Part shown: positions 1 through 64,000 of the stretch, piece by piece
Layout: every line of letters starts with the position of its first letter
Numbering within the stretch: position 1 is the first letter of the stretch
NCBI GenBank assembly: GCA_018127085.1
Contig: CM030722.1
Location: forward strand, 62,001-126,000
Direction of reading: 5' to 3'
Source of the DNA: Pneumocystis sp. 'macacae'
Taxonomy: Eukaryota; Ascomycota; Pneumocystomycetes; Pneumocystales; Pneumocystaceae
Length of the DNA stretch: 64,000 bases
Program-made: the position numbers and the translations under genes
Notes under the pieces: generated by a model
The model's input: the letters and a program-made list of their open reading frames with translations, nothing else
Databases searched by the model: none
What the model was told of the DNA's origin: nothing

Positions 1-121
1 AATTATCGTATAAACGCATCAGTGCTTTTATGAAAATTAAAAAATATCAAATTTTTAAGTACTTTTTTGATTAACGTCTCAAAAAAGACCAATCTGCATT
101 AGTAAAGACATATTAACAAAG

Positions 122-1546
122 ATGCTGGTCATTTCATCATTGTCATCATTTTGGAATTCGTTAATAACAAATAATCGGCACGCAGATCCATCATCATCTA
201 AATTACCATATTGCGCGTCTCATAAGCGAAATACTTCATTTAAAACCGATAGTTTGCAATCAGTTGTAACAATTAGTAATCAGGATGTGCATTTATCTTA
301 TCGTCACTCTTATAATTCAAGCAATTTATCTCAGCATTCAAATACACAAGCAACATCACTTGATGCAACATATACACATCCTGTGCCATATTCAAACATA
401 AATCACTGGCCAGGGTTAAGATTTGCTATGACATATACATTAACACCACCGACCTACGAACAGACTGATATCGTGCTCCAAGATTATGGAACAGATGGAT
501 TATTACCTCCACCACCTGTATCAGATTCATGGAGACGTATTGATCGATGGGCACAAATACACTATCCAGAGCTTTATGATCAGTTGTCATATGGTGCAAC
601 AGTAGCTGATGTAGATGAATTAGAACATGAATTGGAATGCCATCTTCCTCGAGATGTACGAGAATCATTTTTTATTCATGATGGCCAAGAACGGGGAGGA
701 AAACCTACTGGAATAGTGTTTGGGGTAACGTTATTAGACTGTGAAGAACTTTTGGAAGAATATTCTTTATGGAAAAAAGTGGCAACATGTTTAACTAAAA
801 TTAAAACGTCTAATCCATTTTCTCGAAACAATAGGCTGTTAAAACGACAAGGCTCATGTCCGGAAGGCGCAGTTCGTTCTGTCTATGCACATCCTGGATG
901 GATTCCTTTGGGGAAAGATTTCGAAGGAAACAATATTGCTATTGATCTTGCGCCAGGGCCTATAGGGAGATGGGGCCAAGTAATTCTTTTTGGAAGAGAT
1001 CAAGATATTAAATATGTAGTGGCACAGTCATGGGCATCATTTTTAGCTATGTTAGCGGATGATTTAGAAGAAGGAGATTGGACAATTGATGATACTACAG
1101 GTGAACTGTTTTTGGGTACATCGGAGAAAGACCGAATGAGTTATTTTGATATTCTAAAATCCCGTGTGCGTAAAAAGCAAAAAGAGCTATCTAAACCTAT
1201 GCTTTCACTAATGAATTCAAGTAAAATGTCAGTTACTTTTAGTGAAACACCTATAATTGCAAAGACATCTGATACAACTCCAATAAAGATAGCTCAAAAT
1301 ATAGATACAAAACCTATTCAGAATTTAAATATATCCCCTGTTTCCAGGAAACCAGCAAAAATGACAAAACAATCGTTAGCAACGCTCAACAAAAATACAT
1401 CAATAATACCTAAAGTTGCACTTGCAATAAAAGATGCAAACATTTTAAAAAAAATAGACATGCAAGAAAAAAGTATTGAAACACAAGAAAAAAACATTGA
1501 AACACAAGGAACAAGCAATTTAAAAGAAAATACCATATCCAGTTAA
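122..1546 (+). CDS. KNR4: Knr4/Smi1-type cell wall assembly regulator
   Basis: Single-exon 474-residue protein. Residues about 135-340 form a SUKH/Smi1-Knr4 domain, with conserved stretches such as SWRRIDRWAQIHYPELYDQL, HDGQERGG, HPGWIPLGKDFEGNNIAIDL and GRWGQVILFGRD. The N-terminal 130 residues are Ser/Thr/Asn-rich and the C-terminal 100 are Lys/Thr-rich and probably disordered, as in yeast Knr4. The family coordinates the cell-wall-integrity MAP kinase pathway with cell-cycle and wall synthesis genes (known for S. cerevisiae). The start is the first ATG of the open frame. The flanks are AT-rich with no other gene upstream in the window. The symbol is inferred from the domain and fungal context. 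Confidence 0.9.
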   Translation: MLVISSLSSFWNSLITNNRHADPSSSKLPYCASHKRNTSFKTDSLQSVVTISNQDVHLSYRHSYNSSNLSQHSNTQATSLDATYTHPVPYSNINHWPGLRFAMTYTLTPPTYEQTDIVLQDYGTDGLLPPPPVSDSWRRIDRWAQIHYPELYDQLSYGATVADVDELEHELECHLPRDVRESFFIHDGQERGGKPTGIVFGVTLLDCEELLEEYSLWKKVATCLTKIKTSNPFSRNNRLLKRQGSCPEGAVRSVYAHPGWIPLGKDFEGNNIAIDLAPGPIGRWGQVILFGRDQDIKYVVAQSWASFLAMLADDLEEGDWTIDDTTGELFLGTSEKDRMSYFDILKSRVRKKQKELSKPMLSLMNSSKMSVTFSETPIIAKTSDTTPIKIAQNIDTKPIQNLNISPVSRKPAKMTKQSLATLNKNTSIIPKVALAIKDANILKKIDMQEKSIETQEKNIETQGTSNLKENTISS

Positions 1547-1782
1547 TCATATATAAAAAATAATCTGCATATATAGAAAAATAATGAGTGTTTCAGCATT
1601 ATTCATAATTTTAAAAAAAATTTTTAGACATGTTAATCTTTGGAAGTGTTTATAAATGTATTTATTAAATGATACGTTAAGTTATAGTTTTAAATACAAA
1701 ATATGCATTTTAAGTTAAACATGTTTAAAGTTGTATGTAGATACTTAATCTTGCGGTAAAATTAATACAAAATTTCTATGAA

Positions 1783-2781
1783 ATGGATAGGAATATTACA
1801 CATTCTATAATAAAAGGTTTTAAGAGACAAATAAGCATTTATAAAAGAACAGTAGATGATCTTTCTAACACAAAAGTAACATACATTTCAGATTTTTTAT
1901 CACCAACAACAAGCTGGCAACTTGATCAGGCTTTATCGCCATATTTCAAAAATTCTCCAGATATTTCAAGATTTAAACGAGGTAATATACTTCCAGCTGG
2001 ATACAACTATCTTTACTTTTCAAGATGTGAACCAGAAGAGCGCTTAGCAAAAGATGGTGGTGATATGATATATACTCCATCTGCAGAGTGGATTAGGCGT
2101 TTATGGGCAAAAGGATCACTTGAATATATGAAGAAAGATACTTTGTGGCCCTTACGTATGGGGTATCCTGCTCTTTGTACTGAAACAGTTGAAAAAATTG
2201 ACAAAGGATGTCATAAAGATACTACTATTTCTATTTGGACACATAAAGAAATAGCGCCATTAGATGATAAAGAACAAACAAAAGAAATATATCTAAAAGA
2301 AAGAACATGCGTTGTATATCAATTGCAAGAAAAAGAAGAAAAGAAAGTGCACCAAAAACAAAAAAAAGTGCATAGCGATGGTTTAAAAACATACATAGCA
2401 ACTAATACAATTAAAGCTTGGATACCTGAATTCTCAATCTCTATTACACCTTCACAAATTCTTCTTTTCCGATATTCAGCACTAACGTTTAATACTCATA
2501 AAATCCATTATGATTATTCATATTTAAAAGAAGAAAAATATAAAAATTTTGTAGTTCAAGGATCTTTAAGCGTTATTTTGCTTCTTAAACTATTAAGACA
2601 ACACATATCTTCATACTTAACTTTAAAAAGCTTTTATTATACAATACAGAGGCCACTTTATGCTGATTCTACTTATAAATTTTGTGGGCGGAGATTAAGA
2701 AAACTCGATGGTATCCAATATATCTTATGGGTAGAATCAAACAACTTATTACATATAAAAGGAACAGCTGAATTGTGGTGA
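1783..2781 (+). CDS. HTD2: mitochondrial 3-hydroxyacyl-thioester dehydratase
   Basis: Single-exon 332-residue protein. The C-terminal half has the hot-dog hydratase/dehydratase signature LLFRYSALTFNTHKIHYDYS followed by VQGSL, as in yeast Htd2 and the dehydratase part of MaoC-like proteins. The first half (about 50-150) has the Trp/Pro-rich region usual for Htd2 (FSPTTSWQLDQAL, PAGYNYLYFSRC, RRLWAKGSLEY). The enzyme dehydrates 3-hydroxyacyl-ACP in mitochondrial type II fatty acid synthesis, which supplies octanoate for lipoate. The N-terminus is basic (IIKGFKRQISIYKR), consistent with mitochondrial import. The middle (about 185-205) is a Lys/Glu-rich insertion. It lies in the same orientation as KNR4, 236 bp downstream. 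Confidence 0.85.
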   Translation: MDRNITHSIIKGFKRQISIYKRTVDDLSNTKVTYISDFLSPTTSWQLDQALSPYFKNSPDISRFKRGNILPAGYNYLYFSRCEPEERLAKDGGDMIYTPSAEWIRRLWAKGSLEYMKKDTLWPLRMGYPALCTETVEKIDKGCHKDTTISIWTHKEIAPLDDKEQTKEIYLKERTCVVYQLQEKEEKKVHQKQKKVHSDGLKTYIATNTIKAWIPEFSISITPSQILLFRYSALTFNTHKIHYDYSYLKEEKYKNFVVQGSLSVILLLKLLRQHISSYLTLKSFYYTIQRPLYADSTYKFCGRRLRKLDGIQYILWVESNNLLHIKGTAELW

Positions 2782-2999
2782 TTCTTTTTTTAAAAGTCTA
2801 ACAATTATAAAATGGTATTTAATATATTTGTTGAAGCAAAAGACTGCTCTTTACAAGTATACTACAATAGCTTATTCAAGGTTTCTTTTAAAAGAGACTA
2901 TTTTTTCATAAAAATATTTTCAAAACCAATTTAAGCCATATTCATACACAACTTATACACAACTCTCCAATAATCTAATATACATTATCTACATTTGAG

Positions 3000-3908
3000 T
3001 TATGTTTTTGATTTTGAAAAATTTGTTGATTTATCTGATATAGATGAAGAAGGTAGAAGTAAACTTAATAATTTATTTTTTAAATCCTCTTTCTCACTAA
3101 TATGATCATAAGTGTATGAATTATACTTAGACCAATTCCTTTTCTTTTTTGAAAAAGATTTCTGCCCATTATTTCTTGATTTCTGATGTGTATCAATTAA
3201 ATCCGAAGAATGTGTTGACGAAACTACTCCTTGTTTGGTCTTTTCTTTTTTATCTACTTCTATTTTTAAAAATTAATGTATTCTCTAATAGAACATGTTG
3301 CAAAAACCTGAAAAAGTAGCTGTTTCACGTTTTAATGGTACTTGTTTCTGTTTTTTTCCTTTAGTATCTGTTTGAGACATCAACTTTAGTGATGAGAAAT
3401 GAGTTCCTCGTGTTAAAGGTGAAAAATCATCATAAAAAGAAGCATTCTTTACCACCTTTTCATGTTCCAGAATGCCTGAATGACTTTGAGATATGATAGG
3501 CGAATGAGGATGCTCAAATAGTTTATGCATTAGATCAGATGACAAAGTTCTTGATGGAGACTGTTTTCTATATAACTGCGACTGTTCAGAATGCGGGCTA
3601 GAGTGTTGTTTCGGTGTATCATTGACTAGTTTAGATAAAAATGTTGGAATAGGAAGATTAGATGCTGCTGGAGAATGATGAAATGTGGGTCCCGCATAAT
3701 GATCCAATTGCTTGTGAGATTCTGATGACGATTTACGCGGTGTCACTTTGTCATTTTTTGCGTTAAAATGAGGTATTGGATCAGTAAATAATTCTACACC
3801 TAAAGATTGAACATTTATATTATTTTTTTTCTTGTTTGAAGCTAAATGCTCATTCCTCTCTTGCTTTGGTACCTTTCGGATATTAAGACTCTGTTTTTGT
3901 GCTCCCAT
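3000..3908 (-). CDS. Edc1/PNRC-type mRNA decapping enhancer, 2 exons
   Basis: Two exons, 3908-3308 and 3259-3000, join in frame across a 48-nt intron and give about 286 residues. The protein is low complexity, basic and Ser/Pro-rich except for one conserved patch near residues 70-90: YAGPTFHHSPAASNLPIPTF. This matches the Y-A-G-x-x-F Dcp1-activation motif followed by the S-P-x-x-x-x-L-P-x-P segment that binds the Dcp1 EVH1 domain in Edc1/Edc2/PNRC proteins. The inferred role is stimulation of Dcp1-Dcp2 decapping in cytoplasmic mRNA turnover. The intron donor is GTTTTTG, weaker than most in the window, so the exon 2 join is good but not certain. The rest of the protein has no recognisable domain. 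Confidence 0.7.
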
Positions 3909-4485
3909 CTAAAATTTTAATAAAATGTCCATTCAAAATTTTTAAATATATCTATTTAAAAGAAGTGTTTTGTATTTTTAACAAAATATTACATAAAGGA
4001 ATCTAAAATTTTTAAACAGAAAAAAGAAAAATCTTTTAATATATCATTTTTAGTAAGATTCTTTGATTTTTTTAATCTGCAAACCATATATTTTCTATTC
4101 TTTATCAAGTTTGTCTAGTTTATAATCATCTTTTCTCATTTAAAAATATTTCTATTTATAAAAAGTAAGAAAAGAAATGCAACATATTAAACAGAAATCC
4201 TTACTTGATGGTCTATCATCTAAAAACCTTTAAAAATATTGAGATTTTTTTCTGTCGTAAATAGTATACGAATTTCCAAGCAATTTAGCTAACATCACGA
4301 TTTTCAAAAAATAATTACTCTCAAAAGGTATTTTTAAACCTTCTAAAAAGGGAATTTAATGTTTTTTTTACTAAATTTATAAATGTATTAGATATAAAAA
4401 GAATACATTCTTCTTTTTTGCTGTTTAACTTTTTTTTAGATTTTTAAAAACGATTTAATACATATTAATCTACAAAGAAACTATT
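3909..4485. other. non-coding divergent spacer, EDC1-like / RBX1
   Basis: About 580 bp of AT-rich sequence between the divergent starts of the Edc1-like gene and RBX1. It has homopolymer A/T runs and no coding frame I can support. It presumably holds both promoters. Confidence 0.6.
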
Positions 4486-5080
<595 letters not shown>

Positions 5081-6144
5081 ATATGTCATAGGTGATATAA
5101 GTATATCTCTTAGCTTTTGGAATAATAAACGTTTAGATTATTTGTTTTTCTGTGAAAATTATTTAAATGAAAACAGTAATTATTAGGAAAATTAACATAA
5201 TTTCAAAGAATATTATTTTTTGTAAAAATAGTGTAATAAACAAGAATCCATAACATGCCAATTATTAATGGTTAGATATATCGTTATTTTCAGAATAGAC
5301 CTTTTTAACTGAATCATTTTATCATTAATTAATCAACAAATCTAACAGGTAAAAAGTATTTTTACTTTTAAGAAAAAATGGAATTAATGTCGTACATAAC
5401 AAAAATTTGTTCCTTTTTACTATTTAAAATACACTATCTTTTCAAATAAAGTTGATTTGTTTTATTTAAAAGGATTTATCTTTTCACAAATTTAATATAT
5501 TATTTTGATGAAATAAATTTACAAGCATATTAAAAATTATATAGGATTCCTTTATTTAAAAGTATGAATAAATAATCGTTTTTAGATCAATTTTTTATCC
5601 AATATAAAAGTAGTATTTCAGATAAAAACAATTTATAAAATATTTTTTCATAAAAAAACCATGTTTATATTAATTTGTATTTTTCTAATTTTTAATTTTA
5701 TACAAAAATATACATTTTTCAAGAAAAACAACATACTATTTTTGTATAAGAAAGAGATTTATATTTTTATAAAAAGTATGTTATTAGAATAAGAAATCAT
5801 TACTAATTTATTAATTTTAAACTAAAATAAAAAATTAAGTAAAAAATATAAATAAAATAGAAAAAAATATTCAAATTTATAATTTTTCATATAGAAAAGC
5901 AGGCCAATCCTCTCACATTCTAAATACATAAGGCCAATTTTATTTTTAATTTACGTGTAATTTCCTATATAAAAATGTTTTTTATATTAAAAAATCACTC
6001 AGTCGATGTTATCTATTAGCCTTAAAGATTTATAAAAAAACCTTTAAGAGCAACAAAACATTTCAAAACCCTAAGATATATTAGAAAAGTTATACCTGAT
6101 AGTTCTATTATATATTTTTAAAATCATTTTTCATAGAGAAACAA
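5081..6144. other. AT-rich intergenic region
   Basis: About 1.06 kb of very AT-rich sequence with poly-A/T tracts between RBX1 and the eRF1 gene. No open frame, tRNA or repeat unit could be supported. The last 100 bp contain CCCTAAG just upstream of the eRF1 ATG. It should include the RBX1 3' end and the eRF1 promoter. Confidence 0.55.
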
Positions 6145-8048
6145 ATGAGTTCTGGACCAAGTGATGCAGAAAAAAATGTAGAATTATGGAAAGTCAGAAA
6201 ACTTATTAAAAGCTTAGAATCAGCAAGAGGGTTTTTAACTAGGTTCATTATGTAGAAAATGCTAATTAAATCTACAGTAATGGAACTTCTATGATTTCTT
6301 TAATTATCCGTAAGTTCATTTTTTTCTTTTTTCTAGTTAATCGAAGACTTATTATCATAAAAAGCACCTAAGGATCAGGTATCTCGTGTAAGCAAGATGC
6401 TTGGAGGTTTTTTTTTTTAAAATTACCAAAAATCACTTATTAGTATCCAGATGAATATGGTACAGCATCGAATATTAAATCACGCGTTAATCGATTATCC
6501 GTACTTGGTGCAATTACCTCTACCCGTGAAAAGCTTAAACTGTACAACAAAGTTCCGCCTAATGGTCTTGTTATATATTGTGGTGAAATTATTACAGATG
6601 ATGGAAAAGAGAAAAAATTAAGCATTGATTTCGAACCATTTAAACCTATTAATACATCTTTGTATCTTTGCGATAATAAATTTCATACAGAAGCTCTTTC
6701 AGAATTGCTTGAAAGTGATCAAAAATTTGGATTTATTGTTATGGATGGTAATGGATCACTTTTTGGGACTCTTAGTGGGAATACACGTGAAATTTTATAT
6801 AAATTTACAGTGGACCTTCCAAAAAAGCACGGTATATTGCTAATGTTTTTGTTTATCTAAAAACTAACTATAAAGGTCGTGGAGGACAATCTGCCTTGCG
6901 TTTTGCTCGTTTACGAGAAGAAAAACGTCACAACTATGGTAGTTAATAGTGCTTTTTAATGAAACGTTTAATATAGATGTCAGTAAGAAAAGTAGCGGAG
7001 ATGGCAGTTCAACTTTTTATTACAAATGATAAAGTCAATGTAGCAGGATTAATACTAGCAGGGTCTGCAGGTATATTATCCTTAAGATTTCTCTTCAAAG
7101 TTAATTTAAAGATTTTAAAACCGAATTAAGCATGTCTGGTTTGTATTCTTTACAGTTATATGCATTAGAACATTTATTTTTTTTTTAAAGATATGCTTGA
7201 CGCGCGATTAACTTCAAAAATTGTTAAAATTGTTGATATTTCATACGGAGGGGAAAATGGGTTTAATCAAGCGATTGAGCTAGTTTCAGACATCCTTTCT
7301 AACGTTAAATTTATTCAGGAAAAAAGGCTTATTCAGAAATATTTTGATGAAGTATCGCAAGATACTGGAAAATATTGCTGTAAATATTAAAAAGACACAT
7401 CAAGCTAGTGAAGTTAATTTTGATTAGATGGTGTGGAAGATACGTTGAAAAGTCTTGAATTAGGTGCTGTAGAAACAATTATTGGTTTGCTTTTTTTCTT
7501 TTTGAAGAAAAAATTAAATATTTATCAGTCTGGGAAAACCTTGATGTTATTCGTTGGACTCTTTACGATTCTCGAGGAGGTAACACTGAAATACTCAAAC
7601 ATCATAATATATCACACTTAACTTTTTAGATACAGTCATTGTACATCTTACAAAAGAACAAAGTGAAAAAAGTAGAGAACCTTTTATTGATAAAGAAACT
7701 AGTATTAAGCTAATTGTAAATATACATATATTTAATAAAATACTAGGAAATGAAATGGAAATTGCATCATCTATCTCTCTTCTGGAATGGTTGACTGAAA
7801 AATATAAAGAGTTTGGTGCAAACCTAGAATTTGTAACTGATAAATCACAAGAAGGGAACCAATTTTGCAAAGGATTTTCAGGCATAGGTAACTTCTTTTC
7901 TACATTTCTTCATCGTACAGCTAATTTATATTATAGGTGGACTTTTACGATACAAAGTATCCCCTTTTTTTTTCTATGCTATTCTAATATTGTTAAGCTT
8001 GACTTTTGTACTACAATGGTCGATTCTGATGAATATTACTCTGATTAA
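6145..8048 (+). CDS. SUP45: eukaryotic peptide chain release factor eRF1, 14 exons
   Basis: Fourteen exons join in frame to about 432 residues (family about 437): 6145-6230, 6278-6309, 6365-6406, 6451-6831, 6876-6938, 6984-7070, 7112-7138, 7191-7379, 7428-7484, 7529-7579, 7630-7701, 7747-7887, 7937-7956, 7998-8048. The N domain keeps the stop-codon recognition elements TASNIKS and YLCDNKF. The M domain keeps the GGQ loop ([20 protein letters not shown]), with GGQ split just after an exon junction. The C domain binds eRF3 and ends DSDEYYSD. The factor reads stop codons and triggers peptide release at the ribosome. Exons as short as 20-32 nt show how dense the introns are; nearly all interrupt codons in phase 1. 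Confidence 0.96.
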
Positions 8049-8315
8049 CATTTATTTATACATTATACATTCAAAACATCTTGTTTATCTACTCAAAATC
8101 TGTTGCCATTTACCATCACATTCCCAACTTTGCTTCTTATTGTTTAACAATATACTTTCTCGTCCTCTGACTTTTATGTATTTTTTTATATTTTTATTTT
8201 CCCTTGTGAAAACCCGTCTTTTCTAACTCGATTGAAGTGAAAAAACGATCAAAAATTGAAAAATTAGAAAAAAAATAAATTTATTTGAATTGTTTAAATG
8301 TCTTATTGATTTTTA

Positions 8316-9261
8316 ATGAAAACTCATGATCCAGCTGAAAAACAAACAGCTTCTGAGGATCAACAAGAAGAGTTAAATATAGGATCATCAATATCACAAG
8401 AATTTTCTCAAGACACTTCAGAGTCATTATTTCAACAAACCATAAATGGAAACTGCCAGGACCAGACGTCAGCGTTATTGATGTTTTTAATTGGAGACTC
8501 GATGCAGAACGAACCGAATCCAGCACCTTTTTCTGATAAAAAACAACCCCAGGAGGATCTTGAGTCAAAACAGTCGCCGGAGAAAAAAAAGCGATCCCAA
8601 GTAAGAAATGCTTGCGGTAAGAGGCATGAATGTGTCTACCAGTGGCTAATTGGACACAGTGAATTGCCAGAAATCAAATAAGAAATGTGACGAAGCACGT
8701 CCATGTAGTCGCTGTATCAAACATAACCTGTTTGACTCATGTATAAACTCAAAGCGAAAGAAGCGACAAAAAGGCCTCAAACGTGGCCCCTATAAGCGCC
8801 GCAATAAACCTGTGCAAGACAAGATACAAACAGCACAGCCGCCACATTCAATGATAACAATGTTCGAAGCACAACCAACACCCGAATTTGATACCTATTT
8901 GCCAGAGTTTACAGCTCACCCGCTGTATGACTTTAATCCGCTGCATCGGTTCTGCATGCAGTCACTGCCAACACCTCCATTGGATCCTCCTCTAACATAT
9001 CCGAACATGCCTTTCTATGAAGATGGAACAACAGCACCGCCAGCAATGTTAATTGATCCATTTACCCGATATTCAATGAAAAATGTAGAAAATACACAAG
9101 AAATAATGCCTACTCTGCTAGATGATGGGCCACTTAACTGCACAATGGATCATTTACTCGAAACCCAACCAGAAACATCTTATCGACCGTTACCAGTAAG
9201 TCACGAGACGGATCTGGGCACATTGGCATCCCTCTGCGCAGCTGTATTAGGAGAAGAATAA
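8316..9261 (+). CDS. Zn(II)2Cys6 transcription factor, 2 exons
   Basis: Exons 8316-8616 and 8660-9261 join across a 43-nt intron that splits the zinc cluster, giving about 300 residues. The rebuilt cluster is C-x2-C-x6-C-x5-C-x2-C-x6-C (NCQKSNKKC, ARPCSRCIKHNLFDSC). A basic linker follows (GLKRGPYKRRNKP), a likely DNA contact and nuclear signal. The remainder is Pro-rich and acidic (DFNPLHRF, PTPPLDPP), like a short activation region. There is no fungal-TF middle homology domain, so it is small for the class. GC is already higher than in the genes to the left, marking the rising edge of the GC island. The regulated pathway cannot be told from sequence. Confidence 0.85.
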
Positions 9262-9854
9262 TTTGACAAGAGTATCAACTGGCGTTGAATTAAGTCAAAG
9301 ACAATATTCGATCAATTTAAATCATAAATGTGTTTGAAAAATGCGAAAACAAAACATTAAAGACAATAAGGTTAAGGTCATAGAAGTTGAAAAAAACTAA
9401 AATGTAACCGTGATACATAAAAGGTTTTAATAGTACTATTAATCAGATAAAAACATTCACCTTTCTATAATAATAATAAACCATCATAAACACTATTTAA
9501 TGAAAACTTACTATGTTAATATTTTCTATATAACACTGTATCAACAAAGCACCTATTACACATTACTATTCTACTAGTATACCAGTGATATTGAGGGAGT
9601 TGATATGCTGGTAAAATCGACAGAAAGCTGGTAAAGTAGAAATCAATGAAAAATTAGCAGATCACAGGCAAAACACTTGTTACATCTGCTATATATTTAC
9701 TAAATATATGTAAAATCATATAAAGTGTCTTAAATATATATTACCCTAGGATATTTATTATACTTTTAAAATATCCATGAATATTTATAAAACTTGCCCG
9801 TATCCAAATATCTGCTTTTATACGACATTACCATACATTACCACATAAAGATGC
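9262..9854. other. non-coding spacer, converging 3' ends
   Basis: About 590 bp between the stops of the Zn2Cys6 gene (+) and the derlin gene (-). AT-rich, with short phased TATATA stretches near 9690-9770. No gene or clear repeat was seen. Confidence 0.55.
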
Positions 9855-10606
9855 TTATGAAGAAATAGTCGGCACCACATCTTTAAGGTAATAATAAATA
9901 TGACCAACAAACATACCAAGGAGATCCCCCTTAGGAATAGTATTATGAAGAACAAATGAGAACCACAACAAAATCCACGGCAAATACGGCGCATTAAAGA
10001 CAAACAACCCAAGAAAAGATAAACGAACCGAGGGATTTCTACGTGACCAAAGATATATTAAACAAAATGAAAGTGGTGACGCCAAAAATGTAAGAGACAC
10101 CAATGGTGAAAGAATCTATCCTTCTTCAGCACTTTTCCCCTACCATTTTCAACCCACCAATAACGATGTAGTCGCATAAAGCAAAAGACATGCAAACTCC
10201 CACGAACGCCCTCGAAACGACGTCTCCTCAAGCATCCGGCAGTACCGTGCTCTGTAACTCGTTAGTTTTGTTACTCATCTTTCATTAGACCCACATAAAA
10301 AATATATGAAAAAGAAAGTCAAAGCTCAAATTCCCAAAATATAGAAACGTCGTTACAAGCCGCCAATACTATATTGCCTTAGCTTCTTTTTACAGCACCT
10401 CTTGATTCACCTGTTTGCGGATAATCACCGAGTGCCATGAAAAAAACAACTGAAATGGCGTTACCCAATTGCATTGCTATTCCTATCAGTTACTGTTTCT
10501 CTATAATTCTTCCTACCACTGCAAGACTTGTCGCAACAGCGCCTGTAATAAAGAGCCGTGTTACAATCGGAACGTCCATATACCATGACTCAAACAACCA
10601 CGGCAT
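9855..10606 (-). CDS. derlin, ERAD membrane protein (Der1/Dfm1 family), 5 exons
   Basis: Exons 10606-10517, 10449-10411, 10368-10295, 10251-10158 and 10115-9855 give about 185 residues. Family segments are clear: PIVTRLFITGAVATSLAV (TM1), YWRLVTTFLYFGNLSFDFLF, RYCRMLEETSFRGRSWEF, IYLWSRRNPSVRLSFLGLF, NAPYLPWILLWFSFVL and GMFVGHIYYYLKDVVP. These are the WR and G-x-x-x-G elements of the rhomboid-like derlin fold. Derlins help move misfolded ER proteins to the cytosol. The C-terminus stops soon after the last membrane segment, so the usual cytosolic tail is missing or lies in an exon I did not find. The first intron is ambiguous: the canonical 67-nt GT..AG join drops about 8 residues, while the fuller family-like join needs a non-canonical junction. 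Confidence 0.88.
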
Positions 10607-10626
10607 GTTTGTACATTCAATCCTAT

Positions 10627-11180
10627 GCAAATACCTGCACCTATAGCCAAAATATGCGTTGTATATACGAAAACTCGCACTATATAGAGCAAACTTGCAC
10701 TGTATACAGCAAGCACGCGTTGTATCACCCAAACACGTAGTATATAACTAAAATACAGGCTATATGAACCCGACACACGCTATATCCACCTAAATACGAA
10801 CTATACGTTCAAATACAAGTTATATATTCAAAAACCCGTAGTGTATGCACTCGAAACTTTGTATGCTTATATGTATATGGCCAAAGACCCGCTATATATA
10901 CTTTTAATGCCCACAAAAACCCTTGAAAAACTTGAAGCTCACTGACGCACAAAAATACTCACTATATGCGCGTAAATCCAAAACCCGTATACAAGAAACC
11001 GCCTATATACAGCAAAACCCTCACGTATATATTCAGACTCGCTTTCAGTACCTGTATTCCGCTGCTGTACTCAAAACACCTGCTATACACGTTCAGCACA
11101 GACTACATGCTCACTGAAAGCTTACACAGAAGCCGTATCCTTTGTTTTTGCGTCTGTTCAAATGCCACTGTATAACCACT
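10627..11180. repeat. degenerate tandem repeat, period about 20 bp
   Basis: Successive units look like AAACTTGCACTGTATACAGC, AAGCACGCGTTGTATCACCC, AAACACGTAGTATATAACTA and AAATACGAACTATACGTTC. The consensus is roughly AAAYACGYRYTATATANNC. Regular spacing (19-23 bp) is best from 10627 to about 10850 and then loosens. It lies directly upstream of the derlin start, so it may be an amplified promoter element. No open frame explains it. Units vary at about half their positions, so this is an old or rapidly decaying minisatellite. Confidence 0.65.
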
Positions 11181-12440
11181 TCCACTCTAAATATTGTTCT
11201 GTGTAAATACTTCTGCGCCTGTCCTTTCTCTGTTTTCCTATATTCCCTAATTATATAGAAGCGGCTTTTCAATTCTGCTTAAACTGCTCCAATTATTGTA
11301 ATTATTAAAATTCTATTGCAGCTATACTGCAATTATATTGTAATTCTACTCACTAATCCGTCTCGCTGCCTCGAGTTTTTGAGAACACACGTGTTTTCCA
11401 GAATAGTCTCAACACTCGAAACACAAAGTACACACTTAGTATGACAAACGAGTAAAAATACACAAAACACACGATATATTAACTTTATACTCAAAATATA
11501 TTCACAGTACATATACAGTACGCATTCAATGCATAGCAGTAGCTCTGTTACCTGTGTAGCTGGATGTTTCACTACCCCTATGAAGGGACACCACTACGTA
11601 TTTTAGGGACCATCTCACTCGAAAAATGCAATCTGCATCAACCAGACACACAATAAACTACCAGTGCCACGGCTACCAAGCGTCAGTAGCACTGTCAGCC
11701 CAGCTAGCCTGCACTGTGCCGGTACTGCACTGCAAAATGTATATTACTACGTCTATTGCTGCATCCATTGCGGCATATATGTACTCGTGCAAGCAGAGCC
11801 CAGTGTGTCCGGAAATCATGCAAGTCACTGTAAAAGCTCAGCGTATAAAATACATACGTGTCCCAAACAAGTCTTGCCGCCTACCATTGACACTCGGATA
11901 GCGGAATACAGAGGCAAACAGCAGTGCTGCTGCGTACGCTGCATATACTGCTGTACAGTATATGCACTGCAGGACGTGTTGCTAGGACCGAATGCACGCA
12001 CTGAGGTATTGGGATAGTGACACCACGTGCAAACATCCTGAACCATACATGCATTGTCACGTGTTCTATCTAGACATATACATTTGCACGTGACCTTGCG
12101 CGGAACTGGAGTGACAACTATACATACAGTACAAGGAAACATATATGCACAGATGCACATGCATGTACATACAAACACGTAACGATGCATGCACAAAGCA
12201 TGCTTGCTAGCGCACAGCGCACTGGCGCTGTAAGATCCCCTGTCACTTGCATTTTAGTGCACACGCAACTGTCATTCCCGTGCGTTACACATCTATGCAC
12301 CTAAGCAGATATGCCGCATCCAGCCAACAACAGTATATGTAGCTATAGCACTGCGTGTGGGCGTGTGCACAACACGCGTACAGGGCATGCATAAATACAC
12401 ATGCAATCCATCAGTCGGCATCTTGTGCAGCCTGGCTACG
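11181..12440. other. non-coding, moderately GC, derlin/USP divergent spacer
   Basis: About 1.26 kb between the derlin-side repeat and the USP promoter. GC climbs steadily. Alternating GCATATATGC/TGCATGCA-type words recur (for example 11730-11800 and 12120-12210). Six-frame stretches are open only by chance and show no protein family. It probably belongs to the regulatory or structural region of the GC island. Confidence 0.5.
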
Positions 12441-12455
12441 CATGCGCTAAACGTA

Positions 12456-12793
12456 GCCTGGTCACGTGATCCGCACACGCGTTCCTGCCTGCGGCCTGGT
12501 ATGAGCATGTCATCCCGGCTGGGCTCAGGGCAGACTGCCTCAACAAGAGCGCCCCTGAGCTGAAGGCTGCTGTGCAGGCGGCTGCATATGCCAATCTGCA
12601 GACTCAGCCGCAGTGGCCAAGACCGCTCATGGCCCAGCACAGCCCCACCGACCGAAACACATGCACAACGCACTGCCAAACAGTCCGACAGCCAAAATAC
12701 ATCCAATGCTGGCGTCGATGGTGCCCCTCCGAGCACTCCCCAGCAACCGTTGCCCGGCAACGGTTGCTGCCCACACGGGTGTCCTCTACATAA
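12456..12793 (+). other. unexplained open stretch upstream of USP
   Basis: After a stop near 12469 one frame stays open to about 12793 and begins protein-like: FLPAAWYEHVIPAGLRADC, then SAPELKAAVQAAAYANLQTQ. I do not recognise a family. The second half degenerates into Cys/His/Arg-rich text and overlaps the palindrome at 12741. GC-rich DNA has few stops, so chance openness is likely. It could be a decayed exon or part of an unannotated gene. Confidence 0.25.
12741..12769. promoter_or_regulatory. perfect palindrome with RFX X-box-like core
   Basis: Two 14-nt arms (left arm CAGCAACCGTTGCC) flank a single central C with no mismatch. The core GTTGCC-C-GGCAAC matches the RFX-family X-box pattern (two GTTGCC half-sites facing each other, 0-3 nt apart). 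It sits 49 bp upstream of the USP start codon. RFX proteins (S. pombe Sak1, S. cerevisiae Crt1) bind such sites. The assignment to an RFX protein is inference. Confidence 0.6.
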
Positions 12794-12817
12794 ACTGCCG
12801 CTGAGCACGAGCACCGC

Positions 12818-13827
12818 ATGTCTGTCTGCGCGACACCAAACACCGCTGCAACACAGGGTGCACCGCTTCCCGCGCAAACAGCACAGGACGCCCCCTGCAG
12901 CCCCGACACCCCCGTCTTCGTCCAGCGGGTCTCCTTCGACACCTTCGACAACCGCGACGCACGCGACTTCAGCCTCGCCCTCCGCGTAACCCACCGCTCC
13001 TACTGCTACACCGGGCGCTCGCGGACCTTTCTCTGTGGAATCGACCACAACGAGTACTCTGAGTCTGCACTTGACTGGCTCATCGACGTCCTTGTCGAGG
13101 ATGGCGACGAGATCATTGCCCTGCGCGTCGTTGACCCCGGTATACCCCCACCCCCCCCTCCCCCTCCCCAACACTCATCCCGCAAGGGTCGCGGATGGCA
13201 GCCGGTCTGTCCATCCAGCAGAAGAGGTACCGCAAGGACGCCGACCGCGTCCTCCAGCGCATCCTCCGCAACAACAACGAGTCAAAGGCGGTATGTGCAT
13301 CGGCTGTGCGCCGCCTGCATGTTCTCCTCACTGCACTCACTACTCCCTCCCCTGCAACCTACCCCCAACCCCTAACCCCTCCCACTGCTCGCTGCCGACT
13401 CCTGCTGACCACCAGATCTCCGTCATGGTCGAGTTCGCCGTCGGAAAAGTCACGACCACTCTCCTCCACCGCGTATGCCCAGACTGTCTGTCCCGGCTCA
13501 CCTCCAGATCCAGGTCTACCAGCCCGACTCGGTTGTCATTGGCACCCGCGGCAGAGGACTCGGCATCCAGAGCCTGCTTCCCGGGTCGATCTCCAAGTAC
13601 TGCCTCGCAACATCGCCAGTCCCAGTGATTGTTGTCCGGCCCGGCCGCAAGCGCGCAGAGGCAAAGTCCAAGCGCCTGGCAAACCCCCTGCGCCACTCAT
13701 ATATGCAGATCCTCGAGAAGTCAAACAGCACCTCAGACCTCCGGACGCTCGACCCGCACCTGTCGAAGCCGCCTGCCAAGGGCTATCTGGGGATCTTTGC
13801 TACACACAAATACAAGCGTCTGTCTGT
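12818..13827 (+). CDS. universal stress protein (Usp) domain protein, 4+ exons, 3' end uncertain
   Basis: Exons 12818-13139, 13202-13290, 13416-13472 and from 13508 onward read in frame. The Usp fold is clear: RTFLCGIDHNEYSESALDWL, DGDEIIALRVV, then SIQQKRYRKDADRVLQRIL, ISVMVEFAVGKV, and the nucleotide-loop region PDSVVIGTRGRGLGIQSLLP-GSISKYCLATSPVPVIVVRP. The fungal Usp family is linked to stress and ATP binding; the partner is unknown. The frame stays open to about 14134, across the convergent uL13m gene. The stop is therefore unplaced, and the end given is only where uL13m begins. Codons are strongly GC-ending. Intron 2 is unusually long (125 nt) and carries a short CCCTAACCCC-like stretch. 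Confidence 0.85.
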
Positions 13828-14326
13828 CTATCCTGTGCCCACTGCAGCCCAGCGCCCGGAGAGTGCGTCCCAGCGGCGCGCAATGTTCCTGGTGTGTGGG
13901 TGCTGCGCACCCTCGACGCAGCGCAGCCGCGCGAGGCGCTGGTCGCGCAGCCTGTTCTTGGGCAGCATGCCCGCGACCGCATGGCGCACAACAGCGGCGC
14001 CGCCCTCGCGCTCCATCCAGTCACGCATAGTCCAGGTCTTGAGGCCGCCGGGCCGCCCAGAGTGGCGGGCATATATGCGCGCAAGCTTGCGGCTGTCTGC
14101 ACGCAGCAGCGCACAGTGGGTGACAACAACATAGTCGCCGACATCGGCTGCCATCAGCAGTGTCGAGGACAAGACACATACCTGCAGGGTCGTAGACCGG
14201 CTTGTGTTTGCCCATAAGGAGGCGGGCAGCAGCAGTCGCAAGGCGGCCGAGGGCACAGTCGTGTGCAGAGAGCTCGTGCCAGAGGCGGGCAAGGGCGGGG
14301 CGTGTTGGGCCGCGGAGCGAGGACAT
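13828..14326 (-). CDS. MRPL23: mitochondrial large-subunit ribosomal protein uL13m, 2 exons
   Basis: Exons 14326-14182 and 14147-13828 join across a 34-nt intron to about 154 residues. The L13 signature is complete: ARLWHELSAHDCALGRLATA, ARLLMGKHKPVYDP, ADVGDYVVVTHCALL, YARHSGRPGGLKTWTMRDW, VVRHAVAGMLPKNRLRDQRL and EGAQHPH. Length and lack of extensions match fungal Mrpl23 and bacterial L13, rather than cytosolic L13a. Its 3' end overlaps the open frame of the convergent USP gene. It diverges from the SUZ12-like gene across a 647-bp repeat-filled spacer. The composition is extremely GC-rich, with Ala and Arg replacing usual residues at variable positions. Confidence 0.92.
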
Positions 14327-14389
14327 GGGGGGGACACGCCGCGCAGCGCAGAGAAGCGCGGCGGCGCACACCCGGTGCAGAGCGCGTGT

Positions 14390-14970
14390 GCATCGCTGCG
14401 CTACACGCCATACAGCGCATACACCGCGCATGTACAGTGCATACACCGCATATACTATGTATATATGCACAGTGCACACACCGCATACATCCACACGCAT
14501 ACAGTGTGCATACAACACGCATACACTCCGCATACACTACGTATATATGCATACTCCGCATACAGTGTGCATATACTGTGCATATACTATGTATACTGTG
14601 CATACACCGGAGACGCGGCCATACACTGCCGCGGTGCACCAGTGCGCGTGCTGTGCACTGCACAGTGCATACGCCACGCATACACAGCGCATATACCGCG
14701 CATATACCGCGCATATAGTGTGCATTGCATTTCATACTGTGTACGCTGCAGAATGCACGGCGCGTGCACCGAATGCACATGTATTCGGGGCGTATGCACA
14801 GTGTATGCGCAATGTATGCGGAGTATATGCGTGCTGTATGCGTGGCGTATGCGCAATGCACGTATTGTATGCGCGGTGTATGCGCGGTGCACAGCGCTAT
14901 ATGTTGTGTGCTGCACGCATATGCTTCTGTGCGCATTATATGCGGTGTATGCGGTGTGCGCTGTCGATGC
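14390..14970. repeat. mirrored GCATACAC / GTATGCGG array in a divergent promoter
   Basis: About 580 bp is packed with 8-11-nt words. From 14395 to about 14725 the plus strand reads GCATACAC, GCATATAC, GCATATAT. From about 14790 to 14970 it reads the reverse complement, TGTATGCG, GTATGCGG. The orientation flips near 14725-14770. Reading outward, each flanking gene (uL13m leftward, SUZ12-like rightward) therefore sees the same sense motif TGTATGCG upstream of its start. Purine-pyrimidine alternation is nearly perfect over long stretches. No coding frame is credible. Either a repeated transcription factor site or a structure-forming tract is possible. Confidence 0.7.
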
Positions 14971-14973
14971 GCG

Positions 14974-16812
14974 ATGGACGACGACTCGCTCTTCTCGAGA
15001 CAGTTCACCGGTAACACGGCGCTCTACTTCTTCCTGCACGAGTACCGCCAGGTAGGTGAGCACAGTGCCCACACGCTGACCGCAGCGGCTCTATCTTGCA
15101 CGGAATCTCGAGTATCTCTACAGAAAAGACGCTGCACACGACGGACAGGCCGTGCAGCACAGGCGCTCCGTCGACTCGCTTGTCTTTGAAAAGGCAGCTG
15201 CAGACGACGGGGCGACATGGACAGTGTATATGAGCCACGTAAAAATACGTATGTTTGGACAGTCGTGGCAGAGCTGACCGGTCAGCGAGAGGCACAAAGA
15301 AGCGGGGATTTGCAGGGGCATTTTCGCTCAGTGCAAGGCTTTCTGTGTGGCGGACGGATGGACAGTGCGTCTACGAGAAGGATATTGGGGGATCGGGGAG
15401 GATTGACATGCTGGACAACCTGCAGCTCAAGATGGAGGAGCCGTTTAGGATCGCAAGGTCTATTTTCAGGAGAACAAAGGGGGGTATCCGGGTAAAACGG
15501 GTCTGCAGAGGACAGCTTGTCTTCAGGATGAGTGACAGGGTGCTTATGTCGGGGATTGGAGGGGCGGTAGAGGCACCAGAGGGCGTTTTCTGGGGACAGA
15601 GGATGGTGGGGGGCGTAGAGAAGGCGGAGAGGGGGGTGGAAAGAGATTTTTTCTATGTTACATTTGATATTCCGCCAGAGAAGACAACAAGGAACCTGCA
15701 TGTGCAGTATTTGAGCGGGGAGGGGGTGCACCGGGAGACAGAGTATGTACTGAACGTGTGTTTTCTTGGGGGGGTGCAGCGGGACAGGAAGCGGGAGGAG
15801 GGGCCGAGGATATCGCTGAGACCGAAGGCAGTGGTGAAGCATCAGGCGGGGAGTGGGGATGAGAAGGTCAGGGTCTCGTATGTGTTCAAGGCAGAGGAGA
15901 ATAACGAGGTGGTGGTGAGGGTTTCGACGCGGGAGGACCTGCAGTGCCCGTGGTGCCGGGGGAGGGACTTCCAGACGAGGCAGAGGCTTCATTTCCACTT
16001 TCTGATGAACCACGAGCTTTTTTCGTTCAAGCTTGAGGCCGGGCGGTCGAATTTTCTGCAGTTTGAGATAAAGCTGGCGAACGAGTATCCATTTAGACGG
16101 ATCAGTGAGCAGAAGGTGGATTTCCGGGTTTTCCAGTGGATCAGACACGTGAGGTTCAAGCATGACATAGAAAATATTTTATCGGACAATGGAAAGTCGG
16201 TTCTATTTCATAATATAATGCTTGGGATGGATGTTGAGCAGAACGAGTCAGTGTCGGTGAACATAAGGCCCAAAAGAAACACACAGGTGCGCTGGCCTTC
16301 TAAGAACAGGATTAGACGGAAGTTTGTGGCGCCTAATTTGAATAATCTTTACAAATCTGGGTCGAAAAGGAAGATTATTCCGGGAGAAGTGCTTTCAGAG
16401 TCTGAGGATGATGTTGACGAATCATGGCTGATCCAGAAGCATGAGGATGTATATGTTCTATCGCACATTCTACCACAGTCTAATTTGTTTAGATATTGGA
16501 TGATTTTATGGATATAACGGTGTCGGAAAAAGCTTTTATGAAGCTTTGGGATAGATTTATAATCAATGACAGGTACATAGATTGCTGTAGAGTCTTTTCT
16601 GACCGTATAGACCTATTGGACGTTGTCATCTTTCTGATTCAGTAATGAGATTTGTATATTCTCATAAAAATATTCTTCAAACAGAAAACTTAATTAATGA
16701 GTTCTGGAAACATCTTCTTAACCTTGTTCAATATAAATTTATTGATCTTATAACTCTGCGGGAATCCATGGAAGTAGTTAGGAATATTCATAATGAGGCA
16801 GGGGCAAATTGA
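14974..16812 (+). CDS. SUZ12-like Polycomb (PRC2) protein with VEFS box, 5 exons
   Basis: Exons 14974-15051, 15086-15248, 15286-16448, 16493-16604 and 16643-16812 join in frame to about 561 residues. The N-terminus YFFLHEYRQRLYLARNLEYL resembles the Suz12 start region. A C2H2 finger follows in the usual place (CPWCRGRDFQTRQRLHFHFL, then MNHELFSF). The C-terminal VEFS box is recognisable: DESWLIQKHED, ILDDFMDITVSEKAFMKLWD, RFIINDRYIDCCRVFSD and NEFWKHLLNLVQYKFIDLIT. Suz12 is the core scaffold of PRC2, needed for H3K27 methylation with E(z), Eed and p55. GC falls from about 65% to below 40% along the gene, while the reading frame and domain order stay intact. Introns are 34, 37, 44 and 38 nt. 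Confidence 0.85.
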
Positions 16813-16946
16813 TAATTGCGATTTTTAAATTATTTCAGATATTTCAAGTCATTTTTGGCATTTAAATATTTTGTTACATAAAATCTAAAAACAATAAAAT
16901 TAAGTAATTAAACTTTTTCAATATATAAGACATCTTGATACTAATT

Positions 16947-18126
16947 TTAATCCTTAAATAAAATATTATTGCTTAAAGGGTCTACTGGTAATACGTTTTC
17001 CTTTCTTTTTATGGACTTCTCTGCCTCTGCAATCTGACGATTATGATATTTATTTGATTTTTCTCTTTTTATAAATGAACGCATTTTTGAAGGGGTACTA
17101 AGGGAGATAAAAAAGCTAAATAATAATTTGGGAACACCCTACATAAACTCTCTGTTTTCATAAATAACGGGCCCTCCAAATGAGCCTTCCAAAACACAAA
17201 TAAGAGTCAAGACAAATCGAGGCCCAATCTCAACAAGTGATATGTCCGCGTTTGAGCATAAGGATTCTTTCTTTCCAGGTGTCTTTTCAACAATCTACAA
17301 AATTAATATGAAATCAATATAAATAATACGTACTTGATAATTTCTAAACCATATCTTATGATCAGCATAAGAAAAAGTTAAAATATGGTCAACAAATGGT
17401 TTGCTTTTTCGCGAGCCCTTTGGAACTCCCATAATCTGAATTAGAATCAGTCAATATTTTTAAATATAAAACATACCTGAGAAAATAATTCCTTCACAAG
17501 TCGCATATGTGGTTCCATATCAAAACCAGCATCAAAAGAAAGAATAGGACGTGAGCCTTTCAAGCAGTTCCCAGTAAGATGAAGATCATCCATTGTGTGA
17601 GCTTTTCCATTAAATGAATAACTTGTTTTTAAAATAACGAATATACCATTTTGCACATGAAATTTAACTGTGGGCCCATTAGGTGCTTTTGCCATCCAAA
17701 TATATAGATCCTGGTGTTTTCGTGCCTCAAAAAACATAATATTGTTGCAGTTGTAAAGCTCAGCTATTTCGTTCAAATGATAAAGTTTTGATTTCATGTC
17801 AAATTTTGTATCTTTTTTCGAATGAGGTAGCATATCTACAAGATCTTTCATAAGATGACGTTGTCTATCATATTGTTAAATATTTTCATAGCAAAAAACA
17901 TTTTTTACCTAAAAGTAATCCCTCGAGACGATAAAACAAGAACTTTTTGCAGAATTTTTTTAAATCCTGAAGAATTGTCTACTTCTTTAGAAGCATCACC
18001 ATTCTCTGAATCAGAATAGAAGTTTGATATATATTTAGAATTTGACTTAGTCTGTTTTTCTGCCTTTTTCCCTATATAAGATTTATAAACTGTCGACATG
18101 TCAGTTTCGACGATAAACACCGTCAA
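16947..18126 (-). CDS. BRX1: BRX1 ribosome biogenesis protein, Brix domain, 5 exons
   Basis: Exons 18126-17909, 17864-17477, 17435-17334, 17294-17143 and 17097-16947 give about 336 residues (327 if the second ATG at 18099 is used). The Brix domain starts VLVLSSRGITFRQRHLMKDL and continues DMLPHSKKDTKFD, LYNCNNIMFFEARKHQDLYI, NGPTVKFHVQN, LTGNCLKGSRPILSFDAGFD and PKGSRKSKPFVDHILTFSYA. The tail RKENVLPVDPLSNNILFKD matches the conserved Brx1 C-terminus and fixes the last intron. Brx1 acts in the nucleolus in 60S assembly. It lies 37 bp downstream of the RAD57-like gene on the same strand, so the later ATG may be the real start. Confidence 0.95.
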
Positions 18127-18162
18127 AATCTAAGAGTATTTATAAAATATATAAATGCAAAA

Positions 18163-19315
18163 TTATTGCATAACAGTTTGGATCGAAAATAGACCCTCAT
18201 ATCTAATATCAATATCAATTTGCGCAGGCGCACAAAATGGTGAAAAAACAATTCTCAGTGCACGGGAAGGAGACATATGTGAAATCTCATAAAGTGTAGA
18301 ACGCAACAATAAAATCCGAGAATGAATATTATTCGACCATACGAAGCCAAGAGATGGCACTTTGCATGGATATTCTCCATGATTCCATCCCTGAAACCAC
18401 GCACCTTGATAATTAAGGTCCAAAAGTGTTTCTGTATCATATGTTATCTTATCAGAAACTTGATTAATAACAATAATAGCACAATGATGCTTGCTTGCAA
18501 GTGACCTCAAGTGCGTCCCTAATCGTACTAAATCTCTACTTCGATTCACAAGATTAACTAGACCAGATTTTGCTGTATTACTTGTTTTTGTCTGATTGTA
18601 TGCCTTTGAAATGTCATATTCAGCACGGTAATGAGAAGTTATATTATCTAAGACAACAAGTCCAGCATTGTATCGCTCTAACGCTACTGGTAGCTGGAAA
18701 TGAATAATATGATCTTGCTCTTCAAGATCAACACATGTTACACAATATACCCGATCCCCTACACCATCCAAACATATATCAACATTTGGATACTCTTTTT
18801 TAAGCCGTTTCGTTAACCCTTTAGCTATTTCAAAGAGTCGTTTTGTAGAAAGTCCAGTTTCTGTAGAAATATATATCGCTCCTTTTTCAAGCCCACCAAG
18901 CATTCGCGGTAGTTGGACCGTCAAACAGAGTTGCAGACAAAATTGTGATTTTCCAGTCCCACTATAGCTTTATCATCTACATATATTCCTTTTCTGTATA
19001 GTTCTACCTTTCTCCTGCAATTTCTATAACATGACCTAACGGTATACCTCCAGAAAGAAAACGATCAATCTCTCGATCTCCTGTAGTCAAAAAAAACTTC
19101 TCTTCTTCCAAAAAAACACTCTGGATTTTCGGAATACAGTCTTCTACAACTCTACACACCAATTCTTCTGCCTCCATCACAGTCATCGATGTTTTTCTTG
19201 AAATTTCAATTGGATCCAGCGTCAAAAGGTCCAGTGTAGAAATATTTGCTAATTTCTCGTCAGATATATGTTTCTAAGTACCAATTGACGCTCCCAAACC
19301 CCGATCAAACACCAT
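18163..19315 (-). CDS. RAD57: Rad51 paralogue, Rad57/XRCC3 type, 3 exons
   Basis: Exons 19315-19282, 19248-19008 and 18961-18163 give about 357 residues. Features in order: an N-terminal helical part (SRKTSMTVMEAEELVCRVVE), FFLTTGDREIDRFLSGGIPL, the Walker A loop GESGTGKSQFCLQLCLTVQL rebuilt across intron 2, GAIYISTETGLSTKRLFEI, and a Walker B-like LVVLDNI followed by LRSLASKHHCAIIVINQVSD. Rad57 with Rad55 helps load Rad51 in homologous recombination. Choosing the acceptor after CTATAG restores the 8-residue P-loop exactly, so it is preferred. Rad57 versus XRCC3 is hard to separate from sequence alone; in fungi Rad57 is the usual member. It is divergent from RVB2. Confidence 0.85.
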
Positions 19316-19564
19316 TTGCATTTCATTTCCACAAAACATATTTGGGCATGTTTGCCATAAATCCATCACGTATTTCAAAGCAGAAAAAAATAAAGAAAAC
19401 AATCTAATGTTTTTCTATGTGTTTGTTTTCTTTCTTCTTCATTATACCCCTTCTTTTTCTCTCTTTGTACGCTTCATTAATTTCTCCCTTTTTTGACGTT
19501 ATTTTCTCAATTTCAACCGTTCTTTTAAATCATCTTTTAACCTCTAAAAACATAAAATATTTAA

Positions 19565-21094
<1,530 letters not shown>

Positions 21095-21269
21095 ATCCCA
21101 CAAACATAAAACATGTATAATGCACTATCAAAAACATTCATATTATGGTTTTGGTGTATTATTTTTATTAAGTTTCCCATTAAAATTTAAGTATTTCCAA
21201 AAAACTGTTAATTTTTTACTCTTTGAACAAAAAAATTGTTGTATTTAATTATAAAACCCCCCAAACACA

Positions 21270-22539
21270 TTACACCATAGATGAGAATCCAAAATATTCC
21301 AAAGCCCGAAAGACTTGATCACCTTGTTTTCGTATTTCAATTTTTTGCTCGGTAAAAAACCCTTGCTTATACCAATCCCCAATTTGATGTCTTTCGTAGG
21401 GTCCATACACTTGATCTTTCCCTTCCCATCTGTATTCATATTTTGGATCCTCTTCTTTTTTCCCCAAATTTTTCCAAACATTACCCGTTTCTTTTTGATA
21501 CTCACGTGCGATCATTTCACGCGTCATATCATATATTTCACTATGTCCACGTTGCATTAACTTATCCGCTAGTTCAGTAATCTGTTCAATCTCCCTGTGC
21601 TTTTTCTCCATTTCTTTGCATTTCTTAGTATCTATTTGTTCCTGTAGATTTTTTTTATTTTTATTTGTCCATCGTTTTTTTTGCATCAACCCCCCACCTA
21701 GCCGTTGTAATGCTTCTAAGACACTTTCCCCTGTCTCAAGAAGTCCTAGCAGCTTTCCATACATGTTTTCTAGAGTCAATTCTTCCTCTGCATTCTGTTG
21801 CTGTCGCTCCCACTCTTTTTTCTCCATTGCCTCTCGCGCCTTAATAATATCTGATCGTTTGATTCCTTCAAGCCATATATCATGCTTAGAATTTAAGTCT
21901 GGTGCATTTCTTATATAATTTCCATGTTCATCAAAACGCCCCTCTTCAAAATCCGTCTTCATGTTAAATGCTTCAATTTTTGGCGGATTTTTCTTACGTC
22001 CACTTGCACCTAGTTCTGGATCAAAGTCATTATCATCTTCATCATCTTCATCGAGAATATCCACAAACTCCTGCGTGGATGTAAAGTCCTGTCCTTCAAT
22101 TTCATGTAATTCTATGAATCTTGGCGTTTTTTTCAGTATATTTTCCGAATATATGCGTGCACTTTCTCCGTTTTTTTTTCCATTTTCTGTGTATATGTCT
22201 CTATTTTCCGAGTGTATATGTGTATTTTCTTCAAACATATCTATATCCCCATTATCCGCTTCATTAGCACTTGATTCTCTCTTTGAAACTCTATGAAATC
22301 CCTCATTTGATGAATCTGATTCATACCCTGTGTATAAATTAATATAAACCCTTATTTTATTACTCAAAAAGAGAAAAATACATACCTTCTGTACAAACTT
22401 TTCGTTTATCTTGTTTCCGTACATTTAAATCTGCTTCAAGTAAAGAATCCTCGTCATCCTGTACAGACGATTTTTGTTTTTTATTATTTGGCAGTCTGTA
22501 TGAAAAATCAGGCGCTACTTGGTTTCTTAAATGGCCCAT
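21270..22539 (-). CDS. LIN1: Lin1/CD2BP2-like U5 snRNP GYF-domain protein, 2 exons
   Basis: Exons 22539-22386 and 22327-21270 join across a 58-nt intron to about 403 residues. The C-terminal GYF domain reads YEYRWEGKDQVYGPYERHQI, GDWYKQGFF and ends EYFGFSSMV. Upstream are the family hallmarks GYESDSSNEGF, a long acidic tract (DILDEDDEDDNDFDPELGAS), IEAFNMKTDFEEGRFDEHGN and the Glu/Gln/Arg-rich helical middle. CD2BP2/Lin1 binds Prp6 and Dib1 in the U5/tri-snRNP. The N-terminus has a basic NKKQKS patch. An odd Ser/Glu/Asn repetition at residues about 75-105 (HSENRDIYTENGKKNGES) is probably disordered. Confidence 0.88.
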
Positions 22540-22795
22540 TGCAACTCTGATCGATAGGAGAAAGTATTAAAGAAATGTAAAGATTAAATGCAAAAAAATA
22601 TAGGAAACAGTGAGAAAAAAAAGAAAAACATGAAAACTAAGACGTACGAAAGATATATATAAAGGAAAAAAAGGAGATAGCATAGCTTGGTAAAAGTGGT
22701 AATATGTCCATAAACCATTGGTAAAATAAAAAGAATAATAAAAAACAAATTGTGAAACAAAATATGCAAAGTCCCCCAAATACAATGAAGCACAT

Positions 22796-23719
<924 letters not shown>

Positions 23720-24172
23720 TTTCCTTTAGAATACTCCTTTTTCCCTTTGTTTTTGTATTTTTTGATTTTTAAATGTCAACTTTGCCGTGATTTTTCTAAG
23801 CGCACGGTTAAGTTCTATAGCAACAGTAGTAGTAATTTATTCTTCTACCTTAAAAGTACAAAAAGTTACAGGAAAAAAATCAATTTTCTGCACAATCTAT
23901 AAAATATAGATATCAGACACTGTTTATCTTCTCTATTTATCTCCCTAATATATGCCCACTACAATGTTCATGTAACATGACATAAAAATATATAATTACT
24001 ATGCAAAAAGAAATAAATTCCTTATATATATATAAAAACATCAATAAGAGGACAGACTCAGCAGAAAAGTATATTTTCTTATCTCATCTCTAGTGTGTCA
24101 TGTCTAACGCGATCGAAAACATAAGACAACATCGAAGAGGGGTACAGGATAATAATTTTGTTATGTGTTTTT
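23720..24172. other. divergent spacer YPT1 / APC15
   Basis: About 450 bp between two divergent starts, with a TATATATATA tract at about 24025-24035. A short open frame at 24101 (MSNAIENIRQHRRGVQD) runs into the APC15 start in another frame and is not supported as coding. Confidence 0.5.
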
Positions 24173-24776
24173 ATGGGTCCACTGGTCTTACCGTCTTTTT
24201 TTCCACAAGATCTTCATTATTTATGGTATAAACCGTGCAATTCATTGGTAGAATCAGGAAATCCGGATGGAAAATCTCAATTAGATCTTGATGAGGCAGA
24301 ATATGAAAATAAGGCAAGTTTTTGAAAAAAAAAGAAGAAAAATGTTTATAAATTTGCAGAAAAGAGTGATACGATTGTTTGGATCAACATGGATAAGACC
24401 AGTAGGAATACAGCAAACGATTCATGAACAGGAAGAGCTTGAATCTGCGATGAATGAGGATATAGATGAAGACGAAGAAATCAACCAAGAAGACCCATCT
24501 TTGGGAGAAGGAGGGTTGGACGATGTTGATGAGGTGGATTTAGATGCTGCTATACCCGAGGCAGTAAGTTCTGAACAAGAGTCTGATGAATTTGAGAGTA
24601 GTTTTCAGAGTTTTCAACAGTCCCGCAATCAGAGAAGACAATTAGTTGAATCAGGTATTGGCATTGTAACAAGTCCATTTGGGAATTTGAGACAAAGGAC
24701 TCTAGAAATTGATTTGGAGGCAAATACAGATGAGGGAGATGCTATGAGTTGGGATGGAAATGTCATAGCAGAATAA
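24173..24776 (+). CDS. APC15: anaphase-promoting complex subunit Apc15/Mnd2-like, 2 exons with GC-AG intron
   Basis: Exons 24173-24313 and 24360-24776 give about 185 residues. The N-terminus VLPSFFPQDLHYLWYKPCNS follows the APC15 pattern (PSLFP...LWF...PC). Exon 2 opens with KRVIRLFGSTWIRPVGIQQT, a segment typical of fungal Apc15, and is followed by the usual long acidic tail (NEDIDEDEEINQEDPS). APC15 helps the mitotic checkpoint complex turn over on APC/C. The two parts only join in frame if the intron starts GCAAGT rather than GT; it is 46 nt and ends TTTGCAG. Short length and acidity match the family. The fit depends mainly on two short motifs. Confidence 0.72.
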
Positions 24777-25579
24777 GCTATTCTTTCTTTTTGTTTTTAA
24801 AAAATGTTAGCAATAAATCAAGAGTTAAAGGATGTTTAAATATTTGTTGTAGTTTGTTTTTGTTATGTTTTGCATTTGATTGAAAAAATACAGAGGAACT
24901 GTTTAAAAGCAAGAGATTATGTTTTATATTTTATTAGACGTATCTTAGGAGCTTTAAAGAAATCAAAATACTAGATAGAAACATTTTTAAATTCTATTTT
25001 TTTTGTTAACAATTTTTCAAAACCTGTGTATTAAACTATAAAGTACAAATTGAATTTTTTAAAATTCTTTCAAGTTTAGATTTATTATAAAAGGTTTAAA
25101 AACAGTAAAGCAAAAGTATTTAGAAACTAATAAATATATATATTTCATAGATAACTTCTAAAAATAGTATAACTAAATTCTAATATTTAATCATTATATA
25201 TTTCAAAATATTATTCAGTAAAATATTTTTTGTACTTTTATATGTATAAAAAAACTATAAAAATATTTAAATTTAATTAAAACTCTTGTTTTTATGTGTT
25301 TTTTATTATTGTTATTCTTTAATTAATAAATATTTAATTTTTCTTTTTATTGAAAAAAAGAAATACTGGAAAATAAAGTTAATCTTATCAACTTTATGAT
25401 TTTTCTCTGAGAAAAATTTAAAATATGATTATGAAATATATTTAAATACTGATAACGTATGATATCTAGGTTTTTACGGATTCGACAAGTATCGACTAAT
25501 TTTAAATTAAGTTTCTCAAAAAAAAAAGCATTCAAAATTGTAGGCTTATATAGAATTCTTTATTTTGTTAGAAAGGTTT
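24777..25579. other. AT-rich intergenic region
   Basis: About 800 bp of A/T-rich sequence with long poly-T and poly-A tracts. No coding frame, RNA gene or repeat unit is supportable. It should hold the APC15 terminator and the promoter of the JmjC gene. Confidence 0.5.
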
Positions 25580-28470
<2,891 letters not shown>

Positions 28471-29091
28471 TATTTTTTGGTATTTTTAATATAAAAAATC
28501 TTAATATTAAAGACTATAATATCTTAAGAATTAATAAAAACAACTTATAGAATCTAATAAATATAAACTGCGAAATATGGCAAACATAAATTGTGAAATC
28601 TAGCAAATATAATTTAGAGATCGGGTTTAAATTGTTATTTTTGTAAGAATATTTTATTTTTTTATAATTATATATATAAATGAACATTGAATATTAGTTT
28701 TGTACATATTATATTTAAAAACAACTATAACACATATATAGTATAAAATTTATAAAATATTTTCTGAATGTTAAAAATATTATTTAAAATGTTTATTTTA
28801 ACATCATTACTTGAATCTAAAATTTAATCAACATATATCATAATATATTGATTTCTATATTTTAATATTAAAAATCAATTTATCTAGGTATATATTGACC
28901 GATATTAATTATTTAAACTTCTATAAATACAACATTAATAGATTTTAAATTTTAAATAATCTATAAAATAATTTATTTTTTTATTAAAATTCTATAAATA
29001 TTGAAAATCACAAATATAAAAAAAACTGAATAGTAGAAAAAATATAACTTATTTTTTCTAATATTGTAACTTAAAAATTAAAATTTAAATA
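28471..29091. other. converging AT-rich spacer
   Basis: About 620 bp between the stops of the KDM4-like gene and citrate synthase. Nearly pure A/T with TATATA tracts at about 28670-28680. Nothing else is supported. Confidence 0.5.
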
Positions 29092-30927
29092 TTAATTAGA
29101 AAACATTTTAATAAATGCATCTGTGCTAAACGATTTAGGACGCTCAAGAGGAAGACCTAATGCACGATCCCAAACAAGCTAAAGAAATACATTAGAAAAG
29201 AATATTTTTAAAAATAAAATACTTGAGAAAGTACACCGAGTGCACGAGAAATGCCTAAAAATATTGAATAATAAAAAATAATAGCTAATAACGTACCAAA
29301 AAGCACTGTATAAAATTGCTGTTCAACCAATCCATAATATCTTAGTAAAATCCCTGAATGCGCATCAACGTTTGGATAAGGGTTCTTAGTTTTCCCATGT
29401 TCAAGTAAAACGGAAGGTGCAACTTCATATATCATTGAAACAAGTTTAAACATAGGATCATCTATAATGGTTAAGAAAACAATTAATAATTAAAAAAATA
29501 GATACCTGGTAAATATTTAAGAGCAAATTCACGTTGAACTGTATATCGTGGATCTGTCTTTCTTAACACAGCATGGCCTAAAATATATAGAAAAAAGAAT
29601 ATAATAAATAATATATACCGTATCCAGGAATAACTTTTCCAGCATTAAGAGTAGACCATAAGTAATCTTTAATTTTTTCTTTAGTAATATCTGCTCCAAT
29701 CTCTTTTTTCATAGCTAAAATCCAATTTAAAACTTCCTGATTAGCAAGACCATGAAGAGGCCCAGCAAGACCATTTAATCCAGCACTAAACGAAAGCATA
29801 GGAGAACTCAAAGCACTTCCCACTAAATGAGTTGTATGAGCACTCACATTTCCACCTTCATGATCTGAATGAATTGTAAGATAAAGCCGAAGAAGCTCAT
29901 TGAATTCTTCATTATCAGAAAACCCAAGAATATTAGATAAATTCCAACTATAGTCTTTGGATTTGGAAATAGGAGCAACTTTCCCATCCTTATATATGTT
30001 TCGATAAATCCTTCCAGCAATATTAGGAAGCTTTGCAATAATATCCATGCAATCCTTAGAATAATATAAGTCTAAATATAAAAAAAAGGGTAAATTTACA
30101 TCAAAACAATATACCCAATAGTCCTTTTTATTAATACCTTTTGCATACGCTGCACTAAAAGAAGAAACTTGCTCTAATGCCGTAATAGCTAAAATATGTA
30201 AATAAAAAAAATGTATTTTTGAAAATAACCTAAAGAAAACTGTGCCATTGGATGCAAATTGGATGGGCATCGATCAATAAGCTCTTCAAGAAATTCAGGA
30301 ATATCAGAACGAGCTGCCCATTCCTCTGAAATTTCTTTTACTTGTTCTTGCGTGGGTATTTCACCAGTTAGTAATAGCCAAAAAAGCCCTACTCATAAAC
30401 ATTCTTCTATTATTTTATATATAATATACCTTCAGGCAATGGTTGAGTTCCCATAGGCGCCTTTGGAAGTCTTCTCTGGCATTCCGGAATAGTCAGCCCT
30501 CGAAAACGTATGCCTTCTTCAGGATCTAAGACAGATCCTTCCCAAACAAGACCCTAGTTAAAAATTCAGGATAAATAAAGAAGAATAAAGTAAGAACTTT
30601 GATTCCACGCATACCACCATATACTTGGTCTAAGGTTACTTCTCCCAATGTTTTTTTGCCATATTTTGTACGCAATTCTCGCATTTTTTCTTGTTCTTGA
30701 GGAATAATTTCTATAAGTCTTGTTTTTAATGTCTAGACAAAAATCAATTTAACATAAAAAAGCTAAAATAAAGATCCTTTTTTACTTACCGTTCCCATAC
30801 AACGGATACCTAATAACGATCTTTGAAAAATCTACATCAATATAAGAATTTTTAGCAAAAATAGAATATATACAGGTCCAGTATAGCGTCTTAGAAAAAT
30901 TCCTTTTATTTCTATCTTTAAGGCCAT
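29092..30927 (-). CDS. CIT1: mitochondrial citrate synthase, about 11 exons
   Basis: The start ATG at 30927 gives a short basic leader ([15 protein letters not shown]), then the usual [40 protein letters not shown]. Downstream blocks are [60 protein letters not shown], and the active site with the catalytic histidines in [20 protein letters not shown] and [12 protein letters not shown]. Then [40 protein letters not shown] and [17 protein letters not shown]. It condenses acetyl-CoA and oxaloacetate in the TCA cycle. Introns are 38-60 nt. The join after YWVYCFD uses the acceptor TTCTAAG, which restores the family length exactly. No peroxisomal targeting end is present. Confidence 0.95.
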
Positions 30928-31502
30928 CTTATAAATCCTTAAATATTAATTTATGACAAATCAGAGTTAGCACAAACTTTTATACACTTAATATTAAAAT
31001 ATATACGTAAAGTTCTCAATTGTATATATGACACAAGACTATACACGTTTCGATGTTTCGTATGCTCCTATTTCAAAAATATATGTGTTTCCTTTCAAAA
31101 TATGTTTAATTAATAACTATTTAGCAAATGTAAAAACTAGTTGTTTGTATCTAAAACATGTCATTAATAACGAAAAAAATGCCATTTTCAATTAAAATTA
31201 TGTCGTTTACACTAAAAGAATTGTTTTTTTGTGTAATATATACTTTCCTCCTGCTAATAGAAGTTTATTCTGAAATTTGGGGATTTTTTGGTTTTTCAAT
31301 CCAATGTGCATCATCGATCGCTTAAAATCTAATTTTAAAAGCGAACTCAGTTCTCCGTGCAAAGTTGCTACTCTTGTACTAGGAAAAATTATATGATAAA
31401 TTCTAATATTTACATAGATTTTACATACATAATACGTTAATATACATATTGGCAATATTTTTGATAGATATTTTGAATTTATAACATCCTGGTTATTAAA
31501 AT
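30928..31502. other. divergent spacer CIT1 / HSE1
   Basis: About 575 bp between the divergent starts. AT-rich; a small opposite-strand open frame at 31207-31524 has no recognisable domain and overlaps the HSE1 start. Probably promoters only. Confidence 0.5.
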
Positions 31503-33098
31503 ATGGGACAAAAATTAGAGACAATTGAAAATCTTATTTGTATAAAAAAGCTAGAAAAACGCATATCTAACAATATTGAGTTAGGCCGTTCTACAGATGA
31601 ATATTTAACACAAGAAAATTGGGCGTATATTATGGATGTATGCGATTTTTTAAATCAAGGTGGTGATATGTATGCAGAGTTTTTTAGAAGGTAGAATATG
31701 CTTATATATTTCAGTAAATCTGTAGTATTTGTGCTCCAAAAGCGTTTTTTATGCAGAAATACAAATATCCAATTATATTCTTTAAGTGTATGCAAGGTTT
31801 ATATGAACAATAAAGCTTATGAATTATAGCTTGTAGAAGCACTTGTAAAAAATTGTGGATCCGATTTTCACCGAGAAATAGGATCTAAAGAGTTCATAGA
31901 GACACTTTTTAAAGTATTTGAAGATTCAGTATGCTATATTTTATATATTTTTCGTATCTAAATATACAGCATACACATTCTATGGTTAAGGAGCGTATAC
32001 TGTCATTGATTCAACAATGGGCAGTTGATTTTGTGTCGGATCCATCTTTCCGTTTTGTAAGGCAAAAATATGACCAACTTAAATCCGAATATAAATATAT
32101 GAAAAAAGGTAAATAATTTTTTATAAATGAATTATATAAAATTTATTAGATTCAGCAACCAAAGATGAGTTGGATGAGCTTAGAGAAAAAGAAGAGAAAG
32201 AGCTTCAACTAGCATTAGCACTTTCTTTAGAAGAAAGTGCTGAACGTAAAAGTTTTCAAAAAAACATAAAATATAATGAAGAACGTGTCTTGACACCTAA
32301 ACAATTTTCTTTTCCAACACCTACATTCAAAGTAAAAGCCTTGTATGACTTTCAAGCATCTGAACCGGGTGAATTGTCATTTCGGAAAGGAAATGTAATT
32401 ACTGTTTTAGAAACAACATATAAAGATTGGTGGCATGGATCTTTAAACACTATGGTGGGAATTTTTCCTGTTAATTATGTTGAAAGACTTTTAGAGCCTA
32501 CTCCAGATGAACTTAGAAAAGAAATGGAAGATGAAATAAAAGTCTTGTCTTTTGAAGAAAATATTGAAAAATTATTGGAAATATTAAGTAATGTCGATTC
32601 AATTGAAAACAATAATATTATAGAAAATGATCAGTTTCAGGTAATTTTAAGAATTATATTTTTAAATTTTATAAAATTTTAGAATCTTTATCATTTGACA
32701 TTAACAATTCGTTCAAAACTTGTAAAACTGATCAAAAAATATGCTCAAAAAAAAGGTTTTTTAAAAATATCAAAAGTTTTTGTTTAAATTTTATAGATGA
32801 TATTATATCTCTTAATGAAAGATTTACTAAGGCTATAAAAGACTATGAAATTCTTATGGAAAAATCTATGACACATTTTAGTCATACATCTTCATATAAC
32901 TCTTCTGTTAAACAATCTAATGCACCTGTGTGCGATGATTTACAAAAACGTTCATATCAGCTAAATATCGTTGTTGAAAATGAAGATATGAATAATTCAG
33001 CGGAATTATATTATTTAACAGCTTTTCGTGATCAACATATACAAGATACTTCTTTTGAAAATACAGAAAATCATCCAAAAACAGCGAAATCGACATAA
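31503..33098 (+). CDS. HSE1: Hse1/STAM ESCRT-0 subunit: VHS, UIM, SH3, GAT, about 7 exons
   Basis: VHS domain: STDEYLTQENWAYIMDVCDF, then across a 44-nt intron KSVVFVLQKRFLCRNTNIQL, LVEALVKNCGSDFHREIGSK and WAVDFVSDPSFRFVRQKYDQ. A ubiquitin-interacting motif EEKELQLALALSLEES follows. The SH3 domain runs KVKALYDFQASEPGELSFRK to GIFPVNYVERL. A GAT-like helical part follows (DDIISLNERFTKAIKDYEIL). Hse1 with Vps27 sorts ubiquitinated cargo at endosomes. The extreme N-terminus (first 30 residues) is not family-like, so the start may lie in a missed exon or just before STDEYL. The C-terminal Pro/Gln-rich tail seen in yeast is mostly absent. Confidence 0.9.
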
Positions 33099-33449
33099 AT
33101 ATTGTAGAAATATAAGCTCTATATTTTATAAATTATTCAAGATATATTTTTTTATTCATGAATATATTAATCCAATACAGTTTTTGGATTTATTAATATT
33201 TGAAGGGAGTTTCAGAGCTTTTATTTATCTACAATATATATTTACTTTTTAAATACTTCTGGACTATACAAAAAAGTATTTGTATGAACTGGAATAAGTT
33301 TTTCAAAATGTCTTGTTAATAGAGAAACTAAAGTTGTAATAAACTCTATTACTTTATTTTGGAAGGAAAAGAAGTGAAACAATTACTTTTAATAAAATAT
33401 GATAAAATTTTATATTATAAAAAAGCATCGTCGATCGTGATTTTTCTTT
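33099..33449. other. short AT-rich intergenic region
   Basis: About 350 bp of AT-rich DNA between HSE1 and the next gene on the same strand. No coding or RNA feature is supported. Confidence 0.5.
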
Positions 33450-34750
33450 ATGACTCGGAGTAAAGCAGTAGAGTTAATTTTTCTGGGAACTGGTATGTAA
33501 AGTTTTTAGGAATTATATAAATGTTTTTACGTATTAGGTACATCAAGTTCTGTACCATCCATTCATTGTTTGACACAAAACCCGCCTACTTGCTCTGTTT
33601 GTATCGATGCGACATATTCTCAGTCTAAAAACCGCCGAAGAAATACAGGTGCTGTAATCCTTATTAAAGACTATAGTGGAGATCGTAAAACGCTTGTTAT
33701 TGATTGCGGAAAAACATTTCATGGTTTGATTTTTTTAGATAAATGTGTTTTTTATGACATTTAGCAGAAGCAACATTGGAATATTTTCCCCGATATTCTT
33801 TAAGAAGAATTGATGCATTATTGATTACTCATGTAAGTTTTTCTTTTAATATATTTTTATACTAATTTATAAGGCACATGCAGAGTATTATTTACAAATA
33901 AAATATAATAAATGATTAATGAAAATAGTGCCGTTAATGGTTTAGATGATTTAAGAGGCTAGTAAAGCCCTTAAATGTCAGATGATGTGCTTAATTGTTT
34001 TTTAGGGTGGACATTAAGAGGGTTAGTTCAAGATTATATTGATATTTATCTTACATCAGAAACAATGAATGCTATATCTACTATGTACAACGTTTTTTTC
34101 AAAATTTACATTAATGTTTATAGGTTTCCATATTGTGTATATTCAGAAAAAGCAACTGGCGGAGGAGATGTTCCGTCTTTTCAATTCCACATTATAAGTC
34201 CGATCCACCCTTTTACTGTTGAATCCTGCGGAAATATAACTATATATCCACTTAGAGTTCAGCATGGTGTATTTCAGAACGAATATGGTATAAAACTTCC
34301 GTTTTATATTCTCGGATATCGTATAGATAACTTATCATATATTTCTGACGCAAATGATATCCCTGATGAAACAGTCAATATTATTAGAGGAACTGAGTTT
34401 TTAGTTCTTGTATACAGAATATTAACTTTTATTTTTTCAATTTTATAATAATGGTTTTTAGGATTCTTTAAGAGAACGACCTCATTTATCTCACTTTTCA
34501 ATCTCTCAAGTAATACATATTTCTTTTTTAAAAAATAGTTAAAAGCTTATACTAGGCACTTGATTTTGTATGTAGTTTGAGTCCTGATTTACCTAAAAAA
34601 ATATTTCTTATAGGGTTTGATCATTCAATACCACACGATGTCTTAGAAAAGCGACTCATTCAGGAAACTCAAAGTGGTATTCTTAAAGATACATGGATTG
34701 TTCCTGCATATGATGGAATGCGTGTCTGTTTAGTCGATTCAACGTTATAA
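33450..34750 (+). CDS. PhnP/LipB-like metallo-beta-lactamase fold hydrolase, about 7 exons
   Basis: MTRSKAVELIFLGTGTSSSV-PSIHCL is the usual start of this subfamily. The metal motif is rebuilt across two introns as ITHAHADAVNGLDDLR, the H-x-H-x-D-H-like loop of PhnP-type proteins with an Ala at the last site. Later elements: QHGVFQNEYGIKLPFYILGY, YISDANDIPDE (metal-bridging Asp), RPHLSHFSISQAL, and IFLIGFDHSIPHDVLEKRL with the final His. Relatives occur in S. pombe and plants; the substrate is unknown (cyclic phosphodiester-type chemistry is inferred from PhnP). The intron after GLDDLR needs a GC donor (GCTAGT) to stay in frame. Confidence 0.8.
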
Positions 34751-34985
34751 AACTGCTCTTTAAGTACACTAATTTATTCGTTTATCTATACACCTTTTTA
34801 CTGCGGGCTGGTTCCTTTACCCTTCAATTGTTTAATATTTGCATTTATATTCAAATATTTGTTTTTCATTTACTTGTTTATATTTTTGTATTTGCTTATA
34901 TATCCTCTTATCACTTATCTTTTTGGCCTTTTTAAGGATTTGTGGTAATTTTTGAGCCTGAAAAAAACAAAGTTTATAAAAATTT

Positions 34986-35837
34986 ATGAAATTTCCATTG
35001 AAATTACTTCTCCCAAAAGGGAAAGTAGATGTAATAGGAGCCTCAGATTTAGACTTTACAGTACCGCTTTATATTCAAAGTTCATGTGTATCAGTACTTA
35101 TTTCTATTATTCTTGGACGAGAAAGGTCCATTTTAACATCAGGGAAATTTAATATTGAAGAAAAAAAGAAATCAATGCTTATTTTATGTGGATATAAACG
35201 GGAAAAATTTATTCGTGAAATAATGTCTTTATATACACCAAATAAACAAGAAACACAGGAAGATATGAGTGAAAAAGAATCTAAAATATCTATAAAAAAA
35301 AAAGAACCTTTTTGGATAAAGGATGAGTTTGTAACTGGTGCTTGGATATTAGCAGCTGATAATATTGATATTATTTATGTTCCATCGTTGCGAGGACTTC
35401 GGGCTATTTTAACAGATTATCATTATTCTTCTGACCATTCTTCAGAAAATATATTAGCAATTTGGCCTTTTTTAAAAATTCATGAGACATCAGATGAATT
35501 TTCAGCACAAGGTCTTTCCAAAACAATAGCCTTAGCTATTGAGGCATCTGGAAATAAAAACCTTATATTTTGTGATTCTCTTTCTATACAGTTACCAATT
35601 CAGCTTCTTAATAGTAGTGTAAAGATATCTGGAATTTCTGCTTGTTCAGCAATTAAGCAAATCACTGTTGTTACTGTTCTTGAAAGATGGATAAGTGCAT
35701 TTTGGGAAATTGCTGGATTAGATGAACAAGGAAAAATGTACGGTATTTGGAAATATCATGGAAAATCTTGGAAAGTATCTTGGAAAGATATAGAAAACGG
35801 GGAAATAAGTGATATTGAGTATATACAACTTAACTAA
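34986..35837 (+). CDS. unrecognised 283-residue protein
   Basis: Single-exon protein that I cannot place in a family. It begins with a beta-rich KLLLPKGKVDVIGASDLDFT, has a hydrophobic stretch (SSCVSVLISIILGRERS), a Lys/Glu-rich linker, and then an alpha/beta-like segment (TIALAIEASGNKNLIFCDSL, GISACSAIKQITVVTVLERW). It has two Trp-rich patches (EPFWIKDEFVTGAWILAADN, GIWKYHGKSWKVSWKD). There is no signal peptide or membrane anchor. Codon use and orientation fit its neighbours. The AT-rich 3' gap to NUF2 is only 66 bp. Confidence 0.8.
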   Translation: MKFPLKLLLPKGKVDVIGASDLDFTVPLYIQSSCVSVLISIILGRERSILTSGKFNIEEKKKSMLILCGYKREKFIREIMSLYTPNKQETQEDMSEKESKISIKKKEPFWIKDEFVTGAWILAADNIDIIYVPSLRGLRAILTDYHYSSDHSSENILAIWPFLKIHETSDEFSAQGLSKTIALAIEASGNKNLIFCDSLSIQLPIQLLNSSVKISGISACSAIKQITVVTVLERWISAFWEIAGLDEQGKMYGIWKYHGKSWKVSWKDIENGEISDIEYIQLN

Positions 35838-35903
35838 AAGACAATACCGAAATACATTTGAGATATTATATCGATTTTGTCTAATATTTTAAATGATATA
35901 TAG

Positions 35904-37551
35904 TTATGAAGTGGCTGCTATTTCCATACATCGACTCATTTCATCTATATACAATTCGATATGATTTTTAAGTTTTGAATATTCACTTTGAACAGAGTTT
36001 ACCTCTGATTCAATATGAGAACGCAATTCAGATATCTTTTTCTCTGTCGATTCGATCATTGCTCTTTTTCTATCCATCTCATGGGCTCTTTCTGCTCTTT
36101 CGACTGTGATAATGTTATACTCTTTCCGTATTTCTGCCATTTTTTTCTGAGCAGTTTCACGTTTAGCTTCTGCAGATCGTTGAATTCTAGCAAGTTTATC
36201 TTCAGCATTTGCTAATTGTCGATTTAGTTGCTGCTATATATTAAAATTGATAAGTAAAATTTTATTAAAAACACCTGATCTTTAATTTCTACTTCACGTA
36301 CTTCCAATTCTTTCTGATCTACCATTTCTTGATGCTTGGCAACTTTACGGGATGCTTCTTCCACTCGAGCAATTTCAATTTCACATTCTTCCATTAATTT
36401 TATACAATTTAGTATATCCTACGCTAAATAAGAATTAAAAGGTTTTGAATAGAAAAAACCTGTTCAACGATCCCAATTACATCTATTTTGTTTTGAAGTT
36501 CTCTTGATTTTCTTTCCAATGATGCTATAGAGCTTTTTTCTGAAGCTAATGATGTTCCCATATCTGAAATAAGCTGCTTTAATTTTTCTGGAGAATGTAC
36601 AATTCTAGATCGAAGTTTCATGCATTCTTGTTTAGTATTAACTGTAATGAATTGATTGTTTGTCTTTTACAATTATTAAATATTGAATAAAAATAATGGT
36701 TACTTAGTACCAAGCGTTCAGCAATCTCTGCTTTTTCTCTTTTTAAAACATCAATTTCATTTGTAAGAGTAGTTTGTACTTTTTTTAATTCCCGGAGGTC
36801 ATTTGTAAGTCCAATATTAATCTCTTTTGACTTTTTAATTAATGATACTTCGTCTTCTTGTTTTATTTTTAATTTTTTGAGTTGTTCTGACAAATTTTGG
36901 TTCTGAAAAACAAGATTTTGATTTCTAGAGATATAAGAATCCTAAAAAAATTAATATTACAAAACATCATGTATTATACATACTGCTTTTTGTGCATGCG
37001 TTTCAAAAACAGGCATACGTTCTTCTCTAAATTTCGCAAAATTGATAACCGCAGAAAGTATTTTCTTAACACGTATTGGTTCTGGTTTTACTAAATCGCG
37101 GATTGAAAAATCATCAATGCCAACTTCTGTCATTAATTTCACTCTGTATATTATCAATAGATATTTTTGGAAATTTTATAAAAAAAACAAACAATTTTTG
37201 ATAAAATATAATAAGGCTTAAAGAATCCATGTATATTTCCTAAAAATAGTTGGAAAGAAATTGAATATTTTTGCAAACGTACTGAATGTTCTAACTCATC
37301 ATGACATGCACGAACAGCATTATCATAATTTTCCCAAGTAATACCCATTAATATATCAGAAAAAGCCTCATAAACAAGTTTCATTCTTTGCGTGCTCGGT
37401 TTAGTAAGATCCTCTTCAGAAAATGGAATTCCCAATTCTTATTAATATTAAATTTTCTAAAATTTTATGGAAATCTTTAAGAAGAAATACCTGTCATACA
37501 TTGAAGAATTTCAGGGGGTTTTAATGTAGGAAATATGTAGTTGCTTGTCAT
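35904..37551 (-). CDS. NUF2: Nuf2 kinetochore protein (Ndc80 complex), multi-exon
   Basis: Start at 37551: MTSNYIFPTLKPPEILQCMT, then across a 50-nt intron ELGIPFSEEDLTKPSTQRMK and LVYEAFSDILMGITWENYD. The calponin-homology part ends IDDFSIRDLVKPEPIRVKKI and SAVINFAKFREERMPVFE, nearly identical to the Nuf2 consensus. The rest is coiled coil with heptad-like Leu/Ile (KLKQLISDMGTSLASEKSSI, EMDRKRAMIESTEKKISELR). Nuf2 pairs with Ndc80 to bind microtubules at kinetochores. About six or seven introns. It diverges from FEP1 across a spacer with three RFX-like sites. Confidence 0.93.
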
Positions 37552-38117
37552 TTTTTTTAAAAAAATATATTTCTTTTTTAGAAAATTTTTTGTTTACGTT
37601 AATATATAATGTTTAAATTTCACCTGATACGTCGTCATAACAACGTTATATGAGAATTATAGTTCTTATAATTGTTGCTAGAGCAACGTTAGGTAGATTA
37701 CTTAAGTAGTTGCTATAACAACTTTACATGTAAAGAACTTTTTTATTTTTAAAATAATTTTTTTCAATATAAATTATTCTTAAAAAGAATTTAATATATT
37801 TTAATTATTTTTGTTTTATATTTTTATAATCTTTTTTTGAAATTAAATTGATTACTAATCATTATAATCAAGTTTCCGATTTATCACGATTAGAAACGTC
37901 AAATATCAAATATCTTTTTGAAAAAAACTATTTAAGAAAAACGAAAGAATAAGTCTATGATTAGTATAAATATTCGTGTAGAAGTATTGTAGTATTTGTG
38001 TAAGTGATATTTATAAAAAATTAAGAAAAAAAGTGGTGTTTTTAACCCTATTTTTAAGACTTTGGTACTAATATTGGTTAGAAAAGTTTTTAAAAAAAAG
38101 TATTAAAATATATTGAG
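37552..38117. promoter_or_regulatory. NUF2/FEP1 divergent promoter with three X-box-like sites
   Basis: About 565 bp. Three 14-nt imperfect palindromes of the RFX X-box type occur close together: GTCGTCATAACAAC (37631-37644), GTTGCTAGAGCAAC (37674-37687, arms GTTGCT/AGCAAC perfect) and GTTGCTATAACAAC (37709-37722). Start-to-start spacings are 43 and 35 nt. They lie 80-171 bp upstream of the NUF2 start and about 400-490 bp upstream of FEP1. The rest of the spacer is AT-rich. RFX binding is inferred from the half-site pattern. Confidence 0.6.
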
Positions 38118-39595
38118 ATGAATACGATCCCTTGCAGTTCTATTAGTAAAGATTTTTCATCTTTGGATGAGCAGCTTTTGCATCATATAACGTCAGAATC
38201 ATTCCCCGAAAATAGTATAGTTAATGATCAAAATTCATCAGAAAAAGTGAGTCTTTTAAAGAAGTCCATGAAGAAGTACTTAAGAATTGGTAGCTTTCAA
38301 AAGGTGTTTATTGTAGTAATTGTGGAATATCTTATACGCCTCTTTGGAGGCGAACATCTATGGGACAATATGTGTGTAATGCTTGTGGACTTTATTCAAA
38401 AACAAAAAACATGTCAAGACCTATTCGTTTAAAAAAAGTTACGATTTCATCTGTTTCTCATCGTGTACGTAAGAAAGCAGCCATTTTATTGAAAGTAAAT
38501 GGTGGGACATGTGCTGGTAATGGTCAATGTAATGGTGCAGGAGGCTCACAAAGTTGTGATGGATGTCCTGTTTTCAACAATAGAGTAGCTAAAACAACAA
38601 AGTTTGTTGTTTCTTCATCAGAAAATGGGGAACAAAAATCGGAAGATTTCAACTTGACATTGGACAATTATAATATGCATGTTGTTACTTGTCAAAATTG
38701 TGGTACAGCAACGACTCCTTTATGGAGAAGAGATAATTCTGGAAACACTATTTGTAATGCTTGTGGTAAGTTTTTTCATAAAACACCTATTTTTAATTAT
38801 ATAGGGTTGTATTATAAACTTCATTCTGTTCATAGACCAATTAGTATGAAAAAAAATTCAATTAAAAGACGAAGAAGGAACCATATACCAACTAAACCAG
38901 ATGCAGTTGATCAAAATATTGAAAATATTACATCATCATTACTAGAATTAAGTAATAGACCTTTTGTAACTTTATCTCATATTGCTGCCGGAGTTCCAGG
39001 ACCTTTATCGGAAATGCAGCAGAGCAGAATTGAAAACAGGAGTCAAGATTCTTCTGTACTGGATTATCAAAATTCTAAATTTCTTCCGTCATTCAATTCA
39101 GTGACATATTCAAACAGTGTAATAAATTCCAATGAAAATCATGAAAATAGAATAATTTCTAATCAACTTTTGGGTTCAAGCATAGACTATCAACAACATA
39201 ATAAATATCTATCTGCATCAAGTCCTGAATGTTTGATGAAATCTGATAAGTTGGTTCTATTATTTTAAGTATATTTTTTTAACATGAAAATATTTAGAAC
39301 AATGAATTTGCAATCTGTATCGAGTTTACAGTATGAGAGTACCGGTAATATGCTATTTAAAGCTAGATCAAATGTTATATCCATAGTAGAATTATTAAGC
39401 ACGGATTATCCATTAGGTACAAATATTATACCAGTCCCGGAAAATGTTGGAAAGGATTCATTACAGTATAAAGGATATTTAGAAAATATAAAAGAAAGTG
39501 TTACAATATATGCTGAAAGATTACAATTAATGCTTGTAAACGCTCAGAGGGTTATAGAAGAATGTAGAAGAAAACTTATTCATATAAATAAATAA
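38118..39595 (+). CDS. iron-responsive GATA repressor, Fep1/SREA type, 4 exons
   Basis: Exons 38118-38246, 38294-38765, 38805-39249 and 39298-39595 give about 447 residues. Two GATA zinc fingers: [20 protein letters not shown] followed by VCNACGLY, and [20 protein letters not shown] followed by ICNACG, split by intron 2. Between them is the diagnostic Cys-rich region C-x5-C-x8-C-x2-C ([19 protein letters not shown]). This layout is specific to Fep1, SREA, Urbs1 and SRE, which repress siderophore and iron-uptake genes when iron is high. The C-terminal part ends in a predicted helix ([20 protein letters not shown]), a coiled-coil-like tail as in Fep1, where it mediates dimerisation. Confidence 0.93.
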
Positions 39596-39720
39596 AATAT
39601 TCTGAAGATTTTATATTTAAAGGTCTAAAAATATTTGTTATATTTTAAAACATATTAAAACATATCTATATTGGTTATAAATAATAATATTTAAAATCTT
39701 TAGATAATTGTAAATTAATT

Positions 39721-40586
39721 TTATAATTCTAAATTTGATTTAGATTTAATTTTTTTTCCAACTCTTTCTGCAGCCCTGCATATAAAATGTGATCCCATAA
39801 TTTCAAATATCATTATACGTTTATTCTCATTAACTTCCGATGCATTTGAGTTTGTATGGTTGAATATTTGTTCCACTTGAATACTAAATATAGAATTTTC
39901 TTTAGGTATAACTACAAAGCATTATAAATTATTCCATATTTATAAAAATTATACCTTTTTGTTGATTTTTTTTAGTAACTAAAACAAATGTTTTTTTTGT
40001 TTCTTTAATACATATTCCTTCAATACCTACTCTTGAAGGACATTTTGATCGGACAACCTTCATATTAGCACCATGCATATCTGCTTTTAAAAGTTTTTGA
40101 GATATAATAAATGTAGGATTTGACCCAATAATTTCTTTAATATATTCTTTCCAAAGATTATATAGAGGTGTCCAAATATTATACCTAAATAATTTTAATA
40201 ATATACGTTTAAATATTTCAGATATGTATTAACTTGCAAGCATCTTTTGAAATATCATATATCCCTATTGCTCTTTTTTCTCTGGAACTGAGGGGTTTTG
40301 GTTTTCTTTTACGACCTTTATTATGCAATTTTGACAAATAGTTAAGTCTTCTAAAATTTCGAGGATCATTTTTTTGCATATTATTTATATGCTTGTCTGT
40401 TGGATGAATCAATAAAGGTTTGTTTTTAACTTTATTTATATATAAAGATTCAGCCAATTCATCTGATAAGCCTTCTTTTAACATATCTAAAACAAGATTA
40501 CTGTCATGATTTAATTTTTTAAAAGATAATTTAGAAGAATCAGAGCCCTTTTCAAAGAAAATAGGTTCATAAAGAGGATCCATCAT
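39721..40586 (-). CDS. POP4: RNase P/MRP subunit Pop4 (Rpp29), 3-4 exons
   Basis: First exon 40586 to about 40227 encodes the basic fungal N-terminal part (NYLSKLHNKGRKRKPKPLSS, REKRAIGIYDISKDACK). After an intron: YNIWTPLYNLWKEYIKEIIG, then LLKADMHGANMKVVRSKCPS-RVGIEGICIKETKKTFVLVT, the Rpp29/Pop4 Sm-like barrel. The last exon encodes SIFSIQVEQIFN and GSHFICRAAERVGKKIKSK. Pop4 binds the RNA in RNase P (tRNA 5' processing) and RNase MRP (rRNA processing). Two ATGs lie next to each other at the start. Orientation is convergent with FEP1; only about 125 bp separates their stops. Confidence 0.93.
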
Positions 40587-41492
40587 GTATTTTTAAATAT
40601 TGTATATTAAAATTACTCCTTTATTCTTATGAAAAATGAAAAGAATGATTTATGAATATAAATATAAAAGCCTAAATATATATTTTTTTAAAAAAAGTTA
40701 TTTTGATATATAAAATGACTTATTTTTAATAAAATTAAGCTTTAAGATTTTTGCAATGATTTATTCTTTTTATGTATTATGTTTGTTTAAAATAATAATG
40801 AATTAACGTAGTTATATTATTTGGTAAATAAAATATCTGCTTTACTGATTGTAACTTTTCTGAAAAAATAACAGAAAAAAAAAACCTGAAAATTATATTC
40901 CAAACGCTTATATAAATTAAATTGATTTATGTTTTGAGTATTTTTAACTTTTACAGTTTTCTAAAAAAATATATTAATATTATAAAATGAAAAAATTAAA
41001 TATTCATTAAATTGAATTTTAAGTATATTTTTATATTTTTATATAAATAAATATAATTAATTTAATTTATAATGTTTAATTACAAATTCTTAAATAATAT
41101 AGAATGAGGTAAAGAACATATAAAATGTGTAACTAAATTTAAACCAAACTATTTCTTTCTTTTAGATATAATTATATATATAATAATAACTTAAATAAAA
41201 CATAAATAAAATGTATAAAAAAGATAATGCACAATCTCATTATTTATTTTATTTTGCTAATAAATTTGTATTTTCCTTAGTTAATACAAAGCATTTTTAA
41301 AAGAATTTTAATTTTAAAACTTGTATATTTAAAAAAATGCCAAAATGTTTTTTAAAATTATTTTATAAAAAGTATTTATATCTTATTTCATTATATATTT
41401 AGTCTAATTATATTAAACTTTTATTTCTAATATTTGAACATTAAATAATTATATTAACTATAAATCCAGACATAAACAAAATTCATGCTGTT
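40587..41492. other. very AT-rich intergenic region
   Basis: About 900 bp with line 41041-41100 at only about 5% GC. No open frame above chance, no RNA gene and no clear repeat unit. It lies between the POP4 start and the stop of the large exchange-factor gene. Confidence 0.5.
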
Positions 41493-44400
41493 TCATTTGA
41501 ACTGTGGTATCCATGTATTTTCATTGATTGTATTGTTATTTTTTTTATCCGAGTTTTTATGAAAATTTCGATTTTTAAAAAAATTATTATAAGAAATATA
41601 ATTTTTTTCTGGATCAAATTGTTCATATGTCAATTCTGAATCTTTAAATATTTTGCAATTATCAAGCGGAAATACTGAAGTTTTTGATTCTAATGATAAT
41701 AATGTTTCTAAAGAAAGTTTCTTTAAATGATTTGATTTATCATTAAAAAAGTCATCTGAAAGCATGATTTCAGAAATATTATTAGATTTAATATTTTCAG
41801 AGAAATATTTAGTTGTTGAATGTTCATGAGGTTGAGATATAATGTTCTATATTTTATATTAATGTAAATGAAAATAGATTATTTATAATAATACCATATC
41901 ATTTAATTTATTTAAATCTTTTTTAGCTAAATTTATTTTAAAATTATTAGACACTGTAGAAAAAATTGTCTTTTTCCTCTATATTATTGTCAGATATATT
42001 ATAACATTTTTTATCTAAATTCAAAAATGATGTTTTTAAATGTTGATTAAGATTCGAAGTATTGAATGAATTAATACTTTCTAAATGTGATAATGACCTA
42101 ATCATCTCTGAGTATTTTGATTTCGGAATAACTGTACTAATAGAGAAATTTGAAGATGTATTCCTGCAAAAAGTTTCCTTAGATATATCTTTTTGAACAG
42201 AATTTAAAAATAGAGAATTCTTAAGTGGTGATGAAGTGGATTTTTCATAATTAATAATATCTGATTCTGAAATGTATGTGTCTGGTAAAATAAACGGTTC
42301 ATCATAAAATGAATTAGTAAATGATGGAATAATTCCGGATTGACTAGAATCATTAATAAAAATGGGTGTTGCTTTATTTGTTAATATAGAAAAATTAGCT
42401 TTTGCGAATTCATAAAATATTTGAGAAAAATTACGCGCCATAAACTTTAAAACAGGAACAAAAGTAGGTACATCATATGTAGATACAAGACACTCTGAAA
42501 TCATTAGTAATAAAACTTTTACGCATTTTTCTTTGTAAGCTTTACTCAAAACACTATTCATGTAAAAATTAAATATTTTATAAAATACTAACATACTGTA
42601 AAGCAAGATATATAACTAAGCATAGAATAGCGTGACTTTCATATGGTAAATCTAGAGAAATATCACGAATTTTAGATACTTTTTCATTAATAGAATCAAA
42701 TTTGTCTATAATTATAAATAAAATTATTATAATGAAATAATATACCAATTATATTTAAACAAGATTTAATATATTCATATGGCAAAATTGGTCCATTTTT
42801 TTTAGAAACGTGTGTTTTTATGTAATGTTTAAACGCTGCATAACCTATTTTCAAAGGAGAACCTAAAACTGCATAGTCTTTTTGAGGATTTTTTGCTAAT
42901 AACATATAAGAATTAATGTTGCATTAATAATATATAATACCGATTTCATTAGAGAGTTCAATAGAATCTTTAAGCTCAGATTCTGAATATATTAATGTGG
43001 AAATCGAATCAAAATCTTTTATATGTCAGATTAGCTAAAATATTTTTACAAATACCTTCAATAAAACAAAGAGTATAAACAAATGTTTCAACACCATGAA
43101 ATATGTTTCTATCTTTAATTGTTTCTATATGTGATATTGAGTTATTTCTAGTCTTTGATAAGTTATTTTCATTATCAGATTTTATTAAAGAACTAGATTG
43201 CAAAAATGAATCTTTCTTCATAAGAACCTTAGATACAGGACTATTAAACAAAAATGATGCCGTAAAATCCCTTGGAGGCAAATGTTTATTTCCTAAAATT
43301 GAATTTAGGCGTTTATTAGAAAAATTAGAATATGAAATTGCTGGAAAATTTATTCTTAACGAATTTGATGCTAAACTTAAGCTAAGAAGGCATGATAAAA
43401 AGAATTTGTATTTCGATATAAAAAGTGAAACATTTTTAGGGGATTCTGAGAACTTCAAAAAATTTTGAAATAAAATTGCTAAAAATTAAAGATCAAAATA
43501 TAATTTATATATAACCAACCTTTTTGAAATAAGTCTTCTAAAAGAGTATCTAGATACTGAAATTTTTGAGGAGATATTTTCCAAGAAAGAGGGGTATAAA
43601 AATCTAATCTAAAAATTATATAAAAATCTTATTTTATTTTTATATATGAAGAAGTACCTATACATTTCTGATGACGCTTCTATTAAAAATAGCCCTGAAA
43701 TATCTATTTTTGAATTTCTTTTATTGATGTTATTAACAAAATTCTGATGACTATATTGAATAGCAATTTCGGACTTTAATGGTTAGAGAATAGTTTAATA
43801 TAATAACTATATTCTACCTTTTTTGGTTCCCTTTTATATTCAGATATCTTAAAAACATTGCATATAATATTGATATTATTTTTTTCAATTTCCGAAATAA
43901 AACTTTCAGAAATTTTATTTTTAGCTTTTGTTTTATAGAATTTTTCAATAAAATCTATTATACAATGCTTCGATTCAGATGCTATAGAAATTTTGTGTTG
44001 AGAAAAACTTCCCCACGCTTCATTTCCTATATAAGATTTGATAGGTATACATGTAATTATCCAAACATCTGTATCGCTACCTTCATCAATTTCTATCTCA
44101 ATATCATCTACATTAGCCCATCCTTGAAATAATATATCTTTTCTAGAAGTTGAATTTACAAACTTGAATGAGTTTTGTTTAGATTGAAATTTAGATGGTG
44201 AAGTCTCATTATCATTAGATATAAGTTCTGCAACAGAAACATGAGATGATTTTTTCAATATTACCAAACAATCTGAAAATAATAATAATGTACAATATAT
44301 TTTACTTGATGAGTTTACATATGGCGGTAAAATCTCTATAGCATCTATAGCAGTAACAAAATAACGTGAATTTGATATAAGCTCAGGAGGAAATCCTGAA

Positions 44401-46055
44401 ACATACCCCATTAATTTTCGAAATAATTTTGACTTTTCTTCAGCTTCCATAATTTTCATTTGTGCAATATCTTTAACAATCGATAAAGCTTTTTGAAACG
44501 GTGCTAATGCAGGGCTTTCCGGATGCGTATTTGAAATAATATCTAGAGATATTAACATTTTTTTCATAAATAAAAATATTGATGAGATACTAACTTTCTA
44601 GGAACAAAGAGTAACGGGGAATTCGTTGAACAGGTTCCATTATAAGTTCTCTAACACTAATATTTCTTTCTGCTTTATATTTCTGGGTCTAAGATAATTT
44701 TAAATATATAAAGTTGTTAAGGAGGTATTCTTACGTCTACAAAATCTCTGAATTTAGGATTACGTAAGTTATGTCTCAAAATAGATTCAAAATCTACACT
44801 TAATTCTAAGTATTTAGCATATACTTTTTTAAACTGAGAAAACTTGAAAAATTAATCAAAATAATATTTTTAAATAAGACATACATGTGTAACACATGAA
44901 TCAGCTTTTTCAAGATCTGTTTTTGCTTTCATAAAATCCTGTAAAAATGCTGAATTCACTGATATAATATCATTAAGAGATAATGGAAACATTCTATTAA
45001 CATCATATAATCCTAAAGGAGGATTCTTTGATGTTTTTGCTTGAGTTCGAAGCGGTAAAACATAATCAAGGATCAAATGGCGTAATCTGTTAATATAATT
45101 TTGCTCTGTTTGAAGAATTTCATTCAGAATGCTTATTCGTTTTTTATCATGTTCCTATAAACTATTAAAATGATATAAAATATAAAGGAAAATACTACTG
45201 TATAGTCGTTTATTACAGGATTATGCACAATTGTTTTTTCAAAAGAGAAATCTTTCGGTTTTTGTTCACTTGTTTCTCGAAGTTTAGAAAATAATGGTGT
45301 AGCTTTTAAAAAGAAAATTAAATAGAATTTTAGAAATAAAACAATACTTTACATCCTAAATCATCAGGGAGAATAACATCTACGTTAAAGGACACGCATT
45401 TCCGTCTTTTTAGCATAGAACACAAGATAGATGATAGGTCTAACAGCTTCAAAAGCTGACAATGCCCAGCAATGTCTCCTGCATGCATCTCATCAAAAGC
45501 AATTCTCCTATGCTGCTCTGAATTCCCTACAGACATGTTATATTGTCTTAAAACTTCTTTTTTGACATGTGATGGTATAAAAATAAAATATTGTAATATA
45601 ACCATCGCAATAACTTGAAAAGATTTTGATCTGCAATTATAAGGAAGATGCGAAACAACAACGTGAAGAGAATCTTGATCCTCTGGAGTTATAAGAGGGA
45701 GCGAGAGAGGTCCGCAGCATGTAAAAACATGAGAATGAATTATATTGAATTTATCTACTGCAATTGAAATAAGTGTAAAACCAAGCACTGAATCATAAGA
45801 AACATAATGTATTTGATCTTCAAAAAATTAATCAAATGCATTTATTTTGTTTTAAACTTTACTTTTTCGAAAAAAAGGATCTATTTTAAGCATCTCTTGA
45901 TATGTCATGTCTCGTCGAAAAACAGGCGAATTAGTTAGTGAAAAAGTACGAATAGTATCACTCAAGTTCTCTTCTAATGTTTCTGTGTTCTTTTTTTTAA
46001 TTTTTCGAGTATTATGCATTAATTTTTGTCTGTTTTTATATCTTGTTGGAGGCAT
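41493..46055 (-). CDS. large DH-PH Rho guanine nucleotide exchange factor, multi-exon
   Basis: About 1,300 residues in a dozen or more exons. The N-terminus (MPPTRYKNRQKLMHNTRKIK) is basic. Residues about 60-230 resemble a fungal N-terminal domain (HSHVFTCCGPLSLPLITPED, ILQYFIFIPSHVKKEVLRQY). The DH domain includes RISILNEILQTEQNYINRLR, VLPLRTQAKTSKNPPLG, and ISVRELIMEPVQRIPRYSLF in the conserved CR3 helix. A PH-like domain follows (FVTAIDAIEILPPYVNSSSK, LLLFSDCLVIL). The C-terminal 500 residues contain a possible helical GAP-like region (PYEYIKSCLNIIG, SLDLPYESHAILCLVIYLAL) and a Ser/Asn-rich tail. The likely role is activation of a Rho/Cdc42 GTPase. Whether all exons to 41493 belong to one gene is not certain. 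Confidence 0.75.
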
Positions 46056-46370
46056 AGTTTTTTCATAGAATTATCTTTTAAGTTGCTATTTTTAACCAAA
46101 AAAATAAAGTCATATAAAACTTCAAATAGAAATGTTCTTCATAGAAATATATTCTTAAATTTTCTAAAAAATCAAGAAAATCAATATACATAGAACAATT
46201 TTGATGTTAGTTTATCGTGTAATCGTTTCGGAAACAGTTAAATATCAAAAAATTAAAAAGATATTAATTATAAATAAGATTGTTTAAAAACGGAAAATAG
46301 GCATAATATATTTTATGTAATTAATGTGTAGTTATCTTCTTTTCTTTTTTTCAAATAAAAATCTAGTAAA
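46056..46370. other. divergent spacer, RhoGEF / DCC1
   Basis: About 315 bp between two divergent starts. AT-rich; no motif stands out. Confidence 0.5.
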
Positions 46371-47743
46371 ATGGACTCTGTAAAAAAAAATATGTTAGAA
46401 AATATAGAATTAAGATATATGGATGATAAAGATCAGGAATCTTGTGAAAAGATTTTATTTATGGAAGTTCCGGAAGAGCTTATGGAGTTTTTAACGTCTG
46501 AAGAAAAGCCTTGGTAACATCATTTCGTGTTAAAAATATTTAACATTTATTGTTTTTTTATAGTTTGACTCTTAAAGCAGATCATAGTCGTGGAAGTACT
46601 GTGTTATGCTCATCTTCCAAAACATATCTTTTGCGCAATGTCAGCCAGACCAATTCTTTGCTTCTTTTTCAAAAAGAAGATGATGGATTTTCTTTATTGA
46701 AAGATGCCAAATCTTATATTGAAATTACTGAAGTCCCGGTTCGTATTAATTTTAATAACTTGGCACCTCTATACGACGGATATGATTTGCATGTTCCTGA
46801 TGTAGCTTTTTTTGGAATATAGAAACCTATACTGATTAGATATAGACAGTTCCACTTTATACGCTTAATCAAGTTAAACGAAGGATACCTGCAAGTGATG
46901 AGGAAATTCATCATGCACTCACTCGTTCTATGTGTTTGGTAATTGATGGTTTGATATTTAGAAATGTTTATTTACCTAAGTATTAACTTTTCAGGTTATT
47001 TGAGACGACTTAGCTTCAATTATGCTCTTCGTGTACTTCAGTTAATTCTAGCACATGCAGAAGTTGAAAACATTTGCTTAGAAAAATTGAAATTTGATCT
47101 TCTTATGATTCATGTTGGTTCAGAAGAGCCTGCTGATGTAGTGGAATTGGTTTTACGTCGATTTTCCCATACTCAAGTAGAACGTAATTCCCTTATCGTT
47201 TTTAGCATAAGGTTCATGTTATCTAGCATATGCTATTGATGGCTCTTCTATTGCTCAATGGATTGGTATTCAGCTGCTGGCTAAATGCAAAGTATTATTT
47301 TTATTGATTAATGACTATATGAATTAAGGATTTGTAAGGGAAGTCCTGTTCCACTAAACGAGTTTATCTGTAATTGGAAATCTACTATTCCATCCCCTTT
47401 TGTTACATATGCTGAATTATCGTTGCTCCAAGTATGTTTTAATTCATGTTTATATAGAATTTAGTGTTAAGTCTAACTGGATTAATCTTTACAGGGCGAA
47501 TATCTTTTAATTGGATCATCGGCTATTCAATATTTTCCTGCTGATGAATTGTCTATAGATCCTGCTATACGGTTTCAAGAATTGTTTCTCGCTCAATCTA
47601 AATGGAACTTATTTGATATTTTACCTTTTATACGCGGGCTTACTACAGATGAGACCAAAATTGATTTATTGCTTAGAAAATTTACAAGGAAACAAACAAT
47701 ATGTCAACAGATATTTTTAACAGCAAGAAATCCTTGGAAATAA
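46371..47743 (+). CDS. DCC1: Dcc1, subunit of the alternative Ctf18-RFC clamp loader, about 7 exons
   Basis: The N-terminal part has IELRYMDDKDQESCEKILFM, EVPEELMEFL, LKADHSRGSTVLCSSSKTYL and LRNVSQTNSLLLFQ, the conserved Dcc1 opening. The middle has LRRLSFNYALRVLQLILAHA. The winged-helix C-terminal part has AYAIDGSSIAQWIGIQLLAK, ADELSIDPAIRFQELFLAQS and KWNLFDILPFIRGL. It ends after TARNPWK. Dcc1 with Ctf8 and Ctf18 links the clamp loader to DNA polymerase epsilon and supports sister-chromatid cohesion. Introns are about 40-60 nt; some internal joins were not fixed base by base. Confidence 0.88.
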
Positions 47744-47862
47744 TAACAATGTTATATTTGAATTGTGCTGTTTTATATAAAAAACAGAGTTTAATAGTCT
47801 TTGAAAAGATAATAAATATGAAAAGGCTTATTAAATGCTTTTGATCAACATTGGTACTTTAT

Positions 47863-49135
47863 TTAATTTGACAAATTGTGAATCAAATGACGTACTCCAT
47901 CATAGGTTCCGAGAAAAAGTGCACCACCTAAACTTATCCATGCTACACGGAAAGCAATTCCTTTAAATAGTACATGTATACCTTCTTCCTTTACAATTCT
48001 ATATATACATTTAATCCAGCCATATTTCTATTATTAAGTTTAAAAAGTAGATAATAAGATTTATACCGTTTCATTGAGCATAATTCGTGTTTTAACAACA
48101 TCTAATGGTGTCGTTAACGCCGCCGAAATTCCTCCAGCAATCGAGCCGCTAATTATTGATTGAGTAAATGTGTTGGAAAGCCATGATTTGTTTCTTGATG
48201 CTAACGCATCTGAGGGTATTGTTTCATTGTTTGAGCTATAGATTTTAGTCATTTTTTGTTTTAGAATTTCCCATAGAGGAAATTGAAAAGTTGAAAATAG
48301 TATATCCCTTACTACTATACTTGTATAACTTCGATAAAATTCTCCAGATCGCCCATTTAAAATGCAGGATAATGCCTCCCACGAAGAGCGATATTGGCCA
48401 GCTTGAGTACGCTGTTTAACAAGTTCTGTAGGAACTCTTACAAAGCAAGCAGCAAATTCTCCTAAACACGCTGCTGTTGCAGAATAAAGTACCAAAAATT
48501 TGCTTTCAGAATAATTTTTTAGTTGATTATTCAAAGGTTGATTAGATGATTTTTTTAAAGGATCGCTTTCTTTTTTATAGAAAGTTTTATTTATTCTTGT
48601 GTGTACATTATTGTGCATTATTGAATGAACTGTTTCATAAACTACAAAAAAGACAAGTGCTATCGTTATTTATTAGTTGATTTTTGCATCTTAAAAATTC
48701 CAGAAAACGCCAATTAAATGTATTAAACGAATACCTAAATAAATATTTTTCAAATTTTATCTAAATTTCATTCTATTTTCTCGTAATTTAAGGCGTTAAC
48801 TATCTAAATCCCACTTACATGATGGCATGCTTCCTACAGCCATTCCGGCTAGTCCTCGATATAAAGAATGTAAAGAGTAATTACAGTGACAAAAATTTTT
48901 ATAAAATAATCTATTTGCATTCAAATAATTCCTTTTTTTTCTTGAAAAAAAACTATAATTATTTTTCCGTTGTCTCCATGTTTTAAATGTATCAAGTGGA
49001 AATAAAGTAATATCAACTATTAAGCCCGCCAGACTACCTGCCTATTAATATTAGATTATGCTTTTCGATTTTTTTCTATATATTTTTATATAAATATTTT
49101 AAACTTACTATTACTGTTTCTACTAAATGATGCAT
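47863..49135 (-). CDS. PET8: mitochondrial S-adenosylmethionine carrier (SLC25A26/Pet8), about 4 exons
   Basis: Three mitochondrial-carrier repeats are visible. Repeat 1 has AGSLAGLIVDITLFPLDTFK followed by TWRQR and LYRGLAGMAVGSMPS. Repeat 2 has LGEFAACFVRVPTELVKQRT, YRSYTSIVVRDILFSTFQFP and LWEILKQKM. Repeat 3 has IISGSIAGGISAALTTPLDV-VKTRIM and KGIAFRVAWISLGGALFLGT. The RVPTELVKQR version of the repeat-2 P-x-D/E-x-x-K/R motif is characteristic of SAM carriers. It imports SAM into mitochondria in exchange for SAH. It is convergent with DCC1, with about 120 bp between stops. The start encodes MHHLVETVI and then an intron. Confidence 0.92.
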
Positions 49136-49240
49136 CGTTGTATTATCGTCTTATTACCGTTGATAAGAAACATATTAATATCAAAAAATCATAGATAATG
49201 TGTTAAGAAAACGGAAAAGAGTACAAAAGGAAAATATCAT

Positions 49241-50834
49241 ATGTCTAAATATATTTTAGTTCATAAAAAAGTGTTTTTTTTGTGTTATCTGAATTGTCTT
49301 TAAAATTGATTTTGCAGCCTTTTTGGCGGTTGTCTGGGTTTAAATGGGGTAGAAAAAAATACAAAAAATTACACTTTATAAAGTTTAAATGGATTTTTAG
49401 GGGCAGCAGTGTCTGGTGGATGTGACAGTATGGCCCTTTGCATCTTACTCCAGCATGTTAAGGAGAAAACGTGTATTTTTACTGTTGATCATGGATTAAG
49501 GGAAAAAAGTAAAGAAGAAGCAGAAGCTGTTCATCGTATAGTCTCTGAAATTGGTATCTTTTTATACTCATGTATACCTGTTGATGTTTTTTGAGGTTTT
49601 CAGCATAAAATATTGTCCATAAAATGGCCAAAAGGACAAGTTCCTACGAAATCGATAGAAAATGCTGCACGCGATCAGCGTTATATTCTTTTAACACGCA
49701 CATGCTTGGAAAATGACATACGTGTGCTTTTTCTGGGTCATCATTTAGATGATCAAGCAGAAACTGTATTAATGAGAATTATTGAAAAAAGTGGGCCGGA
49801 TGGACTTGCTGGGATGCAAAAAATTGCGCAGAATCCTATGATAGGGAAAGTTATGTATGCTGAAAATGTGCTTTTTTGTCGTCCTTTTCTCGACATTTCT
49901 AAAGTAGTTTTAAAAAGTATATAAAAATATTTAATGAGCTTCTATAATTGTTTAAGATATTTGTCAAACTAACGGTATTTCATGGTTTGAAGATCTAACG
50001 AATACCCTTATGCATCTTTCTAAGAGAAATGTTGTTCGAAAACTGTTTCAAGATCCGAATCAATTACCTAATGCTCTTAAACCGTCTAATATGTTAAATA
50101 TTGCACAAATAATGGCTAATAAAAGGATTAAAACGATAGAAAAAGTAAAATTACTGTTATCTAAAGTAAAAGTTACTTTTTTTGAAGCAACTGGGTCACT
50201 AGAGATTGTGTGTAGCAAAGGTATTTATGGGGAAAAAATATCTACTCTGTCAAAATGGATGGCACATCTTATTTCTTTGGTCTCACCTTTGCCTAGACAA
50301 AGGATAACTGCAATACGACGAATGACTATTGATTTGTTTATAAAAAATTCAGCAAAAATAAAACAATATACAGTTGGTGGCATTTTAATACACGCAATAT
50401 GGGATTCTGAAACACTATTTATACGGTTAACACGTCAGCCTTATTCAAGAGAAACAAAAAAACACTCTATTATATCTATTCAATCGACTAATTTGTTAAA
50501 CTCTCAAGATACATGGATATTATGGGATGGTCGTTGGTGGATTCGAATTCTTTCAAAAAATAATACAGTTAAACAGTTTACGGTAAGACCTTTAACAGAA
50601 TATGATATAAAACCATTATTTTTAATGATAAATGCTTTCGATACAGAGTATAAAAAGACTATATTGCATTCTTTAAAAATGATTAAAGGATATACCAAAT
50701 TCACCTTGCCTCTTGTTGAATTTGATACAAATATTATTGGATTGCCGACATTAGGAATAATTTTTGACCAAAGTGTTATTATTGAAACGAGGTTTAAAAT
50801 GGATATATCAGTACGTTTAAATTGTATAACATAA
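49241..50834 (+). CDS. TilS/MesJ-like tRNA(Ile)-lysidine synthetase, mitochondrial, about 5 exons
   Basis: Exons 49241-49270, 49318-49348, 49401-49553, from 49596, and the last to 50834. The PP-loop ATP-pyrophosphatase motif is AVSGGCDSMALCILLQHV (S-G-G-x-D-S), rebuilt from exons 2 and 3. It is followed by FTVDHGLREKSKEEAEAV, IKWPKGQVPTKSIENAARDQ-RYILL, LGHHLDDQAETVLMRI and TNGISWFEDLTN. TilS attaches lysidine to C34 of CAU-anticodon tRNA-Ile so that it reads AUA; in fungi this acts on the mitochondrial tRNA. The basic leader MSKYILVHKKPFWRLSGFKW fits mitochondrial import. The C-terminal 250 residues are divergent, as usual in fungi. Confidence 0.88.
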
Positions 50835-53399
50835 GAAGTTTAAGATTAATATGTCGGATTGTGCTTAAATAATTTATGGTTTTTAAATATTATTTGAAAT
50901 ATGTTTTGTATATTTTTTTGTTTAAAATATGATATTATAAAATATTTTTTTTAATTTCTAAATATAAATTTATTATTATGAATATAATTTTAGAAAATAA
51001 GATTTCAATATTTTTTTTAGAAAAAAGTAAACACAATTATTTTTTTATTCTATGTTAATTGTAAATAATTTTCCAAATTAATGTTCATAAATTATATTTT
51101 ATTAAATTACTTTACAGTAAATTAAAATTTTTTAAACTTCAAATATTTTGTAGTGGATTGTATGTATTTATATATTTTTGGAACAAAAATTGTATGACTA
51201 AAGAGCAAAATTAACTTTTAGTTTTTTAGTAACAAACTTTCATAATGATTTGTAAAATATTAAAATAAAAAAATGTATATGGAAAAAAAAATGTTTCTAA
51301 TATAATCATGATAAGTATTTTTGAAATATAAGTAAACAATATTGAATATTTTTTTTATGTATATAGTGTTATCAAAAATTGTTTTTTTTTTTTAATATAA
51401 TTGAAATATTATAATGAAGATATTTAAAAATAATAAAATTTTGTATATTCTAATAGCTATATTCTAATAGCTTTTTTGTAGTTGTAGATAAAAAGTGTTA
51501 TTTTTAATAATCAGATATCGAATTTATTAGAGTTTATTTTATATGTAATATTACAAAATATTAAAAATTTAATTACTAAAAAAAATTTAATAATTTTGTA
51601 AAAATAACAAATATCACAATTTCTTAATACAAAGAAATTGAATTATAAATTTAAATGACACTAATTTAAAAATGATAAAAAATAATATATCAAAACTTCA
51701 TAATACAAATACTCAGCAATAAATATTGAAAATGACACTAAGAATGGACAAAAGATAGTTTAATTCAGAAATTTTGCCATACATTCTTATTCATAATAAA
51801 TAATAATATAGATGACAATTAGTTTGAAGGTAGTGTTGAATTCGAACTACATATTTAATATTATTTGAATAAATCATATACGAATAAAAATTTTCTAAAT
51901 ATAATAATCAAATTATTTTTCTATATACTATAAATGCTTATAAACATTTCTAAATCTATAATGACCATACCTTAACTGTCATATCTGATAATATAAACGT
52001 GACTTAATTTAATTTATTAATGTTTCAAACATATCTCAATATTGTTATTATTTATCAATTCTTTAAGATTAATTTTGCATAAATCATGCTTGTACAACTT
52101 ATAAAATTTGCAAAATATCACCCTAAATTAAATATTCTACATAGAAACAGTTTTCAATATATTTTTTACAATGATTAGTTTTTAAAAAATTAATAATATA
52201 AATATTTCGCTTTTGCTTTTCCATTATTTGTTTAATGCATATCATTTCACTAGATCCATGAATATCTGTGAATAATCACGTGATCTAACTCTGATATAAT
52301 CTAAATGCTAAAAGAAACACAAATTACCAGACATTTCCTATGATCATTATGCTTATAATCAAGAACTAATTTTTTAAAAGATTTTCAGCTTTTTCATTTT
52401 ATGATTCAACAAAAATGATAATCGTACTATTATAATGAAAATAAACAAGCGTACAAATTATGCAATATATATGTACGTTAAATCTAGAATACTTCCATCA
52501 ATTTAAGCCTATTTAATATATATATATCTGAATTTTTATATAGTATAATAAGACTGTGCATAGAATAGTTATTCATTATAAACAAAAATAGCATTGCATA
52601 TGTATTATAAAGACGCATTTCTTTACTTAACCTTCTACATCATTAATCCTCCTTTTTCTTCGAAATCTCTCGTTTTATACGCACATTATATACATCTTTT
52701 ATATTCCTCAGTTTAATGCTATTTTCTATGTTTATTATACTAAAATACTATGCACATATGCCATATAGACTTTTTATGACTCTTTTAATGACATAAGTTG
52801 TGTTTCTAAAACTTTCGAGGCTTTCTTGTCTATTTTACTGTTTTTTTTCAATTTCTAAAATCACCATTTGAACAAAAAATTCAAATAAATTCAAATTTTA
52901 CAATATTACTTTCCACTCCTAGTATACACTTTTCCCCATAATTCACCTGAATTGAATACTCATTTATATATTTAAATACAAATAATTCTTCATATACTGT
53001 TTATCTAAAGGAAAACATTAAAAATTTACTGATAGACACTGTTGTCTAAGCAACTAAAATCGAAGAAACAGGATAGTTATGAAGTAGTAGTGCATATATA
53101 TTGCATATATATTGTACACAAATAGACCAATTATTCTTCTTTAAACTATGTTTATTATGAGATGCAAATTCTAATGCAGTTGTTAACACAACAGTTTTTA
53201 AAGTTTTCTGTAGATGAGAATTTTAGGGAAAAATATAGAAAAAAAGCAAATTAATATTAATGAAATATTTTTGTATATACCTTGAATACTTAATAATAAA
53301 ATTTTAATCTTTTATTTGAAGAAATCTTTTTTTGGTGATTCGTTTTAGTGTCTTCCCCATCGACTCCATCTCACCCAACCGTTAAAAAATGGAGGGTCT
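50835..53399. other. 2.5-kb AT-rich gene-free block
   Basis: The longest gap in the window. No open frame with protein character on either strand, no tRNA-like cloverleaf that I could recognise, and no tandem unit. The first 1.8 kb is nearly pure A/T. From about 52.2 kb GC rises slightly, with a CACGTG-like half (AATCACGTGATC, 52274-52285) and pyrimidine-rich tracts. The last 100 bp have a GGAGGG-rich patch just before the UFD4 start. An unannotated non-coding RNA or an exon too short to see cannot be excluded. Confidence 0.5.
53041..53054. promoter_or_regulatory. X-box-like element upstream of UFD4
   Basis: GTTGTC-TA-AGCAAC resembles an RFX X-box with one weaker half-site, 346 bp before the UFD4 start. 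A single degenerate site in AT-rich DNA could be chance. Confidence 0.35.
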
Positions 53400-56300
53400 A
53401 TGTTGATGGGGATTTTCTTAAGAAAAAAGGAGGGTAAAGTGAGCGAAAAGGCGTGGAATTCTAAATATTTAAAGAAAGAATTGCATAGGTTTGCATAGAC
53501 ACTGTTTTTTTTTTGTATTTTTTTACGATAAGTTTCAGAAATAAAGGAATTGATAAGCGGGTTGAAGGATCTACTAAGGCGAATTGTGAAGAATCAGTGG
53601 CTTATACGAGTGATTTTCTAATTGGAAAGACGAAACGTAGATTGTATTCTGCAGAGGGCGTTGCTTCGTTGTGTAAAAAACGTGCAAAAGGGTCGTTATT
53701 AGACAACGTTGAAGAAAGCGAAGTTGTATGGATTATGGAAGAGGAAGAGGGTGCAAAAGAGTCAGGGTGGAAATTTGTGCTATTTTTCTGGATTTTTAAT
53801 AATTTTTGTTTTAGGCAGAGAAAATCGTCACATGAATCTATACCAGAAAGTTCAAGAAAAATACATGTTAAAATGAAAGGAGGATCATCTGGTTTCTATT
53901 TTTGAAATAGTATTTTATTTTTTTGTTAATGTTTTTAGACGATTTTTCTGCTTATATTGATAATTCGCATATTGACCAAAGGCTGACGCAAAAAAACTTA
54001 GTAAGGCATACAAGTAGTGATAATACTCCAGAAACGTATGCAGAGGTTGTAGATAAAAAATCTGGACGCAGAAGTCATTCCTTGTTTTCTGAAAATATTG
54101 ATCATGACAATCATCATAAATCATCTACAGTAGAACATGTATATAATGAAGAGTTTGATGAGATAGATGAGCATTATGAGGATGAATACTATAACGAAAG
54201 TGATAATCATTATGCTCACACGTTTGGAGAGGAAGCATTGGATCTTTTTGACTATGGAAGTCTTCCTGATTCATTACACAGTGCCTTAACGGGTGTATTT
54301 TCAGGAGTTGCATCACGGTTTAAGAGTATTCTTAATAGTTTAAGACAAAAAGATGATCCCTCTACTCAGCTTATTGCACTTCAAGGATTATCTGAGTTAT
54401 TGATTGTGTCTACAGAAGATGTTCTTAATAGTTATTTTTCCCCTGATTTGTTTATAAAAGAGCTTCTTTCTATTATGCAGACGGGTGCATCTGGATTTTC
54501 AGATCAAAATCCAGAAATTGTGCTTCTTGCTTGTCGATGTCTTACAAATTTAATGGAAGCATTACCTTCTTCAATTTCTAACGTTGTTTATGGTGGGGCA
54601 ATTCCTATATTATGTCAAAGATTGTTAGAAATACAGTATATTGATCTTGCTGAGCAAGCTCTTAGTGTAATTGTGTCCTTTTTATTTTGTTTTTGCTCTT
54701 ATCTTTTTAGACTCTTGAAAAAATTTCAACTGAACATCCAACAGCTATAGTAAGAGATGGTGGGCTAACAGCATGTCTTACTTATTTTGATTTTTTCTCT
54801 ACAAATTTGCAAAGGACTGCTATTATTACTGCTGCAAATTGTTGCAAAAATATTCCTTCTGATTGTTTTGCTATAGCACGTGATGTTATCTCTATGTTGC
54901 AAAATATTATTAGAAACAATGATAGAAAAGTGTTAGAGCAGGCATGTCTGTGTGTTACACGTATAGTAGAGAGTTTTCGACATTACCCTGATAAACTTGA
55001 GCAATTATTGTCTAATGATATTTTACAAATAATTATGTCAGTCTTGTCAAATACATCTACTAATGCAATTTCTTTATCTACTTATACTCAGTTTTTGCAT
55101 GTCTTAGCAATTGCATCTAAATCATCACCTAATCTTTCTATTGCTATACTTAAACTTAAAGTAGTTGAAACCATTTATTATATTCTTATTGGGAAATTTC
55201 CAAATGATGTCGATTCGTCTGAAGAAAATATTACAAATACTTTATATATTCTTATTCATCGACCTAGGGAACATATATATGAAACGTTAAATCTAATGTG
55301 TGAACTTTTACCTAATCTTCCTAGAGATGGTATTTTAAATTGTTATTGCTCCTATTTTTGTTAAATTTGGTTTTAATAGATGATATATTTAATGTTTGTG
55401 TTGGCGAGAATTTTCAATTGCAAATTTCACCATCAAAATTAGCAAAATATAAAATGTTAGATGAACGACGTTTACGGCTTTTGGAAAATTGCCAAGAGGA
55501 AATGAAGCATTTTTCTAGAGTTCTTACACCTATTCTTGTTGATATTTATCATAGTGCAATAAATATCAATGTTCGTCAGAAAGTTATGATTATACTTTTG
55601 AAAATTGTTATTAATCTAAAAGAGGATGTTCTATGCGAATCTATCAAAGTAATTTCATGGTATATATATATTTATGTTGACGTGAAATTAGCATTCTCAA
55701 TTTTCTTTTTTTTTAGCAACTGTTCTCTCTCAACACGAATATCCTTCTCTTATTTTAGGAGCATTGCAATTGTCTGAACTTTTATTACGACGTCTTTCTA
55801 AAATATATCTTGAGATGTTTGTTCGGGAAGGAATTATACAGTCCATATATGAAATTTCTGATTTTCATCTTGATAATATTAATTTGGTTGGTTTTGTTTA
55901 TTTTTTCTTTTTTTAACAATTAAATAGAAGCATATTAATTCTAATAAAACATTTTCGTTTCATACGTCATCAGTTTTTAGTAAAATGTCTATTTCTGATT
56001 TTTTTATGGTTTTAGTAAAAAGGGCAAAATCATTTATTTCTATCTATGAAAAATGTGAAGATAGGTTGCTTATATGCGAGGAAGCTTCTGAAGTTATGTC
56101 TAAATTGGTATTTCTTGCTAAAAGAATTAAAAATCATATAAAAATTCGAAGTACTTATAGGAAATTATCAAGATATTTTATTTCTAATAACTCCACTATT
56201 ACGAGCTATGAAATTTTGCGTTCTGGACTTCTTACGTCTCTTCTTGAATCATTAAGTGATTCTAACAGTAAGTTTTTTAGGTTATATTAAAGTATTGATT

Positions 56301-59300
56301 TGTTTATTAGTTGAAGTTAAACAGTCTGCTCGAAAAGCATTCCTCAGAAGTTTTTTAACTAGCACTCACAGTACAAACTTGAATTCTGAAAGCGTTTCTG
56401 ATTCTCCTTTCTTTGTTCTAATACAAAAACTTCATGAATCTCTTAGTCGTAATGAAGATTTTGAAGTAGTAACTGTTCATGGTGGTTCTCATGAAGGTAA
56501 TTATGATATTATGATTTTTAAATAATTATTAAGACTTATAGATTTTCGAAAACATCCTTCGGCTATGCTTTCGAAACAATTGAGACTAAAACTTACTGCT
56601 GAAGAGGGTTCTAATGTGCCCAGGGCTTATAAAAATTTTATCGTATCGATTTATTCTGTTGCAACATTTAGAACTCTTGATGAATATTTGCGTCCACGAT
56701 TAATATCGTCTCAACGATCCAGTGTTTCACGGTCTAATAATTCTAAAACATCAACTACTCCAGTAACATCTAATGTTGCAACTGCTAGTACATCAAGTCA
56801 AATTCCATTAAATAAAGATAAAAAAATGCATAGAATTAAAGGAAAATCATTTGTCATAGAAAAACGAAAATGCAGCACAAGAGCAAATTTGTCAGAACAG
56901 ACAAAATCTGATTTGCAAACACATAAAATTAAAAGTTCTAAGAGTGATATCTCTGATGATGAAATGCTTGAATATGCAAATGATTATTCTGGATCTGATT
57001 CTGCTGATGCTTCTCAATTATTTCAAGTATTTTTTTCTATTGGATTTTAGTTTTTTAATAGTTCTAGATTATAGATGAACTTAAAAATGAAAAATCACCG
57101 CCATCTAATAATGATTCACAAGTAGATATAGAGTCTTTTAATGATAGTAAAGCGAATGTGAAAGTAAAAAGTAAGAATCAGGGAGAAATTCAATTGGAAA
57201 AGAATGACTTAAAATCATTTACTTCTAGTGATAAAAAACTAAGTTATTCTTCTGCTTTGCAAATGAAAGGGGATTGGAATATTATATTTGAAATGGATGG
57301 GAAACCAATTAATCCTGATTCAACGATTTATTCTGCCATTCATCGCTATAATATACAGAATGGTCGTGGATCATCTGATATATGGTCTTTCATATACCCA
57401 ATAAAATTTAAAAAAGTTTTAAAATCAGAAAATCATCAAACTTATGAAGGTAAACATTTCATTTGTATTATATTAGTGTTGAAAATCTTTAGAGGAATCT
57501 GTAAAAAATATAAATATTGAATTTGAAACACATGACTTTTCTTCATATAATGCGAATACTATTCTTATACTCAAACTTTTGCGTGTGTTGCATTTTTTGA
57601 ATGCTAATATTCGAAATATTTTAGATTTTAATGAGCTTTCTAATTTTATAAATATGACATTATCATCTAGTGACTTTGTTAATCCAAAGCTTACTGCAAA
57701 AATAAATCGTCAACTAGAGGAGCCTTTGATTGTTACTAGGTATTTAGTTTTTGATTATAATTATATAATTCTGATTATTTTAGTTTGTGCTTTCCTCCAT
57801 GGGTTCAGGAATTTCCTCGTTTATTTTTATTCTTATTTCCATTTGAAACTAGGTATCTTTTTTTACAGTCAACTTTTTTTGGATATTTAAGATCAATTGC
57901 CAGATGGCAAAATACTAATGGAAGAGATGAGTCTCATCAAAATTCAAGAGATGATTCTAGATTGGTTTTTGGAAGATTGCAACGTCAAAAAATTAGGATA
58001 TCTCGTGATCATATTATGGAATCTACTATAAAAATAATGGATCTATATGGGACTTCTTCATTTTTGTTAGAAATTGAGTATTTTGATGAAGTTGGAACTG
58101 GTCTAGGTCCTACTTTGGAATTTTACTCTATTGCATCTTATGAGTTTACACGAAAATCTCTTGGTCTTTGGAGAAATGTTGATAATTTATCTGGAAACGA
58201 TTTTGTGTTCTCTCCTAATGGACTTTTTCCTATGCCGCTAAATTCTGATTTTAAAGATTTCGATATTGAAAAGTAATATTTAAATAATCTTAAATGTAAT
58301 TGATGTTTATAGAAAAAAAATTGATCTTTTCAAAGTTATGGGAAAGTTTATTGCAAGGTCCATATTAGATTCTAGAATTGTAGATATTTCAATTAATCCC
58401 ATGTTTTTTCGAATTGCATTGGGTGTTGACGATGTTAAATTATCTATTGAGTCTATTTCAGAAATAGATGAAAATTTAGCAAAGTCGTTACGTTTTTTGA
58501 TGCAGTTCGAAACTGCAAAAAGAAAAATATTAAATAAAAACATTTGTGAAAACGAAAAGGAACAGCTTTTAAAAGATGTTAAGGTGCAGGATATGTCTAT
58601 TGAAGAATTTTCATTAAATTTTACGCTTCCTGGATTCCCAGATATCCATTTAGTAAACAACGGTGACGATAAAACAGTAACTATTCATAATATTGGTGAA
58701 TATATTAATCTTATAATTGATTTTACGATTGGTAAAGGAGTGAGAGAGCAAATAAATGCATTTCGTGATGGGTTTTCTTCTGTGCTCCCTTACTCTTCAC
58801 TTACTTTATTTACTCCGGAAGAGCTTTCAATGCTTTTTGGTCAGGGCAAAGAAGATTGGTCTATCGAAAGTAATATATTTCATAATTTATTAAAATTTGT
58901 TAATTTTTTTAGCACTTACTGACTCAATAAAAGCTGACCATGGATATAATATGGATAGCAGATCAATTCAAAATTTTATTGATATATTATCTAATATGAA
59001 TACTGTGGAACGTCGTCAGTTTTTGCAATTTATTACAGGAAGTCCTAAATTGCCTATTGGAGGTTTGTAGTAAAAACAATATTAAAGAGCTAAAATCAAT
59101 AATGTTTAGGTTTTAAAAGTTTAAATCCACCTCTTACTGTTGTATGTAAAACGCATGAGCCACCACTTACGCCTAATGATTATTTACCGAGCGTAATGGC
59201 TTGTGTAAATTATCTCAAGCTGCCAGATTATACAACAAAAAAGATTATGAAATCAAAACTTTTTCTAGCAATCAAAGAGGGGCAAGGTTCTTTCCATTTA

Positions 59301-59306
59301 TCATAA
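53400..59306 (+). CDS. UFD4: Ufd4/TRIP12-type HECT E3 ubiquitin ligase, many exons
   Basis: About 1,600 residues. Exon 1 begins [20 protein letters not shown] and joins exon 2 in frame ([11 protein letters not shown]). The armadillo-like region typical of TRIP12/Ufd4 follows: [80 protein letters not shown]. The middle is Ser/Lys-rich. The HECT domain starts near [20 protein letters not shown] and [20 protein letters not shown], and includes [20 protein letters not shown] and [17 protein letters not shown] sequence ([15 protein letters not shown]). The catalytic Cys is in [20 protein letters not shown], and the end is [16 protein letters not shown]. Ufd4 acts in the ubiquitin-fusion degradation pathway. 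About 20 short introns; not every one was fixed. Confidence 0.93.
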
Positions 59307-59884
59307 TGCTCAGCATGTATAAAATTGTCATTATCTATTTTTTATTAATGAAGTCTATTAATATAATATTTAAGGATTTTTTCATACTTGAATAGTAATT
59401 TCTGTTTAAAAATATTTTTTGAATTCGAGAATGATTAAATTTATTTTAAAGGCATTCATTCAATTAAATATTTGAGTTTTATGAATAGCTAAATTAAGTC
59501 TTATTTGATATGTATCTAGCACATGATTGTTTATGTGTTAATTCATTTCACTTTTATATAACATTCATATTGTTCGAAAATTTTTTAGATTAGATTGTAT
59601 TTATAAATATCTGTTTAATATAAATATATATTTTTTTTGTGTAACTGTTATTTAGATTAAAAAAGATATTTATGTATAATATTTTTCGATATTGTTTAAC
59701 TTTTTATAATTTATGATTTCGAATTTTTAAAATTTCTATAGATAAAATGCATGGAATATATACAATTTAACAAATGATTTGTTGAATAACTCATTTTTAT
59801 AAATGGTTTATGTTTTTTCTCTATAAAATGTTAAAAAATATTTTAAGAGATGTACTTTTCTATAATTCTTCAAAAACACATGAA
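59307..59884. other. converging AT-rich spacer
   Basis: About 580 bp between the stops of UFD4 and the JTB-like gene. AT-rich with poly-T runs; nothing else is supported. Confidence 0.5.
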
Positions 59885-60415
59885 TTATTCCTGTGAAAAA
59901 CTCCGCCTCCATATAATAATAAATATAGATAAAATACTTGTTAATACAAGAAATGCCTTAATAGATCAATTGCTATTATTTACTTTTGGAAAATATCTTA
60001 CTTGCACTATAAAAAAATGTACAGTTCTATATGTTGTTGATGGACTACATGCGACCCATGAAGGAAGAACAGATATATCCGATATATTTTCTGGCATTTT
60101 TTCATATGTACAATGTATATTTAAGCGATACCGAGGCTCTTTATCACATGGTGATGTCTGTTATTTATTAGGCCTTTTTTGGCACAAAAAACATACTGTT
60201 ACTAAATCTGGGCATTTACTGCATTCTCCTATTACATAACAGCTTATTTGTGCTTTATTCTTCAGAAAAAATGGTTTTTCAATATCAAAAACATCTTTTT
60301 CAGTGGGAACAAAAGGTACTTTGATTTGAGGTCTTGTATGATGAAAAAATAACGTGAAAATAAGAATAATTAAAACACTTATTGCAGATTTAATAATAAG
60401 GTTTTTTGTTGTCAT
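59885..60415 (-). CDS. JTB-like ER/Golgi membrane protein, 3 exons
   Basis: Exons 60415-60197, 60157-60002 and 59956-59885 give about 148 residues. An N-terminal signal-anchor (SAISVLIILIFTLFFHH) is followed by a Cys-rich luminal domain and a C-terminal membrane helix (AFLVLTSILSIFIIIWRRSF). The luminal part CYVIGECSKCPDLVTTSPCD, then RYRLNIHC and WVACSPSTTYRTVHFFIVQ, follows the Cys spacing of human JTB (ECSPC...TPEC...GY.E.I.C...C...F). JTB function is poorly known. An opposite-strand open frame of 129 residues overlaps it, but the minus gene has two canonical introns (39 and 45 nt) and coherent domains, so it is preferred. Confidence 0.68.
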
Positions 60416-60565
60416 AATTGGTGTTTTTTTTGTACTTTACTAGTATTAATTTATATTTAATGAAAGACGTGAAGAAATAACGTATGAACAGCGTATGATC
60501 AACGTACAAGTCAAAAAAATAAATAGAAATTACTGGTAACTGTTTGCAAAAAGGTTATTTAAATT

Positions 60566-62535
60566 ATGTTTTGTAGATTTTCTTCGATATTTTTTTATAT
60601 TTTTCTTTTTTTTAGCACAAAAATTTGTGCATTAAAGGAACCAAATCCATTTTATCAAGAACATTTATTTTTAAAACCTTTTCCTTTTAATCATTTGCTT
60701 GCATCGTTTAGATTTAATACTTCTTCTAGCTGTGAAAAGATGTCTTTATTTGATGATACTCAGTCTACAGTTTCTGGTGCTTCTTTGCTGCATTTTAAAC
60801 TCCCACGGTCACTCAGATATATTATGGAGGAATCGTATACATATGAGTTTCAGCTTCGGATGACGCGTGGAAAATGGAATTATTATCACTGGGGAATGCC
60901 TCCTGATGATGGCGAAGTGTCAGGAGGTAGTGGAATTGAGCTTTGGGCATATATTGAAGGTGATACAATGAAAGAGTATTATTGGTGTATAATTCTGTAG
61001 GTGTTAATGGGTTATTAGAGTTGAAGAACGATGGCACGTGCTTACGAATGCCCTTTCTGGACTCTTTTGTGCTTCTATCAATCTTATGGATACTACAAAA
61101 ACAATTATACCTATTTTAAGTTTTGTTAAAAATAAGAACTATATAAAGTCGAATTGGCCAAATACAAAGGGATATTTTTTGTATGGATCTTTACCTCAGG
61201 AAACGGTCTGTACTGAGAATTTAACTCCTTTTTTAAAATTGCTGCCATGCAAAGGTCGTTCAGGGATTTCTACACTATTGGATAGTTATAGACTCTTTGA
61301 TGCACAATGGTATTCTATGTTTTTGGATGTTACCCATGTTTGCAATAAAAATAATAATAAATTATCAAGACTTATACAGGGTGTTGATTTGGTTTTGAAT
61401 ATTGATCGTGCAAGCCGTAGAGACGGTAAAAAATACTTTAATTGTTATGTTTGATTGATTATTAGTAAAGAATCCCCTATTCCCATACCAGTATCACTTG
61501 ACGATTTAGTATGTGATAACAAACGATCTTATATAAAAGATAATGCATGTTTTCCTTTAGATGATTTTTCAAATATGGAATGGTCTTTATCAAAGGTGTT
61601 TGGACGGCCAATTTCAGGGTCATGTTATTTAGATTTTTTGCCTGTTGAAGCTATTACAGTTTCTCATTCTGATGAAAAGATGATATTTCCTAAACCTGAT
61701 GTTGTTTTGGTTGAGAAAAATGCGATTCTTTCAAAATATGTTATATCATGTAAATTTTATTTTAACATTTCTCATTTATTAATTACTTAAAGCATCCGAT
61801 TTTGATATAAAAATGAAATCATATCCATCAGATACCTTCATACAAGTTACAGATGTACCTCTTTTTGTAGAACGCACTGCAACACGGAAAAATCAAATAA
61901 GTGTTATTCTCTCAAATCCTCAATCAACAGACTTTTATGTTGTATATTTAGAAACACTTCCTTGGTTTATGAAACCATTTATTCATACATTAACTGCGCA
62001 TCTTTTATTTTCTAATACAAAACACCCATTAGATTTTGAAAATATATATTTCCGACCATCTATTGACAGAAAACGCGGTTCATATTTTGAAGTACATATA
62101 CGTATTCCTAAAAATTCTTCTGTTGAAATAGTATGGGAATTTGAAAAGATGCTTCTAAGATATGCAGAATATCCTCCTGATCCAAATAGAGGATTTAATA
62201 TTGCGTAAGCATATGGTTTTATTAAAAAGGCTTATTGCTGATTTTTTAATAGACCATCTATTTTTACAGTTTTTCCTACTGAATTAGTTGAACATGTTGA
62301 ACCTATTGCAGTAATTCGAACAACTAGTCTTTTATTAACATTTCCTACACCCGATTTTAGTATGCCTTATAATGTAATTGTTTTAACAAGCACTGTGATT
62401 GCAATGCTGTTTGGTGGTATTTTTAATTTACTAACTAGAAAATTTGTTTCTCTTGAAGAAGCTGAAAAAACTGGGCATAAATTGTTGAAATTACGTATTT
62501 TAACAATTAAAATCAAGAATATGTTTAGAAAATAA
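60566..62535 (+). CDS. GPI16: Gpi16/PIG-T subunit of GPI transamidase, about 6 exons
   Basis: An N-terminal signal sequence (FSSIFFYIFLFFSTKICA) is followed by EHLFLKPFPFNHLLASFRFN and HFKLPRSLRYIMEESYTYEF. The family-typical RWHVLTNALSGLFCASINLM, then YGSLPQETVCTENLTPFLKL-LPCKGRSGISTLLDS, and FGRPISGSCYLD. Near the end are LRYAEYPPDPNRGFNIA and a single membrane helix (YNVIVLTSTVIAMLFGGIFN), then a short Lys-rich cytosolic tail. Gpi16/PIG-T is disulfide-linked to the catalytic Gpi8 (via the conserved Cys in ENLTPFLKLLPC) and attaches GPI anchors in the ER. Introns interrupt it about every 400 nt. Confidence 0.93.
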
Positions 62536-62709
62536 TGTGTATAAAAAATAAATTTAAAATCAAATCTGTTAAGGCTTTCATAAATAAATTAGAATTATTA
62601 TATATAATACCCAATATATATTGTTTAAATTAGACTCATTATTATACAATGTTGTATATGAAAATGTATTTACAGGAAAAACATGATATCATTTTTGAAT
62701 AAATATTAT

Positions 62710-64000
62710 TTACCATTTTTTATCCCATCTAGAAGCCATAGGTCGAGAATTTGATGGATGTGTTGTATTCATTTGGTTCTGTTGATTTTGATGTTGGATG
62801 ACTAGTTGTTGTAAAAGCTTTGAATTAGATGCAAGTTCTGGATTTGACAAGATTTCTGGATTTGCATTTAATACAGATAGAAGAATCGCTATATCTGCGC
62901 TAGAAAGTGATATGTTATTTGGAAAGTTCAACTCTTTTAAAATAGGAACAGCGGATAAAGGTGATATTGAAGATGTAGATGTGTTTGCTGCTTGATGTAT
63001 GATTGGTGCATTATTTAATTCTTTCCATTCATTAATGCATTGAGTATAAGATGTTTTATTGGTTGGAGGAACGGTATTGGATAATTTATTTACAACGAAT
63101 ACACCGAGAATGTATTTTTCTGTTCTTTTTTTTTCCGAAATATACACATTATCCATGAGTTGAATAAATTCCGGTAGCTGATCTGTTTGAGAAAGAGGTA
63201 TAATATATGCATCTTTTACAGCAGATGTTGTAGGTTTTAAAACTCCATAACGTTTTCGAGAATAAAAATAATGATAAAGCTTTTCGAATCCATGCTGCAT
63301 TTCTTTATTTTGTGGCTTAAATGAAATGACAATTAATTGTTTAGTTGAAGAAAGTTTCTGTTGACAAAGATATTCTGTTGATTTATCTACTGATATTCTT
63401 CCGTCTACGACAATTCTGTCCTGAAGAATTTCATTCCATGATCGTGTTGGAGAAATAGATGGACCTGCTACATGTATAGCTATAGCATTAAATTCTGTAA
63501 TTGAAGCCATAAAAAGTTTTCCTGACCAAATTGGATGAATGATATTTGTCTCAATAGTATTATAAGATGGTGAGTAAGGAGGCGTATTTGTGCTATTATT
63601 ATCATCGTCGATCATTCTATCGATATCTGGGTCAAAGTTTGTTCCTGTAGAATCTTGAGTGTGAACAGGATACTTTTCAGATACAGAGACTCCCTTTTGG
63701 GATTTGATATTACTCCATACATTCTGAATGTCAAAAGATTGTTTGGATTTTACGTTTCTTTTATTATTCTGAGAGATGTTTTCGTCTAGATCTGATTCAT
63801 TTATTTTCGGAATAATTGTTGTTTTTTCATGAATAGAACTAAGTTTTTGAGATGAAACTGGAGATTTCTTTAAAATCTTCTCCGGTTCAGTTTTAGATTT
63901 TAAAGAAAAAGGGATTGATGTTTCAATTTTTTGCTGTATAGGAAGGCCACTTATTTCTTGATCTCCTATGATTTCTTCTCCTTTATGAGTTCGACGAATT
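62710..64000 (-). CDS. Bye1-like protein, TFIIS-M end and SPOC domain, 5' part beyond window
   Basis: Open from the right window edge to the stop at 62710; the N-terminus is missing. At the edge is RRTHKGEEIIGDQ, the last part of the TFIIS central domain as found in Bye1/PHF3 proteins. A disordered linker rich in Ser/Lys follows, then a SPOC domain: HPIWSGKLFMASITEFNAIA, IHVAGPSISPTRSWNEILQD, IVVDGRISVDKSTEYLCQQK, LIVISFKPQNKEMQHGFEKL and YFYSRKRYGVLKP. The tail is Gln/Asn-rich (QHQNQQNQMN). Bye1 binds RNA polymerase II and H3K4me3 in yeast. The PHD finger expected upstream would lie outside the window. Confidence 0.82.
   Translation of the reverse strand, partial: IRRTHKGEEIIGDQEISGLPIQQKIETSIPFSLKSKTEPEKILKKSPVSSQKLSSIHEKTTIIPKINESDLDENISQNNKRNVKSKQSFDIQNVWSNIKSQKGVSVSEKYPVHTQDSTGTNFDPDIDRMIDDDNNSTNTPPYSPSYNTIETNIIHPIWSGKLFMASITEFNAIAIHVAGPSISPTRSWNEILQDRIVVDGRISVDKSTEYLCQQKLSSTKQLIVISFKPQNKEMQHGFEKLYHYFYSRKRYGVLKPTTSAVKDAYIIPLSQTDQLPEFIQLMDNVYISEKKRTEKYILGVFVVNKLSNTVPPTNKTSYTQCINEWKELNNAPIIHQAANTSTSSISPLSAVPILKELNFPNNISLSSADIAILLSVLNANPEILSNPELASNSKLLQQLVIQHQNQQNQMNTTHPSNSRPMASRWDKKW

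What the first reader, a model, noticed from the sequence alone, without database searches (positions are those of the whole stretch)
9000..16500. GC-rich island with smooth edges inside an AT-rich genome
Hand counts give 70-77% GC at the core and single-digit GC in some spacers of the same window. The gradient runs through coding sequence: the SUZ12-like gene changes from high to low GC while keeping one frame and ordered domains. The genes inside are ordinary eukaryotic orthologues with introns, so a bacterial insert or a simple contig join does not explain it. A local long-term bias (for example GC-biased gene conversion at a fixed recombination hotspot) or a chromosome-structural role would fit. 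If general, the genome may contain several such islands.
Basis: partly seen in the sequence, partly recalled or inferred. Interest (0 to 1): 0.8.

Follow-up and report, generated by a model that had tools for sequence, protein, structure and literature searches.

The report
GC islands, probable meiotic break hotspots
This GC-rich patch is one of dozens of similar, rather evenly spaced patches in the AT-rich genome of the macaque lung fungus Pneumocystis macacae; each one read has a mirror-image C/G strand bias about its middle, which looks like a long-lasting footprint of meiotic DNA breaks and could give a recombination map for a fungus without lasting culture.

Summary
The island is real: GC 0.57 over 12,001-16,500, 2-kb peak 0.64, against 0.284 for 17-64 kb. 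Its edges are smooth and run through coding sequence. The genome is Pneumocystis 'macacae' (two predicted proteins 100% identical, contig lengths equal). The island is one of many: GC-run searches give 52 clusters on 17 of 19 contigs, about 111 kb apart and more even than random. I read 18 islands; all 18 share one anatomy: about 4.6 kb, core GC 0.59-0.69, C-rich left of centre, G-rich right. Third-codon skew follows the side of the centre, not gene direction (36 of 40 exon pieces), so transcription does not explain it. Near the centre, protein changes run almost only toward GC-coded residues (SUZ12 21:0, MON2 66:4); MON2 loses the bias farther out (35:24), and in SUZ12 such changes become rarer (7:0). 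Breaks, crossovers and population bias were not measured. The SUZ12 island looks derived in this lineage; the MON2 one is partly shared with P. jirovecii and P. oryctolagi. An 11-bp minisatellite, GCATAYACNNN, is strongly associated with the islands; its role is unknown.

The parts
12000..16500 (.). GC island proper (GC 0.57 overall, 2-kb peak 0.64)
9262..12000 (.). long left shoulder (GC 0.38) in which I recognised no gene, with a degenerate 20-bp repeat at 10,662-10,712
14633..14633 (.). centre of symmetry: GC skew changes from C-rich (left 2 kb, -0.17) to G-rich (right 2 kb, +0.25); contig position C3:76,633
   Evidence: this centre is the point that maximises the step; centring on GC alone also gives a positive step of +0.28
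14400..14960 (.). spacer of alternating pyrimidine-purine DNA, degenerate 11-bp minisatellite GCATAYACNNN; 5 exact hits on the + strand (14,519-14,715) and 3 on the - strand (14,793-14,883)
12818..14134 (+). Usp-domain gene, split by introns (first exon 12,818-13,138; a later exon from 13,511); C-terminus not settled
   Evidence: PF00582 in two exons; introns read by eye
13830..14248 (-). ribosomal protein L13-like gene, antisense to the end of the Usp gene; 5' exon not settled
   Evidence: PF00572 on 14,021-14,248; the 13,830-14,147 piece gave no Pfam hit and was assigned by eye
14974..16812 (+). SUZ12-like gene, exons 14974-15051, 15086-15248, 15286-16448, 16493-16572, 16611-16812; spans the right edge of the island

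Best explanation
The island is the compositional footprint of a fixed, long-lived meiotic double-strand-break hotspot centred near 14.6 kb, one of roughly 50 or more in Pneumocystis macacae. Steps shown: local GC rise of about +-2 kb; protein change near the centre directed toward GC-coded residues; strand bias that is symmetric about the centre and independent of gene direction; even spacing; many copies of the anatomy. Steps inferred: SPO11 breaks recur at the centre; 5' resection leaves 3'-ended strands (the + strand on the left, the - strand on the right); these invade a homologue; mismatches in the heteroduplex are repaired toward G:C, and preferentially by putting C into the 3'-ended strand, so that strand becomes C-rich on each side; over long times the 4-5 kb around the break moves to about 65% GC, carrying coding sequence with it.
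For:: 18 of 18 islands C-rich left and G-rich right; 16 complete ones average 4,645 bp (sd 905); the composite rises from GC about 0.28 to 0.66 and is back to about 0.30 near 4 kb; left half C 0.42 vs G 0.22, right half the mirror; centring on GC alone still gives 18 of 18 positive steps (mean 0.51, min 0.14) vs 26 of 48 in background blocks (mean 0.05, max 0.48); maximised steps are 0.42-0.85 in islands vs mean 0.17, max 0.46 in background., + strand third-codon skew: left/+ genes -0.42 (8 exon pieces, 6 islands), left/- -0.47 (13, 12), right/+ +0.50 (15, 14), right/- +0.37 (4, 4). SUZ12-like near half 21 changes toward GC-coded residues and 0 away, of 31 changes at 121 columns; MON2 first 600 residues 66 vs 4, of 105 changes at 359 columns, then 35 vs 24, of 87 changes at 611 columns (Fisher P 2e-6); 35 spacings, mean 111 kb, CV 0.44 vs 0.80 random (0 of 2000 as even); a TP6A_N (SPO11-type) match. 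UDG-family matches, so candidate glycosylases exist. Papers: mating and meiosis genes present and transcribed in P. jirovecii, P. carinii and P. murina (PMC4764891, passages); human hotspots show strand-asymmetric mutation in the flanking 2 kb (PMC7615360, passages).
Against: No break, crossover or polymorphism data were available. gBGC needs heterozygosity, while Pneumocystis is thought to be primary homothallic (PMC5821091, passages, which also says most if not all P. jirovecii infections are polyclonal; PMC7940399, passages, gives 0.8% divergence among five P. macacae assemblies). The profile is flat-topped: the exponential tract model fits worse (rss 0.065 vs 0.017 with free shape). The human asymmetry (C>N and A>N on the forward strand, which is single-stranded on the left) would deplete C where this genome is enriched for C, so the strand bias cannot be that kind of ssDNA mutation. 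17 of the 18 islands were chosen because they hold runs of 17 or more G/C; only the window island was not. Four of 40 exon pieces have the opposite sign (1 of 8 left/+, 2 of 13 left/-, 1 of 4 right/-). The far half of SUZ12 still has 7 changes toward and 0 away at 144 columns, so there the bias thins out but does not vanish.
Confidence: 0.7

Rival explanations
1. Break-linked mutation rather than biased conversion: breaks recur at the same sites, and the composition comes from error-prone repair synthesis that inserts G or C with strand preference. This needs no heterozygosity.
For: Fits a selfing, homothallic fungus and the strand symmetry; human meiotic breaks are mutagenic with strand asymmetry (PMC7615360, passages).
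Against: The sign is opposite to simple deamination of the 3' tail, and to C-insertion by a Rev1-type enzyme in gap filling or D-loop extension (my inference). General mutation bias in this genome is probably toward AT, since the background is 0.289 GC (inference).
Confidence: 0.13
2. Replication origins: the leading strand is G-rich to the right of an origin, so skew flips from C to G at each centre, and a fork-linked bias also raises GC.
For: Sign of the GC skew flip; weak A-left/T-right AT skew around 1.75-2.25 kb; even spacing.
Against: Composite skew of 0.31-0.37 at 0.5-2 kb on either side is down to 0.06 or less by 3.25 kb, whereas fork asymmetry should continue toward the next origin; a doubling of GC and forced amino-acid change are not known at origins (recalled).
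Confidence: 0.07
3. Selected chromosome-structural sites, for example kinetochore- or cohesin-binding DNA: P. macacae Mis12 ChIP-seq gave about 4-6 peaks per chromosome that 'tend to occur in GC rich regions'.
For: PMC10327204, section 9 read; 52-64 clusters over the 16 chromosome-level scaffolds of the papers are 3.3-4.0 each, of the same order.
Against: The same authors say the peaks may be artefacts; centromeres of P. murina and P. carinii have on average 3.9% lower GC; structural selection does not predict a mirror strand skew or one-way amino-acid change in unrelated genes. The Mis12 peak positions were not available to overlay.
Confidence: 0.06
4. Transcription-linked strand bias plus promoter CpG islands.
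For: Several centres lie between divergent genes, such as the histone pair at C2:196 kb and the kinase/OMP decarboxylase pair at C8:130 kb.
Against: Skew keeps its sign in tandem pairs (TBP/squalene synthase at C1, ABC/chloride channel at C4:446 kb), in the convergent pair at C10:84 kb, and in genes of either strand; CpG o/e is 0.78-1.01 within 2.5 kb of the centre, close to the background.
Confidence: 0.03
5. Mis-join, contamination or horizontal transfer.
For: None found.
Against: The three island genes searched have Pneumocystis orthologues; the gradient lies inside exons; the same anatomy occurs 18 times; two proteins and contig lengths equal the deposited P. macacae assembly, whose authors report no incorrect joins around rearrangement breakpoints (PMC7940399, passages).
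Confidence: 0.01

Closest known systems
Extreme GC regions of gerbil genomes (Psammomys, Meriones), attributed to gBGC and recombination (PMC7403616, passages read)
   Same: Local clusters of extreme GC in ordinary genes, W-to-S bias at silent and replacement sites, lineage-specific.
   Different: Gerbil regions are studied at the scale of gene clusters and 1-Mb windows, and that paper uses 'GC skew' for W-to-S bias, not for G-versus-C strand asymmetry. The islands here are about 4.6 kb, flat-topped on average, evenly spaced, and have a mirror strand flip.
GC3 gradients of yeast genes explained by meiotic conversion tracts (PMC3020949, abstract and passages)
   Same: GC decays with distance from break sites; conversion tracts with a median of 2 kb are quoted.
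   Different: The yeast effect is an average over genes and fits an exponential; here single loci more than double in GC and the exponential fits worse.
Human PRDM9 hotspots with strand-asymmetric mutation (PMC7615360, passages)
   Same: Strand asymmetry within the flanking 2 kb that mirrors about the break.
   Different: Human mutations are C>N and A>N on the strand exposed on the left; here C accumulates on that strand.
Regional centromeres of Pneumocystis (PMC10327204, abstract, section 9 and passages)
   Same: A few kb long, genic, no repeats; Mis12 peaks of P. macacae tend to lie in GC-rich regions.
   Different: Centromeres are one per chromosome and have lower GC; the islands number up to five per contig and have high GC.

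Membership tests
Recombination-hotspot footprint of GC-biased gene conversion | Local GC rise in coding and non-coding DNA around a focus | tested here: met
Recombination-hotspot footprint of GC-biased gene conversion | W-to-S directed change, also at replacement sites, strongest at the focus | tested here: met
   amino-acid level, two genes (SUZ12 near 21:0 at 121 columns, far 7:0 at 144; MON2 near 66:4, far 35:24); LSD1 was compared with one relative only, so its direction is unpolarised
Recombination-hotspot footprint of GC-biased gene conversion | Exponential decay of GC with distance (expected in the yeast model, not in all models) | tested here: not met
   flat-topped shape fits better; averaging over islands of different width may contribute
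Recombination-hotspot footprint of GC-biased gene conversion | Measured breaks or crossovers at the focus | not testable with these tools
   no meiotic or linkage data held
Recombination-hotspot footprint of GC-biased gene conversion | W-to-S excess among segregating variants | not testable with these tools
   no population data held
Recombination-hotspot footprint of GC-biased gene conversion | Organism has meiotic break machinery | tested here: met
   TP6A_N match at C12:219,969-220,082, 52.3 bits, over the cut-off of 26; that it is SPO11 is inferred
Pneumocystis regional centromere | One per chromosome, GC lower than average | tested here: not met
Replication origin | Skew flip that continues away from the origin | tested here: not met
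   composite skew within 0.06 of zero by 3.25 kb
Transcription-linked GC skew / CpG island | Skew sign follows gene direction | tested here: not met
Horizontal insert or mis-join | Sharp edges, foreign genes | tested here: not met

The most novel reading that the evidence does not exclude
Pneumocystis macacae carries a readable fossil map of its meiotic breaks: some 50-80 evenly spaced, long-lived hotspots whose repair is both GC-biased and strand-directed, placing C on the 3'-ended strand, so that G-versus-C skew alone gives the break position and the side. The 11-bp alternating minisatellite GCATAYACNNN, associated with many of them, would help to specify or stabilise the sites.
Probability: 0.35. 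Interest if true: 0.87.

Novelty: new variant of a known kind. Interest (0 to 1): 0.74.

Why it matters
Pneumocystis has no reliable continuous culture (PMC10327204, abstract), which precludes genetic manipulation. If right, base composition alone gives a hotspot map for a genus that includes a human pathogen, suggests that sex with some outcrossing is frequent enough to shape proteins of core genes (core histones, TBP and ribosomal proteins lie in islands), and warns that fast protein change in such genes is not adaptation. The fixed strand polarity makes an open question testable: on which strand of the heteroduplex GC-biased repair acts. It may also explain the extra Mis12 peaks reported in this species.

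Tried and rejected
Rejected: contamination or mis-join (orthologues, gradient in exons, repeated anatomy, deposited assembly); codon usage (introns and spacers also rich); transcription-linked skew; centromere (GC sign and number). Led nowhere: Rfam scan of the window at gathering thresholds, 0 matches; 8-mers shared at centres gave no convincing motif; the 11-bp tract as the centre mark, because it sits at the centre only in the window and 0.5-3.4 kb away in the eight other islands (of 17) where one search found such a tract. Paper searches for Pneumocystis with centromere and GC content, GC-rich region, biased gene conversion, meiosis and recombination, or macacae (CC-licensed full-text library; one search listed 20 of 52) showed no title or opening of an abstract that reports the islands; I looked at passages of four Pneumocystis papers (PMC10327204, PMC4764891, PMC7940399, PMC5821091), where the one sentence on Mis12 peaks in GC-rich regions is the nearest. 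My first skew test chose the centre by maximising the step, so its control was unfair; one search repeats it with GC-only centring and a maximised background. The first splice attempt for SUZ12 began at the wrong base and was replaced.

Counts and drops: the 17 islands read besides the window are 17 of the 25 clusters of runs of 17 or more that I count (which listed 100 of 108 places) after leaving out contig-end repeats and homopolymers. 18 of the 52 clusters rest on one run; three of those 18 were sequenced (C3:76, C3:499, C9:117) and are islands; the other 15 are unverified. Lengths of contigs C7, C12, C13 and C16 were my guesses in the spacing and random-placement tests; C19 has one cluster and gives no interval. 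Capture-recapture gave about 81 islands, an overestimate if some 11-bp clusters lie outside islands. The 40 exon pieces come from 17 islands (none from C11); one of them (C14:153.5 kb) had no Pfam hit. Histone types H3, H4 and H2B and the MCM and kinase subtypes were named by eye.
Full report
Observation. The window is C3:62,001-126,000 of an 8.27-Mb, 19-contig genome with TTAGGG arrays at the ends of two contigs. The GC island is real: GC over 0.5 from about 12.0 to 16.5 kb, best 2-kb window 0.641, against 0.289 (sd 0.039, max 0.406) in 618 two-kb windows outside islands. The left side has a long shoulder (0.38 over 9,262-12,000). The right edge lies inside the SUZ12-like gene, whose GC3 falls 0.69, 0.64, 0.70, 0.72, 0.50, 0.24 along five exons in one frame. 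Core introns (0.57-0.70) and spacers (0.51-0.54) are GC-rich too. Pfam finds Usp, ribosomal L13 and the SUZ12 zinc domain (the last just below its curated cut-off) in the island, and eRF1, Zn2Cys6, Rad51 and TIP49 domains around it.

Organism. The query cut from contig C3 (MON2) is 100% identical to PMAC_002103 of Pneumocystis sp. 'macacae' on a contig of 571,200 bases, the length of C3; the query from C4 (LSD1) is 100% identical, over the 92% of the query that aligns, to PMAC_002240 on a contig of 561,248, the length of C4. The paper on that species speaks of 16 scaffolds and of Nanopore and/or Illumina reads that show no incorrect joins around rearrangement breakpoints (PMC7940399, passages); the held genome has 19 contigs, a difference I did not resolve.

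The island is one of many. Runs of G/C are rare in the AT-rich background. Searches for runs of 14 or more, after dropping contig-end repeats and homopolymers, give 52 clusters on 17 of 19 contigs, one to five per contig. Spacing averages 111 kb over 35 intervals with CV 0.44; random placement gives 0.80, and 0 of 2000 trials were as even (four contig lengths guessed). I read the DNA of 18 islands (the window, 7, 10).

One anatomy. The 16 complete islands average 4.6 kb (sd 0.9 kb); all 18 have 2-kb core GC 0.59-0.69 and are C-rich on the left and G-rich on the right, with the flip inside the island. In the composite, C is 0.42 and G 0.22 at 0.5-1.5 kb left of centre; at 0.5-1 kb right G is 0.44 and C 0.20; A and T fall about equally; by about 4 kb GC and skew are near background. 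With centres set from GC alone, all 18 steps are positive (mean 0.51, min 0.14), against 26 of 48 in background blocks, whose largest step is 0.48; with the step maximised, islands give 0.42-0.85 and background 0.17 on average, 0.46 at most.

Not transcription. Genes around the centres are divergent (H3/H4, MCM and Cdc14-like/L44, adenylosuccinate synthetase/LSD1, kinase/OMP decarboxylase, Cdc20/H2B), tandem (TBP/squalene synthase, ABC/chloride channel) or convergent (DEAD helicase/UCH peptidase) (subtypes partly by eye). Third-codon skew of the + strand is -0.42 and -0.47 on the left for + and - genes, and +0.50 and +0.37 on the right; 36 of 40 exon pieces have the sign of their side. The bias is therefore tied to the position relative to a fixed point.

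Directional protein change. Against P. jirovecii, P. oryctolagi and P. murina, the near half of the SUZ12-like protein has 31 changes at 121 columns where the three agree: 21 toward residues with GC-rich codons, 0 away; the far half has 11 changes at 144 columns (7 toward, 0 away). In the same near half, P. jirovecii against P. oryctolagi and P. murina has 8 toward and 5 away (139 columns), and P. oryctolagi against P. jirovecii and P. murina has 9 and 4 (136 columns). In the far part P. macacae is closer to P. jirovecii (0.84-0.89 identity) than to P. oryctolagi; in the near part it is less like P. jirovecii (0.44-0.61) than P. oryctolagi is (0.66-0.80). MON2, which starts at the centre of the C3:501-kb island and runs outward, shows 66 versus 4 in residues 1-600 and 35 versus 24 beyond, measured against columns where P. 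canis, P. carinii and P. wakefieldiae agree. On the same 1-600 stretch P. jirovecii has 21 versus 13 (with much of residues 110-230 missing) and P. oryctolagi 25 versus 9. The first 100 residues are GARP-rich in P. jirovecii (0.40) and P. oryctolagi (0.37) as in P. macacae (0.45), against 0.17-0.25 in the other three (P 0.002 and 0.005), so that site seems older than the SUZ12 one. LSD1 against P. jirovecii alone also differs mostly in that direction, unpolarised.

Mechanism. A symmetric process around a fixed point, about +-2 kb wide, that raises GC in all sequence classes and treats the two strands differently on the two sides, matches meiotic break repair: resection exposes the + strand on the left and the - strand on the right (as described for human hotspots in PMC7615360, passages). 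The strand that would be exposed is the one that has gained C here. Human exposed strands show C>N and A>N changes, so simple damage to single-stranded DNA has the wrong sign; correction of T:G mismatches to C:G, mainly in the invading strand, has the right sign (my inference). A SPO11-type match and UDG-family matches exist in the genome. Caveats: the composite profile is flat-topped rather than exponential, and biased conversion needs heterozygosity in a genus thought to be homothallic, though most P. jirovecii infections are reported as polyclonal (PMC5821091, passages). Error-prone repair at the same breaks is therefore kept as the main rival.

Links to published data. P. macacae Mis12 ChIP-seq gave about 4-6 peaks per chromosome that 'tend to occur in GC rich regions', and the authors could not tell whether they are artefacts (PMC10327204, section 9). 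The islands found here are candidates for those GC-rich regions, but I had no peak coordinates to test it. Within the searches made (listings, and passages of four Pneumocystis papers) I found no description of the islands.

An unexplained companion. An 11-bp alternating pyrimidine-purine minisatellite, GCATAYACNNN, has 98 hits (reversed-pattern control 0); 23 of its 36 clusters, and 78 of 98 hits, lie within 6 kb of a GC-run cluster, against 3.0 clusters expected and at most 9 in 2000 random placements; 22 of 52 GC-run clusters have it, and 13 of its 36 clusters lie away from any. In the window it lies across the centre, with + hits up to 14,715 and - hits from 14,793; in eight of the 17 other islands such a tract sits 0.5-3.4 kb off. 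It could be a cause, a helper or a by-product of recombination.

Verdict. What is added: species, number, even spacing, strand flip, independence from transcription, direction of protein change, and the minisatellite. Known kind (gBGC footprint), new variant (fixed, evenly spaced, strand-polar islands readable from one genome).

Noticed in passing
window 14400-14960 and 35 other clusters genome-wide: Dispersed 11-bp alternating pyrimidine-purine minisatellite GCATAYACNNN, strongly associated with the GC islands.
   Followed up: partly
C3:306, C4:553169, C8:480287, C10:472864, C13:6509, C15:374631, C16:10593 and C16:338686: One GC-rich string recurs at eight places, within about 12 kb of a contig end wherever I know the end (seven of eight; the length of C16 is unknown), in both orientations; probably a subtelomeric repeat.
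   Followed up: no
window 14974-16812: A SUZ12-like gene (Polycomb PRC2 component) is kept in P. oryctolagi, P. jirovecii, P. murina, P. carinii and P. canis; I did not look for the other PRC2 parts.
   Followed up: no
L022 (C4:282-285 kb): LSD1-like demethylase: of named Pneumocystis species only P. macacae and P. jirovecii are among the 120 best of 957 hits; possible loss elsewhere, or a length or annotation effect.
   Followed up: no
18 islands: The GC-only centre lies left of the skew centre in 16 of 18 islands, although the + strand is arbitrary; probably chance or method, not explained.
   Followed up: no
C1 (660 kb) and C12: Only one GC-run cluster each, against 2-5 on 14 of the 17 contigs that have any.
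   Followed up: no
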